Made by a program: the position numbers and the translations under genes. Source: an uncultured Merdimonas sp. (GTDB taxonomy: Bacteria > Bacillota > Clostridia > Lachnospirales > Lachnospiraceae). Taken from it: DNA of 43,791 nucleotides. The stretch covers positions 1 through 43,791 of the forward strand of contig CALWGE010000019.1 of the NCBI GenBank assembly GCA_944378225.1. The letters are read 5' to 3'. How positions within the stretch are numbered: the first letter of the stretch is position 1; each line of letters opens with the position of its first letter. Below, one piece after another: positions 1 through 43,791 of this stretch. The notes under the pieces are model-generated. The model did not search any database, was not told where the DNA came from, and worked only from the letters and a program-made list of their open reading frames with translations.

Positions 1-14
1 AAGAATCGAATTTC

Positions 15-50
15 AGCCCCAGAAACCCGGGGCTAATCTTTCATTTTTTT
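15..50. terminator. Hairpin with T-tract, possible terminator
   Basis: A 6-bp stem (AGCCCC at 15-20 with GGGGCT at 29-34) has an 8-nt loop. A T-rich tail ends in seven T residues at 44-50. It lies upstream of the promoter at 71-98, so it would end transcription arriving from a gene left of the window. Confidence 0.5.
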
Positions 51-70
51 CGGGACATTTTCAAAAATGG

Positions 71-98
71 TTGACAGTGTTTTTCTGTCTATTATAGT
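71..98 (+). promoter_or_regulatory. Sigma-A type promoter of the first membrane protein gene
   Basis: A perfect -35 TTGACA (71-76) is followed by a 16-bp spacer and -10 TATAGT (93-98), about 90 nt before the ATG at 189. TGTCTA (86-91) and TAGACA (106-111) form an inverted repeat around the -10, which could be an operator; no regulator is identified. Confidence 0.65.
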
Positions 99-188
99 AA
101 AACAGTAGACACAACAAGAATTCCGGCCGGCTCTGTTCTGTACAGTATATCCCGGTCTGAATTACATAGCTATGAGGGAGATTTTACA

Positions 189-1703
189 ATGATTATCTGT
201 TTGAAAAATTGGTTTCGGAAACATTCTGCCACCGACCGCCTCTGTCTGATCATGGGAACCGTATTTATTATCAGCCTGCTTCCCCTGATAACGCTTTCCT
301 TTTACTCTCACCCGGCAGGAGACGATTATGTCTTTGGCGCTTCCGCTCATCTGGTCTGGAGCGAGACACATTCCCTGTTTCAAACTTTGAAAGCTGCCGT
401 ACAGACAGTTGTGGACTATTACTATTCCTGGCAGGGTACTTATGCATCTATTTTCTTTATGGCCCTGCAGCCTGCCGTTTTCAGTCAGCGTCTCTATTTT
501 CTTACAACTTTTTTAATGCTTGGAATGCTGACAGGCGGAACTCTGTTTCTGATAAAAATCATTTTTACCCGCTATCTGCATTTTCCGCTAAGCCTGCGGC
601 TTAGCCTTTCCTTTGCTGTATTGATTCTGTGTATTCAGACTCCGGAAGAAGGCAAATCTGCTTTTTTCTGGTACAACGGCGCTCTGCACTATGTTTTTAT
701 GCATAGCTGTATGTTATTTCTTTTCGCCTTTCTGTTAATGTTTCCAAAAACTTCATACAAATCGGCAAAAATCGGCTGTCTTTTGGCTTCCTGTATCCTT
801 TCCTTCATTACCGGCGGCTCTAATTTTGTAACAGCTCTCATTACCCCTGTTCTGATCCTGATACTTCTGTTTTTCTGTCTGCTGGCCAGAAAAAAATACG
901 CTATTTTTTATTTTCTCCCTCTGACTATCCACCTGACCGGCTTTGTGATAAGCGTAACTGCGCCAGGGAATACGGTCCGTATGGCCATGCAGGCAGCGCC
1001 CATGAACGCTATTGAAGCCATTTACTATTCTTTCATATATGCTGTCAAAGGCATTGGAGAATGGACAAGCCTTTATCTGTTCTTTTTTGCCTTCCTTCTC
1101 CTTCCTTTCCTTCTGCCCGCGCTTTTTAAAACAGATTTTGATTTCCCGATGCCGGGAGTTGCGGCCGCATTGTCTTTCTGTGTTATTTCCGCTACCTATA
1201 CTCCATCTCTCTATTCTATGGGACATGTGTATATTTTTGAGCGGACATTGAATATTATGCGTATGCTGTTTTATCTTCTGTTTTTTCTCAATCTTGTGTA
1301 CACAACCGGATGGCTCACAGCTAAATGTAAAAAATACGGCTGTGAAAAAACAATTTTCAATTTCCTTATGGAACTGCGAAGGCACTGCGCCGCAAGCTTT
1401 GCCATCGGAATGACCGCTTTCTTTTTAGGGCTTCTTGTTTTCTCTGACAAAGATAAAATTCCTGCTCTGTCAGCTACAGATTCTCTTGTCAAAGGATATG
1501 CCAAAAGCTATCATGAAGAAAGCCTGTATCGTATTACTCTTCTTACCATGGAAGGCGTAGATGAAGTATGGGTTCCCAATCTATCTGTTGTACCTCCTCT
1601 TCTTGACGAACAGTATCTTTCGTCTGATACAACCGACTATCGCAACCAGGCTGTCGCAAAATGGTTCGGCATCTCCATCCTGCATATGTCAGAAATTTAC
1701 TAG
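189..1703 (+). CDS. Polytopic membrane protein, DUF6056-like (GT-C type glycosyltransferase)
   Basis: This 504-residue protein has about ten to twelve hydrophobic segments. An acidic pair follows the first one (HPAGDDYVFG, about residue 38), and SWQGTY lies about 40 residues further on. That layout, an external Asp-Asp loop after helix 1 and then W-x-G, is typical of DUF6056 and other GT-C-like membrane enzymes that use polyprenyl-phosphate sugars. I infer a role in decorating a surface polysaccharide; the acceptor is unknown. The ATG start has a GAGGGA site about nine nucleotides upstream and a strong promoter at 71-98. The gene converges on two further membrane proteins, which may serve the same pathway. 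The family assignment rests on motif memory, not on a search. Confidence 0.7.
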   Translation: MIICLKNWFRKHSATDRLCLIMGTVFIISLLPLITLSFYSHPAGDDYVFGASAHLVWSETHSLFQTLKAAVQTVVDYYYSWQGTYASIFFMALQPAVFSQRLYFLTTFLMLGMLTGGTLFLIKIIFTRYLHFPLSLRLSLSFAVLILCIQTPEEGKSAFFWYNGALHYVFMHSCMLFLFAFLLMFPKTSYKSAKIGCLLASCILSFITGGSNFVTALITPVLILILLFFCLLARKKYAIFYFLPLTIHLTGFVISVTAPGNTVRMAMQAAPMNAIEAIYYSFIYAVKGIGEWTSLYLFFFAFLLLPFLLPALFKTDFDFPMPGVAAALSFCVISATYTPSLYSMGHVYIFERTLNIMRMLFYLLFFLNLVYTTGWLTAKCKKYGCEKTIFNFLMELRRHCAASFAIGMTAFFLGLLVFSDKDKIPALSATDSLVKGYAKSYHEESLYRITLLTMEGVDEVWVPNLSVVPPLLDEQYLSSDTTDYRNQAVAKWFGISILHMSEIY

Positions 1704-1718
1704 TGTTTTCATAAACGT

Positions 1719-1775
1719 AAGCCAGAACACCGTAAAATTTTCTCCTATAAGAGTGCTTTTGCGGCGTTCCGGCTT
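1719..1775. repeat. Imperfect inverted repeat between convergent genes
   Basis: Fourteen-base arms (AAGCCAGAACACCG at 1719-1732, CGGCGTTCCGGCTT at 1762-1775) pair with two mismatches around a 29-nt loop. It sits between two convergent genes and may be a weak bidirectional terminator, although no clean T-tract follows. Confidence 0.3.
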
Positions 1776-1801
1776 ATTCTTCCATTACTTCCCATATAAA
1801 T

Positions 1802-3301
1802 TTATAATTCCAGATAATATAATGTCACAGATTCTTCCGGAAGCATAGCTTCCTGACGGAATACTTCTTTCATCACCGGTATATATTCCTCAAGCCCTGC
1901 TATATAATTGGAAGTTGTTCCACAGATTAAATATATACCTGCAGCTTCCGGATACTTTTCTTTCACACGTTCCAGCATTTCTTCATAATCTATTGCTTCC
2001 AGTCGTTCTTCATTCCATACGGAAAAACTTACCTGTTCTTCCGTCACCGGATACCATATTTCCCGTTCCGGAAGATAGGCTGCTGCAGAAAAAGCCGCCA
2101 GATCACTGGCTGTAACCACAATCTCCTCTTCCGGCACTGAATTTATGATATAATCCGCCGCAGCTTTTCCTGCCGAATAAGGCTCTCTGACATCACGAAC
2201 AATCTTCTGAAAATGGCCATTTATGGCAATCACACTCAGGAATGTCAATATTATCTGCCAGGCTATCCTCTGCATCCGCCATTTTTTCCACTCTGTTTTT
2301 CTGTTCTTATCCAGAATCAGCCACAAAACAAAAACAAGTTCGTGAATGAGAATCATTGCTTTCTGCTCAGAAGACAAATAAACATAAGTAAACATCAATA
2401 CCTGCGTCAGAAAAGTTCCTGCCAGAATCAAAGCTTCTTTCCAGGAATACCAAAACAGAAACACCACACAAATACAGATCCCTACAAGTGTCAGTTTCCA
2501 TGCCTGCTCACTAAGTCCTATACCCAAAGCATTATCCACCGCCCACTGAGCCCCTACGCTGTTTCTATACAGGTTATACGAAAATGAAGATGAAATATGA
2601 ATATCAATGGAAGTATTCATCTCTGTACTTCCTGCCAATTCCCACAGAAGAAATACTCCGCTTGCAAATGATAAGCCAAGACCTGCCAGAGCGTGATATA
2701 AAGAACTGCTTTTGCCCTTATCAGACTTATCTCTCCAAACCGCGCAGACAGTCTCACCCAACCAGAAACACGATAACAAAAAGGACAATCCTATCATATA
2801 GACATGAGTCTGCGTCAGAAACGCAAGCGCCATTCCATACCAGATTCCCAGCTCCCGTCTCCTGGGATAAAGAATCGCAAGTACTGACAAAAGAAGCGGG
2901 ATCATACAGTAGCTTCTGGATATCACAGGATAATAATACACATAAAAACTACTGAATATGAGAATAAGCTTTACCGACCAGAAAAACGGAGCCTTTTTCA
3001 AAAGCAGCCAGACTGCTGCCGTCATGAAGACCAGACTGATATAATTCATAATGCCAAAAGGCACCCCCAGTTTGGCAAAAGGCATCAGAATCAAATACCA
3101 GAGGAAAGGATGTCCTTCATATTTAAGCTGTGCAAATAATCCTGCAAAATCAACATTTTTTGCAATTTGCCAGGCCTGCGCCTCATCCCTCCAGTTTTCA
3201 TGATGCATGATCAAAAAAACATTAAGCACCACATACAGAATAACGAACGGTACCGGCCAGTACTTTTGAAGTTTTTTCAGCATTTCATTTCTGTACATCA
3301 T
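1802..3301 (-). CDS. Polytopic membrane protein, GT39/GT-C glycosyltransferase-like
   Basis: This 499-residue protein has an N-terminal transmembrane helix followed by NWRDEAQAW (about residues 36-44) and EGHPFLWYL (about 62-70). This is the acidic external loop plus G-H-P-x-x-W pattern seen in PMT/ArnT-like GT-C enzymes. About ten hydrophobic helices follow, and then a soluble C-terminal domain of about 130 residues. It probably transfers a sugar from a lipid-phosphate donor on the outer membrane face; substrate unknown. Its ATG directly abuts the stop codon of the upstream gene, and its ribosome site (GGGAGA) lies inside that gene, so the two are translationally coupled. Confidence 0.65.
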   Translation of the reverse strand: MMYRNEMLKKLQKYWPVPFVILYVVLNVFLIMHHENWRDEAQAWQIAKNVDFAGLFAQLKYEGHPFLWYLILMPFAKLGVPFGIMNYISLVFMTAAVWLLLKKAPFFWSVKLILIFSSFYVYYYPVISRSYCMIPLLLSVLAILYPRRRELGIWYGMALAFLTQTHVYMIGLSFLLSCFWLGETVCAVWRDKSDKGKSSSLYHALAGLGLSFASGVFLLWELAGSTEMNTSIDIHISSSFSYNLYRNSVGAQWAVDNALGIGLSEQAWKLTLVGICICVVFLFWYSWKEALILAGTFLTQVLMFTYVYLSSEQKAMILIHELVFVLWLILDKNRKTEWKKWRMQRIAWQIILTFLSVIAINGHFQKIVRDVREPYSAGKAAADYIINSVPEEEIVVTASDLAAFSAAAYLPEREIWYPVTEEQVSFSVWNEERLEAIDYEEMLERVKEKYPEAAGIYLICGTTSNYIAGLEEYIPVMKEVFRQEAMLPEESVTLYYLEL

Positions 3302-4813
3302 TTACTTGTCTCTCCCATCCATTCTCCGTGGGAAAATTTCTCTGAATCGCCTTGCTGCATCAGCAGACCCGGACGTAAAACCGGATATTCCGTCTGCTCC
3401 CAGCAGCAAAAAGACAGGGACAAAATTCACCAGATACCTGGAACGCGTCTCCCAGATGAGAAGGAATAAGAACAGGCCGAACACGGCAAGCTGCATCGCC
3501 TGAATCTCCCCAATCTCTCCTTTACGCAGAAAATTACAGAGTACGGACAAAAGAATTCCTGCCAGCAGCAGAATCTGAACTGCACTGCAGTAGAGATACG
3601 TCTTCTGATAGTCTGCACCATCATACAGAACCCAGGAATGAAGAGCGCTCTGCTTTACAGGATCCCTCTTCAGCTTTTCGGGAGCAAAATATACGCCGTC
3701 CCCCCAGGTAAACTCAATTTTCTTTTTCAGATGGTCCAGCATTCCTGATACTCCATATTCCTCCAGCGTTTCACGTATAAACTGCCGATCCACTTCCTTT
3801 TTCGCCTCTTTTCCCTCTGTGGAGGCGGTCATCCAGTATACGTCGGCATTATATCCGCCGCTGTCGACCAGTCCCATGGCCAGCCAATGCTCCACGGGGA
3901 ATTCGTTTTTCTCCCTTTCAGATGCGTCAAAAAAAGGCATTTTCTGTGGTACAACCGTCAGAAATCCTGTCAGAAGCAGGAAGGGGACCAGAAGAAACAG
4001 GCTTTTTTTCAGACGCTCTGCCGCTGTCTCCCGATGAAGCCAGATGTGAATGAGCAATGCTATAAGAATCACGCCAAGACTTCCCTTTACCTTATATCCC
4101 ACCGCAAGAACTGCTGCAGTCAGCAAAAGCCATCTGCTGTCCTTCCCGCGATACTGATAGGCCAGAAATGTTCCGGTCACAAAGGGAAGCGCGAAGGTAT
4201 CTGTATAAAAAATAGGCGCATGCATATAAAACGGCAGAAACAGCACGGCGCAAAGCAGTACAAGGAAAGCTGTCCTGCTGCCGTACAGCTTCTCTGCCAG
4301 AATATACAGAAAAGTAATTCCAAGCAGAATCAGAAAAATGTTCAGCAAAACGCCAAGCGTAATATAAGATCCCAGACCGCCGAACACTTTGAAAAGAACC
4401 GCCAGGAACAGACATACCGCTACGTTATTGGGGTATGTGGTAAAATACCAGTTACTGTTTTCAGAAAAAACTCCGTTGTCCGCGATTTCTGCCGCTCCCT
4501 GGTATACAGCTCCAAAATCCCAGCCGGGATATACCTTAAGTTCCATTCCTGCAAACAGAAGTCCTGATGCCATAACGACCAGCAGAGCTCCTGACAGCAG
4601 CCGGAAAAAACGCCTGCTGTTCTGCAGGGTTCCGGAGATTTTTCCGGTTATCCAGGCAGCAGCCAAAACTGCTGCCAGCAAAATCGCCGCCAGCATGCAT
4701 ATTTTCCTGGTCTGGTTCATATAAACGGCGCATAGCAGCCAGACTCCCGCCCAAATCACGGAAAAAAACGCAGAAAACAGCAGAAGGCATCCTTTTTGTA
4801 TCTTATATTCCAT
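3302..4813 (-). CDS. Polytopic membrane protein, PMT_2-like GT-C glycosyltransferase
   Basis: This 503-residue protein has about eleven predicted membrane segments. The first large external loop carries PGWDFGAVYQGA (about residues 95-106), with an Asp placed as in GT-C mannosyltransferases. A soluble external stretch of about 100 residues follows the mid-protein helices. It is probably a glycosyltransferase using a polyprenyl-linked donor. The ATG has an AAGGAAC site about seven nucleotides upstream. It is first in a two-gene unit with the membrane protein downstream, which starts at its stop codon. A polysaccharide or teichoic-acid role is inferred only from fold and pairing. Confidence 0.6.
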   Translation of the reverse strand: MEYKIQKGCLLLFSAFFSVIWAGVWLLCAVYMNQTRKICMLAAILLAAVLAAAWITGKISGTLQNSRRFFRLLSGALLVVMASGLLFAGMELKVYPGWDFGAVYQGAAEIADNGVFSENSNWYFTTYPNNVAVCLFLAVLFKVFGGLGSYITLGVLLNIFLILLGITFLYILAEKLYGSRTAFLVLLCAVLFLPFYMHAPIFYTDTFALPFVTGTFLAYQYRGKDSRWLLLTAAVLAVGYKVKGSLGVILIALLIHIWLHRETAAERLKKSLFLLVPFLLLTGFLTVVPQKMPFFDASEREKNEFPVEHWLAMGLVDSGGYNADVYWMTASTEGKEAKKEVDRQFIRETLEEYGVSGMLDHLKKKIEFTWGDGVYFAPEKLKRDPVKQSALHSWVLYDGADYQKTYLYCSAVQILLLAGILLSVLCNFLRKGEIGEIQAMQLAVFGLFLFLLIWETRSRYLVNFVPVFLLLGADGISGFTSGSADAARRFREIFPRRMDGRDK

Positions 4814-4860
4814 CTTACGTTCCTTTTACTTTCTTTTCAGCCTTCTCTTTTTTTCTTTTC

Positions 4861-5793
4861 CTATCTGATAATCGTTCCGGCCTTTTCACAATAGGCTTCT
4901 CTGGCCTTCGTAAGCTCTGCGATTACAGCCACACGGCCTTCCCGTCCTGCCACAAAGGAAGCTCCTGCCGCCATCTTCGGAAGAATAGATGCACGGGGGA
5001 ACTGTCCTGCCGCAGCATACTCCTCTACCTCCTCCGGGCTTACCACATCCAGCTGTTTTTCCCTGTCTGTTCCATAATTAATGGACATTTTCTCCTGTCC
5101 GGTAAGAATCATCAGCATATCTGCATCCAGAAGCTCTGCCAGTTTTCCGGCCGCATAATCCTTTTCCACAATGGCGCTGGCTCCCTTCAGACGGTTTCTC
5201 TGGCGCAGAACAGGAATTCCGCCGCCTCCGCAGGCGATTACAATCTGATCCGCATCCAGAAGCGTACGAATCGCTTCAATTTCCACAATGTCCTTTGGTT
5301 TGGGAGCTGCGACAATCCGGCGGAAGCCTTTTCCCTTCTCTTCCACCACAAAATTACCCTTTTCTTCTTCCGCGGCTGCTTCCTCGGCAGTCATATAACG
5401 TCCAATGACTTTCAGCGGTTCCGCAAAAGCATCGTCGTAAGGATCTACAACGACCTGTGTAATAATCGTGCTCACTGCCTTCGTAATTCCCCGGGACAGA
5501 AGCTCTTCCCGGATGGCATTCTGCAGATCGTATCCGATATAGCCCTGGCTCATGGCAGAGCACACGGACATCGGCGCAAAGGTATAGTCCTGATGTGCTT
5601 TTCCAAATTCATTCAACGCTGTATGAATCATTCCTACCTGGGGCGCATTACTGTGGCAGATAGCAATCTGGCATCCTTCTTCCACCAGATCGGCTACAGC
5701 CTTTGCGGCTCCTTTAACCGCTGTCATCTGCTCAGGCAGCGTGGTTCCCAAAGCCTTATGTCCCAGAGCGAGTACTACTTTTTTCTTTTCCAT
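4861..5793 (-). CDS. arcC: Carbamate kinase
   Basis: Carbamate kinase catalyses reversible phosphoryl transfer between carbamoyl phosphate and ADP, giving ATP, carbamate and finally ammonia and CO2. At 310 residues it has the family's usual length. Visible family motifs are LALGHKALG at the N-terminus, ACGGGGIPV near residue 190, and MLMILTG followed by INYGT in the C-terminal half. In ordinary arginine deiminase loci arcC sits with arcA and arcB; neither lies beside it here, so the carbamoyl phosphate must come from elsewhere (arginine, purine or carbamoyl-amino-acid fermentation). It has its own strong promoter at 5894-5922 and appears monocistronic. Confidence 0.95.
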   Translation of the reverse strand: MEKKKVVLALGHKALGTTLPEQMTAVKGAAKAVADLVEEGCQIAICHSNAPQVGMIHTALNEFGKAHQDYTFAPMSVCSAMSQGYIGYDLQNAIREELLSRGITKAVSTIITQVVVDPYDDAFAEPLKVIGRYMTAEEAAAEEEKGNFVVEEKGKGFRRIVAAPKPKDIVEIEAIRTLLDADQIVIACGGGGIPVLRQRNRLKGASAIVEKDYAAGKLAELLDADMLMILTGQEKMSINYGTDREKQLDVVSPEEVEEYAAAGQFPRASILPKMAAGASFVAGREGRVAVIAELTKAREAYCEKAGTIIR

Positions 5794-5893
5794 ATCCTCT
5801 TACCTCGTTCTTTCCTGATATCACAACAGAAACAGCCAGACGGCCGGCATTATACTGCCTCCGTATGGCTGAACTGTTATACACTCTGTTCTT

Positions 5894-5922
5894 ATTATAC
5901 CGGTTCACTGTTAAAAAATCAA
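5894..5922 (-). promoter_or_regulatory. Promoter of arcC
   Basis: On the minus strand, -35 TTGATT (5917-5922), a 17-bp spacer and a perfect -10 TATAAT (5894-5899) lie about 100 nt before the arcC start. It begins just past the stop codon of the small gene upstream. Confidence 0.75.
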
Positions 5923-5938
5923 AGCTTTTTCACCGGAC

Positions 5939-6202
5939 TCACCGGTAATTCTCTGTGCATTTTACACATTTGCTGTCTCTATTACAATGAAAATCCTCTA
6001 CCGTATCATCCACCCTGGTACAGGTCGCTTTCCGGAACTGTACTGTGTGAATAACCTTTGAAGAATCCACCGGACACCGGGAATCAAACTTCTGTGTATA
6101 ATACCCCGCTTCTTCCTGTCCGTCAGCAGTTTCTGAAGCCTGCGCATATTTTCTGGATGCAGCCCAGAAATCCTGACTAGAACCTGAAATCTCTCTTCCC
6201 AT
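5939..6202 (-). CDS. Small Cys-containing protein downstream of hydG, function unknown
   Basis: This 87-residue frame starts at ATG 6202, inside the last 26 bases of hydG. GGAGG (6212-6216) lies nine nucleotides upstream of that ATG, which is why I prefer it over the TTG two codons earlier. The protein is soluble, with five Cys in its C-terminal half, the last two as CVKC near the end. I do not recognise a family; it is not the ACT-domain regulator often found near hydrogenase maturases. Context suggests translational coupling to hydG and perhaps a small metal- or cluster-related function, but this is inference. A short ACCGG/CCGGT hairpin (5932-5946) overlaps its stop. It may also be a chance frame. 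Confidence 0.45.
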   Translation of the reverse strand: MGREISGSSQDFWAASRKYAQASETADGQEEAGYYTQKFDSRCPVDSSKVIHTVQFRKATCTRVDDTVEDFHCNRDSKCVKCTENYR

Positions 6203-7595
6203 GCTCAATTTCCTCCAGATTGCGGGCCGCTATAGCGCGGATCTTATCACTGGACACCTTTTTCAGCTCTTCCGCAATCACCTTTTCACCTTTTCTTCTT
6301 GTATCTTCAGACGCATAGTCCACCAGATATTCCTTCAGAGTCATCAACGCATTGGGCTGACAGCAATTGGCGATCTGTCCGGACTTCACTAAAGTCATAA
6401 ACCTGTCGCCTGTCCGCCCTTCCCGATAGCAGGCTGTGCAGAAACTTGGAATATATCCCAGATCCAGAAGCCAGTTCACTACCTCGTCCAGGGTACGGGT
6501 ATCACTTACATCAAACTGAGCGGAATTCTCTTCCTCACTTTCCGGCTCTACATAACCGCCCACGCTGGTACGGGAACCGCCGCTAATCTGGGAAACACCC
6601 AGATCCAGCACTTTTTCTCTGGTAATCCTGGACTCCCGTGTAGAGATAATCATACCTGTATATGGAACTGCAATACGGATTACAGCCACTATTTTGGCAA
6701 ACAGCTCGTCGGAAATACCATTTTCAAAGGTCGATGCGTCAATGTCATCAGCGTTTCGGACACGCGGCACACTGATGGTATGCGGGCCTACGCCGCAGGC
6801 TGCCTCCAGATGCTCTGCATGCATCAGAAGACCCACAAAATCATAACGATACATATTCAGACCAAACAGCACGCCGATGCCTACATCATCAATGCCGCCT
6901 TCCATAGCGCGGTCCATGGCCTCCGTATGCCATGCATAATCATGCTTCGGTCCGGTGGGATGAAGCTTTTCATAATTTTCCTTATGATAGGTCTCCTGGA
7001 ACAGGATATAAGTGCCGATTCCGGCCTCTTTCAGCTTCCGGTAATTTTCCACGGTGGTAGCTGCAATATTTACATTTACCCGGCGGATAGCCCCGTTTTT
7101 ATGCTGAATGCTGTAAATCGTCTTAATACTTTCCAACACATATTCGATAGGATTATTTACCGGATCCTCTCCTGTCTCCAGCGCCAGCCGCTTATGTCCC
7201 ATATCCTGAAGAGCGATGACCTCACGGCGAATTTCATCCTGAGTCAGTTTCTTTCTTGCGATATGTTTGTTTTTTGCATGATATGGACAGTAAGTACATC
7301 CATTAATGCAATAATTGGAAAGATAAAGCGGTGCAAACATTACAATCCGATTTCCGTAGAATTTCTGCTTGATTTCTCTTGCCAGATGAAACATTCTCTC
7401 TACCAGATCCGGCTCCTCACATTCCAGAAGCACCATGGCTTCCCTGTGATTCAGGCCCCTGCAGTCTGCCGCCCGCTCAATCAGCGATTCAATATACGGA
7501 CGATTATTCTTATTTTCCCTGGCGTACTGAATGGACGCCAGGATCTCTTCATGGTTAATAAACTCTTCTGCGCGCTTCGATGATGCATTGTACAT
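6177..7595 (-). CDS. hydG: [FeFe]-hydrogenase maturase HydG (tyrosine lyase, radical SAM)
   Basis: HydG cleaves tyrosine to p-cresol and dehydroglycine, and supplies the CO and cyanide ligands (as an Fe(CO)2(CN) synthon) for the H-cluster of [FeFe]-hydrogenase. At 472 residues it is full length. The radical SAM cluster motif is CINGCTYC, with cysteines 96, 100 and 103. The C-terminal auxiliary cluster site fits CX2CX22C (Cys386, Cys389, Cys412). The biotin/thiamin-synthesis-associated region lies between them. Neither hydE, hydF nor a hydrogenase gene is in the window, so the system is split across the genome. A strong promoter lies at 7678-7706, and an AAGGGA site precedes the ATG. Confidence 0.96.
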   Translation of the reverse strand: MYNASSKRAEEFINHEEILASIQYARENKNNRPYIESLIERAADCRGLNHREAMVLLECEEPDLVERMFHLAREIKQKFYGNRIVMFAPLYLSNYCINGCTYCPYHAKNKHIARKKLTQDEIRREVIALQDMGHKRLALETGEDPVNNPIEYVLESIKTIYSIQHKNGAIRRVNVNIAATTVENYRKLKEAGIGTYILFQETYHKENYEKLHPTGPKHDYAWHTEAMDRAMEGGIDDVGIGVLFGLNMYRYDFVGLLMHAEHLEAACGVGPHTISVPRVRNADDIDASTFENGISDELFAKIVAVIRIAVPYTGMIISTRESRITREKVLDLGVSQISGGSRTSVGGYVEPESEEENSAQFDVSDTRTLDEVVNWLLDLGYIPSFCTACYREGRTGDRFMTLVKSGQIANCCQPNALMTLKEYLVDYASEDTRRKGEKVIAEELKKVSSDKIRAIAARNLEEIEHGKRDFRF

Positions 7596-7677
7596 GACGA
7601 AAATCCCTTCTTTCTTTCTGGCACAGCCGCGCCTGCACTCAGGACGCTTTCTGTATATTCATTGTAATACTTTTTTC

Positions 7678-7706
7678 AGTCTACCGCGTTCCATTCCGCC
7701 TGTCAA
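7678..7706 (-). promoter_or_regulatory. Promoter of hydG
   Basis: On the minus strand, a perfect -35 TTGACA (7701-7706), a 17-bp spacer and -10 TAGACT (7678-7683) lie about 80 nt upstream of the hydG ATG. The dinB promoter diverges from it about 30 bp away. Confidence 0.7.
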
Positions 7707-7731
7707 ACCAACATTTTGTATCATTCGTATA

Positions 7732-7761
7732 TTGCAAACATACGTTTGCCCATGCTATACT
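7732..7761 (+). promoter_or_regulatory. dinB promoter with LexA (SOS) box at 7735-7748
   Basis: TTGCAA (7732-7737), an 18-bp spacer and TATACT (7756-7761) form a promoter 30 nt before the dinB start. The 14-bp palindrome CAAACATACGTTTG (7735-7748) overlaps the -35 and the spacer. It differs from the published Gram-positive LexA/DinR consensus CGAACRNRYGTTYC only at the second and last positions. Its place in the core promoter of a classic damage-inducible gene supports SOS repression by LexA. Confidence 0.75.
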
Positions 7762-7790
7762 TTCTGTAAGATATCGGGGAGGAACTGCTG

Positions 7791-9128
7791 ATGACCGAAG
7801 AAAAGCGAATTATCTTTCATATCGATGTAAATTCCGCCTATTTAAGCTGGACTGCTCTGGAAAGACTGAAGAACGGGCTTGCTCCCGATCTGCGAACCGT
7901 TCCCTCTATCATCGGCGGTGACGAAAAAAGCCGCCATGGCGTCGTTCTGGCCAAATCTATTCCCGCAAAAAAATATGGCATACAGACCGGAGAACCTGTA
8001 GCTGCCGCCCTGCGCAAATGTCCCGGTCTTATCATGGCCCCTCCCAATCATAAACTGTACCGGGAATACAGCCGCGCCATGATAAAGCTTCTGTCAGAAG
8101 AATTTTCTCCCCACCTGGAACAGGTATCCATCGACGAATGTTATCTGGATTTTTCCTCCTGCGCCAACCGCTTCCCTTCTCCGGAAGAAGCCGCCATGCT
8201 CATTCGGGACCGCATTTTCGAGCGCTTCGGTTTCACGGTTAATGTGGGGATCTCTACTGTAAAAGTACTGGCAAAGATGGCCAGCGATTTTGAAAAACCC
8301 GGGAAAGTACACACCCTGTATCCGGAAGAAATCGAAAAAAAGATGTGGTCTTTGCCTGTATCAGATCTGTTTATGGTCGGCGGAAGAAGCGCATCAAAGC
8401 TTAAAAGTCTTGGAATTCTTACCATAGGAGACCTGGCCCGGTCTGACCCGGCCTTTCTGAACGCCCAGTTCAAAAGCCACGGAAAACTGATGTGGGAATA
8501 TGCCAACGGCATCGATCCCTCTCCCGTGGTCACCAAAAAGCCGGAAGCAAAAGGTATCGGAAATTCCACCACTCTTTCCCAGGACATTACAGAAGCAGCC
8601 CGGGCAAAGGAAATCCTGTTTACTCTGTCCGAAAGCGTCGCCGGACGCCTGCAGAAGGCCGGTCAGCTGGCCGGTACAATTACTGTGGAAATCAAATACT
8701 TTGATTTCACCAAAGCTTCCCATCAGACGCAGACTCTCTCCCCTGTAAACAGTGTGGACGACATCTGCCGGCTGGCCTGCTCCCTTTTTGACGAGCTCTG
8801 GGACGGTCGCCCTGTCCGGCTTCTGGGTATCCGTTCCTCAAGACTGATTTCAGAAGACGAACCCGTACAGCTGTCCATTTTCGATCTGCCTGCTCCTGCG
8901 GCATCCGACCCTGTCAGCAAAATATTCCATCCCGGCAGACAAAAGGAAGAGGCTCATACAGCCCCTTCCTCTGAAAAATTCAGACAGCTTGACGCCGCCA
9001 TGGAAAAAACACGCCGTAAATACGGCGAGCACGCCGTGCGCAGAGGGAGCCTGAACCTGACTTCTACGAATTTTTCCGATAGATCAGCTTCAGCCCCTTC
9101 AGTAGCAGAGCGTCATCCAGACGGATAG
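7791..9128 (+). CDS. dinB: DNA polymerase IV (Y-family translesion polymerase)
   Basis: This is an error-prone, distributive DNA polymerase that bypasses lesions. It has 445 residues. Catalytic motifs are HIDVNSAY (Asp12) and SIDECYLD (Asp115, Glu116). The little-finger domain follows to about residue 350, and QLSIF (360-364) is a beta-clamp binding peptide. ATG with GGGGAGGA upstream. The C-terminus runs about 25 residues past RGSLNL, where homologues I recall usually end, and those codons lie antisense to the end of coaX, a 65-bp overlap. Regulation is probably by LexA through the box at 7735-7748. Confidence 0.96.
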   Translation: MTEEKRIIFHIDVNSAYLSWTALERLKNGLAPDLRTVPSIIGGDEKSRHGVVLAKSIPAKKYGIQTGEPVAAALRKCPGLIMAPPNHKLYREYSRAMIKLLSEEFSPHLEQVSIDECYLDFSSCANRFPSPEEAAMLIRDRIFERFGFTVNVGISTVKVLAKMASDFEKPGKVHTLYPEEIEKKMWSLPVSDLFMVGGRSASKLKSLGILTIGDLARSDPAFLNAQFKSHGKLMWEYANGIDPSPVVTKKPEAKGIGNSTTLSQDITEAARAKEILFTLSESVAGRLQKAGQLAGTITVEIKYFDFTKASHQTQTLSPVNSVDDICRLACSLFDELWDGRPVRLLGIRSSRLISEDEPVQLSIFDLPAPAASDPVSKIFHPGRQKEEAHTAPSSEKFRQLDAAMEKTRRKYGEHAVRRGSLNLTSTNFSDRSASAPSVAERHPDG

Positions 9129-9828
9129 GTGTACGGCAGTAGGGCACAATGTATTTGGCCATTCCGCCAGTCGCAACGGCCGTCACCTTCTGTCCCAGTT
9201 CCTCTTCCACTCTGGCAATCATACCGTCCAGGCAGACTGCATTTCCATAGAGAACACCGCTTTTCATACATTCCACTGTATTGCTTCCGATAAACTTTTT
9301 AGGCGGATCCAGGCTGATCTTGGGCAGCTGAGAGGTTCTGCTTATCATCGCGTCCAGGGACACTCCTGCTCCCGGCATAATCATGCCTCCCATGACCTGT
9401 TTCTTTTCATTGACTACTGTAAATGTGGTAGCCGTTCCCATATCGATGATAACCAGAGGGCAGCTGTATTCTTCTACGCCTGCCACGGCGCCTACTACCA
9501 GACCTGTTCCCAGCTGCGCCGGGTTGTCAATGCGGATATCCAGCCCCGTTTTCACTCCCGGGCCTACTACCAGAATATCTCTTCCCGTTACCTTGGCTGC
9601 CGCCCGGCGGATAACGCCGGTAAGAGGCGGCACCACAGAAGAAATAATTCCGCCGTCCAGTTCTTTCCTGTCAATATGGTACAGTTCCAGTACCGTCTTA
9701 ATACTGATAGCATACTCGAGCTCAGATTTTGTTCCATCCGTATGAAGACGTTCCACAAAAATAATTTCTTCGCCGCGGATACATCCGATTTCTATATTTG
9801 TATTTCCCACGTCAATTGCCAGTATCAT
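9064..9828 (-). CDS. coaX: Type III pantothenate kinase
   Basis: CoaX phosphorylates pantothenate using ATP, the first committed step of coenzyme A synthesis. Type III enzymes are insensitive to CoA feedback. The start chosen is the ATG at 9828, giving 254 residues and the canonical N-terminal MILAIDVGNTN phosphate loop. An AAGGAG site lies nine nucleotides upstream, and a longer in-frame extension is just the tail of the preceding gene region. Other family motifs are DIRIDNP, GTATTF and the MGGMIMPG segment. It sits 22 bp after the penicillin-binding protein gene and is probably cotranscribed with it. Its last 65 bp overlap the end of dinB. Confidence 0.95.
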   Translation of the reverse strand: MILAIDVGNTNIEIGCIRGEEIIFVERLHTDGTKSELEYAISIKTVLELYHIDRKELDGGIISSVVPPLTGVIRRAAAKVTGRDILVVGPGVKTGLDIRIDNPAQLGTGLVVGAVAGVEEYSCPLVIIDMGTATTFTVVNEKKQVMGGMIMPGAGVSLDAMISRTSQLPKISLDPPKKFIGSNTVECMKSGVLYGNAVCLDGMIARVEEELGQKVTAVATGGMAKYIVPYCRTPIRLDDALLLKGLKLIYRKNS

Positions 9829-9850
9829 ATTCTTTTTCTCCTTCCGCTGC

Positions 9851-11905
9851 CTATACCTCATCCTCCGGCTCTGTCTGGAATTCAGGCGCTTTTCCCAGCA
9901 CCCAGGCATCAAAACCTGCAGCCACTTTCGGTATTACATAATGACTGCCTCCGCGCCCTTTCACATCCTCTATCATCATCGTAATCAGAAGCGGCTTATC
10001 CGTATTTTCTGTACAGAGTCCTACAAACCAGCCAAGTTCTGTGCCTGTGGTGTCATCCTGGGAAGCCTTGATTTCAGCCGTTCCTGTCTTTCCTGCCAGG
10101 CGGTATTCCGTCCGGTAAGCCTCGTGGGCAGTACCTTCTTCCGATTCCACCACCTGATACAGATCCTGCAGAACTGTTTCTGCAGCCTCTTGTGAAAATA
10201 CTCCTTCTTTCCAGCAGACCGCTTCCTGCCCCTCTGTCAGATAAGGCTGAATCATATCGCCTCCATTTACAAAAGCTGAGTAGACAGAAGCAAGGTGAAG
10301 AGGATTTACCAGAACCTTTCCCTGTCCATATCCGGAATCTGCCAGTTCTATTTCTGATGTGATTTTTCCGTCTGTACCGAAGCTGGAAACTGCAAGTTCA
10401 AAGTCGAATGGCATGGTCTCTCCAAAGCCCAGAGATTTCAGACCCTCTCCAAAGCCGTCCGCTCCCATACCCACGGCAGCCTTTGCAAAATAGATATTAT
10501 CTGAATGAATGAGTGCATTTTCCAGATTCTTAACCGGATAATCCTCCAGTGTAGTCACAAAATAACTGCCCCAGCTTTCATCCTGCTGCCATTTAAGTCC
10601 GTCGTTAGGCACTTCTTCTTCCGGATCAAGGGTTCCCTGCGTCAGAGCGAGGGCCGCTGTTACAGGTTTGAAAGCTGAGCCCGGAACCCAGGAAGCCAGC
10701 CAGCGGTTATACAGAGGCTGTGCCTCATCTGCATTGACAGCCTCCCATGCACTGGCAGTATAGCCCATTACAAAATCGTTTGGATCATAAGCCGGCGTAC
10801 TGACCAGAGCCAGTACGGCTCCGCTCTTCGGATCCATGGCCGCGGCACAGCCCTCATCGCCTTCCATTTCCTGATAAAGATACTGCTGAAGCGTAATATC
10901 AATGGTCAGAACCACATCTTCCCCGTCCTGCGGCGCTTTTTCCAGTATCGTCTGTTTCACATCTCCCAGCTCATTCAGAATCTGAATCGAATATCCGTCT
11001 CTGGGACGCAGCTGATCCTCATAAATTCTTTCCGCGCCGGCCTTCCCGATAATACTGTTCTGGTTATAGCCCTGCCCGGCTCTCTCCTCAAGCTCCTCAG
11101 CTGTAATATTCTGCACATAGCCTGTCAGCTGAGCCGCTTTTTCCCCAAAAGGATAGAAGCGCACAACAGTATCAGTAATCATCACGCCTGGTATTTCCAG
11201 AAGCTGCTCCTTCAGATCTGTGGCGTCTTTTGCCACTGTGCGCAGAGGAACAAAGGTATCATCACGCACCCAGCCGGCGCTCAGAGCCTTTTCTATCTTT
11301 TCCACGCTGATCTCCAGCAGCGCGGCCAGCTGCTCCAGAGCCGCCTCCCGATCCTCCGGAAGCTTTCCGGGCACCAGACCTACAGAAGAAGCTACGCCTT
11401 CCCGCGCCAGCTCCACATGATTCCTGTCATAAATATTCCCCCGCTTTGCCTCCGTCGTCACAACGCGGACTTTATCTGTGTTCTGAAGATTCGGGAAAAT
11501 ATCCTGGCTGTCCCATTCCATTTTATAGGCGCCCTCTTCATCCTTTTTGAAAATCGCCGTCATATCATCAAAAGCCAGCTCTCCCGCCAGAGTCTGCATG
11601 GAAATACTGTACTTGACCCGACGTGTATCTGCGTCCTTTTCCTGTTCTTCACCTTCCGCGATTTCCACGGTAATATCGGAAGCTTCAATTCCTCCATAAA
11701 TATTCCGGTTACGATTCACAAAAGTTTCTTTATCCGTCTCTGCCATGGCATCTTCTGACAGATATGCATACATTTCTTCATAGTTTTCTTCATTCAAAAG
11801 CTGAAAATATTCCGTCAGAAGCTGTTCCGGCTGCGGCTTTTTCTTCCCGCAGCCTGCCAGAAGGCCAAGACCAATCAAAAGCAGAACTGCTGCGCCCTTT
11901 TTCAT
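9851..11905 (-). CDS. PBP2a/PBP3-like class B penicillin-binding lipoprotein (transpeptidase)
   Basis: This cell-wall DD-transpeptidase has 684 residues, close to MecA length. The N-terminus is a lipoprotein signal (LLAGC, Cys19) rather than a simple membrane anchor. An NTF2-like MecA_N domain (about 25-140), a PBP dimerisation domain (about 150-310) and the transpeptidase domain follow. All three catalytic motifs are present: SAFK (Ser410-Lys413), SDN (468-470) and KTG (606-608). The architecture matches MecA/PBP3-type enzymes, several of which bind beta-lactams poorly, so low drug affinity is possible but unproved here. GGGGGAG precedes the ATG; the promoter is at 11961-11990, and coaX follows in the same unit. 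Confidence 0.93.
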   Translation of the reverse strand: MKKGAAVLLLIGLGLLAGCGKKKPQPEQLLTEYFQLLNEENYEEMYAYLSEDAMAETDKETFVNRNRNIYGGIEASDITVEIAEGEEQEKDADTRRVKYSISMQTLAGELAFDDMTAIFKKDEEGAYKMEWDSQDIFPNLQNTDKVRVVTTEAKRGNIYDRNHVELAREGVASSVGLVPGKLPEDREAALEQLAALLEISVEKIEKALSAGWVRDDTFVPLRTVAKDATDLKEQLLEIPGVMITDTVVRFYPFGEKAAQLTGYVQNITAEELEERAGQGYNQNSIIGKAGAERIYEDQLRPRDGYSIQILNELGDVKQTILEKAPQDGEDVVLTIDITLQQYLYQEMEGDEGCAAAMDPKSGAVLALVSTPAYDPNDFVMGYTASAWEAVNADEAQPLYNRWLASWVPGSAFKPVTAALALTQGTLDPEEEVPNDGLKWQQDESWGSYFVTTLEDYPVKNLENALIHSDNIYFAKAAVGMGADGFGEGLKSLGFGETMPFDFELAVSSFGTDGKITSEIELADSGYGQGKVLVNPLHLASVYSAFVNGGDMIQPYLTEGQEAVCWKEGVFSQEAAETVLQDLYQVVESEEGTAHEAYRTEYRLAGKTGTAEIKASQDDTTGTELGWFVGLCTENTDKPLLITMMIEDVKGRGGSHYVIPKVAAGFDAWVLGKAPEFQTEPEDEV

Positions 11906-11960
11906 TCTTTCTCCCCCTTTTTCATAACAGATATTTATTTATGAAAAGCTTTGTTTTTTT

Positions 11961-11990
11961 AGTGTACCACGCAATCTCTACGTATTACAA
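11961..11990 (-). promoter_or_regulatory. Promoter of the PBP-coaX unit
   Basis: On the minus strand, -35 TTGTAA (11985-11990), an 18-bp spacer and -10 TACACT (11961-11966) lie about 55 nt upstream of the PBP start codon. Confidence 0.55.
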
Positions 11991-12060
11991 GCACTCTTTC
12001 AGAGCAGAATGTTGTACCGGTTACCAAAATCTGAGCATACTCGTACTCCTGACCACTTTA

Positions 12061-12069
12061 TGATATAAT
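12061..12069 (+). promoter_or_regulatory. Extended -10 promoter of the PHP-domain gene
   Basis: TGATATAAT (12061-12069) is a perfect -10 with the TGn extension, 31 nt before the ATG at 12100. No good -35 is visible, as is usual for extended -10 promoters. Confidence 0.5.
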
Positions 12070-12099
12070 ACTGTCATTCTTTTAAGAAAGGAAGCTATT

Positions 12100-12939
12100 A
12101 TGAAATATATCGACCTGCATACTCATTCCACCTGTTCCGACGGTACTCTTTCCCCTGCAGAACTGGCAGCACATGCCGCAGGAAAAGGTCTGGCAGCCTT
12201 TGCGCTGACCGACCACGACACCACCGAAGGCCTTGCAGAAGCAGCTGCAGCCGCCGCAAAATACGGTGTGGAATTCGTGCCAGGCATAGAATTCTCCACA
12301 AGCTGGCAGGGACATGATATTCATATTGTAGGGCTGGACATCCTGCCGGAAAGTGCAGAACTGACAGAAAAGCTGCAAAGTTTTCGAAAAAACCGGGACG
12401 TCCGCAACGAGGAAATGATTTCGCTTCTTCAGACAATCGGCGGCTTTGACATTACGCTGGATTCTCTGAAGGCGGATTATGGTCAGGATACTGTCATCAC
12501 CCGGGCCCATTTTGGCCGGTGGCTCTTTGAGCACGGCTGCGTGAAATCTATCTCCGAAGCTTTTGACTTATACCTGGGCGACGGCTGTTCCTGTTTTGTG
12601 GCAAAAAAGAAAACACACCCTGAAACGGCCATACGCCTGATTCTCGAATCCGGAGGGATTCCTGTACTGGCACATCCTCTTCTCTATCATCTTTCCATGC
12701 CGGAGCTTGAAAAACTGACCGGAGAACTGAAGGACTGCGGACTTGCAGCCATTGAGGCTGTCTATTCAGCCAATCATGGAATGGAAGAAAACCAGATGCG
12801 CCGGTTCGCCCGAAAAATGGGGCTCAAAATTTCCGGCGGCTCTGATTTTCACGGAAAGAACAAACCGCTGATTGAAATCGGCTGTGGACGCGGAAACCTG
12901 AAAATTCCCTACGAAATCCTGGAAAATCTACGGAAATAG
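12100..12939 (+). CDS. PHP-domain metal-dependent phosphoesterase (RNase AM/TrpH family)
   Basis: This 279-residue protein shows the polymerase-and-histidinol-phosphatase fold metal motifs: DLHTHS at the N-terminus (Asp5, His7, His9), LTDHDT near residue 38, PGIEFS near 63, VLAHP in the middle and GSDFHG at the C-terminus. Characterised relatives (E. coli YciV/RNase AM and similar enzymes) act on 3',5'-bisphosphonucleotides and on RNA 5' ends, so a 5'-3' exonuclease or pAp phosphatase activity is likely; the exact substrate cannot be read here. It appears monocistronic, with its own extended -10 promoter and a strong terminator at 12984-13028. Confidence 0.88.
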   Translation: MKYIDLHTHSTCSDGTLSPAELAAHAAGKGLAAFALTDHDTTEGLAEAAAAAAKYGVEFVPGIEFSTSWQGHDIHIVGLDILPESAELTEKLQSFRKNRDVRNEEMISLLQTIGGFDITLDSLKADYGQDTVITRAHFGRWLFEHGCVKSISEAFDLYLGDGCSCFVAKKKTHPETAIRLILESGGIPVLAHPLLYHLSMPELEKLTGELKDCGLAAIEAVYSANHGMEENQMRRFARKMGLKISGGSDFHGKNKPLIEIGCGRGNLKIPYEILENLRK

Positions 12940-12983
12940 CTTACGCTGCTTCTTCTGAAAATGAATGCCTGCTCAAAGCAGAC

Positions 12984-13028
12984 ACAGGCCCCGGCGCGCT
13001 GCGGATTCTGCAGCATGCCGGAGCCTGT
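12984..13028. terminator. Bidirectional hairpin terminator between PHP gene and degV
   Basis: A long interrupted stem pairs ACAGGC, CCGGC and GCTGC (from 12984) with GCAGC, GCCGG and GCCTGT (to 13028) around a 7-nt loop. ATTTTATT follows on the plus strand. It separates convergent genes, so it probably serves both. Confidence 0.75.
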
Positions 13029-13056
13029 ATTTTATTGTATTTCTCTCCGAAAAATT

Positions 13057-13932
13057 CTATCTGGGATTTCCCACGAAAAACAGAGCCAGGGTACCCGGAC
13101 CGGAATGAGCGCCGATAGTGGGACCCACATGGTTAATAATAAACTTTTCAATGCCAAAACGTTCCTGTACCAGCTTCTTTACATACTCTGCATCTTCTTC
13201 GCAGTCGCCATGGCTGATGAAAACCATATCATTCTGGTCTTCGAACCCTTTGATCTGTTCTGCCATGCGATCCACAAGGGATGAAAGGGATTTCTTACGC
13301 CCCCTTACTTTTCCAACAGCAATCAGATGTCCTTCGTCATCCACATGAAGGACCGGCTTGATATTGATCATGGTTCCCAGGATCGCCGTCGCCTTGGAAA
13401 CACGCCCTCCCCGGTGCAGATGGAACAAATCATCCACCGTAAAATTGTGACAAAGGTGAAGCTTGTTTTTCTCCACCCAGTCCGCCACCTCATCCAGAGT
13501 TTTTCCGGCTTCTTTCATCATCACTGCCTTATGTACCAGAAGCCCTTCTCCCAGGGACGCGCTCAGGGAATCCAGTACCACGACTCTGCGATCCGGATAT
13601 TCTCCGTCCTCCTCAATCTCACGGGCTGCAATCACAGCGCTTCCATAAGTGCCGCTTAATCCTGAAGAAAAGGCCAGATACAGCACATCTTTCCCCTGAT
13701 CCAGGCAGACTTTGAAGGCTTCTTTGGCCTGCTCCGGATTCACCTGCGCAGTCGTCGGCATAGAGCCGGCGCGCATCTTGGCATAAAATTCTCTTACATC
13801 CAGAGGATTCTCCCTGTCATAAGTGGTTCCGTCAATGGTATAGCTTAAAGAAAGGACTGAGAGCTGATGTTCCTGAATGTAACTCTCTGGAAGATCCGCT
13901 GTGGTGTCTGTCATAATTACATATGGATTCAT
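13057..13932 (-). CDS. DegV family fatty-acid-binding protein (FakB-like)
   Basis: DegV/FakB proteins bind a fatty acid and present its carboxylate to the kinase FakA, so that exogenous fatty acids can be activated as acyl-phosphate. The protein has 291 residues. The N-terminal ITDTTADLP-type segment (MTDTTADLP, residues 7-15), the MPTTAQ ligand-loop region near residue 57, SSGLSGTY near 90 and the C-terminal GPTIGAHSGPG motif are typical. It is last in folC-pheA-degV, 13 bp after pheA. No fakA is in the window, so its partner lies elsewhere. DegV proteins are often present in several copies with different acyl preference. Confidence 0.9.
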   Translation of the reverse strand: MNPYVIMTDTTADLPESYIQEHQLSVLSLSYTIDGTTYDRENPLDVREFYAKMRAGSMPTTAQVNPEQAKEAFKVCLDQGKDVLYLAFSSGLSGTYGSAVIAAREIEEDGEYPDRRVVVLDSLSASLGEGLLVHKAVMMKEAGKTLDEVADWVEKNKLHLCHNFTVDDLFHLHRGGRVSKATAILGTMINIKPVLHVDDEGHLIAVGKVRGRKKSLSSLVDRMAEQIKGFEDQNDMVFISHGDCEEDAEYVKKLVQERFGIEKFIINHVGPTIGAHSGPGTLALFFVGNPR

Positions 13933-13945
13933 ACTGATTCCTCCT

Positions 13946-15073
13946 TTAATAATTTCCTAATATCTTTAAATTCAACGCTTCCTCCCGGATTCCCCGGAGT
14001 GCGTTTTTGACTGCGCTGTCATTCAGATTGCCTTCAAAATCTACAAAGAAATGGTATTCCCAGTTCCGATCCGCGATAGGCCGTGACTCTATTCTGCACA
14101 TATTCAGATTGTTATAAATGAAATGAGAAAGCACATTATACAGGCAGCCGCTTTCATGAGTAACTTCAAAGCAGATGCTGACCTTCTTTGCATCCCTGCA
14201 GAAAATCGGCTGATTCGTCACAATCAGAAACCGTGTACTGTTCTGTCCGCTCTGATTGATTCCTTCCTCAAGCACCTTCAGTCCCCGTTGTTTTGCAGCC
14301 AGAGAACTTGCAATAGCCGCCTGGGACTTATCTGCGTCCTCCGCCACTTTTTCTGCCGCCAGCGCTGTATTCAACAGGCTGACCTGTCTCCAGTCCCGGT
14401 GATTATCCAGGTATTTTGCGCACTGCATCAGCCCCTGCGGGTGGGAATAAACCGTTCTGATATCGGAAATCTCCGCGTCAGGCGTCCCAATCAGAGCGTG
14501 CCGGATCGGAATAATCTGTTCTCCTACAATATAATTATTATACTCTTCCAGGAGATCATAGTTATCATTTACAATACCTGCAGTGGAATTTTCGATAGGC
14601 AGTACCGCGTAATCAGCCATTCCCTCTGCGATAGCGTCCATGGCATCCCGCCAGCGCTCCACATGAAAATGATTGACATCCTCTCCGAAAAAAGCAAACA
14701 TTGCCTGCTGAGCATAGGCTCCTTCCACGCCCTGGTAAACCACGCGGACATTTTCCTTTTCCAGCTTTTCCACCATGACGAAAGGCAGGCGCCCCAGTGC
14801 CTGCTGTTCCATAAGCTGATACTGCAGTTTCCGGCTCATAGCCATAAGCTGTTTATACAGTTCTTCAACTCCGCAGCTGTTAAATTCATTATGAGTCATA
14901 GACTTCACTGCGGCAATTTTCTGATTTTCCCTCTCTCTGTCAAGAATGCGCTTCCCCGTGGCCACCTTGTATTGCGCTACCTCTTTCGACACATTCATGC
15001 GCTGCTCAAACAGCTCTACCATCTGTCTGTCTATCTTATCAATCTCAAGCCGAAGCTCCGCCAAATCTCTCAT
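13946..15073 (-). CDS. pheA: Bifunctional chorismate mutase / prephenate dehydratase (P-protein)
   Basis: It converts chorismate to prephenate and then to phenylpyruvate, the phenylalanine branch of aromatic synthesis. The 375 residues comprise an AroQ-type chorismate mutase (about 1-88, starting ELRLEIDKIDRQMVEL), prephenate dehydratase (about 108-285; VYQGVEGAYA, LPIENSTAG and the catalytic NSTRF) and a C-terminal ACT domain with the ESRP phenylalanine-binding motif. Feedback inhibition by phenylalanine is therefore expected. It lies 13 bp after folC and 13 bp before degV in one operon. Confidence 0.96.
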   Translation of the reverse strand: MRDLAELRLEIDKIDRQMVELFEQRMNVSKEVAQYKVATGKRILDRERENQKIAAVKSMTHNEFNSCGVEELYKQLMAMSRKLQYQLMEQQALGRLPFVMVEKLEKENVRVVYQGVEGAYAQQAMFAFFGEDVNHFHVERWRDAMDAIAEGMADYAVLPIENSTAGIVNDNYDLLEEYNNYIVGEQIIPIRHALIGTPDAEISDIRTVYSHPQGLMQCAKYLDNHRDWRQVSLLNTALAAEKVAEDADKSQAAIASSLAAKQRGLKVLEEGINQSGQNSTRFLIVTNQPIFCRDAKKVSICFEVTHESGCLYNVLSHFIYNNLNMCRIESRPIADRNWEYHFFVDFEGNLNDSAVKNALRGIREEALNLKILGNY

Positions 15074-15086
15074 ATTCGTTCCTTTC

Positions 15087-16376
15087 TCACTTCATCATCC
15101 GGACCTGACGAATCAGCTCCCCCAGGTAGGAAAGCGATCCAAAAGCCAGAATCAGATCATCCTCCCCTGCGTAGGCACGTGCTCTGCGCACTGCATCGGA
15201 AAGACTTTCTGCCGCCTCAACATTTTCATTATAATTCCGTATATCTTCCGCCAGCTCCTCTGCAGGCAAGGCGCGCGGATTATCCGGCGTCATAACGGTA
15301 ATGACTCTGGCCGCAAGAGGCGTCAGGAGGCTCATGACATAATCATATTCCTTGTCCGCCAGCACACCGGCAATCATAATTTTGCGTTTATCGGGGAAAT
15401 AGAGCCTCACGGTTTCCAGCAGTCTGTCTGCCGCATCCCGGTTATGTGCTCCATCCACCACAAACAAAGGTCTTCTGTCAACCACCATAAAACGTCCCGG
15501 CCAGACTGTCTTTGCCAGCCCTTTTCTTATCTGCTCCTCCGATACCGCGAAACCGCAGTCTGCAAGAGCGAGGACCGTTTCCACTGCCAGAGCGGCATTT
15601 TCGATCTGCCAGCTTCCTGCCAGAACAGGTTTCAGATCCTTCATCGTACGATAGGAAAATTTCTGATTTTCAAATCCGTATCGGATATCCTTCAGTTCTT
15701 CCTTCCGCACCTCCCGAAACTCTGTATGCTGTGCCAGACAGATATCCTCCAGGACTTTGCGTACCTCCGGTCTCTGGACCGTACTCACTGCCAGAGTCTC
15801 CGGCTTAATAATCCCGCCTTTTATGCGGGCAATTTCCTGAACCGTATTTCCCAGAAATCCCATATGGTCCATCCCGATCTCCGCAAATACTGACACCAGT
15901 GTGGTTTTCACCACATTCGTCGCATCCGTAAGCCCTCCCATACCGCATTCCAGTACGACAATATCACAGTTCATCTCCCGGAACCACAGAAAAGCAAGCG
16001 CCGTCTCCACCTCAAAGGTAGTGGGATGAGAGAATCCGTCCTGCACCATCTGCCTGCAGGCCTCCTGCACCTGTGCAGTCAGACGTGCAAGTCCCTCCTT
16101 TGTAATATACTCCTCATTAACCTGGATACGCTCCCGGTAATCAAAAATCGTCGGAGAAATATAACGCCCTACCCGGTATCCGGCCTCTTTCAGTATCGTG
16201 GAGATATATGCCAGGGTCGATCCCTTTCCATTTGTACCTGCAATATGTACAAACTTCAGCTTATCCTGAGGATTTCCAAGTCTCCTTACCAGTTCCGTTA
16301 CAGAGGTAAGACCCAGCACAGCTCCATATCGGGCCGTATCATCTATAAACGCTCTTGCTTCTTCATATGTCATCAT
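15087..16376 (-). CDS. folC: Folylpolyglutamate synthase / dihydrofolate synthase
   Basis: This Mur-ligase family enzyme adds glutamate to dihydropteroate and to folates. It has 429 residues. The ATP-binding loop AGTNGKGS spans residues 46-53. YISPTIFDYRERI is the folate-binding region, and the central ECGMGGLTDATNV and C-terminal VDGAHNRDA motifs are all family typical. It opens the folC-pheA-degV operon under a strong promoter (16409-16437). The first of two consecutive ATG codons is used here; the second is equally possible. Confidence 0.95.
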   Translation of the reverse strand: MMTYEEARAFIDDTARYGAVLGLTSVTELVRRLGNPQDKLKFVHIAGTNGKGSTLAYISTILKEAGYRVGRYISPTIFDYRERIQVNEEYITKEGLARLTAQVQEACRQMVQDGFSHPTTFEVETALAFLWFREMNCDIVVLECGMGGLTDATNVVKTTLVSVFAEIGMDHMGFLGNTVQEIARIKGGIIKPETLAVSTVQRPEVRKVLEDICLAQHTEFREVRKEELKDIRYGFENQKFSYRTMKDLKPVLAGSWQIENAALAVETVLALADCGFAVSEEQIRKGLAKTVWPGRFMVVDRRPLFVVDGAHNRDAADRLLETVRLYFPDKRKIMIAGVLADKEYDYVMSLLTPLAARVITVMTPDNPRALPAEELAEDIRNYNENVEAAESLSDAVRRARAYAGEDDLILAFGSLSYLGELIRQVRMMK

Positions 16377-16408
16377 TTCCCCGCCTCTTTTTTCAAAATC
16401 TGTATTTC

Positions 16409-16437
16409 ATTATAGTATACCGTAAAAATGATTGCAA
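16409..16437 (-). promoter_or_regulatory. Promoter of the folC-pheA-degV operon
   Basis: On the minus strand, -35 TTGCAA (16432-16437), a 17-bp spacer and a perfect -10 TATAAT (16409-16414) lie about 33 nt upstream of the folC start. Confidence 0.75.
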
Positions 16438-16492
16438 CCCTGGATACAATCCGCAGCGCCGTGTTTCCCGGCCCCTCATACGAACACATACC

Positions 16493-16531
16493 GAAAGACC
16501 GGACTGAATCCATTTTTCAATCCGGCCTTTC
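16493..16531. terminator. Hairpin downstream of tex, probable terminator
   Basis: GAAAG-A-CCGGA pairs with TCCGG-C-CTTTC around a loop that can extend the stem by GAA/TTC. It lies just past the tex stop and before the folC promoter. The T-rich flank is on the plus-strand side, so termination of tex, which comes from the other side, may be inefficient. Confidence 0.45.
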
Positions 16532-16545
16532 TTTTAAAATCTGTT

Positions 16546-18690
16546 TCACATTCCTTTCATGGTCAGAGCAATCCGTTTTTTCTGCAAATCTACGCTCAGC
16601 ACCTTCACATCCACCACATCTCCCACACTTAAAACTTCCAGCGGATGTTTGATATATCGATCGGTAATCTGGGAAATATGTACCAGTCCGTCCTGATGAA
16701 CGCCGATATCCACAAATACGCCGAAGTCAATGACATTGCGGACCGTACCTTTCAGTACCATACCCGGTGTCAAATCTTTCATTTCCAGCACATCGGTGCG
16801 CAGAATCGGTCTGGGCATCTCATCGCGGGGATCCCTCCCCGGCTTCTCCAGCTCTTTTACAATATCTCTGAGAGTAGGCTCTCCGATATCAAGCTGCTGC
16901 GCAAGCTTTGCATAATCCCTTATCTTTCTGGAAAGTCCCTGAATACCGCCCTTTTCCAGTTCTGCTCTGGACAGACCCATGGAATCCAGAAGTTTCTCTG
17001 CAACCTCATAGGATTCGGGATGAACACTGGTGGCATCCAGCGGATTATCTCCTCCGGTAATGCGCAGGAAGCCCGCACACTGCTCAAAAGCCTTGGGTCC
17101 CAGCTTCGCCACCTTTAAAAGCTGTCGCCGATTCCGGAATCGTCCGTTTTCTTCCCGGTAGGCTACAATATTTTTTGCAAGCGTTTTGCTGATTCCCGAT
17201 ACGTACTCCAGCAGAGAAGCAGAAGCCGTGTTCAAATCTACACCCACCTTATTCACACAGTCCTCTACTACGCCTGAGAGGGCTTCGCTGAGTTTTTTCT
17301 GGTTCATATCATGCTGATACTGACCGACTCCAATGGATTTGGGATCGATTTTCACCAGCTCTGCCAGCGGATCCTGAAGCCGTCTGGCTATGGAAGCCGC
17401 ACTTCTCTGACCTACGTCAAAATTCGGGAATTCCTCTGTGGCCAGCTTACTGGCCGAATAAACCGATGCTCCAGCCTCGCTTACAATCACATATTTTACC
17501 GGAACAGGAAGCTCCTTGATTAATTCCACTATAACACGCTCGGATTCTCTGGATGCTGTTCCGTTTCCAAGAGAAATCAGCGTAATCCCATACTTCTGGA
17601 TCAGCTTTTTCAGTACCGCCTTGGACTCTGTCACCTTATTCTGCGGCGCCGTGGGATAGATGACGGTAGTATCCAGGACCTTGCCCGTAGCATCCACCAC
17701 AGCCAGCTTGCAGCCCGTCCGAAATGCCGGATCCCAGCCCAGAACCACCTGTCCGGCAATGGGCGGCTGCATCAGCAGCTGCTCCAGATTCTTTCCAAAG
17801 ACACGAATAGCTCCGTCCTCTGCCTTTTCTGTCAGCTCGCTGCGGATTTCCCGCTCAATGGACGGCTCAATCAGGCGGTGATAGCTGTCCGTCATAACTT
17901 CCCGGAGTACCGGCGTCGTATAAGGATTATCCCGGGTCACAATCTTTTTCTCCAGGTAACGCAGAATCCGCTCCTCCGGAGCCTCCACGCGCACCGTCAG
18001 AACTTTTTCAGCTTCTCCCCGGTTCAGCGCCAGAATTCTGTGCCCTGCCGCTTTCTTTACAGGCTCTTCATAATGATAATACATCTCGTAGACGCTTTCT
18101 GTCTTCTCATCTTTTGCCTCGGAACAAAGCTGTCCTTCCTCCAGGGTCGCCTTTCGGATATACGTCCTGTAATCTGCCTCATCCGAAATGGCTTCCGCCA
18201 GAATATCTCCGGCTCCCGCAATGGCTTCCTGTACCGTCAGCACTCCCTTTTCTTCCGAAAGATAGGCCTGTGCCTCCTCTTCCAGCGGCTTCTTCGTCAT
18301 CTGAAGCCGGATTACATCCGCAAGACCCTCCAGCCCTTTTTCCTTCGCCATAGTAGCTCTCGTACGCCGTTTCGGCCGATAGGGACGGTACAGATCCTCC
18401 ACTGCCACCAGAGTCTCCGCCGCCAGAATCTGCGCCCGCAGTTCCTCTGTAAGTTTTCCCTGTTCCTCAATGCTTCCCAGCACCTGTGTTTTTTTATCCT
18501 CCAGACCGCGCAGATATGTCAGGCGTTCATTCAGATTGCGCAGCACTTCGTCATTCAGAGAACCCGTAGCCTCTTTCCGGTAACGGGAAATAAAAGGGAT
18601 CGTATTTCCCTCATCGATCAGCTTTACGGCTGCTTCTGTCTGCCAGAGCCTGATATCCAGCTCTTCTGTCAGTTTCTTTAAAATATCCAT
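16546..18690 (-). CDS. tex: Tex family RNA-binding transcription accessory protein
   Basis: Tex is a conserved multidomain nucleic-acid-binding protein. It has 714 residues, near the usual length for the family. The N-terminal helical Tex_N region (1-190) contains FISRYRKEATGSLND. A YqgF-like RNase H fold follows (about 325-450, beginning GWDPAFRTGCKLAV), then a helix-hairpin-helix segment (about 490-560, LNTASASLLEYVSGI) and a C-terminal S1 domain (about 640-714, GMVLKGTVRNVIDFGVFVDI). It is linked in other bacteria to transcription and stress tolerance; its precise role is unresolved. An AAGGAG site and a strong promoter (18768-18796) precede it. Confidence 0.95.
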   Translation of the reverse strand: MDILKKLTEELDIRLWQTEAAVKLIDEGNTIPFISRYRKEATGSLNDEVLRNLNERLTYLRGLEDKKTQVLGSIEEQGKLTEELRAQILAAETLVAVEDLYRPYRPKRRTRATMAKEKGLEGLADVIRLQMTKKPLEEEAQAYLSEEKGVLTVQEAIAGAGDILAEAISDEADYRTYIRKATLEEGQLCSEAKDEKTESVYEMYYHYEEPVKKAAGHRILALNRGEAEKVLTVRVEAPEERILRYLEKKIVTRDNPYTTPVLREVMTDSYHRLIEPSIEREIRSELTEKAEDGAIRVFGKNLEQLLMQPPIAGQVVLGWDPAFRTGCKLAVVDATGKVLDTTVIYPTAPQNKVTESKAVLKKLIQKYGITLISLGNGTASRESERVIVELIKELPVPVKYVIVSEAGASVYSASKLATEEFPNFDVGQRSAASIARRLQDPLAELVKIDPKSIGVGQYQHDMNQKKLSEALSGVVEDCVNKVGVDLNTASASLLEYVSGISKTLAKNIVAYREENGRFRNRRQLLKVAKLGPKAFEQCAGFLRITGGDNPLDATSVHPESYEVAEKLLDSMGLSRAELEKGGIQGLSRKIRDYAKLAQQLDIGEPTLRDIVKELEKPGRDPRDEMPRPILRTDVLEMKDLTPGMVLKGTVRNVIDFGVFVDIGVHQDGLVHISQITDRYIKHPLEVLSVGDVVDVKVLSVDLQKKRIALTMKGM

Positions 18691-18767
18691 AGATTATACT
18701 CTCCTTCAGCCAGACTGCCCTTTGCTTCCATTCTGAATCAGTCTGCTTTTTTCAGCCTGTTCTTTTC

Positions 18768-18796
18768 ATTATAGGCAAAAACCGTCCTGACCGCAA
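18768..18796 (-). promoter_or_regulatory. Promoter of tex
   Basis: On the minus strand, -35 TTGCGG (18791-18796), a 17-bp spacer and a perfect -10 TATAAT (18768-18773). The leader of about 75 nt contains a CAGACTG/CAGTCTG inverted repeat. Confidence 0.7.
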
Positions 18797-18803
18797 GAAG
18801 CAT

Positions 18804-18832
18804 TTGTCTTTCCCCCTGCCCTGTGTTAGTAT
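18804..18832 (+). promoter_or_regulatory. Promoter of the two-gene membrane operon
   Basis: -35 TTGTCT (18804-18809), a 17-bp spacer and -10 TAGTAT (18827-18832) lie about 48 nt before the ATG at 18881. Confidence 0.6.
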
Positions 18833-18880
18833 AGGAAAAGAATATGGACAAGTTTATTACTAATTTTAAGGAGGTATTCC

Positions 18881-19315
18881 ATGCCGGAACAAAACACTGT
18901 CTTTCCCAATGGAAATGATTTTAATAGAAGGCAACCGGATATTAACCGCATGGCAGCTGCTTCTCAGTTTCTGGGAATCTTTTCCGTGATCTCCATCGGT
19001 TTCTTCTTTCTCCCAGGCATAATTTCAGCCATTCCCTTAGGCCTGATTTGCTGCAACATGGGCATCCTGTTTGCGCATCTGTCCAAAGGAAACGGATATC
19101 GTTTCTCTCCCCAGGCAATGGTTGGACTGGGCACATCCATCTTTTCTCTTGTGATTTATATGATGCTCATTCTCATAAGCCTCATGGCTTTTTATATGGC
19201 TGTTCAGATGTTTGGTATCGAAACAGTCCTCGATCCGGATGCGCTTCAGAAGGCGCTTTCTGATTTTGTAAATCAGTACATGAATTCTCTGACCACAGGA
19301 GGCGGAACATTATGA
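18881..19315 (+). CDS. Small membrane protein, DUF4190-like
   Basis: This 144-residue protein has a polar Asn/Gln-rich N-terminus (about 30 residues), then two hydrophobic hairpins (about 32-65 and 85-112) and an amphipathic C-terminus. The first pair of helices ends in a cytoplasmic loop of the type seen in DUF4190 proteins (GILFAHLSKGNGYRFSPQA). Function is unknown. A near-perfect AAGGAGGT site precedes the ATG. The stop codon overlaps the start of the next gene (ATGA), so both products are probably made together. Confidence 0.6.
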   Translation: MPEQNTVFPNGNDFNRRQPDINRMAAASQFLGIFSVISIGFFFLPGIISAIPLGLICCNMGILFAHLSKGNGYRFSPQAMVGLGTSIFSLVIYMMLILISLMAFYMAVQMFGIETVLDPDALQKALSDFVNQYMNSLTTGGGTL

Positions 19316-20088
19316 AACTTATACCAAAAGAAATAAAACGACGGGCACGCGCCTCCCTCACCGGATATTATACTCCGGCAGTCAGTCTGACTATCAGCCT
19401 TACTCTGTTCACTACGGCACTGTCACTGCTGGTTACCGCCAGTGATCTGTACGCCTCTTCTGTTCTGCTGAATCAGATTCTGTACTGGGTTCTGTACGGT
19501 ATTACCCTGCTGCTGAGCGCTCTTCTGGAGGCCGGATTAATCCGTTTTCTTTATTCCCTGTCCAGAAAACAGCCTCTGCGGGAGCGGGGCGCTCTGTTTT
19601 TTGCCTTTCGCAGCCAGGCGGATACCTATATTCTGACCTATGCATTCCGTTACCTGATCACACTTATCTGGTTTGTGCCTGCACTTTATTTCTACATGCA
19701 TATTCCGCTGGTGATTGATCCGGCAGACCTGCCTGCTGATTTATTCTTCAATATCAGAATGACCATTCTGCTCGCGCTTGCAGCTCTGGTTCCGGCTGTC
19801 TTCCTGGCTCTCCCCTACTGTCTGGCCACCTATGTACTGCTTGACAAGCCAGGCTGTACTGCCCGGGAAGCACTGCAGACCAGTCGGCGGCTTACGCGCG
19901 GACAGCGCGGCCGAATTTTCCGGCTCTGGATCGGTTTTCTGCCTCTGTGCATTCTGGGGCTTGGCTCCTTTGGACTGGGATTCTTATGGATTCAACCCTA
20001 TTTCCATACGGCTATGGGAGAAGTGTATCTGGAACTGAGCGGAAGTATCCGGGAGCCGGAAATAAAGGACGTTGCATTCATACAGTGA
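19312..20088 (+). CDS. DUF975 family integral membrane protein
   Basis: This 258-residue protein has about six membrane segments. The C-terminal third carries the DUF975 pattern: AREALQTSRRLTRGQRGRIF, an amphipathic cytoplasmic helix, then a helix, then PYFHTAMGEVYLEL. Members are widespread in Firmicutes; their role is unknown, and links to membrane organisation are only suggested. Translation is coupled to the upstream gene through the ATGA overlap. The last 11 bp overlap the end of the convergent asparaginase gene (20078-20088), leaving no room for a terminator between them. Confidence 0.75.
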   Translation: MKLIPKEIKRRARASLTGYYTPAVSLTISLTLFTTALSLLVTASDLYASSVLLNQILYWVLYGITLLLSALLEAGLIRFLYSLSRKQPLRERGALFFAFRSQADTYILTYAFRYLITLIWFVPALYFYMHIPLVIDPADLPADLFFNIRMTILLALAALVPAVFLALPYCLATYVLLDKPGCTAREALQTSRRLTRGQRGRIFRLWIGFLPLCILGLGSFGLGFLWIQPYFHTAMGEVYLELSGSIREPEIKDVAFIQ

Positions 20089-21130
20089 GAACGGAATCCT
20101 GCATCCTGTGCCCGGCGTCCACTGATTGCCGGTATAAAATATCATAATTTACAGCATGATAGAAATTTTCACGTACCGCCTCATTATCTCCGGGATACAG
20201 CGCCATAAGATGCATCATTTTCGTCACGGCCGCTTCCAGCGTCATGTCATAGGTCTCCAGCAGGTGAAAATCTTTTTTTACCTGCTGGCCCACTTCATAG
20301 ACTTCCATATCGCTGCCTTCATTCATTACCTGGGTGGCAATGACTACTGCTTTTCCCCTGGATTCCCAATACCGCATCTGTGCGTAAAATTCTTCTCTAA
20401 TAGACTCTGGAATTCCGCCCAAGCCAAAACTCTCTATAACCAGACAATCATAATGTTCAAATAAATATTCTAATAATCCCGGCCTGCTTCCCGGAATCAG
20501 TTTTAAAACAGCGATACTGTCATTCATGGCTTCCTGAAACCGGACAGCTCCCGACAGGTTCCCCTGTGGAATAAAACGAATGAGATGCCCGTCATGAACA
20601 GAAGCAAGAATAGGAAAATTCACACTGGTAAATGCGTCATAACTATGCGCTCTTATTTTTTTTGCTCTGGTGCCCGCTATAACAATTCCATTAAAGACCA
20701 CCGTCACCCCGCAGGATTGATCATCACAGGCATAGAAAACACTGTCAATAAGATTTTTCCTTGCATCTGTAATATCCTGAGAAATTGGCTTCTGAGAACC
20801 GGTAAAGACAATGGGCTTCCGGGAATTCTGTATCATATAGGAAAGAGCCGCTACCGTATAGGCCATGGTATCCGTTCCGTGCAGAATCACAAAACCATCA
20901 TATTTTTCATAATTATCTTTTACAGCATTCATGATGATACGCCAGTGAGCAGGGGTCATATTCGTACTGTCTATCTTACAGATTTCAAGGACTTCTATGT
21001 GGCAAAAATCTTCTGCTGAAGGAATATATCCGAGAATATCTTCACCGTCAAGTCCAGGAGCCAGCCCGCAGGATCCGTTCGATGATGCAATGGTTCCGCC
21101 AGTGCAAAGCAGCAGTATGTTCTTTTTCAT
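20078..21130 (-). CDS. ansA: L-asparaginase, cytoplasmic
   Basis: It hydrolyses L-asparagine to aspartate and ammonia. Both catalytic Thr motifs are present: TGGT near the N-terminus (Thr10-Thr13) and HGTDT (residues 84-88), with the conserved Lys in SQKP (Lys114). The start at 21130 gives 350 residues and has a GGAG site eight nucleotides upstream. No signal peptide is visible, so the enzyme acts in the cytosol. It follows the YitT-like gene with essentially no gap. Since it lies behind a sugar-amino acid type PTS operon, it may remove the amide from asparagine released from, or still attached to, a fructosamine. Confidence 0.92.
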   Translation of the reverse strand: MKKNILLLCTGGTIASSNGSCGLAPGLDGEDILGYIPSAEDFCHIEVLEICKIDSTNMTPAHWRIIMNAVKDNYEKYDGFVILHGTDTMAYTVAALSYMIQNSRKPIVFTGSQKPISQDITDARKNLIDSVFYACDDQSCGVTVVFNGIVIAGTRAKKIRAHSYDAFTSVNFPILASVHDGHLIRFIPQGNLSGAVRFQEAMNDSIAVLKLIPGSRPGLLEYLFEHYDCLVIESFGLGGIPESIREEFYAQMRYWESRGKAVVIATQVMNEGSDMEVYEVGQQVKKDFHLLETYDMTLEAAVTKMMHLMALYPGDNEAVRENFYHAVNYDILYRQSVDAGHRMQDSVLTV

Positions 21131-21135
21131 ATTCA

Positions 21136-21999
21136 TCACTCCAGTGGTTTTTGATAAAATCCTCCCCAAAAGTTTTCGGTAGGGAGAACATTAATAATAC
21201 AGTCAGGGTCTGCGTTACGGATAACCGCTACAAGATCTTGAACTTCATAGGCCGATACCACCGTATGAAGAAGACTAAACTTTTTCCTGCTGAAACCGCC
21301 ATATCCATCCACAACTGAAATCCCATGGCGGCAGAAATTAACATAAGCCTCCGTTATATTTTCTGCATGTTCCGAGGTGATTTGTAATGTTACCCGCTTA
21401 TAACGATGGTAAAAAGAATCTATCATCCTGGTGGATATAAACTGAAACAAGATCGAATATCCGGCATTCTCCCACCCAGTCATATAACCGAATAGACACA
21501 GCATTACCGTATTAAAGATAAAAACATATTTCCATATGGATTTTCCCAGCCGATTTGAAATATACAACGCTATAAAATCCGTTCCTCCCGTTGATGCATT
21601 GCCCCGTAAAGCTATAACTGCTGACAACCCATAAACAGTTCCTCCGAAACAAATATTCAGCAGAATATCTTCAAAGGGATTCAACGACGGGATGATATTC
21701 AAAAATATACTCATCAGGAAAATCTGCATCAGTGAAAAAAGTACAAACTTTTTTCCCACATGTTTCCAGCACAAAACAGCCACAGGAACATTCAAAGCCA
21801 CAACACCTGCGGAAACAGGAAAGTTTAATCCTATTCCCTTTGCCGCATATTCCAGAAGTGTCGCGACGCCAGTAAATCCACTGGGCAGCAAAGATGCCGG
21901 CATCAGAAAAAAACGCATTGCAAACGCCTGCAGCAAAGCAGAAGCAAAAACAGCACTGCACATGGAATAATATTTATTATTATGACTGCCTCTACACAC
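21136..21999 (-). CDS. YitT/DUF2179 family membrane protein
   Basis: This is a five-helix integral membrane protein (YitT domain, about residues 10-200; LPSGFTGVATLL and STGGTDFIA are family hallmarks) with a cytoplasmic DUF2179 ferredoxin-like domain (about 205-280, HGISVVDGYGGFS). I place the start at GTG 21999, giving 287 residues, the usual family length. AAGGAG lies exactly nine nucleotides upstream. An in-frame TTG 39 codons earlier has no ribosome site, and the extension would run through the terminator at 22041-22081. Transport function is suspected for the family but substrates are unknown. It is coupled to the asparaginase gene. Confidence 0.85.
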   Translation of the reverse strand: MCRGSHNNKYYSMCSAVFASALLQAFAMRFFLMPASLLPSGFTGVATLLEYAAKGIGLNFPVSAGVVALNVPVAVLCWKHVGKKFVLFSLMQIFLMSIFLNIIPSLNPFEDILLNICFGGTVYGLSAVIALRGNASTGGTDFIALYISNRLGKSIWKYVFIFNTVMLCLFGYMTGWENAGYSILFQFISTRMIDSFYHRYKRVTLQITSEHAENITEAYVNFCRHGISVVDGYGGFSRKKFSLLHTVVSAYEVQDLVAVIRNADPDCIINVLPTENFWGGFYQKPLE

Positions 22000-22040
22000 G
22001 CTTGAATTCTCCTTCGCTCTATCTTCGTTTTCTTTGTGAA

Positions 22041-22081
22041 AAATTCTCTGCCGGCCCCATAAGAATGCCGACAGAGAATTT
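22041..22081 (-). terminator. Intrinsic terminator of the PTS-SIS operon
   Basis: AAATTCTCTG-CGGC (22041-22055) pairs with GCCG-CAGAGAATTT (22067-22081), a 14-bp stem with one internal mismatch and an 11-nt loop. On the minus strand TTTTTCAC follows directly. It separates the SIS gene from yitT-ansA, which are then reached by read-through or by an unrecognised promoter. Confidence 0.8.
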
Positions 22082-22126
22082 CTAGGTTCTTTAATTATAT
22101 AAGGAGTCAAACACAAAAAATTCTAA

Positions 22127-23242
22127 TTACTGTTCCAGTTTGTAATGATCCCGGACGCCATCCAGCACTTTACTTCCCACTTTGGTATGGAACAGGGGAT
22201 CTTTGGGAATATCCGGATTAATACCAAGATCCTGTGGAGCAAGGCATGCCACCACCTGCAGCGGAATAATATATTCCCAGGCAGAAAAAAGAGGATCTTC
22301 TGTAAAACTGCATATTAAGTTTTTACTGCTGTTCTCTTTAATTCCTTCCGGTGAGCCAATCAGATAATTATGAGGAGTCCATTCTTTCAACACATCAATC
22401 AGGCGAATCGTTCTTGCCTTATAGTCTCCTTTGGATGCTAAATAGAAAATATGCGCGTCTTCATTCACAGAGTTGTAAATACCATGAAAGAACTCTTCAA
22501 TATCATACCCTGTGACTCCCTGGCGGACCGTTTCCAGTATCTTTAACGCTCCCTCAAGTACATCCGCATAGAGCCCGTCATATCCCACCACAATAATTCT
22601 TTTCGCAGGAAGAAACTCTTCCCGTATTCTTCCATACCACTCAGTGGAAGCTTTGACAACAGCCCCCAGGTTATCAATAACATGGTTCATTCTTGCAAAG
22701 TAGGCTTCTGCTCTTTCCGGACTCACAATTCCTTTTGCTAACGCCATCTCTGTCAGCATCATCATCAGGGTTACTGTAGTTCCGGCATATCCTTTTGTTT
22801 TAGCCCCACATTGCTCATTGCCTACTTCAATACGCGTTCTTACATCCGCATGTTCAAATATCAATGCTGTTGGATTCTCGGAAACTGCCGCTGTATAGAG
22901 CCCCTGTCTGGCTGCCGCATCCAGCCCCGCCACCGTGGAAAGGCTCTGACCGCCTTGAGACATGCCAATCACCAGGGTTTTTTTGTTAAACACCTTTTCT
23001 CCACGTTCAAATTGTGTCGGATACATCACAAATACTTTCATTCCGAGAAGCTCTTCCAGATAATTTTTGGCGGAAAGTCCTGCATGATAGCTGGTGCCAG
23101 ATCCCAGTACATAGATTTGCTCAATTTCTTTTTCAGTTATGTACGTAACAAATTCGTCCGTAATTTTTTTTCGATTGTTTATAATACTGCGAAGCACCTC
23201 CGGTGTTTCACAGATATAACTGTACATTTTTGATTCGCTCAT
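22127..23242 (-). CDS. SIS-domain sugar-phosphate isomerase / fructosamine-6-phosphate deglycase-like
   Basis: This 371-residue protein has two SIS domains (about 28-170 and 200-340) like the isomerase half of GlmS, but no glutaminase domain. The first domain shows YVLGSGTSYHAG and IGMSQGGQS phosphosugar loops; the second has IIVVGYDG and EEFFHG. Such stand-alone proteins include FrlB, FraB and GfrF, which cleave phosphorylated Amadori products to glucose-6-phosphate plus the amino acid. Its place at the end of a mannose-family PTS operon matches the gfr (glucoselysine) layout. The ATG at 23242 overlaps the IID stop by one base (TAATG); a longer in-frame start lies inside IID and is unlikely. 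The substrate is inferred, not shown. Confidence 0.8.
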   Translation of the reverse strand: MSESKMYSYICETPEVLRSIINNRKKITDEFVTYITEKEIEQIYVLGSGTSYHAGLSAKNYLEELLGMKVFVMYPTQFERGEKVFNKKTLVIGMSQGGQSLSTVAGLDAAARQGLYTAAVSENPTALIFEHADVRTRIEVGNEQCGAKTKGYAGTTVTLMMMLTEMALAKGIVSPERAEAYFARMNHVIDNLGAVVKASTEWYGRIREEFLPAKRIIVVGYDGLYADVLEGALKILETVRQGVTGYDIEEFFHGIYNSVNEDAHIFYLASKGDYKARTIRLIDVLKEWTPHNYLIGSPEGIKENSSKNLICSFTEDPLFSAWEYIIPLQVVACLAPQDLGINPDIPKDPLFHTKVGSKVLDGVRDHYKLEQ

Positions 23243-24090
23243 TAGAAAATACCGATGACAGATCCAAGAATACCCAGGAGAATAATTCCCCACAGGACAG
23301 TGGTTGTCTTAATTCCTTTCTGTAATAATTTATAGATTGCAAAAGTAAGGCCAAGCGGAAGAATGTTGGGAAGAATACTGTCAAACACATCCTGAAGCAC
23401 AACGCTTGCTCCGTCAATAGTAATGACAAGCGGCGTGGACAAAGCCACCATAGACGCGCACATGGATCCTACCACAACAAGTCCCAAAATTTTCGCTACA
23501 TCCGTCAGCAATGCAATAACTCCACCCTGAGCCATATTCTCCAGAAAACTGACTCCGCTTTTATACCCCAATTTAAGTCCCTGATACCGCACCAGCAAAT
23601 GTGGTATATTATAAAGCAGAAAGAATACCAGCGGTCCGAGAATCGTTCCCTGAGCGGCCAGGCTCGCTCCGATACCTGCTGCGATAATTCTCAATGTCCC
23701 CCAGAAAAACGAATCTCCGATACCTGCCAGAGGCCCCATTAAAGCAGTTTTTACCGCGTTGATAGATTCTTCATCACACTCTTCGCCGTTTTCTCTGGCC
23801 TTTTTAAATTTTTCTTCCATGGCAATTGCCGCGCCTGTAATAAAGGAGACCACACAGGGAGTTGTATTAAAAATTGCCAGATGGCGCTTTAAAGCCTGAG
23901 AAGCATCTTTTTTATCTGGATATAATTTTTTCAGCGCAGGAATCATCTGATAAGCAAATCCCACATTCTGCATACGCTCATAACAGAAACATGCCTGAAG
24001 CGGAAAGGTTCTCCAAAATGTCTTTTTAAATATTTCTTTTGTCATAACAGAATCTTCAGCCGTTCCGTTTATCTGATTTAAATTTCCCAT
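23242..24090 (-). CDS. PTS mannose/fructose/sorbose family IID component
   Basis: This is one of the two membrane subunits of a mannose-type phosphotransferase permease. It has 282 residues, the usual size. MTKEIFKKTFWRTFPLQA opens the family domain (about residue 16), and MIPALKKLY, ALKRHLAIFNTTP and GPLAGIGDSFFWG are conserved IID motifs. A membrane-spanning C-terminal region follows. The first 15 residues, polar, precede the usual IID start at MTK and may be non-native. The start overlaps the IIC stop, and the stop overlaps the SIS start, each by a single base. Confidence 0.95.
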   Translation of the reverse strand: MGNLNQINGTAEDSVMTKEIFKKTFWRTFPLQACFCYERMQNVGFAYQMIPALKKLYPDKKDASQALKRHLAIFNTTPCVVSFITGAAIAMEEKFKKARENGEECDEESINAVKTALMGPLAGIGDSFFWGTLRIIAAGIGASLAAQGTILGPLVFFLLYNIPHLLVRYQGLKLGYKSGVSFLENMAQGGVIALLTDVAKILGLVVVGSMCASMVALSTPLVITIDGASVVLQDVFDSILPNILPLGLTFAIYKLLQKGIKTTTVLWGIILLGILGSVIGIF

Positions 24091-24884
24091 TACAGTTCAC
24101 CTCCCAGATCATCCGATAATTCCCCCTGCTCTGCAGAAACAGCTGCAGCTGGTTTTCCATCTTTCGCATACTGAAAAATAATATACGCTATTGTAGTTCC
24201 TACAACTGCCGCGCCCACAGTGTCCACACCGATTAAAGCGGTAAGAACCCAGCCCACAAAAAAGAACGCCACATTTTTTTTGTTGAAAAGCAGCTGCATC
24301 AAAATTGCAATACCAAGGGCCGGAAGCATACCGCTGGCCACAGACAATCCATTTGATACGCTTTCAGGAATCATATCCACAAATTGTCCGATGACTGCGG
24401 AACCCAGAAGCGCTCCCGTAAAGACCAAAAGGAAATAGCTTACGAAAAACAATGCCGCACCACCCCACAAAGCGCGATCTATTCCTGAATAATCTCCTCT
24501 CTCAGCGGCTTTATCAGCCTTACTGACAAAGAAAGCATTTCCTGTACGCACGAGAATTCCTACCAGCTGTCCCAAAGTGGCAATGGGAAGTGCCAGCGCC
24601 ACTGCCGCGCTTACATCCAGATTGGATGTAATAGCAAAGGCTGTTGCCAGAATACTGCCAGATACGGTATCAGGTGGAGTTGCCGAACCGATTCCTACCA
24701 CTCCCATCATAACCAGTTCCAAGGAAGCTCCAAGAATAATTCCTGTCTGTAAATCTCCCAGTATCAAACCAGCCAAAGGTCCCAGAAGAAGCGGCCGTTC
24801 AAACATCCACAACCCCATCACACGGCTGTCCCAGATTCCAAGACCTCCAAGAAGCCCCAGCAATACTGCCTGTATTACACTCAT
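24090..24884 (-). CDS. PTS mannose/fructose/sorbose family IIC component
   Basis: This hydrophobic 264-residue channel subunit forms the translocation pathway with IID. Typical family segments are ERPLLLGPLAGLILGD near residue 30, GIILGASLELVMMG and GSATPPDTVSG. The last 25 residues are hydrophilic. It lies 17 bp after IIB and overlaps IID by one base. The family transports mannose, fructose, sorbose, hexosamines and, in gfr-type systems, sugar-amino acid conjugates, so the substrate cannot be read from IIC alone. Confidence 0.95.
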   Translation of the reverse strand: MSVIQAVLLGLLGGLGIWDSRVMGLWMFERPLLLGPLAGLILGDLQTGIILGASLELVMMGVVGIGSATPPDTVSGSILATAFAITSNLDVSAAVALALPIATLGQLVGILVRTGNAFFVSKADKAAERGDYSGIDRALWGGAALFFVSYFLLVFTGALLGSAVIGQFVDMIPESVSNGLSVASGMLPALGIAILMQLLFNKKNVAFFFVGWVLTALIGVDTVGAAVVGTTIAYIIFQYAKDGKPAAAVSAEQGELSDDLGGEL

Positions 24885-24901
24885 GTTGATTCCCTCCTGA
24901 T

Positions 24902-25390
24902 TTATTTATTATAATTTTTCCTTATTTCACTGCTGTCAAGACGCCTGGAAGTAGGGTCCGCCTGCATAAAAACTGTAATTCCTTTTTGTTCCATACGTTC
25001 AAGCACCGCCATGTCGTCTTCACTCATATAAGAATTCATGTCGATCTGTTTTTTTCCTTCTCCGCTCTTAAGGCCGCCCAGCAGCATCTCTCTGACGGCT
25101 TCGCCTGTTTTTCCGCATACATATTCCGCATCTTGCATTGTTCTTGTAATTAACATGATTCTGCGAGAAGCATGTTTCGGATTATTAATAACCGCAATTG
25201 CACCATCCAGCGATTTCATGGAAAGAGTAATTCCTGGCGGAGTGGCCAGCCGGAAAGCTGTCTGCATAGTCTTGTCTGTAATCATTTTGTCATTTGCCAA
25301 AAGAATAACATCCACCTTATAATAATTTGTCCAGGCAACAGCCACCTGTCCGTGCAAAAGCCGATCATCTACTCTGAGTATTGTAATCAT
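24902..25390 (-). CDS. PTS mannose/fructose/sorbose family IIB component
   Basis: This cytosolic 162-residue phosphocarrier takes phosphate from IIA on a histidine and passes it to the incoming sugar. The phosphorylation site is His13 in RVDDRLLHGQV, exactly as in other mannose-family IIB proteins. A residue pattern ending in RRLDS near the C-terminus is also typical. It is a separate polypeptide from IIA, as in sorbose- and gfr-type systems, not the fused IIAB of E. coli ManX. The spacing is 12 bp from IIA and 17 bp to IIC. Confidence 0.95.
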   Translation of the reverse strand: MITILRVDDRLLHGQVAVAWTNYYKVDVILLANDKMITDKTMQTAFRLATPPGITLSMKSLDGAIAVINNPKHASRRIMLITRTMQDAEYVCGKTGEAVREMLLGGLKSGEGKKQIDMNSYMSEDDMAVLERMEQKGITVFMQADPTSRRLDSSEIRKNYNK

Positions 25391-25402
25391 AATCTTTCTC
25401 CT

Positions 25403-25849
25403 TTACAGTTCGCCGTCCTCTTCAGACAGTTCTGCCTCAGGCTCTCCATCCGCAAGATCGTTTACAAGTGTAATCGTTTCTCTGGCCTGCTGTACAATTT
25501 CCCTGAGTATCTTCAGACACTCCTCTCGATTATCCGGTAGTTCTGTCAACAAAAGTTCAGTCAGAAGACCCAGGTTCAGTCCACTGACCAGATAAACGTT
25601 TTTATAACGCGTAAGTACCTGTAATCCCGCCTGTGTAGTACTCCCTGCCGCAATATCCGTAATAATAATAACCGGCGCTTCTCCATATGAACAAATCGTC
25701 TCTTGCAGCATCTTTTCCGCCTGGATCATACTCGTATCCATGGAAATACTGAGGGCTTTCAGACTGTCCACTTTTCCGAGAATAAATTCGCAGGACTGCG
25801 CAATTCCTTTTGAAAATTCTCCATGAGTAAGTAAAACTACGTTATTCAT
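25403..25849 (-). CDS. PTS mannose-family IIA component
   Basis: This cytosolic 148-residue IIA protein accepts phosphate from HPr on His9 (LLTHGEFSKGIAQS). The fold's other conserved segment, ITDIAAGSTTQ (about residues 63-73), is present. The C-terminal 25 residues are acidic. It is the first gene of the operon, with AAGGAGG upstream, a promoter at 25894-25922 and a palindromic operator candidate between promoter and gene. The GntR regulator diverges from the same intergenic region. Confidence 0.93.
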   Translation of the reverse strand: MNNVVLLTHGEFSKGIAQSCEFILGKVDSLKALSISMDTSMIQAEKMLQETICSYGEAPVIIITDIAAGSTTQAGLQVLTRYKNVYLVSGLNLGLLTELLLTELPDNREECLKILREIVQQARETITLVNDLADGEPEAELSEEDGEL

Positions 25850-25872
25850 AAAACCTCCTTACACATTTCTTT

Positions 25873-25886
25873 AATGTATATACATT
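25873..25886. promoter_or_regulatory. Candidate GntR operator
   Basis: AATGTATATACATT is a perfect 14-bp palindrome starting a few bases past the predicted PTS -10. HutC-subfamily GntR proteins bind AT-rich palindromes of this length, and the divergent gntR gene lies about 190 bp away. A related but imperfect ATATATGTATA lies at the gntR promoter, hinting at autoregulation. Confidence 0.55.
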
Positions 25887-25893
25887 TAATTAT

Positions 25894-25922
25894 AAAATAA
25901 TATACATTTTCCGTTTTGTCAA
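25894..25922 (-). promoter_or_regulatory. Promoter of the PTS operon
   Basis: On the minus strand, a perfect -35 TTGACA (25917-25922), a 17-bp spacer and -10 TATTTT (25894-25899). The weak -10 and the downstream palindrome suit a repressed, inducible promoter. Confidence 0.6.
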
Positions 25923-25985
25923 TAGGTTTTTGTATGGTTTTTAAGAAATTTGCACAAGCATTTTGGAAAAGGCAAGCAATAATTC

Positions 25986-26015
25986 TTGACATTTCCAAGT
26001 CAATTGTCTTAATAT
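25986..26015 (+). promoter_or_regulatory. Promoter of gntR
   Basis: TTGACA (25986-25991), an 18-bp spacer and TAATAT (26010-26015) lie 45 nt before the ATG. TTGAC also pairs with GTCAA (25999-26003) as an inverted repeat over the -35 and spacer. Confidence 0.55.
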
Positions 26016-26060
26016 ATGTATAGATAATATGTTAATTTGTATAGGAAAGGGATAACTTCC

Positions 26061-26777
26061 ATGGCTGTTTATTTGCAGATTGCGCAGGATATTATAGAAA
26101 TGATTCAAAATGGAATTCTCCGTCCCGGAGATCAGCTGATGACAGAATCTCAATTATGCGAAAAATATCACGTAAGCAGAATGACAGTAAATAAAGCACT
26201 CTCAACATTGGTGGCGCAGAATTACATAAGCAGAACTCCCGGAAAGGGCAGCTTTGTCTTAGATATCAATATATTAAAAGATATTAGCAAAAAAATACCT
26301 ACCAGTTTTACAAAAGATATTCTTTCTATTAACAAAAAACCCGGAGCAATTCTTGTAGACTACCGGGTTCTGCGTGCAGAAGACACAGGTGAGGCAGCCA
26401 GGCTTCTGAAACTTGAGGATGATGAGCTGGTACATTTCATACATCGGATACGTACAATAGACAATATCCGTACTGCCTTGAGTTATACCTATATTCCATG
26501 TAAATATCTTCCAGCGCTAGATGTAACTTGTCTGGAACATTCTCTCTATCAGTATTTGGAAGAAACATATCAAATTGTTCCTATGGCTACAGACTACACC
26601 TTTAACGCACTGCTTCCTACAAAAAAGCAGCAGGAACTTCTTCAAATGGAAAACTGCGCCCTTCTCAAAGCCAGTCATATCAGCATTATCGGAACAGGGT
26701 CTCTGTTCGAATATACAGAAACCTATTATGCGGGGAATCGATATACTTATCATTTCTCTACCACCGGACCAAGATAG
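26061..26777 (+). CDS. GntR/HutC family transcriptional regulator
   Basis: This 238-residue repressor-type regulator has an N-terminal winged helix-turn-helix (about 3-69, with TESQLCEKYHVSRMTVNKA as the recognition region and the wing RTPGKGSFV). A UTRA ligand domain follows (about 85-235), of the kind that binds sugar phosphates in NagR, FrlR and related proteins. The ATG at 26061 gives the usual N-terminus; an in-frame start eight codons earlier lacks a good ribosome site. Divergence from the PTS-SIS operon suggests it represses that operon and responds to the phosphorylated substrate. A strong terminator follows. Confidence 0.92.
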   Translation: MAVYLQIAQDIIEMIQNGILRPGDQLMTESQLCEKYHVSRMTVNKALSTLVAQNYISRTPGKGSFVLDINILKDISKKIPTSFTKDILSINKKPGAILVDYRVLRAEDTGEAARLLKLEDDELVHFIHRIRTIDNIRTALSYTYIPCKYLPALDVTCLEHSLYQYLEETYQIVPMATDYTFNALLPTKKQQELLQMENCALLKASHISIIGTGSLFEYTETYYAGNRYTYHFSTTGPR

Positions 26778-26802
26778 AAAAATTATTTTATCAAGACAGC
26801 AA

Positions 26803-26844
26803 AAACCTTCAAATCCATGGCCTTTCTCATGGATTTGAAGGTTT
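26803..26844. terminator. Bidirectional intrinsic terminator between gntR and lysC
   Basis: A perfect 17-bp stem (AAACCTTCAAATCCATG at 26803-26819, its complement at 26828-26844) has an 8-nt loop. It is preceded by A residues and followed by CTCTGTTTTTT, so it can stop both convergent units. Confidence 0.88.
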
Positions 26845-26893
26845 CTCTGTTTTTTCTGTTTTCTCTGTTTTTTTCTGTTCTGTCCTGCTCTGC

Positions 26894-28102
26894 TTACTCT
26901 TCCAGGCCAAAAGCATCATGCACAGCGTTCACCGCACGCTCTGCATCACGCTCGTCAATCAGAACTGTCACACGGATCTCGGAAGTGGAGATCATGTTGA
27001 TGTTGATGTTGTTGTTGAACAAAGCCTCAAACATCTTTGCAGCCACGCCCGGGTTGGACATCATGCCGGCGCCTACGATAGATACCTTCGCCACATCTTT
27101 GCGGCAGGAGATACCCTTACCGCCCAGGCGGCTCATATTTTCCTCAATCAGCTTCACTGCCATATCTGCGTCGTCGCGGGATACAGTAAAGGAAATGTCC
27201 TTGCTGTTCTCACGGCCGATAGACTGCAGAATCACATCTACATTGATATTTTCCTTTGCCAGCAGATTAAACAGTCTGAAAGCCATCCCCGGCTCATCCT
27301 TCAGTCCGATCACTGAGATTCTGGCTGTATTTCTGTCCAGCGCCACTCCGCTGATTAACATTCTTTCCACACTTGTTTCCTCCTTAACGATTGTTCCTTC
27401 ATGATCATTTAAGCTTGAGCGTACTACCAGCTGTACGCCGTATTTTTTCGCCATCTCCACTGAACGGTTGTGAAGTACGCCGGCTCCCAGAGTAGCCAGA
27501 TCGAGCATCTCATCATAGGTGATCTCATCCAGCTTGCGGGCCTTGGGCACTACTCTCGGGTCTGCCGTGTATACGCCGTCCACATCAGTATAAATCTCAC
27601 ACTCGTCTGCGTGAAGAGCCGCTGCCAGAGCTACTGCTGTGGTATCGGAACCGCCGCGTCCCAAAGTTGTGTAGTTATCATATTTGTTGACGCCCTGGAA
27701 ACCGGTAACGATGACAATACGCCGGTGCTCCAGCTCATGCATGATACGATCTGTATCAATACGCTTCAGTCTCGCGTTGCCATGTACCCGGGTGGTATGC
27801 ATCGCTACCTGAAATGCGTTCAGGGATACTGCCGGAATATCCATCGTATCAAAGGCCATGGCCATCAGCGCTACGGATACCTGCTCACCTGTGGTTACCA
27901 GCATATCCAGTTCCCGCTTAGGCGGATTCGGATTAATTTCCTTCGCCTTCGCGATCAGTTCATCTGTGGTTTTTCCCATTGCGGAAAGGACTACAATTAC
28001 GTCGTGGCCCTTCTTAAAATCCTCCGCACATCTTCTTGCTACATTGAAAATGCGCTCCTTGTCGCCTACGGAGGTTCCGCCAAACTTTTTCACAATCAGC
28101 AT
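26894..28102 (-). CDS. lysC: Aspartate kinase
   Basis: It phosphorylates aspartate to aspartyl-phosphate, the entry to lysine, threonine and methionine synthesis. The 402 residues start with the kinase motif KKFGGTSVG, followed by VTGFQG, TLGRGGSDTTA and YTDVDGVYTADPR. Two ACT domains follow (about 265-330 and 340-400) for amino-acid feedback. It is last in pheB-hom-apgM-lysC, 24 bp after apgM, under the promoter at 31091-31119. The grouping with hom and apgM suggests an isoenzyme serving threonine, but the inhibitor cannot be read from sequence. Confidence 0.96.
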   Translation of the reverse strand: MLIVKKFGGTSVGDKERIFNVARRCAEDFKKGHDVIVVLSAMGKTTDELIAKAKEINPNPPKRELDMLVTTGEQVSVALMAMAFDTMDIPAVSLNAFQVAMHTTRVHGNARLKRIDTDRIMHELEHRRIVIVTGFQGVNKYDNYTTLGRGGSDTTAVALAAALHADECEIYTDVDGVYTADPRVVPKARKLDEITYDEMLDLATLGAGVLHNRSVEMAKKYGVQLVVRSSLNDHEGTIVKEETSVERMLISGVALDRNTARISVIGLKDEPGMAFRLFNLLAKENINVDVILQSIGRENSKDISFTVSRDDADMAVKLIEENMSRLGGKGISCRKDVAKVSIVGAGMMSNPGVAAKMFEALFNNNININMISTSEIRVTVLIDERDAERAVNAVHDAFGLEE

Positions 28103-28126
28103 AGATTTATTCTCCTCATTTTTCTG

Positions 28127-29338
28127 TTACATGATGTTCTTCTCAAAAAGCCGGTCTATAAGTACGCAGCCCCGGGATATCAGTAAACCGCTCTCCCGGC
28201 CCGACTTCTCACTGTACGCGGACGGTCCGCTGCAGGTCTTCCTGCTGTCATAAATCAGGAAAGGTACCGGTTCGCCTGTATGTGTCCTTACCCGTACGGG
28301 TGTGGGATGATCCGGAAGCACCATCATCCGGTAAGGCTCTCCGGAATCGTCCAGATCCTGCTTCAGCGGCCCTATCAGGCGCTGATCCAGGTACTCGATA
28401 GCCTGAACCTTCCTCTCCCAGCTTCCCTGATGGCCCATCTCGTCAGGAGCTTCCACATGGACATAGACAAAATCATATCCCTCTTTCAGAAGGGCATCGG
28501 CGGCCGCCTGAGCCTTCCCTTCGTAATTGGTATGAAGCTGCCCGTTGGCACCCTCCACCTGGATATTTTTCATGCCGGCTCCCACTGCAATTCCTTTCAG
28601 CAGATCCACCGCTGAAATCATGGCGCCCCTTTTCCGGTTCTTCTCCTCAAAAGAGGTAAGAGCCGGCCGGGTACCTGCTCCCCAGAACCAGCAGGAATTC
28701 GCCGGATTCAGTCCCTTCTTCTTCCGCTCCAGATTAATGGGATGCCGGGAAAGAATTTCGTAGCTTCTCTTCTGCATCCGGCGCAGAGTTTCATCTGCCG
28801 GCAGATGGTCTCCCACCTTCTGTCCCAGTACATCATGAGGCGGAGTGAGGGGTACCACGCTTCCTTTCTCCCAGATCAGCAGATGCCGGTAGCTGGTTCC
28901 CACATAAAAATGATAAATTTCATCCTCCAGCTCCGCCCGGACCGCATCCAGCAGGACTGCCGCATCCTCTGTACTGATTTCACTGGAACTGTGATCAAGA
29001 ATCAACTTCTCCTCATAGGGCTCATCTCCGTCAGACACCGTAATCAGATTCGTCCGCAGAGCCACATCGTCAGATTTCATATCCACACCGATACTCAGAG
29101 CCTCCAGAGGCGAACGTCCCGTGTAATACTGCTTCGGATCGTAACCCAGCACGGAGAGATTCGCCGTATCGCTTCCCGGACTCATTCCCTCCGGAATGGT
29201 CTGTGCCAGACCGGTTTCAGAAACCGGCGCCATAGCATCCAGCGCCGGCGTCTTTGCATATTCCAGCGGCGTAAGGCCTCCCAGAGCCTCGATGGGCTCA
29301 TCCGCCATGCCGTCCCCAAGTACAATCACATATTTCAT
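28127..29338 (-). CDS. ApgM-family phosphoglycerate mutase-like protein, probable homoserine kinase
   Basis: This 403-residue member of the alkaline-phosphatase superfamily belongs to the archaeal-type cofactor-independent phosphoglycerate mutase group. Metal and nucleophile motifs are visible: VLGDGMAD (Asp9), PGSDTANLSVLGYD (Ser56) and a C-terminal LPDHPTPV. In several bacteria lacking ThrB a homologue stands between homoserine dehydrogenase and aspartate kinase, and the family has been proposed, with genetic support in Bacteroides, to act as homoserine kinase. The position between hom (7 bp) and lysC (24 bp), with no thrB in the window, favours that role over glycolysis. Automatic annotation as a glycolytic mutase would probably mislead. 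Confidence 0.82.
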   Translation of the reverse strand: MKYVIVLGDGMADEPIEALGGLTPLEYAKTPALDAMAPVSETGLAQTIPEGMSPGSDTANLSVLGYDPKQYYTGRSPLEALSIGVDMKSDDVALRTNLITVSDGDEPYEEKLILDHSSSEISTEDAAVLLDAVRAELEDEIYHFYVGTSYRHLLIWEKGSVVPLTPPHDVLGQKVGDHLPADETLRRMQKRSYEILSRHPINLERKKKGLNPANSCWFWGAGTRPALTSFEEKNRKRGAMISAVDLLKGIAVGAGMKNIQVEGANGQLHTNYEGKAQAAADALLKEGYDFVYVHVEAPDEMGHQGSWERKVQAIEYLDQRLIGPLKQDLDDSGEPYRMMVLPDHPTPVRVRTHTGEPVPFLIYDSRKTCSGPSAYSEKSGRESGLLISRGCVLIDRLFEKNIM

Positions 29339-29345
29339 ACTGCGC

Positions 29346-30560
29346 CTAGCCTTCCACGCGGATCATATGAATAATCGCGTCTGTCTTTGCCGCCCGCTCC
29401 TTATACTCGGCTTCCGTAAGTTTTCCGGTAATAAATCCATACTCGCCTTCCAGATCCACATTCACCAGCTCAATCGGCCCGAACAGCTCTGCCATGGCAA
29501 TGGCATCTGTCTGGCTGTCGCCTTTGGCCCGCACAAAGAAACGTCTCCTCGCATTGCTGATGTCTGTCAGCTCCAGCTTCTTGGTGCTCCAGAAAGTCAT
29601 TATGCTGCGGTGCAGATGCTTGGCCGCATCCACCACGTCGGCCACTACGGCGCTTGCGGTGGGCAGCTTACCTGCTCCGCTACCATAAAACATCACGTCG
29701 CCCAGCACATTGCCCTTAGCGAAAATAGCGTTAAATACGCCGTTCACGCTGTAAAGCGGATGCATTTCGTTAATCAGGAAGGGGGCCACCATGGCAAAGA
29801 ACTTGCCATCTTCCTTCTTGCTCATGGCCAGCAGCTTCACAGCCCGTCCCATCTTTTTGGCATACTTGATATCTTCTGCCGTAATCTTCGTAATACCTTC
29901 TGTATAAATATCTTCAAAATCCACCTGACGGCCGCTGACCAGCGAAGTCAGAATCGCAATCTTGCGGCAGGCGTCATAGCCCTCTACGTCCGCTTCCGGA
30001 TTACGTTCTGCATAGCCCTTTTCCTGAGCTGTCTTAAGAGCCGTATCAAAATCCGTTCCGCCGTAGCTCATTTTCGTCAGGATGTAGTTTGTCGTTCCAT
30101 TCAGAATACCGGTAATCTCTGTAATCTCATCTGCTGTCAGAGAAGAATTCAAAGGCCGGATAATCGGAATTCCGCCTCCTACGCTTGCCTCAAAGAGATA
30201 ATTCAGGTTTCTCTCTCTGGCAATCTCCAGAAGCTCCGCCCCGTGACGGGCCACCAGCTCCTTATTGGAGGTACATACGCTCTTGCCTGCTTCCAGACAG
30301 CGCTTCGTAAAAGTATAGGCCGGCTCTACGCCTCCCATCACCTCAACCACAATCTTGATTTCCGGATCATTTACAATCGTCTCGAAATCATGAATGAGCT
30401 TTGATTCCACCGGATCTCCCGGAAATTCCCGCAGATCCAGCACATATTTAATGTGAATCTCGTCGCCCGCACGCTTATTGATGCTGGCCTGGTTGGTATT
30501 AAGCACTTCTACCACCCCGGAACCTACGGTTCCGTAGCCCATCACTGCAATCTGAACCAT
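29346..30560 (-). CDS. hom: Homoserine dehydrogenase
   Basis: It reduces aspartate semialdehyde to homoserine with NAD(P)H. At 404 residues it has the short Gram-positive form. The Rossmann motif is GYGTVGSG (about 8-15). SVGGGIPII, ILNGTTNYIL and the catalytic-domain AYAERNPEADVEG-like segment follow. The C-terminal part (about 345-404) resembles a reduced ACT domain. It follows pheB by 24 bp and precedes the ApgM-like protein by 7 bp, which makes the three steps aspartate kinase, homoserine dehydrogenase and homoserine kinase one transcription unit. Confidence 0.95.
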   Translation of the reverse strand: MVQIAVMGYGTVGSGVVEVLNTNQASINKRAGDEIHIKYVLDLREFPGDPVESKLIHDFETIVNDPEIKIVVEVMGGVEPAYTFTKRCLEAGKSVCTSNKELVARHGAELLEIARERNLNYLFEASVGGGIPIIRPLNSSLTADEITEITGILNGTTNYILTKMSYGGTDFDTALKTAQEKGYAERNPEADVEGYDACRKIAILTSLVSGRQVDFEDIYTEGITKITAEDIKYAKKMGRAVKLLAMSKKEDGKFFAMVAPFLINEMHPLYSVNGVFNAIFAKGNVLGDVMFYGSGAGKLPTASAVVADVVDAAKHLHRSIMTFWSTKKLELTDISNARRRFFVRAKGDSQTDAIAMAELFGPIELVNVDLEGEYGFITGKLTEAEYKERAAKTDAIIHMIRVEG

Positions 30561-30584
30561 CTCACCCTCGCTCCTTTATCTTTC

Positions 30585-31028
30585 TCATTCCTGCGCCAGT
30601 ATTTTCAGATAATGAATACCCTGCTGGCTTTCGATCTGTTCAATCATGGAAGATACATCCTTCGTGATCGGAAGCAGATCCACGGTCAGCGTCAGCGACG
30701 CCACGCCGTTAATGGGGATCGTCTGATGAATTGTCAGGACATTTCCCTTATACTCCGCAATTGTCTGCAGTACCATGGAAAGCAGACCCGGCTGATCGTC
30801 CATCTGCAAAATAAAAGTGATACTTTTCCCTTTGGAGTTGTCATGAAAAGGAAAAATATCATCTTTATATTTGTAAAAGGAACTCCGGCTGATTCCCACC
30901 TGCTCCGCAGCTTCCTGAACCGTCATAACCTTTGACGATTCCAGCAGACGCTTGGCTTCCACTACTTTCAGAAGCACTTCCGGCACAGCCTTTTGCTTTA
31001 CCACAAAATACTTGCTTTTTTCTGACAT
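30585..31028 (-). CDS. pheB: ACT domain protein PheB with helix-turn-helix (UPF0735)
   Basis: This 147-residue protein combines a helix-turn-helix (about 37-60, VQEAAEQVGISRSSFYKYK) with a C-terminal ACT domain (about 70-145, beginning SITFILQMDDQPGLLS). The family is widespread in Firmicutes, usually beside hom. It was named PheB after a Bacillus gene near pheA, but chorismate mutase activity is not supported by its sequence. An amino-acid-sensing DNA-binding regulator of the hom operon is the more likely role. It is the first gene of the operon; its GGAGGAG site is strong. Confidence 0.88.
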   Translation of the reverse strand: MSEKSKYFVVKQKAVPEVLLKVVEAKRLLESSKVMTVQEAAEQVGISRSSFYKYKDDIFPFHDNSKGKSITFILQMDDQPGLLSMVLQTIAEYKGNVLTIHQTIPINGVASLTLTVDLLPITKDVSSMIEQIESQQGIHYLKILAQE

Positions 31029-31090
31029 TTCACTCCTCCGTGTTCGTCCTTCAAAAACATTTGTGCTCCCTGTGTGGATTCACACGAAAG

Positions 31091-31119
31091 ATAGTAGCAC
31101 ATTTAAAGCGACTTTGCAA
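31091..31119 (-). promoter_or_regulatory. Promoter of the pheB-hom-apgM-lysC operon
   Basis: On the minus strand, -35 TTGCAA (31114-31119), a 17-bp spacer and -10 TACTAT (31091-31096). A GTGTG/CACAC inverted repeat (31073-31086) follows close to the predicted transcription start and may be an operator or an RNA hairpin. Confidence 0.7.
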
Positions 31120-31182
31120 GTATAAAATGCGATTTCAAACGGACAATTGAGCTTTTCTTCTCCCCGGCGTCTGAACCATTCA

Positions 31183-31239
31183 CGAACAGCTGCAGGCTTC
31201 CGGCCAGACTGAAGTCTGCCAGAATCCTGCAGCTGTTCG
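31183..31239. repeat. Perfect 14-bp inverted repeat with inner hairpin
   Basis: CGAACAGCTGCAGG (31183-31196) is perfectly complementary to 31226-31239. The 29-nt interior holds a second stem, CAGACT/AGTCTG, giving a long cruciform-like RNA. It lies in the 296-bp gap between prfB and the pheB promoter. No T-tract follows on either strand, so it is not a textbook terminator, though it may still be the 3' end of the prfB transcript. Confidence 0.6.
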
Positions 31240-31324
31240 CAGATAGCCGGACATCCGGATATAAAGAAAACCCAAATTCATCTCATTCAAATCCGATTTT
31301 CATGCGGTCTTCTGAAATCTGAAA

Positions 31325-32447
31325 TTATGCATCTTCCTCCGTTTTAACGGTAATCCATTTCAGATATGCGTTAATGAAAGGATCGAGATTGCCGTCGAGA
31401 ACGCCGTTTACATTGCTGATTTCCTGACCGGTACGATGATCCTTTACCAGCGTATAGGGCTGCATAACATAGGAACGGATCTGATTTCCCCAGCCGATTT
31501 CCTTAACCTCTCCGCGGATATCCGAAAGCTTCTCGGAATTCTTCTGCTGCTGCAGAAGATACAGCTTCGCTTTCAGCATCTGCATAGCCTTGTCCTTATT
31601 CTGGAACTGGGAGCGTTCATTCTGGCACTGCACCACGATTCCTGTGGGCAGATGGGTGATTCGAATAGCTGACGAAGTCTTATTGATGTGCTGACCGCCG
31701 GCACCGCTGGAACGGTAGGTGTCAATACGCAAATCCTCATCGCGGATCTCAATGTCAATGTTATCGTTAATCTCCGGCATAACATCCAGAGATACAAAGG
31801 AAGTCTGCCGCTTACCCTGGGCATTGAACGGGGAAATGCGGACCAGACGGTGTACGCCTTTCTCTGATTTCAGATAGCCATAGGCATTCTCTCCATTGAC
31901 CTGGAAAGTTACAGACTTGATGCCTGCCTCGTCGCCATCCAGATAGTCCAGAACTTCCACGGAAAATCCTTTGTGCTCAGCCCATCGTGTGTACATCCGG
32001 TACAGCATGCCTGCCCAGTCGCAGCTCTCCGTACCGCCGGCGCCTGCGTTCAGCTTGAGGATTGCATTATTTCTGTCATACTCTCCGGAAAGCAGAGTCT
32101 TGATCGTCATAGCATCCAGCTTTTCTGCAAAGCTTTCCAGCTCCTGCTGCACTTCCGGCACCAGAGACGGATCATTCTCCTCGTTGCCCATCTCAATCAG
32201 CGTCTCGATGTCCTCGTACTGCTGCTGCAGGGCTGCGTAATCTTCCGCTTCATCCTTCAGATTTTTAAGCTCTTTCATGCCCTCCTGGGATTTTTCCGGG
32301 TCATCCCAGTAGCCTGGAGCTTCCATTTCTCTTTCTAATTCTTCGATTCTCCTTGCCTTGTTAGCCAGGTCAAAGTGAATCCCTCAATTCCACCAATGGT
32401 CCCTGATAGCCGTTCAGCGTATATTTAAACTGATCCAGTTCTACCAT
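31325..32447 (-). CDS. prfB: Peptide chain release factor 2, with programmed +1 frameshift
   Basis: RF2 recognises UGA and UAA and triggers peptide release. Translation starts at ATG 32447 and reads 25 codons (MVELDQFKYTLNGYQG and nine more) to an in-frame TGA at 32370-32372. It must then shift +1 at CTT-TGA-C into the long frame. The joined protein is 373 residues, with the SPF anticodon tripeptide at 205-207 and GGQ at 250-252, the same numbers as in E. coli RF2, which supports the join. A long frame beginning at 32326 is therefore not the true start. GAGGTGGG precedes the ATG; the promoter is at 32535-32563. Confidence 0.95.
32369..32383 (-). promoter_or_regulatory. RF2 autoregulatory +1 frameshift site
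   Basis: Reading the minus strand, the message is AGG-GAT-TCA-CTT-TGA-C. CTTTGAC is the conserved slippery site. The AGGGA a few bases upstream is the internal Shine-Dalgarno-like stimulator, and UGA followed by C is a poor stop. Low RF2 gives frameshifting and more RF2, an autogenous feedback known in many bacteria. Confidence 0.93.
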
Positions 32448-32534
32448 TTTCCCACCTCTTTCTTTTCAAAATTAGCTGCAGCGCCGGTATGCAAGGCTTA
32501 TCACGCCTCAAACCACGCAATTTTGCTGCTTTTC

Positions 32535-32563
32535 AGTATAGCAAAGTTCCCCTGCAGGCGCAA
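32535..32563 (-). promoter_or_regulatory. Promoter of prfB
   Basis: On the minus strand, -35 TTGCGC (32558-32563), a 17-bp spacer and -10 TATACT (32535-32540) lie about 88 nt before the prfB start. It diverges from the peptide operon. Confidence 0.6.
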
Positions 32564-32624
32564 CCGCTTTCTTATCTGCAACAGCGATATGTGTTCTCTT
32601 TTTAAATTGTTAAACTTTACTCTG

Positions 32625-32658
32625 TTGAGACCTTCTCAGAGCAGTGCTAATTTATACT
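32625..32658 (+). promoter_or_regulatory. Promoter of the RiPP-like operon with inverted repeat
   Basis: -35 TTGAGA (32625-32630) is followed after 17 bp by TAATTT (32648-32653); a better -10 hexamer, TATACT (32653-32658), is 22 bp away. TGAGA-CCT-TCTCA (32626-32638) is a hyphenated inverted repeat over the -35 that could bind a regulator. The poor spacing suggests a controlled promoter. Confidence 0.45.
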
Positions 32659-32687
32659 TACCATTAATAAGTAAGGAGGATTCTGGT

Positions 32688-32840
32688 ATGAATAAGATTT
32701 ATCTTAATGAAGAAGAAATGAATGTTCTTACAGGCAGAATGGAAGATCTTGCTTCTCAGGGTGTGACTGTATCAGAAGAACATTCAGGAGAAATGAATTT
32801 CAGCGGCTGCGCTACAGGACACTGCCAGGCATGGGATTAA
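32688..32840 (+). CDS. Putative RiPP precursor peptide, 50 residues
   Basis: The frame starts at ATG 32688, seven nucleotides after a perfect AAGGAGGA, one of the strongest ribosome sites in the window. A longer in-frame extension upstream has no such site. The peptide has an acidic leader (MNKIYLNEEEMNVL, then GRMEDLASQGV) and a short distinctive tail: NFSGCATGHCQAWD, residues 37-50, with Cys41, His45, Cys46 and Trp49. It has no signal sequence and no double-Gly export site. A radical SAM/SPASM enzyme 160 bp downstream on the same strand makes it a likely substrate, with a thioether or C-C crosslink in the tail. I cannot match it to a known precursor family. A short non-RiPP protein is the alternative. 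Confidence 0.72.
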   Translation: MNKIYLNEEEMNVLTGRMEDLASQGVTVSEEHSGEMNFSGCATGHCQAWD

Positions 32841-32889
32841 AATATCCCTCTCTGGAATCGCTGAAATTTCACGGGTAATCTTCAAAAAG

Positions 32890-32911
32890 CGCCGGCCGGC
32901 AGCGGCCGGCG
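32890..32911 (+). terminator. GC-rich hairpin between precursor and maturase genes
   Basis: A perfect 9-bp stem (CGCCGGCCG at 32890-32898, CGGCCGGCG at 32903-32911) has a 4-nt loop. It is preceded by AAAAAG and followed by TTTCCTG. With such a short T-tract it is more likely a partial terminator or mRNA stabiliser than a full stop. That would leave the precursor message in excess over the enzyme genes, as is common in RiPP operons. Confidence 0.6.
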
Positions 32912-33000
32912 TTTCCTGACTGCTTCAGCAAACCATACTTACATTCTGTAAATCTTATCCCCACAGAATCAATAATCATCATGATCGGAGAAAAAACATT

Positions 33001-34119
33001 ATGAGAAAAAATCTGGACAGATTTATGGGAAAACCCGGCACAAAAATCATTATACTGACCCTGACTAATCAGTGCAATCTCCGCTGCACCTACTGCTATG
33101 AACACAACAAGGAAACCAAAGAAATGTCTCTTCAGACGGCTCTTGATATTGTAGAACGGGAAATGACAGCCGATGACGGCTCTGATTTTGTCTGCGTTTA
33201 TTATTTCGGCGGAGAACCTTACCTGGAATTTGAAAAGATAAAAGCAATCCATGCTTTTTTGAACAGCCGGAGCTGGGAGAAGGGCTGGCACGGATTCACA
33301 ACCACAAACGGCACACTGGTTCATGATGAAATTCAGGACTGGCTGATTGAGAATTATGACACGATGGAAGTCTATCTGAGTATGGATGGCACGCCCGAAA
33401 TGCATAATAAAAACCGTTCTGACTCTTATGACAGGATTGATAAAGACTTCTTCCTGAAGTATTTTCCTTTTGCCAAAATGACCGCCACCAGCCAGACTCT
33501 TCCCCATCTGGCAGAAGGTGTCATGTTTCTTCACCAGCAAGGCTTTGAGGTGTCCTGCAATCTGGGAGAGGGCATTCCCTGGCCGGAAGAATGTGCAGAT
33601 ATTCTGGCAGAACAGCTTGGCGTCCTTTCCGAGTATTATCTGAGTCATCCGGAAATCCCTGTTTCCACCATACTCCGGGCCGGTATCGAAGATCTCACCC
33701 CGGGGACCAATCATCCGAAACGCTTTTGCGGCGTGGGGCCTATGATGCGTTCCTACGACACGGACGGTATCGCCTATCCCTGTCATGCCTTTGCCCCTCT
33801 GTGCATTGGAAAAGAAAAGGCTGAAGCCTCCCGGAAGCTTGATTTTTCCTGTCCGCTCCGCCTGGAGGAAAATGACGAGAAATGCCGGAATTGTCCGCTG
33901 ATCGGCAACTGTCCCACCTGCTACGGCATCAATTTCGGGAATTCAGGAAACGTCTATCACATTTCCGAGGATTACTGTCGTATGATGAAAGTGCATTTTC
34001 TGGCAAACGCCATGTTTCAGTATCGTCTGTACCGGTGCGGCAGAAAAACTTTTAAAGATGAGGGAGCTGAACTGAAGTTTCTGCGGAATGTAAAAGCTGT
34101 TCAGACGCTGCGGCCATGA
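33001..34119 (+). CDS. Radical SAM/SPASM peptide maturase
   Basis: This 372-residue enzyme has the radical SAM cluster motif CX3CX2C (Cys25, Cys29, Cys32, in LTNQCNLRCTYCYEHN) near its N-terminus and a YFGGEP motif near residue 67. Its C-terminal SPASM-type auxiliary cluster region has nine cysteines (243, 261, 268, 284, 295, 298, 304, 307, 326), including the C-x12-G-x4-C start. Enzymes of this build install thioether, ether or C-C crosslinks in ribosomal peptides. The closest candidate substrate is the 50-residue peptide just upstream. No distinct RRE (peptide recognition) domain is obvious before Cys25. A GGAG lies 11 nt before the ATG. The stop overlaps the kinase start (ATGATG), coupling the two. 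Confidence 0.88.
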   Translation: MRKNLDRFMGKPGTKIIILTLTNQCNLRCTYCYEHNKETKEMSLQTALDIVEREMTADDGSDFVCVYYFGGEPYLEFEKIKAIHAFLNSRSWEKGWHGFTTTNGTLVHDEIQDWLIENYDTMEVYLSMDGTPEMHNKNRSDSYDRIDKDFFLKYFPFAKMTATSQTLPHLAEGVMFLHQQGFEVSCNLGEGIPWPEECADILAEQLGVLSEYYLSHPEIPVSTILRAGIEDLTPGTNHPKRFCGVGPMMRSYDTDGIAYPCHAFAPLCIGKEKAEASRKLDFSCPLRLEENDEKCRNCPLIGNCPTCYGINFGNSGNVYHISEDYCRMMKVHFLANAMFQYRLYRCGRKTFKDEGAELKFLRNVKAVQTLRP

Positions 34120-35150
34120 TGTCGGAATTTACAGCTTCCTGTTTTCCTCTCTGGGATGAATGGTTTCCGGAAGAGCCCATCGGGCAGGGCTCTGCGGGAA
34201 CCGTAAGCCGTATCCGCCGCAGCACCCCGGAAGGAGTGGAATACGCCGCGCTGAAACAGATTACCATCTCTGCTGATACCGGCAACTTCCGCTACGCCCG
34301 GGCCCAGGGTATGGATGCCGGTTGTATCCGCTACTTTTTCCGGGCAGTTCTTGATGAGACCATGCAGGAAATAGATATGATGAAACAGCTGTCCGGCTGC
34401 CCCAATATTGTACATCTGGAAGATTCGCTGAGCCGGGAAATTTCCGGGCAAGGTCAGGATGCCACTTCAGATTCTGTCTCCGGCTGGATGGTTTTCATCC
34501 GCATGGAACTGCTGACGCCCTTCATTGACCGGATGACAGAAGACCTTTTTTCTCCGGCAGAAATCTGCCGGGTGGGAATGGATCTGTGTTCCGCCCTCGA
34601 TGCCTGCAGGCAGGCCCGGATCGTACACCGCGATGTAAAACCGGAAAATATTTTCTGGCAAAAAGAAACCGGCGCTTTCAAACTGGGAGATTTCGGATTC
34701 GCGCACTATATGGAACGTCCCACAGAAGAAAAGGGGCGGGCAGGAACCCTGACGCACATGTCACCGGAAATTTATGCCGGAAGCCCTGCTGATTATGCAG
34801 GAGATTTATATGCCCTGGGCATCATACTGTACCGGCTGCTGAATGATAACAGAATTCCATTTCTCCCACAATATCCGGGATTATTTACACCGCAGGATCG
34901 CAATCTTGCTCTGCTTCGCCGCCTCCGGGGCGAAAATCCGCCCCTGCCTGCGGCGGCCGTTTATGCAGCCGATCTTTCATGCGCCGCTACCGGACTGGGT
35001 ATGTCCTTTTCTGACCGTCAGCGTCCGGCCATTGCTGAACTGGCGCAAATCGCCCGCAAAGCAGTCCTGGCTGATCCTGCCGCCAGATTCCGTTCCGCAA
35101 AAGAAATGCGCGCCGCATTAAAAGCAGTGGCGGAAAGTCATCTGCTCTGA
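34116..35150 (+). CDS. Soluble Hanks-type Ser/Thr protein kinase
   Basis: This 344-residue eukaryotic-like kinase has all the main catalytic elements: GQGSAGTV glycine loop (23-30), AALK lysine (Lys47), helix-C glutamate (Glu85), HRDVKPEN (171-178), DFG (192-194), SPE (216-218) and GDLYALGIILYRLL. It should be active. Between Lys47 and helix C lies an unusually long insert (about 52-80), and another follows at about 105-123. No transmembrane segment or PASTA repeats are present, unlike the house-keeping PknB/PrkC. The start overlaps the radical SAM stop, so the two are made together. It may phosphorylate the peptide, the maturase or a regulator; nothing in the sequence decides which. Confidence 0.88.
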   Translation: MMSEFTASCFPLWDEWFPEEPIGQGSAGTVSRIRRSTPEGVEYAALKQITISADTGNFRYARAQGMDAGCIRYFFRAVLDETMQEIDMMKQLSGCPNIVHLEDSLSREISGQGQDATSDSVSGWMVFIRMELLTPFIDRMTEDLFSPAEICRVGMDLCSALDACRQARIVHRDVKPENIFWQKETGAFKLGDFGFAHYMERPTEEKGRAGTLTHMSPEIYAGSPADYAGDLYALGIILYRLLNDNRIPFLPQYPGLFTPQDRNLALLRRLRGENPPLPAAAVYAADLSCAATGLGMSFSDRQRPAIAELAQIARKAVLADPAARFRSAKEMRAALKAVAESHLL

Positions 35151-35183
35151 ATATGAATCAAAACATGTAAAAGGGGAACTTAG

Positions 35184-36089
35184 ATGAAAGAAATTGAAGC
35201 GTCTTATCAGAAATTCCTTGCCGGGCTTTCCCACTCTTTCGAATTTCATAACATAGACTACATCGGTGTGTGTCTGGATGCAGACAGCCAGGAGCCCTGC
35301 CGCTTTAAAATATACTGGAGCGATCACTGCAGGCCGCCTTTTGAACACAAATCTGTTTCCTGGCTGAAGGAAACAGGACTGGCCGAATATATAGAAACCG
35401 TAGAACATGCGGGTCGCGCGCGGAAGTATCAGTCTGATATTCGAATCCGAAACAGGACAGACGGAAATATGGAACAGCTGTTTTCATTTCTGTCCGGAAA
35501 TGAATCTGCTTTTCATGAAAATGAAACTCTTATCCGCAGTCTTTCCCGCATGCCCATCACAGAACTGTCCGGCTATCTGTATGCGTCTCTGTATTTTATC
35601 GGCTTTCTCTATGAAGGGGCTCATGACTCTGAGATGTTGAAATTTCACTGGATTAACCGATTCTGTAAAAACCCGGATATCCTGACTTCAGATATCTGGT
35701 ATGACGACAGTTATTATCTGGAATATCTAAGCAGCCTGTCCGGGACTCCGTACAGGCTGCTGGCTGAGCAGACAGGTTTTCTCCTGAAAAACTGTTCCTG
35801 CCATCTGTGGATGACAGGGCTGGATATCATGAAAAGCGGCTGGAAGAAATACAAGCTATATACCAAACGTCCTTCAGATATCTGTCAGGCTATGTACACT
35901 CTGTTTTCACAGACGCCTCAGTATCATCCTCTGGCAGAAAAAATACAAGAGTTGGAGCAGTGGATGAAGATACATCCCGAACTGGAGCCGGAGGGCTCTG
36001 CCTTTTGTCTGGACACAGATAACAAGTATTCTGTAAATTTATACTACGGTATCCGGGAAAGTTACTTCCAGAATAAGCGAACATCCTGA
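35184..36089 (+). CDS. Unrecognised 301-residue protein in the RiPP-like operon (possible PT-barrel fold)
   Basis: I do not recognise this protein with confidence. It is soluble, rich in aromatic residues, and has no signal peptide. Three segments have the same form, a Leu-Asp strand, a turn, then a Lys/Val-hydrophobic-Tyr strand: GVCLD with KIYW (28-45), GLD with YKLY (212-226) and FCLD with VNLYY (274-288). Repeated beta-hairpins of this sort, plus a length near 300, recall ABBA/PT-barrel prenyltransferases such as the cyanobactin PatF/TruF group, but this is a weak visual resemblance. It lies 33 bp after the kinase with an AGGGGA site and closes the operon. A lineage-specific binding protein is the alternative. 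Confidence 0.75.
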   Translation: MKEIEASYQKFLAGLSHSFEFHNIDYIGVCLDADSQEPCRFKIYWSDHCRPPFEHKSVSWLKETGLAEYIETVEHAGRARKYQSDIRIRNRTDGNMEQLFSFLSGNESAFHENETLIRSLSRMPITELSGYLYASLYFIGFLYEGAHDSEMLKFHWINRFCKNPDILTSDIWYDDSYYLEYLSSLSGTPYRLLAEQTGFLLKNCSCHLWMTGLDIMKSGWKKYKLYTKRPSDICQAMYTLFSQTPQYHPLAEKIQELEQWMKIHPELEPEGSAFCLDTDNKYSVNLYYGIRESYFQNKRTS

Positions 36090-36114
36090 AAAGCGGCACA
36101 GCATACCGTGTCTG

Positions 36115-37269
36115 TCAGATAACGGTCCGCCCGGCCATCTTTCCGGCTGCCCGAAGTATCCGGAACAGACGTCTGGCCGCTCCCAGATACAGCTCCTCCG
36201 CCCGGTCAAGAGCTTCTTCCAGCGGCATGATTCCGTTTACCGTAGTAAGCATGGATTCTATACCGCAGTCAAAAATCTGTTCCGCCCCGTCTCCCATGCT
36301 GCCCACGATGGCCACGGCCGGAACTCCTCTGCTGCGGCAGTGCCGGCCCACTCCCTGCATTACCTTGCCGAAGGCAGACTGCCAGTCCGCCCGGCCCTCT
36401 CCCGTAACCACCAGGGAGACTCCTTCCAGCTTTCTGTCAAATTCAAGAAGATCCAGCACCGTCTCAATGCCCGATTTCGGTTCCGCGTTCAGAAAGGCCA
36501 TCAGAGCCGCTCCCAGTCCGCCGGCCGCACCTGCGCCCGGAATCTGGTCCATATCCATTCCAGATTCTTTCCGGAGCAGCTCCCGGTAATTCTGCATCCC
36601 CGCCTCCAGCTCCGCAAGAATCTCCGGCGTTCCGCCTTTCTGTTTCCCGAAGGTATACGTAGCTCCGTTCTCCCCGCACAGGGGATTGGTTACATCACAC
36701 ATCACCGTAAAACGGGCCTCGCGGATTCTGGGATCCAGGCCGGAGCAGTCCATGGCGCGTATTTTTATCAGATCCCCGCCGCATCCGGACAGCTCTTCTC
36801 CGTTTTCATCCAGGAACCGTACTCCCAGAGCACGCATGCAGCCAATCCCGCCGTCATTTGTAGCCGAACCCCCGATGGCGATGGAAATATCCCGGAATCC
36901 CCGTTCCAGAGCATCTCGAATCATTTCTCCCGTTCCGTAGGTCGTAGTGTTCCGCGGGTCCCGAAACGCTTCCGGTACAAGGGGAAGACCTGACGCCTCA
37001 GCCATCTCCATCACCGCTCTGTATTCGTCAAGCGCTCCATAGCAGGCCGTATGCTGCTCCCATAAGGGTCCGCAGACGCTGACGTTTATCCGGCGTCCGT
37101 TCAGCGCCGAAAGCAGAGCCTTCACCGTTCCCTCTCCGCCGTCAGCCACCTCCAGGCTTTCACATTCGCAGCCCGGAAAAATTTCTTCGGCAGCCTGTGT
37201 CAGAAGCTCTGCTGTCCGCCCGGAAGACAGGCTTCCTTTAAAAGAATCCGAAGCAAATAAAAACTTCAT
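36115..37269 (-). CDS. glxK: Glycerate kinase (GarK/GlxK family)
   Basis: It phosphorylates D-glycerate, giving 2- or 3-phosphoglycerate. The 384 residues are of normal length. Family motifs are ASDSFKGSLSS (residues 6-16), ADGGEGT near 45, GSATNDGGIG near 135 and GAAGGLGAAL near 250, with VVTGEGRAD in the C-terminal third. A GGAGG site precedes the ATG. It lies 12 bp after pspC at the end of the padR-DUF1700-DUF4097-pspC unit, so it may be read through from that promoter, although its metabolic job has no clear link with envelope stress. Confidence 0.93.
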   Translation of the reverse strand: MKFLFASDSFKGSLSSGRTAELLTQAAEEIFPGCECESLEVADGGEGTVKALLSALNGRRINVSVCGPLWEQHTACYGALDEYRAVMEMAEASGLPLVPEAFRDPRNTTTYGTGEMIRDALERGFRDISIAIGGSATNDGGIGCMRALGVRFLDENGEELSGCGGDLIKIRAMDCSGLDPRIREARFTVMCDVTNPLCGENGATYTFGKQKGGTPEILAELEAGMQNYRELLRKESGMDMDQIPGAGAAGGLGAALMAFLNAEPKSGIETVLDLLEFDRKLEGVSLVVTGEGRADWQSAFGKVMQGVGRHCRSRGVPAVAIVGSMGDGAEQIFDCGIESMLTTVNGIMPLEEALDRAEELYLGAARRLFRILRAAGKMAGRTVI

Positions 37270-37281
37270 CTCCGGTCCTCC

Positions 37282-37479
37282 TTATCTCCCCGGCTGTTCC
37301 GGCATCACAACCGCCGCAATGATATATACCAGAAGGGCCGTTCCACAGCTTGGAAGGGCTGCCAGAATCCAGATCAGGCGAATCACTGTCGGATCTATAT
37401 TCAGATACTCTCCGATTCCGCCGCAGACGCCGCAGATAGTTCTGTTTACCGCTGAACGGTACAGCTTTTTCGTTTCCAT
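37282..37479 (-). CDS. PspC domain membrane protein
   Basis: This 65-residue protein is a single PspC domain: LYRSAVNRTICGVCGGIGEY at the N-terminus, the conserved DPTVIRLIW segment, then one long hydrophobic stretch and a short polar tail. PspC proteins sense or respond to membrane stress; the small stand-alone type is common in Firmicutes beside DUF4097 and DUF1700 genes. It begins 29 bp after the DUF4097 gene, with an AAGGAG-type site, and probably belongs to the padR operon. Confidence 0.9.
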   Translation of the reverse strand: METKKLYRSAVNRTICGVCGGIGEYLNIDPTVIRLIWILAALPSCGTALLVYIIAAVVMPEQPGR

Positions 37480-37508
37480 AAAAACATCTCCTTTTAACCG
37501 TTAATTTT

Positions 37509-38582
37509 TCATTTCTGTACAAAATCCAGAGAAATCATACCAATTCCACAATCTGCCGTCACAGTCTTATCTGCCCCATGATCCACAGACGCGCTGCGAG
37601 CCAGTCCTGAATAACTCCGGTCACCCAGACGTATTGTACCAATTCCGCAGTCTACTGTGTAATTATAGTCAGTCTCATTTCCCAGCACAGTGACTGTCAG
37701 AGAGCCCACTCCACAGTCCAGATTCATATTGCCTCCCGTGAGCTGTGACACAATGAGCTTTCCTGTCCCCACGTCCAGTCCCGCCGTTTCGTCAGCCTCC
37801 AGTCTCTCCACTGTACCGCTTCCCACTCCGCAGTCCAGCTCCAGTTCATCCGCGGCCAACCGGCCGGCCGTAAGCATTCCGGCTCCCACGTCAATGCTGA
37901 TCCTGTCTGCCAGAAGCTGATCTACAGATGCGTCCGAGGCTCCCAGATCCAGCTCCACCTCCTGAAACCGTCTTGCAGGAATCACCACTTCCAGTTCCAA
38001 AGCCTGGTCTTTCTGACATTGGGCATGTGTCCGGGTATCTTTGAGGCACAGGGTATCACCGTCCAGAAAGCTTGTGAAATAGCTGCGGGCATTGCGTCCC
38101 TTCACCAGGATATCACTGTTCTCTTCCCCGGAAGTAATGTGGAGAATGGTATAATGCAGATCCATCTCGATCTGCTTCACATTTTCAGCTGCAAAGCTGT
38201 CTTCAAAAGAATCTATGTCATCTCCGGACGGAACCGCCAGCTGTCCGGCAGCCACTCCGCCCCAGCCGTGATGCGCACCGCCCTGCTCCCAGTCATCCTC
38301 CCAGTGATGACCCCAGCCGCTGCTCCAGTCATCCAGATCATCTTCCAGATCTTCCGACCACTGCTCCACATTGTCTTCCACATTGTCTGACCAGCTTTCC
38401 ATCCGATCTTCCAGATGCTCATTTCCATTCTTCATCCACCAGAAAATACTTCCGTCATAGTGAGCCAGATTCAGAAACTGGGCAGGCCTCGCTCCCATCG
38501 CCATGCCGATCCCGATACCTGCCACACCAATGACTCCCAGAGCCGCTGCCAGCAGCAGACAGAATTTCATAAATCTTTTCAT
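37509..38582 (-). CDS. DUF4097-family membrane-anchored protein with Trp/Asp hendecad repeat
   Basis: The ATG at 38582 overlaps the DUF1700 stop by one base (TAATG) and gives 357 residues. A membrane anchor (about 5-30) is followed by an acidic linker with three 11-residue repeats at 53-63, 64-74 and 75-85. The last two have the form W-S-[DE]-x-[VL]-E-D-x-[VL]-x-x, and a Trp/His/Asp-rich stretch extends to about 110. The second half (about 190-357) is a DUF4097-type beta-repeat domain with recurrent D-[CV]-G-[VIAT]-G turns. Such proteins occur in PadR- or LiaR-type envelope-stress operons. Role unknown; the linker is unusual. A start 44 codons earlier is possible but lies within the upstream gene. 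Confidence 0.8.
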   Translation of the reverse strand: MKRFMKFCLLLAAALGVIGVAGIGIGMAMGARPAQFLNLAHYDGSIFWWMKNGNEHLEDRMESWSDNVEDNVEQWSEDLEDDLDDWSSGWGHHWEDDWEQGGAHHGWGGVAAGQLAVPSGDDIDSFEDSFAAENVKQIEMDLHYTILHITSGEENSDILVKGRNARSYFTSFLDGDTLCLKDTRTHAQCQKDQALELEVVIPARRFQEVELDLGASDASVDQLLADRISIDVGAGMLTAGRLAADELELDCGVGSGTVERLEADETAGLDVGTGKLIVSQLTGGNMNLDCGVGSLTVTVLGNETDYNYTVDCGIGTIRLGDRSYSGLARSASVDHGADKTVTADCGIGMISLDFVQK

Positions 38583-39277
38583 TATTTTGCACCTGCCTTT
38601 CTGAAGGGATAGCTGATAATCCGCACAATTCCCCTTATCAGCCAGGGCACGGCCTTTATGCAGCACCACAGAATCACGGCGGAAAGCACAATGCCGAGCG
38701 CCGCCAGGATACATCCTGTGCCTGTAAGGGCAATTCCTATGGCAGGTGCTGCAAATATCTGCGCAATTCCTATTCCAATAACAAAAATACCGGATATCAG
38801 AACAGCCAGACCCGATACCAGAATTCCTGCCAGGAATACCACCAGTGCCAGAGCAACGCCAATTACTACCAGGAAGATTCCCAGAAAAATGGGAAGAATC
38901 ACAGGCGCCACCAGAATGCAGATCAGGATAATCGCCAGTACTTTCCAGAAATTCGTCTCTTTCTTTCGTGCCTTGGGCTGTTTTCCGCCTGCGGATGAAT
39001 CTGCAGATGCCCCTGCGGACAGCTCTCCGTCCTTACGTTCAAACCGTACATCCCGGTATCCCTGCTCGGAATATTCCGAATCCGTATCCGAAAGACCCGC
39101 CTTGATTTTCTGCGCCACCTGCTCGGGACTTACCAGCTCTTTGAGAACCTCTGCCTCGTTTTCTGCTCCTGCATCATCAAAATAATCATTATAATACTGT
39201 AAGGCCTCTTCACGCTCGCTGTCGGAAATATCACGCAGCAGCTTTTCCAGCCTTTCCATAAATTCTTTTCTGCTCAT
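38582..39277 (-). CDS. DUF1700 family membrane protein
   Basis: This 231-residue protein has a cytoplasmic helical N-terminus (MSRKEFMERLEKLL to about residue 62, with the typical YYNDYFDDAG segment), a Ser/Ala/Lys-rich linker, and a hydrophobic C-terminal half with about four to five membrane segments. The N-terminal part is the DUF1700/HAAS-like domain found next to PadR regulators, which is thought to interact with the regulator; the membrane part may sense envelope state. Its start overlaps the padR stop by four bases (ATGA). Confidence 0.88.
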   Translation of the reverse strand: MSRKEFMERLEKLLRDISDSEREEALQYYNDYFDDAGAENEAEVLKELVSPEQVAQKIKAGLSDTDSEYSEQGYRDVRFERKDGELSAGASADSSAGGKQPKARKKETNFWKVLAIILICILVAPVILPIFLGIFLVVIGVALALVVFLAGILVSGLAVLISGIFVIGIGIAQIFAAPAIGIALTGTGCILAALGIVLSAVILWCCIKAVPWLIRGIVRIISYPFRKAGAK

Positions 39278-39597
39278 TGTTTCTCACTCCCCTCGAACAG
39301 CCTCGATATTTTTTCAGAATAAATTTTCCACTCACCCGTGTACAAATTGAGCTGGGCCGTTCCCGCCTCGGTAATCCGGTAATATCTGCGGTTTCTTCCC
39401 GCGTATTCCATATCATAGGTCTCCAGACATCCATCTTTCTGAAGCCTTCGCAGAACAGGATACAGTGTAGACTCTGATATTTCTATCGCCTGTCTCACAT
39501 CCTGGGTAATCTTATACCCGTAGGTCCCTTCCGCGTCATGAGATACGACAGCCAGCACGATTGCATCCAGGAGCGCGGCTCCGGTGTTGAATACCAT
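39274..39597 (-). CDS. PadR family transcriptional regulator
   Basis: This 107-residue PadR-s1 type winged-helix regulator contains SHDAEGTYGYKITQDV, the recognition region with STLYPVLRRLQKDGCLETY (about residues 40-60), the wing with RNRRYYRIT, and a short dimerisation helix at the C-terminus. It is first in an operon with DUF1700, DUF4097 and PspC proteins, probably as an autorepressor released by an envelope signal. The promoter at 39719-39748 carries inverted repeats that are likely its operator. Confidence 0.92.
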   Translation of the reverse strand: MVFNTGAALLDAIVLAVVSHDAEGTYGYKITQDVRQAIEISESTLYPVLRRLQKDGCLETYDMEYAGRNRRYYRITEAGTAQLNLYTGEWKIYSEKISRLFEGSEKQ

Positions 39598-39694
39598 GCA
39601 ATCCTCTCCTTATTCTCAGCGCGGTCCCCTGGAAATCTTATCCCTGTTTCCCTCCGGACCGGTTCATGCTGTTTCTTTATATAATATTATATAT

Positions 39695-39748
39695 CATATA
39701 GTATTATAAGATATTTATACTATATGTCATATAATATCATTTTGTCAA
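39695..39748 (-). promoter_or_regulatory. padR promoter with AT-rich operator repeats
   Basis: On the minus strand, a perfect -35 TTGACA (39743-39748), an 18-bp spacer and -10 TATAGT (39719-39724). The inverted repeat CATATAGTAT (39695-39704) / ATACTATATG (39717-39726) overlaps the -10. More ATAATAT-type partial repeats flank it from about 39680. Binding by the PadR protein is inferred. Confidence 0.65.
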
Positions 39749-39870
39749 CAACATTCATCAAATCTTAAGAATCGTACCAAAACAGGCAGCAAAGATGGAA
39801 ACCGCCGTCTCACTGTGATAAAATAAAGTATCCTGATATTCTGAAGAATGACTTCCGGAGGAATCATCCT

Positions 39871-41097
39871 ATGAAAAAATTTACCCTGATGTTTTCCGCC
39901 TGCCTTATTCCGGTCGCCTGCGCCGGACTGTCCGGCTGTCTGACAGCAGACGCTGATATCTACGGGCAGGAAAAAGTTCTGGAATATGTGGATTCTGTCT
40001 GCTCCGAGCCCTACGAGCTGGTGGGAAAAGAACTCATCCAGGAAACGCCTGACAATATGGAGTATGAATTCCGGACCCTGAATCGGGATCTGACCTTTCA
40101 CGCCAACAGCTATCTGTCTCCCATTCAGATAGACGCTTCCGTAACCTCCTTCTACAGCCGGAGCCTTTCCTGCGACTATGTAAATACCGTTTTGAATCAG
40201 TATCGGGATCAGGTAGGCGCGGTGCTGGAGCAGGACAGCCATTATCTGTCTGATTACGGCTGGTACTACCTGAGTGAATTTCAGGACATCCAAGACGCCG
40301 TGGACACCCTGCTTGCCGCGGACCAGATATACCGTCCGGAACTTGCATACAACAATGCTGATTTTCTTCGGGAGAATCCTGTCTCTTCCATCCATGTAGT
40401 CTGGCAGGCCTCGGAAGAAGCAGCCGCTGCCCATGAAGACTGGGTCAATCTGACCGATATGGCGGTAACCGGGCAGAATGAAGAGGCAGAGACCTTTGAC
40501 CGGCTGGCAGACGTCTACGCCCAGATGAGCGTGGACGGAAAGATCCCGTCTGACGGAATCCCGGAAGAATATCTGAAAGGAAAACATGTCTCCCGTCTGG
40601 ATACCATTCTCCTGGACGGGCGGGAACTTTTTTACGACAGCGAAGATAATCCCTATGGTCCCTACGGCCTGACGACAGATGATTACCGGTTCTGCTGGTA
40701 CAGCAGCGAACTGGATTCCTATATGCTGATTATGGACATCGGCTTTCTCTCAGACTCCACCAGCTTTCCCTTAATTATCCGGGAATATGTAAGAGCTCTG
40801 GGCGGCTCCTACAGGGCTTCCTCCGAGAATTCCTGCTATACAAGCTCCTGGACCATTGATGACAGCAGCTGGAGCCTGGAAGCCGTCTACGAAGACGGCG
40901 CCATCGAAAGCCTCCGGATCGAAAAAAACGGGAAGGAGCTTCCCGTTTCCTGGGTCACCTGCGAGGAGGATTCCCATGTGAACGCCACCTTCTGCGTGGG
41001 CGTAACCGCCGAGGATTTCTGCAGACTGTTCGACCTGGAATACCGGGTAAATGAACAGGCAGGTATTCTTGCCTTTGAAAGTTCCCGGAAACCATAG
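39871..41097 (+). CDS. Putative lipoprotein of unknown function
   Basis: This 408-residue protein has a type II signal peptide with lipobox LSGC (Cys23), so it is probably anchored outside the membrane. The mature part is acidic and rich in Tyr, Ser and Asp, with eight further cysteines. Two similar-looking halves seem possible, but I see no known domain. The ATG follows GGAGG by nine nucleotides. It is transcribed away from padR and stands alone between the padR promoter and a bidirectional terminator. Confidence 0.8.
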   Translation: MKKFTLMFSACLIPVACAGLSGCLTADADIYGQEKVLEYVDSVCSEPYELVGKELIQETPDNMEYEFRTLNRDLTFHANSYLSPIQIDASVTSFYSRSLSCDYVNTVLNQYRDQVGAVLEQDSHYLSDYGWYYLSEFQDIQDAVDTLLAADQIYRPELAYNNADFLRENPVSSIHVVWQASEEAAAAHEDWVNLTDMAVTGQNEEAETFDRLADVYAQMSVDGKIPSDGIPEEYLKGKHVSRLDTILLDGRELFYDSEDNPYGPYGLTTDDYRFCWYSSELDSYMLIMDIGFLSDSTSFPLIIREYVRALGGSYRASSENSCYTSSWTIDDSSWSLEAVYEDGAIESLRIEKNGKELPVSWVTCEEDSHVNATFCVGVTAEDFCRLFDLEYRVNEQAGILAFESSRKP

Positions 41098-41120
41098 TTC
41101 ATCCATTCTCTGAGCAAAGT

Positions 41121-41169
41121 GAAAGAGCGTACCCCGGGCAGTATCTTTCTCCCCGGAGAACGCTCTTTC
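41121..41169. terminator. Bidirectional intrinsic terminator between lipoprotein gene and hppA
   Basis: GAAAGAGCGT (41121-41130) pairs with ACGCTCTTTC (41160-41169), and an inner CCGGG/CCCGG stem extends it around a T-rich loop. TTCTATTTCTTC follows. It lies 23 bp after the lipoprotein stop and 41 bp before the end of hppA on the other strand. Confidence 0.85.
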
Positions 41170-41210
41170 TTTCTATTTCTTCAGTATTTCATTTTCTGAT
41201 ATCCATCCGC

Positions 41211-43295
41211 TTATCCAAACAGTGAAAAGGCTGCGAACAGAGAGGACAAAAGCGAGGCTACCAGAGACACCACCGTAATCTGAGTATTGATGGAAGGACC
41301 GGCCGTATCCTTGAAGGGATCACCTACCGTATCACCTGTGACCGCCGCCTTATGGGCCTCGGATCCCTTTCCGCCTTCATTTCCCGCCTCGATATATTTC
41401 TTCGCGTTATCCCAGAGACCGCCTGCGTTGGACATAAACAGGGCAAGCAGAAGTCCGCTGACGATATTGCCAAGCAGGAAACCGCCCACAGCCAGAGGAC
41501 CGCCGATAAAGCCTACAAGAACTGTGGCAAGGATGGCCAGAAGCCCCGCAGGGATCAGCTCCTGCAGAGCGCCTTCCGTCGCGATATTGATGCAGGTATC
41601 GTAATCTGCTTTCACGCCTTCCTTTCCTTCCTTCAGTCCGGCGATTTCCCTGAACTGGCGGCGGATTTCCTGAACCATCTTCTGAGCGTTCTTATCCACG
41701 CCCAGCATCAGCATGGCCGAGAACACGGCGGGAACGGAGGCTCCGATGAGAATTCCGAAAAACACCGTGGGATCCATAATATCAAATCCCGTAATCAGTT
41801 CCTTCCCCTGGACTGCCAGGGATACATTGACCTCCGACATATAGGCGCCCAGAAGGGAAATCACCGTCAGGCCGGCCGCTCCGATGGAAAAGCCCTTGGT
41901 TACAGCCTTCACCGTATTTCCGGCGCTGTCCAGCTCGTCCGCTACCCGGATAGTCTCTTCTCCCAGGCCTCCCATCTCCGCCAGACCTCTTGCATTGTCC
42001 ACAATGGGACCATAAGCGTCGTTGCTGATAATCATGCCCACGATGGAGAGCATACCCACCGCCGCCATGGCAATTCCAAAGAGGGCATAACCCTCTCCCA
42101 GAGGTTCGCACAGCTTATAAGCCGTCAGCGCGGAAACAGCGATGCCTACCATGGCAGGAAGCGAGGAAATGAAACCATAGGAAATACCGGACAACACAGT
42201 GAACGCCGGGCCGGACTGAGACGCATGGGCCACCTTGCGTACAACAGGTTTGGTGTCATCCGTAAAATAGTCCGTCGTAATGCCGATGACCACGCCCACC
42301 AGAAGGCCTACCGAGGAAGCGCCCCAGATCCGCCACTCAAAACCGTCCAGGAACGCGGTGGCAGCCGCAGTCAGCAGAATAAAAAGAATCGTAGTAGAAT
42401 AGGTAGAAGAATTCAGAGCACGGGTGGGATTGCCGTTCTTTCCCACACGGGCGCAGGCAATTCCGATGATGGAAGCCAGCAGACCAATGGCTGCATAGCA
42501 GAATACCATCGCCGCATTGGCACCCACGCCGCCGTCCAGAGCCTGCGCCATTACAAGCGCCGAAGCCATGGCCGCCACATTGGAATCGAAGAGATCTGCG
42601 CCCATGCCGGCTACATCGCCCACATTGTCACCCACGTTGTCCGCGATGACAGCCGGATTGCGCGGGTCATCCTCCGGAATTCCAAGCTCCACCTTACCCG
42701 TCAGGTCCGCAGCCACGTCCGCTGTCTTGGTGAAAATACCGCCGCCTGCCTTGGCAAAGAGGGCCAGAGAACTGGCGCCAAAGGAAAAGCCCAGAAGAAC
42801 CGAGGCATCCGCCGTAATCATCAGCACTGCCATGACACCCAGCAGACAGAACCCCACTACCGAAAGGCCCATGACAGCGCCGCCCCGGAAACCAATCAGG
42901 AAGGCCGGCTTCAGCCCCCTCTGCGCGCCTTCTGCCGCCCGGGAATTGGCATGGGTCGCTACCAGGATACCGATTTTTCCCGCAATGGCGGACAGAACCG
43001 TTCCTGCCAGATAGGCCGCCGCCATGGAAATATTCTCAAGGGCATTCCCGTTCCAGATGGGACCGGGCAGAAAAATCAGAATCAGAATCGCCGCAATTCC
43101 GGCGAATCTGGCCAGAACAAAATATTCTTTGCGCATAAAGGTATTGGCGCCCGCATGAATCAACCCGGAAACCTCCCGGATCCTCGCGTTTTCCGCAGGC
43201 TGCCGCTTCACCCAGAAATGCAGATAGACCGCATACGCAAAAGCAATTACTACTGTAAGAAACGAGACTGTGTACACCAGCTTCAAAAGATCCAT
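41211..43295 (-). CDS. hppA: Membrane-bound proton-pumping pyrophosphatase (K+-independent type)
   Basis: It couples pyrophosphate hydrolysis to ion pumping across the cytoplasmic membrane. The start at 43295 gives 694 residues beginning with the first transmembrane helix; GGGGGA lies upstream, and an earlier in-frame start adds a polar stretch not seen in the family. About 16 helices are expected. DVAADLTGK (193-201) and DNVGDNVGD (219-227) are pyrophosphate and Mg binding motifs. In GNTVKAVT, Lys463 and Thr466 occupy the positions that mark the K+-independent, usually H+-pumping, class; K+-dependent members have Ala there. The promoter is at 43348-43376. Confidence 0.95.
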   Translation of the reverse strand: MDLLKLVYTVSFLTVVIAFAYAVYLHFWVKRQPAENARIREVSGLIHAGANTFMRKEYFVLARFAGIAAILILIFLPGPIWNGNALENISMAAAYLAGTVLSAIAGKIGILVATHANSRAAEGAQRGLKPAFLIGFRGGAVMGLSVVGFCLLGVMAVLMITADASVLLGFSFGASSLALFAKAGGGIFTKTADVAADLTGKVELGIPEDDPRNPAVIADNVGDNVGDVAGMGADLFDSNVAAMASALVMAQALDGGVGANAAMVFCYAAIGLLASIIGIACARVGKNGNPTRALNSSTYSTTILFILLTAAATAFLDGFEWRIWGASSVGLLVGVVIGITTDYFTDDTKPVVRKVAHASQSGPAFTVLSGISYGFISSLPAMVGIAVSALTAYKLCEPLGEGYALFGIAMAAVGMLSIVGMIISNDAYGPIVDNARGLAEMGGLGEETIRVADELDSAGNTVKAVTKGFSIGAAGLTVISLLGAYMSEVNVSLAVQGKELITGFDIMDPTVFFGILIGASVPAVFSAMLMLGVDKNAQKMVQEIRRQFREIAGLKEGKEGVKADYDTCINIATEGALQELIPAGLLAILATVLVGFIGGPLAVGGFLLGNIVSGLLLALFMSNAGGLWDNAKKYIEAGNEGGKGSEAHKAAVTGDTVGDPFKDTAGPSINTQITVVSLVASLLSSLFAAFSLFG

Positions 43296-43347
43296 ACATT
43301 TCCCCCATTTCCTTAAAATATGTCTGAAAATATCGAGCTTTGGTTTC

Positions 43348-43376
43348 ATTATAGATCTTTTTATTTGGATGTTCAA
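43348..43376 (-). promoter_or_regulatory. Promoter of hppA
   Basis: On the minus strand, -35 TTGAAC (43371-43376), a 17-bp spacer and a perfect -10 TATAAT (43348-43353), about 50 nt before the hppA start. Confidence 0.65.
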
Positions 43377-43378
43377 TT

Positions 43379-43407
43379 CTATTTTCAGTGAATTTATATG
43401 AAAATAG
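43379..43407. repeat. AT-rich inverted repeat upstream of hppA
   Basis: CTATTTTCA (43379-43387) and TGAAAATAG (43399-43407) pair perfectly around an 11-nt loop, just upstream of the hppA -35 and downstream of the phosphatase remnant. It could be a weak terminator of that gene or an operator of hppA. Confidence 0.35.
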
Positions 43408-43433
43408 TGCTTTTTACAAATAATTTTTATTCA

Positions 43434-43721
43434 TTATTCATAATACTTTCCCGGTTTCAGCCTGCCCGCGTCAGCATTCAGAATATGGTCCAGAAGACCC
43501 TCGCAGCCCTCCTTCACATCCTCATAGGTCACATCAAAATTCCCCGTGTACCAGGGGTCCGCAATGTCTCCGGGGCGCTCCGTAAAATCCAGCAGCAGCG
43601 ACACCTTCCCTTCCGGGTCTGCCCCCAGAATCCGCATCATATTCCGCCGGTTCCAGCCGTCCATGCCAATGATATAGTCATATTTGTCATAATCCGCCTT
43701 CGTCATCTGCACGGCTGTTTA
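43434..43721 (-). pseudogene. Low-molecular-weight protein tyrosine phosphatase, N-terminally truncated
   Basis: The readable part (about 95 residues, beginning TAVQMTKADYD) is the C-terminal two thirds of a low-molecular-weight phosphotyrosine phosphatase: YDYIIGMD, then the general-acid loop DPWYTGNFDVTYEDV and a final helix. The N-terminal third, with the catalytic C-x5-R-S loop, is missing. Upstream in the same frame a TAA stop follows almost at once (43722-43724). The remaining bases to the window edge are AT-rich and encode nothing like the expected sequence in any frame. This may be a broken gene, a recombination junction or an assembly error at the edge. Translated alone it could not be an active phosphatase. 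Confidence 0.75.
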
Positions 43722-43791
43722 TGAGCGAGGTCAATTCCTCATAATTGGCGCGGCACTTCCTTAAAATCATCATTGTCAGACAATTATAATT

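Follow-up and report, generated by a model that had tools for sequence, protein, structure and literature searches.

A rare, conserved four-gene cassette in Clostridia that probably makes a radical-SAM cross-linked, prenylated RiPP

Our analysis suggests that a locus in the window, i.e. the whole stretch of 43,791 nucleotides analysed here, probably makes a RiPP that is cross-linked by a radical SAM enzyme and prenylated. Its four genes, listed in Table 1, are a rare and conserved cassette. All four are real and lie where the first-pass annotation had placed them, and the arrangement it described was borne out in coordinates and strand; the radical SAM and kinase genes overlap by 4 bases at ATGATG. 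The flanking genes lie on the opposite strand, and from their sequences we take them to be prfB and a glycerate kinase. Conservation across genomes supports the earlier view that a radical SAM enzyme, a kinase and a fourth protein make up a RiPP-type locus.

Table 1. Features of the cassette and its surroundings (positions in the window)
Feature	Positions	Strand	Remarks
prfB, flanking gene (presumed)	31325-32326	-	
Precursor peptide gene	32688-32840	+	50 aa; TAAGGAGG upstream of its ATG
Strong hairpin, GC-rich, in the gap before the radical SAM gene	32887..32914	+	interval folding
Radical SAM/SPASM peptide maturase	33001-34119	+	372 aa; nearest PapB, outside that equivalog
Hanks-type Ser/Thr kinase	34116-35150	+	344 aa; PF00069, 3.2e-31
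Fourth gene, predicted ABBA/PT-barrel prenyltransferase	35184-36089	+	301 aa; AlphaFold2 model and Foldseek
Glycerate kinase, flanking gene (presumed)	36115-37269	-	

We found 11 related loci, two of them identical (L007 is a copy of L005). The peptide is present beside the radical SAM gene in 10 of the 11, and the cluster includes the kinase in nine and the fourth gene in seven. The pairing of peptide and radical SAM gene is more than chance, the peptide gene lying on the upstream side (tblastn, E 5e-27 to 9e-5); in the eleventh locus, L009, the contig starts inside the radical SAM gene and the upstream peptide region is absent from it. The first-pass annotation would have been refuted if homologues of the radical SAM gene never lay beside such a peptide, and this condition fails in all 10 testable loci. 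All seven matches to the fourth protein (E up to 1e-5) in the 11 genomes are located at the cluster. The genomes of L002 (fragmented), L005/L007 and L006 gave no such match, although L006 keeps a 26-residue remnant. The order of the kinase and the fourth gene differs between relatives, and most flanking genes differ between loci. Distances correlate with those of the radical SAM enzyme for the kinase (r 0.86, p 0.0002, n=8), the fourth protein (r 0.83, p 0.003, n=7) and the peptide (r 0.73, p 0.001, n=8), with p values from permutation, and simple shared descent predicts the same.

The gene groups outside the cassette that are common to loci are an isomerase-like group (L001 and L004) and two open frames of L008 and L010, one of which overlaps the peptide gene. 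TIR/NACHT-like proteins near the cluster are common to L009 and L010 and raised a defence role, which we set aside because they are not common to the other compared loci. Among the genes that loci have in common we recognised none for a transporter, a protease or immunity, and for this reason the product may act inside the producing cell.

The radical SAM protein was found at E 1e-60 in two of 397 family genomes, the window's own included. The second (G318, locus L039) has no peptide match, kinase or fourth gene nearby, and the stretches examined at L039 and at a further relative, L040, contain no prenyltransferase or kinase. The fourth gene occurs in three of 392 genomes of the order and one of 391 of the class, the own genome included and the samples overlapping, and in one of 48 genomes of the family of G593, which is G593 itself. 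Viral and plasmid origins were rejected: viral contigs gave only 13 loci, whose proteins are 24-31% identical to the radical SAM enzyme, and among plasmids the fourth gene had no match and the radical SAM protein four (26-37% identity).

The radical SAM protein matches PF04055 (1.3e-9), and 5wgg_A is its top PDB sequence match (5.8e-13). In the alignment of 11 sequences, i.e. the window and 10 loci with L007 omitted as a copy of L005, the CX3CX2C cysteines C25, C29 and C32 are invariant, and so are seven SPASM-type cysteines (C243, C261, C295, C298, C304, C307 and C326). The Pfam SPASM model does not match the window protein; we keep the SPASM label, as did the first-pass annotation, because the cysteine pattern and the match to the nearest named family, PapB (NF047865, residues 17-319), agree on it. 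The score of 127.5 bits against a curated cut-off of 340 places the protein outside the PapB maturases, for all 25 NCBIfam models listed its score is far under the threshold, and its substrate has at most one CX3D unit, not the repeated CX3D/E units of PapB substrates. The CX3CX2C motif, the SPASM cysteines and the adjacent small precursor are those of radical SAM/SPASM RiPP maturases in the broad sense.

Alignment of the small peptides, a step already recommended for this locus, gave eight residues invariant in 10 peptides (G25, E35, N37, G40, C41, C46, A48 and W49) and a core pattern GC-x4-C-x-A-W; the C-terminal core of the 50-residue window peptide reads ...SGEMNFSGCATGHCQAWD. One CX3D unit is present in eight of the 10 and none in L002 and L004, where D50 is replaced by Ala, and therefore a Cys-Asp bond cannot be universal. 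Trp is also found in candidate peptides near L039 and L040, the radical SAM relatives at 37-38%.

The interval between the peptide and radical SAM genes (32841-33000) folds with a z-score of -4.28, and none of 200 shuffles of this window interval, the only one covered by the shuffle control, was equally stable. A marked hairpin is present in the same interval of the window and of the nine relatives folded. It scored terminator-like on the minus strand only, and it may serve as an attenuator or mRNA stabiliser. A promoter scan gave six sites against 4.6 expected, none of them upstream of the peptide gene.

The fourth protein has no family match in Pfam, NCBIfam or PDB sequences, and hence no prenyltransferase match at that level; a PDB sequence-profile search returned only two viral protein fragments (E 0.7 and 2.2). 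Its earlier description as a protein of no recognised family holds for these sequence collections but not at the level of the fold. The AlphaFold2 model (pLDDT 89.6, pTM 0.88) has ten strands in five pairs with helices between most pairs, and the best 50 Foldseek matches listed against the PDB are all prenyltransferases (top E 4.2e-7), among them the RiPP enzymes PagF, PatF, KgpF and LimF. We take all 50 to have the PT barrel. By query length, the matches listed have TM-scores of 0.28-0.55, which is low to moderate, at rmsd values of 5.7-12.1 A. The ten-stranded barrel of alpha-beta-beta-alpha repeats in the model and the prenyltransferases among its PDB matches lead us to predict that the fourth protein is, by fold, an ABBA/PT-barrel prenyltransferase, which would have the corresponding activity.

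Eight residues are invariant in nine sequences of this protein (D25, Y44, D214, K222, K224, Y226, N285 and Y287), and all of them sit in strands of the model. The motif K-x-K-x-Y is invariant across the nine enzymes, and the set Y44, K222, K224, Y226 and Y287 may resemble the R-K-Y pattern of known PT-barrel enzymes, in which Lys, Arg and Tyr residues inside the barrel hold the diphosphate. An earlier hint at a prenyl mass shift (+68 Da) gains substance because of this predicted ABBA prenyltransferase. A lincosamide nucleotidyltransferase reading (19.8 and 18.3 bits against a cut-off of 525, over 51 residues, in one of eight members) was set aside after the fold result. Two distant relatives adjoin radical SAM genes whose enzymes are unlike the cluster's, with a 10-base overlap in L037 and a 3-base gap in L038. 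The C-terminal stretch of the L038 protein is weakly similar to the RiPP-recognition fold PqqD (E 0.014, 16.2 bits, below the cut-off of 23.4), and next comes an open frame that is rich in Cys and ends in Trp.

In L001 and L004 the cluster has an IPP-isomerase-like gene next to it (TIGR02150, E 1e-27 and 4e-29); both score just under the model cut-off (96.9 and 101.7 vs 105.8 bits). L001, from Lachnoclostridium sp. An169, thus carries all four cassette genes together with the isomerase-like one. For comparison, matches to this model at E up to 1e-20 occur anywhere in the genome in 13 of 299 family genomes. The genomes of four further relatives have weaker Nudix matches to it (E 4e-12 to 8e-6), which we did not count as isomerases. 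The window's own genome has ispH and no match to a type I IPP isomerase.

We propose that roughly residues 1-33 of the peptide form its leader and that its C-terminal core lies around NFSGCATGHCQAWD. The PapB-like SPASM enzyme would link Cys41 and/or Cys46 to downstream residues. Most likely it would form a thioether within one or both of the Cys-x3-residue units C41-H45 and C46-D50, at a cost of 2 Da each. The ABBA-fold enzyme, judging from its predicted fold, could move an isoprenyl group from its diphosphate onto the peptide, and the indole of the invariant Trp49 is the likeliest site. The position of the hairpin after the peptide gene suggests that it might ensure a surplus of peptide relative to the enzymes. 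The kinase may phosphorylate the precursor, e.g. at Ser33 or in the leader, or control the pathway enzymes.

The kinase belongs to what is conserved in the cassette and is intact, as had been noted, with K47, E85, HRD (171-173) and DFG (192-194); the VAIK Lys, alpha-C Glu, HRD and DFG are present in all eight aligned kinases, and the L008 kinase is without the catalytic-loop Lys after HRD. We see a little less than an even chance that it is regulatory and acts on the maturation enzymes or the product's target and not on the peptide, which concerns the kinase step and is compatible with a cross-linked, prenylated RiPP. In two of the same genomes its relatives (L081 and L082) are long with an apparent membrane stretch, one of them beside a PP2C-like gene (both features judged by eye), and no core Ser or Thr is invariant among the 10 aligned peptides. 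However, the cluster kinase matches kinase-fold families only (Pfam and NCBIfam), so no sensor part is recognised in it, and its retention where the prenyltransferase was not found fits a tailoring enzyme and a regulator alike. The earlier suggestion of a phosphorylated peptide is weakly supported, given the variable Ser/Thr of the core; Ser33 is absent in L004, whose kinase is present.

The PT-barrel protein might instead prenylate a small molecule or bind the peptide non-catalytically, leaving an unprenylated cross-linked peptide as the product, which we regard as unlikely. Between the window and L001 the peptide and the radical SAM enzyme are more constrained (pN/pS 0.13 and 0.11, with 0.27 for the kinase) than the fourth protein (0.38), and Trp49 is retained in L002, L005/L007 and L006 without it, in accord with such a product. 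But nine divergent members have invariant residues of catalytic type in their strands, and the radical SAM partners of two relatives are unlike the cluster's, one of these relatives having a possible RiPP-recognition part. We consider it very improbable that the locus makes a PapA/PapB ranthipeptide and has its two accessory genes by chance. In favour of this are PapB as the nearest named family and C46-QAW-D50, a CX3D unit of the sort that PapB uses (PMC9413430, available part), yet the score is about 37% of the PapB cut-off, there is a single CX3D unit instead of six, D50 is not universal, and most relatives have the kinase and the fourth gene again, in differing order.

The preferred reading remains a cross-linked, prenylated RiPP, better described as known RiPP chemistries in a new combination than as the new RiPP class first proposed. 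We speculate, with considerable doubt, that three chemistries meet on one Clostridia core, i.e. C41-H45/C46-D50 thioethers, Trp49 prenylation and Hanks-kinase phosphorylation, making a new RiPP group; tentatively, the prenyltransferases would then be a new ABBA family pairing with radical SAM enzymes. Should the preferred reading be true, anaerobes would supply a prenyltransferase family of divergent sequence, gut-type Clostridia would have a lipidated peptide, and the position of a kinase in RiPP making would be directly testable with four small genes.

Hanks-type kinases occur in RiPP making in the class III/IV lanthipeptide synthetases LanKC/LanL. Unlike these, the kinase here is a separate 344-residue protein with no lyase or cyclase match; a class III/IV lanthipeptide, which calls for kinase, lyase and cyclase, was rejected, only kinase-fold families matching and the LanL model doing so weakly (39.9 bits, cut-off 650). 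The literature found, mostly not subscription papers and partly available as excerpts (including PMC11002830 and PMC12715784), contains no prenylated radical-SAM RiPP, and the prenylated RiPPs described in the available part of PMC12715784 are cyanobactins, lanthipeptides and lasso peptides. The locus resembles the PapA/PapB ranthipeptides in its nearest radical SAM/SPASM family (NF047865), its small Cys-containing precursor and its one CX3D unit (PMC9413430, in the part available), but differs in its score (127.5 bits vs 340), its two core Cys, its non-invariant Asp and the addition of a kinase and a PT-barrel enzyme. With the cyanobactin prenyltransferases PagF, PatF, KgpF and LimF the fourth protein shares the predicted fold and a length of about 300 residues. 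Such ABBA enzymes act on Trp, Tyr, His and other RiPP side chains (PMC12715784, same part). The fourth protein has no sequence-level match to them, its partner is a radical SAM enzyme, and its hosts are Clostridia-type and not cyanobacteria; cyanobactins are recognised by subtilisin-like proteases and a macrocyclised core. The prenylated lanthipeptide of Moorena (MppE/MppM/MppC) likewise combines an ABBA enzyme with a thioether-bridged RiPP, and that enzyme geranylates a Trp and needs the attached leader, as far as the available part of PMC12715784 describes it. Its thioether is made by a lanthionine synthetase, whereas here the radical SAM enzyme would presumably make it and a kinase is added.

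We conclude that the locus is a genuine, rare and conserved RiPP-type cassette. The four genes that the first-pass annotation placed together on one strand were all located there, on the plus strand, between the prfB and glycerate kinase genes, which are both on the minus strand, in a genome assembly of 2.85 Mb in 138 contigs. The usual programmed +1 frameshift appears by eye to be present in prfB (window 32326-32448, minus strand), where a short first frame runs from an ATG at about 32448 to its end at CTTTGA and the main frame comes next. On the minus strand at window 37509-39597 lies a row of genes for a DUF4097 (toastrack) protein, a small protein and a PadR-like regulator, the last two identified by eye.

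Genes of the four-gene cluster
Feature	Position	Strand
Peptide gene	32688-32840	+
Radical SAM enzyme gene	33001-34119	+
Kinase gene	34116-35150	+
Fourth protein gene (gene 4)	35184-36089	+

One scan of the genome_contigs collection with the radical SAM gene gave 11 loci (L001-L011); over 13 kb L005 and L007 do not differ at all, leaving 10 distinct relatives. Among the 11 loci the closest enzyme is that of Lachnoclostridium sp. An169 (L001, 86% identity), and the remaining records are from Lachnospiraceae, Clostridia and similar, several of animal-gut origin, which suggests that the host belongs to the gut-type Clostridia. Of the 11 loci, 10 carry the peptide directly ahead of the radical SAM gene, the contig of L009 beginning inside that gene, so such enzymes do lie beside such a peptide. 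Nine of the 11 genomes have the kinase within the cluster (the L002 copy is cut by the contig end), and seven have gene 4 there, none of these with a second gene 4 match. The L009 genome has a weaker kinase match only elsewhere; in the L010 genome no kinase match was found at E 1e-40, and its contig ends just before gene 4, at the place that the kinase occupies in L008. The gene order varies: in the window and L001 gene 4 comes after the kinase; in L003, L004, L008, L010 and L011 it lies ahead of the peptide; and in L009 it stands 3.4 kb past the radical SAM gene and is itself followed by an FHA-kinase gene.

In an all-against-all comparison of open frames of at least 60 aa (14 regions without L007, E up to 1e-5), the groups found in more than one locus were the four cluster genes, an isomerase-like gene (L001, L004), two open frames common to L008 and L010, of which one overlaps the peptide gene, and TIR/NACHT-like proteins that lie near the cluster in both L009 and L010 (L009:1133-4451 and L010:4089-7499). 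The distances among kinases, prenyltransferases and peptides track those of the radical SAM enzyme (8, 7 and 8 sequences, respectively); shared descent of the genomes could be another source of this match.

Between the peptide and radical SAM genes the window has a strong hairpin (z -4.28, none of 200 shuffles equally stable), which the scan classed as terminator-like for the minus strand alone. All nine relatives folded are also predicted to form a marked hairpin there (shuffles were run for the window only). No promoter-like site was listed upstream of the peptide gene in the window scan. Such a layout would allow an excess of precursor over the enzymes.

In the 10 aligned peptides (the window and nine relatives, L007 omitted as a copy) G25, E35, N37, G40, C41, C46, A48 and W49 are invariant; D50 is kept in eight, with Ala in L002 and L004. 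The window core contains two Cys-x3-residue units, C41-ATG-H45 and C46-QAW-D50, both of which may be ring sites. The top NCBIfam models for the radical SAM enzyme are PapB (127.5 bits, cut-off 340) and the CXXX-repeat maturase family (107.2 bits, cut-off 350), and among PDB sequences it matches 5wgg_A best (E 5.8e-13), the SCIFF maturase CteB, which forms thioethers. PapB-like radical SAM genes 37-38% identical to it occur at L040:1830-4843 (a Phocaeicola plasmid) and L039:3139-4453, followed by small open frames that are rich in Cys and contain Trp; no match to gene 4 or the kinase was found within the fetched stretches.

The new point here is that gene 4 encodes a predicted PT-barrel prenyltransferase for which Pfam and NCBIfam have no model. 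The 301-aa protein had been described as lacking a recognised family, which holds for Pfam, NCBIfam and PDB sequences, none of which gave a useful match, but not at the level of fold. AlphaFold2, run on an alignment of eight sequences, predicted five pairs of strands, ten in all (pLDDT 89.6, pTM 0.88). Foldseek against the PDB gave 60 hits with E no higher than 0.001. The best 50 of these are without exception prenyltransferases, which act on indoles, phenazines, other aromatics or RiPPs and include PagF, PatF, KgpF and LimF. The TM-scores of 0.28-0.55 by query length and rmsd of 5.7-12.1 A for these 50 indicate likeness of fold, not close kinship. Invariant in nine members, including two far relatives and omitting the L008 copy, which an in-frame stop interrupts, are D25, Y44, G140, G212, D214, K222, K224, Y226, N285, L286 and Y287. 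The K-x-K-x-Y run is on one strand of the model, and resembles the R-x-K-x-Y run in fungal enzymes.

The two far relatives, found by sampling, also adjoin radical SAM genes. In L037 the gene overlaps by 10 bases that of a 506-aa SPASM enzyme, which is PapB-like (L037:5401-8096); after it, at the contig end, comes a partial frame that by eye resembles a further radical SAM gene and has no NCBIfam match. In L038 it lies 3 bases ahead of the gene for a 360-aa radical SAM enzyme and has an extra C-terminal part, the sole Pfam match being PqqD, a RiPP-recognition fold (E 0.014, below the cut-off). Downstream of this partner is a 43-aa open frame with the C-terminal end CSSSCCFYRDGATW, for which a script found no ribosome-binding site. 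L038:2386-4859 is a second, unlike cluster: its open frame is Cys-rich with Trp as last residue, and its radical SAM enzyme has heme b synthase as top NCBIfam model (124.9 bits, cut-off 500).

Prenylation of the radical-SAM peptide is the likeliest outcome. In L001 and L004 the isomerase-like gene lies next to the cluster (TIGR02150, 96.9 and 101.7 bits, just short of the 105.8 cut-off). Of 299 genomes from the family to which the window belongs, 13 have a match to this model at E up to 1e-20 anywhere; the window's own genome has no such match but does have ispH. Against prenylation, L002, L005/L007 and L006, in which gene 4 was not found, keep Trp49, and Trp is also present in the candidate peptides of L039 and L040, and hence the residue may have a part in the radical SAM step or in recognition, in place of prenylation or alongside it. 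The loss in L006 may be recent, since a 26-residue remnant of gene 4 persists.

The Hanks kinase is intact as first described, K47, E85, HRD and DFG being kept in all eight aligned kinases. The L008 copy (L008:2281-4448) may be decaying, or its assembly faulty, because the kinase lacks the catalytic-loop Lys after HRD and gene 4 has the in-frame stop. Phosphorylation of the peptide by this kinase is possible and is not favoured above regulation. Across the 10 peptides the core has no invariant Ser/Thr; Ser33 is kept in nine. Two of the genomes also encode, away from the cluster, longer relatives of the kinase that by eye seem to have a membrane stretch, one of them adjoining what by eye is a PP2C-like gene.

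Prenylation as the preferred reading, with rings formed before the fourth protein would transfer the prenyl group, can be compared with known systems. Within CX3D, PapB bonds the Cys to the Asp beta carbon (PMC9413430); in the window core C46-QAW-D50 has this form, and C41-ATG-H45 ends in His. Prenylated RiPPs are described among cyanobactins, lanthipeptides and lasso peptides, as is a leader-dependent ABBA enzyme that geranylates a Trp once rings are formed (PMC12715784), an order that serves as a model for the one proposed here.
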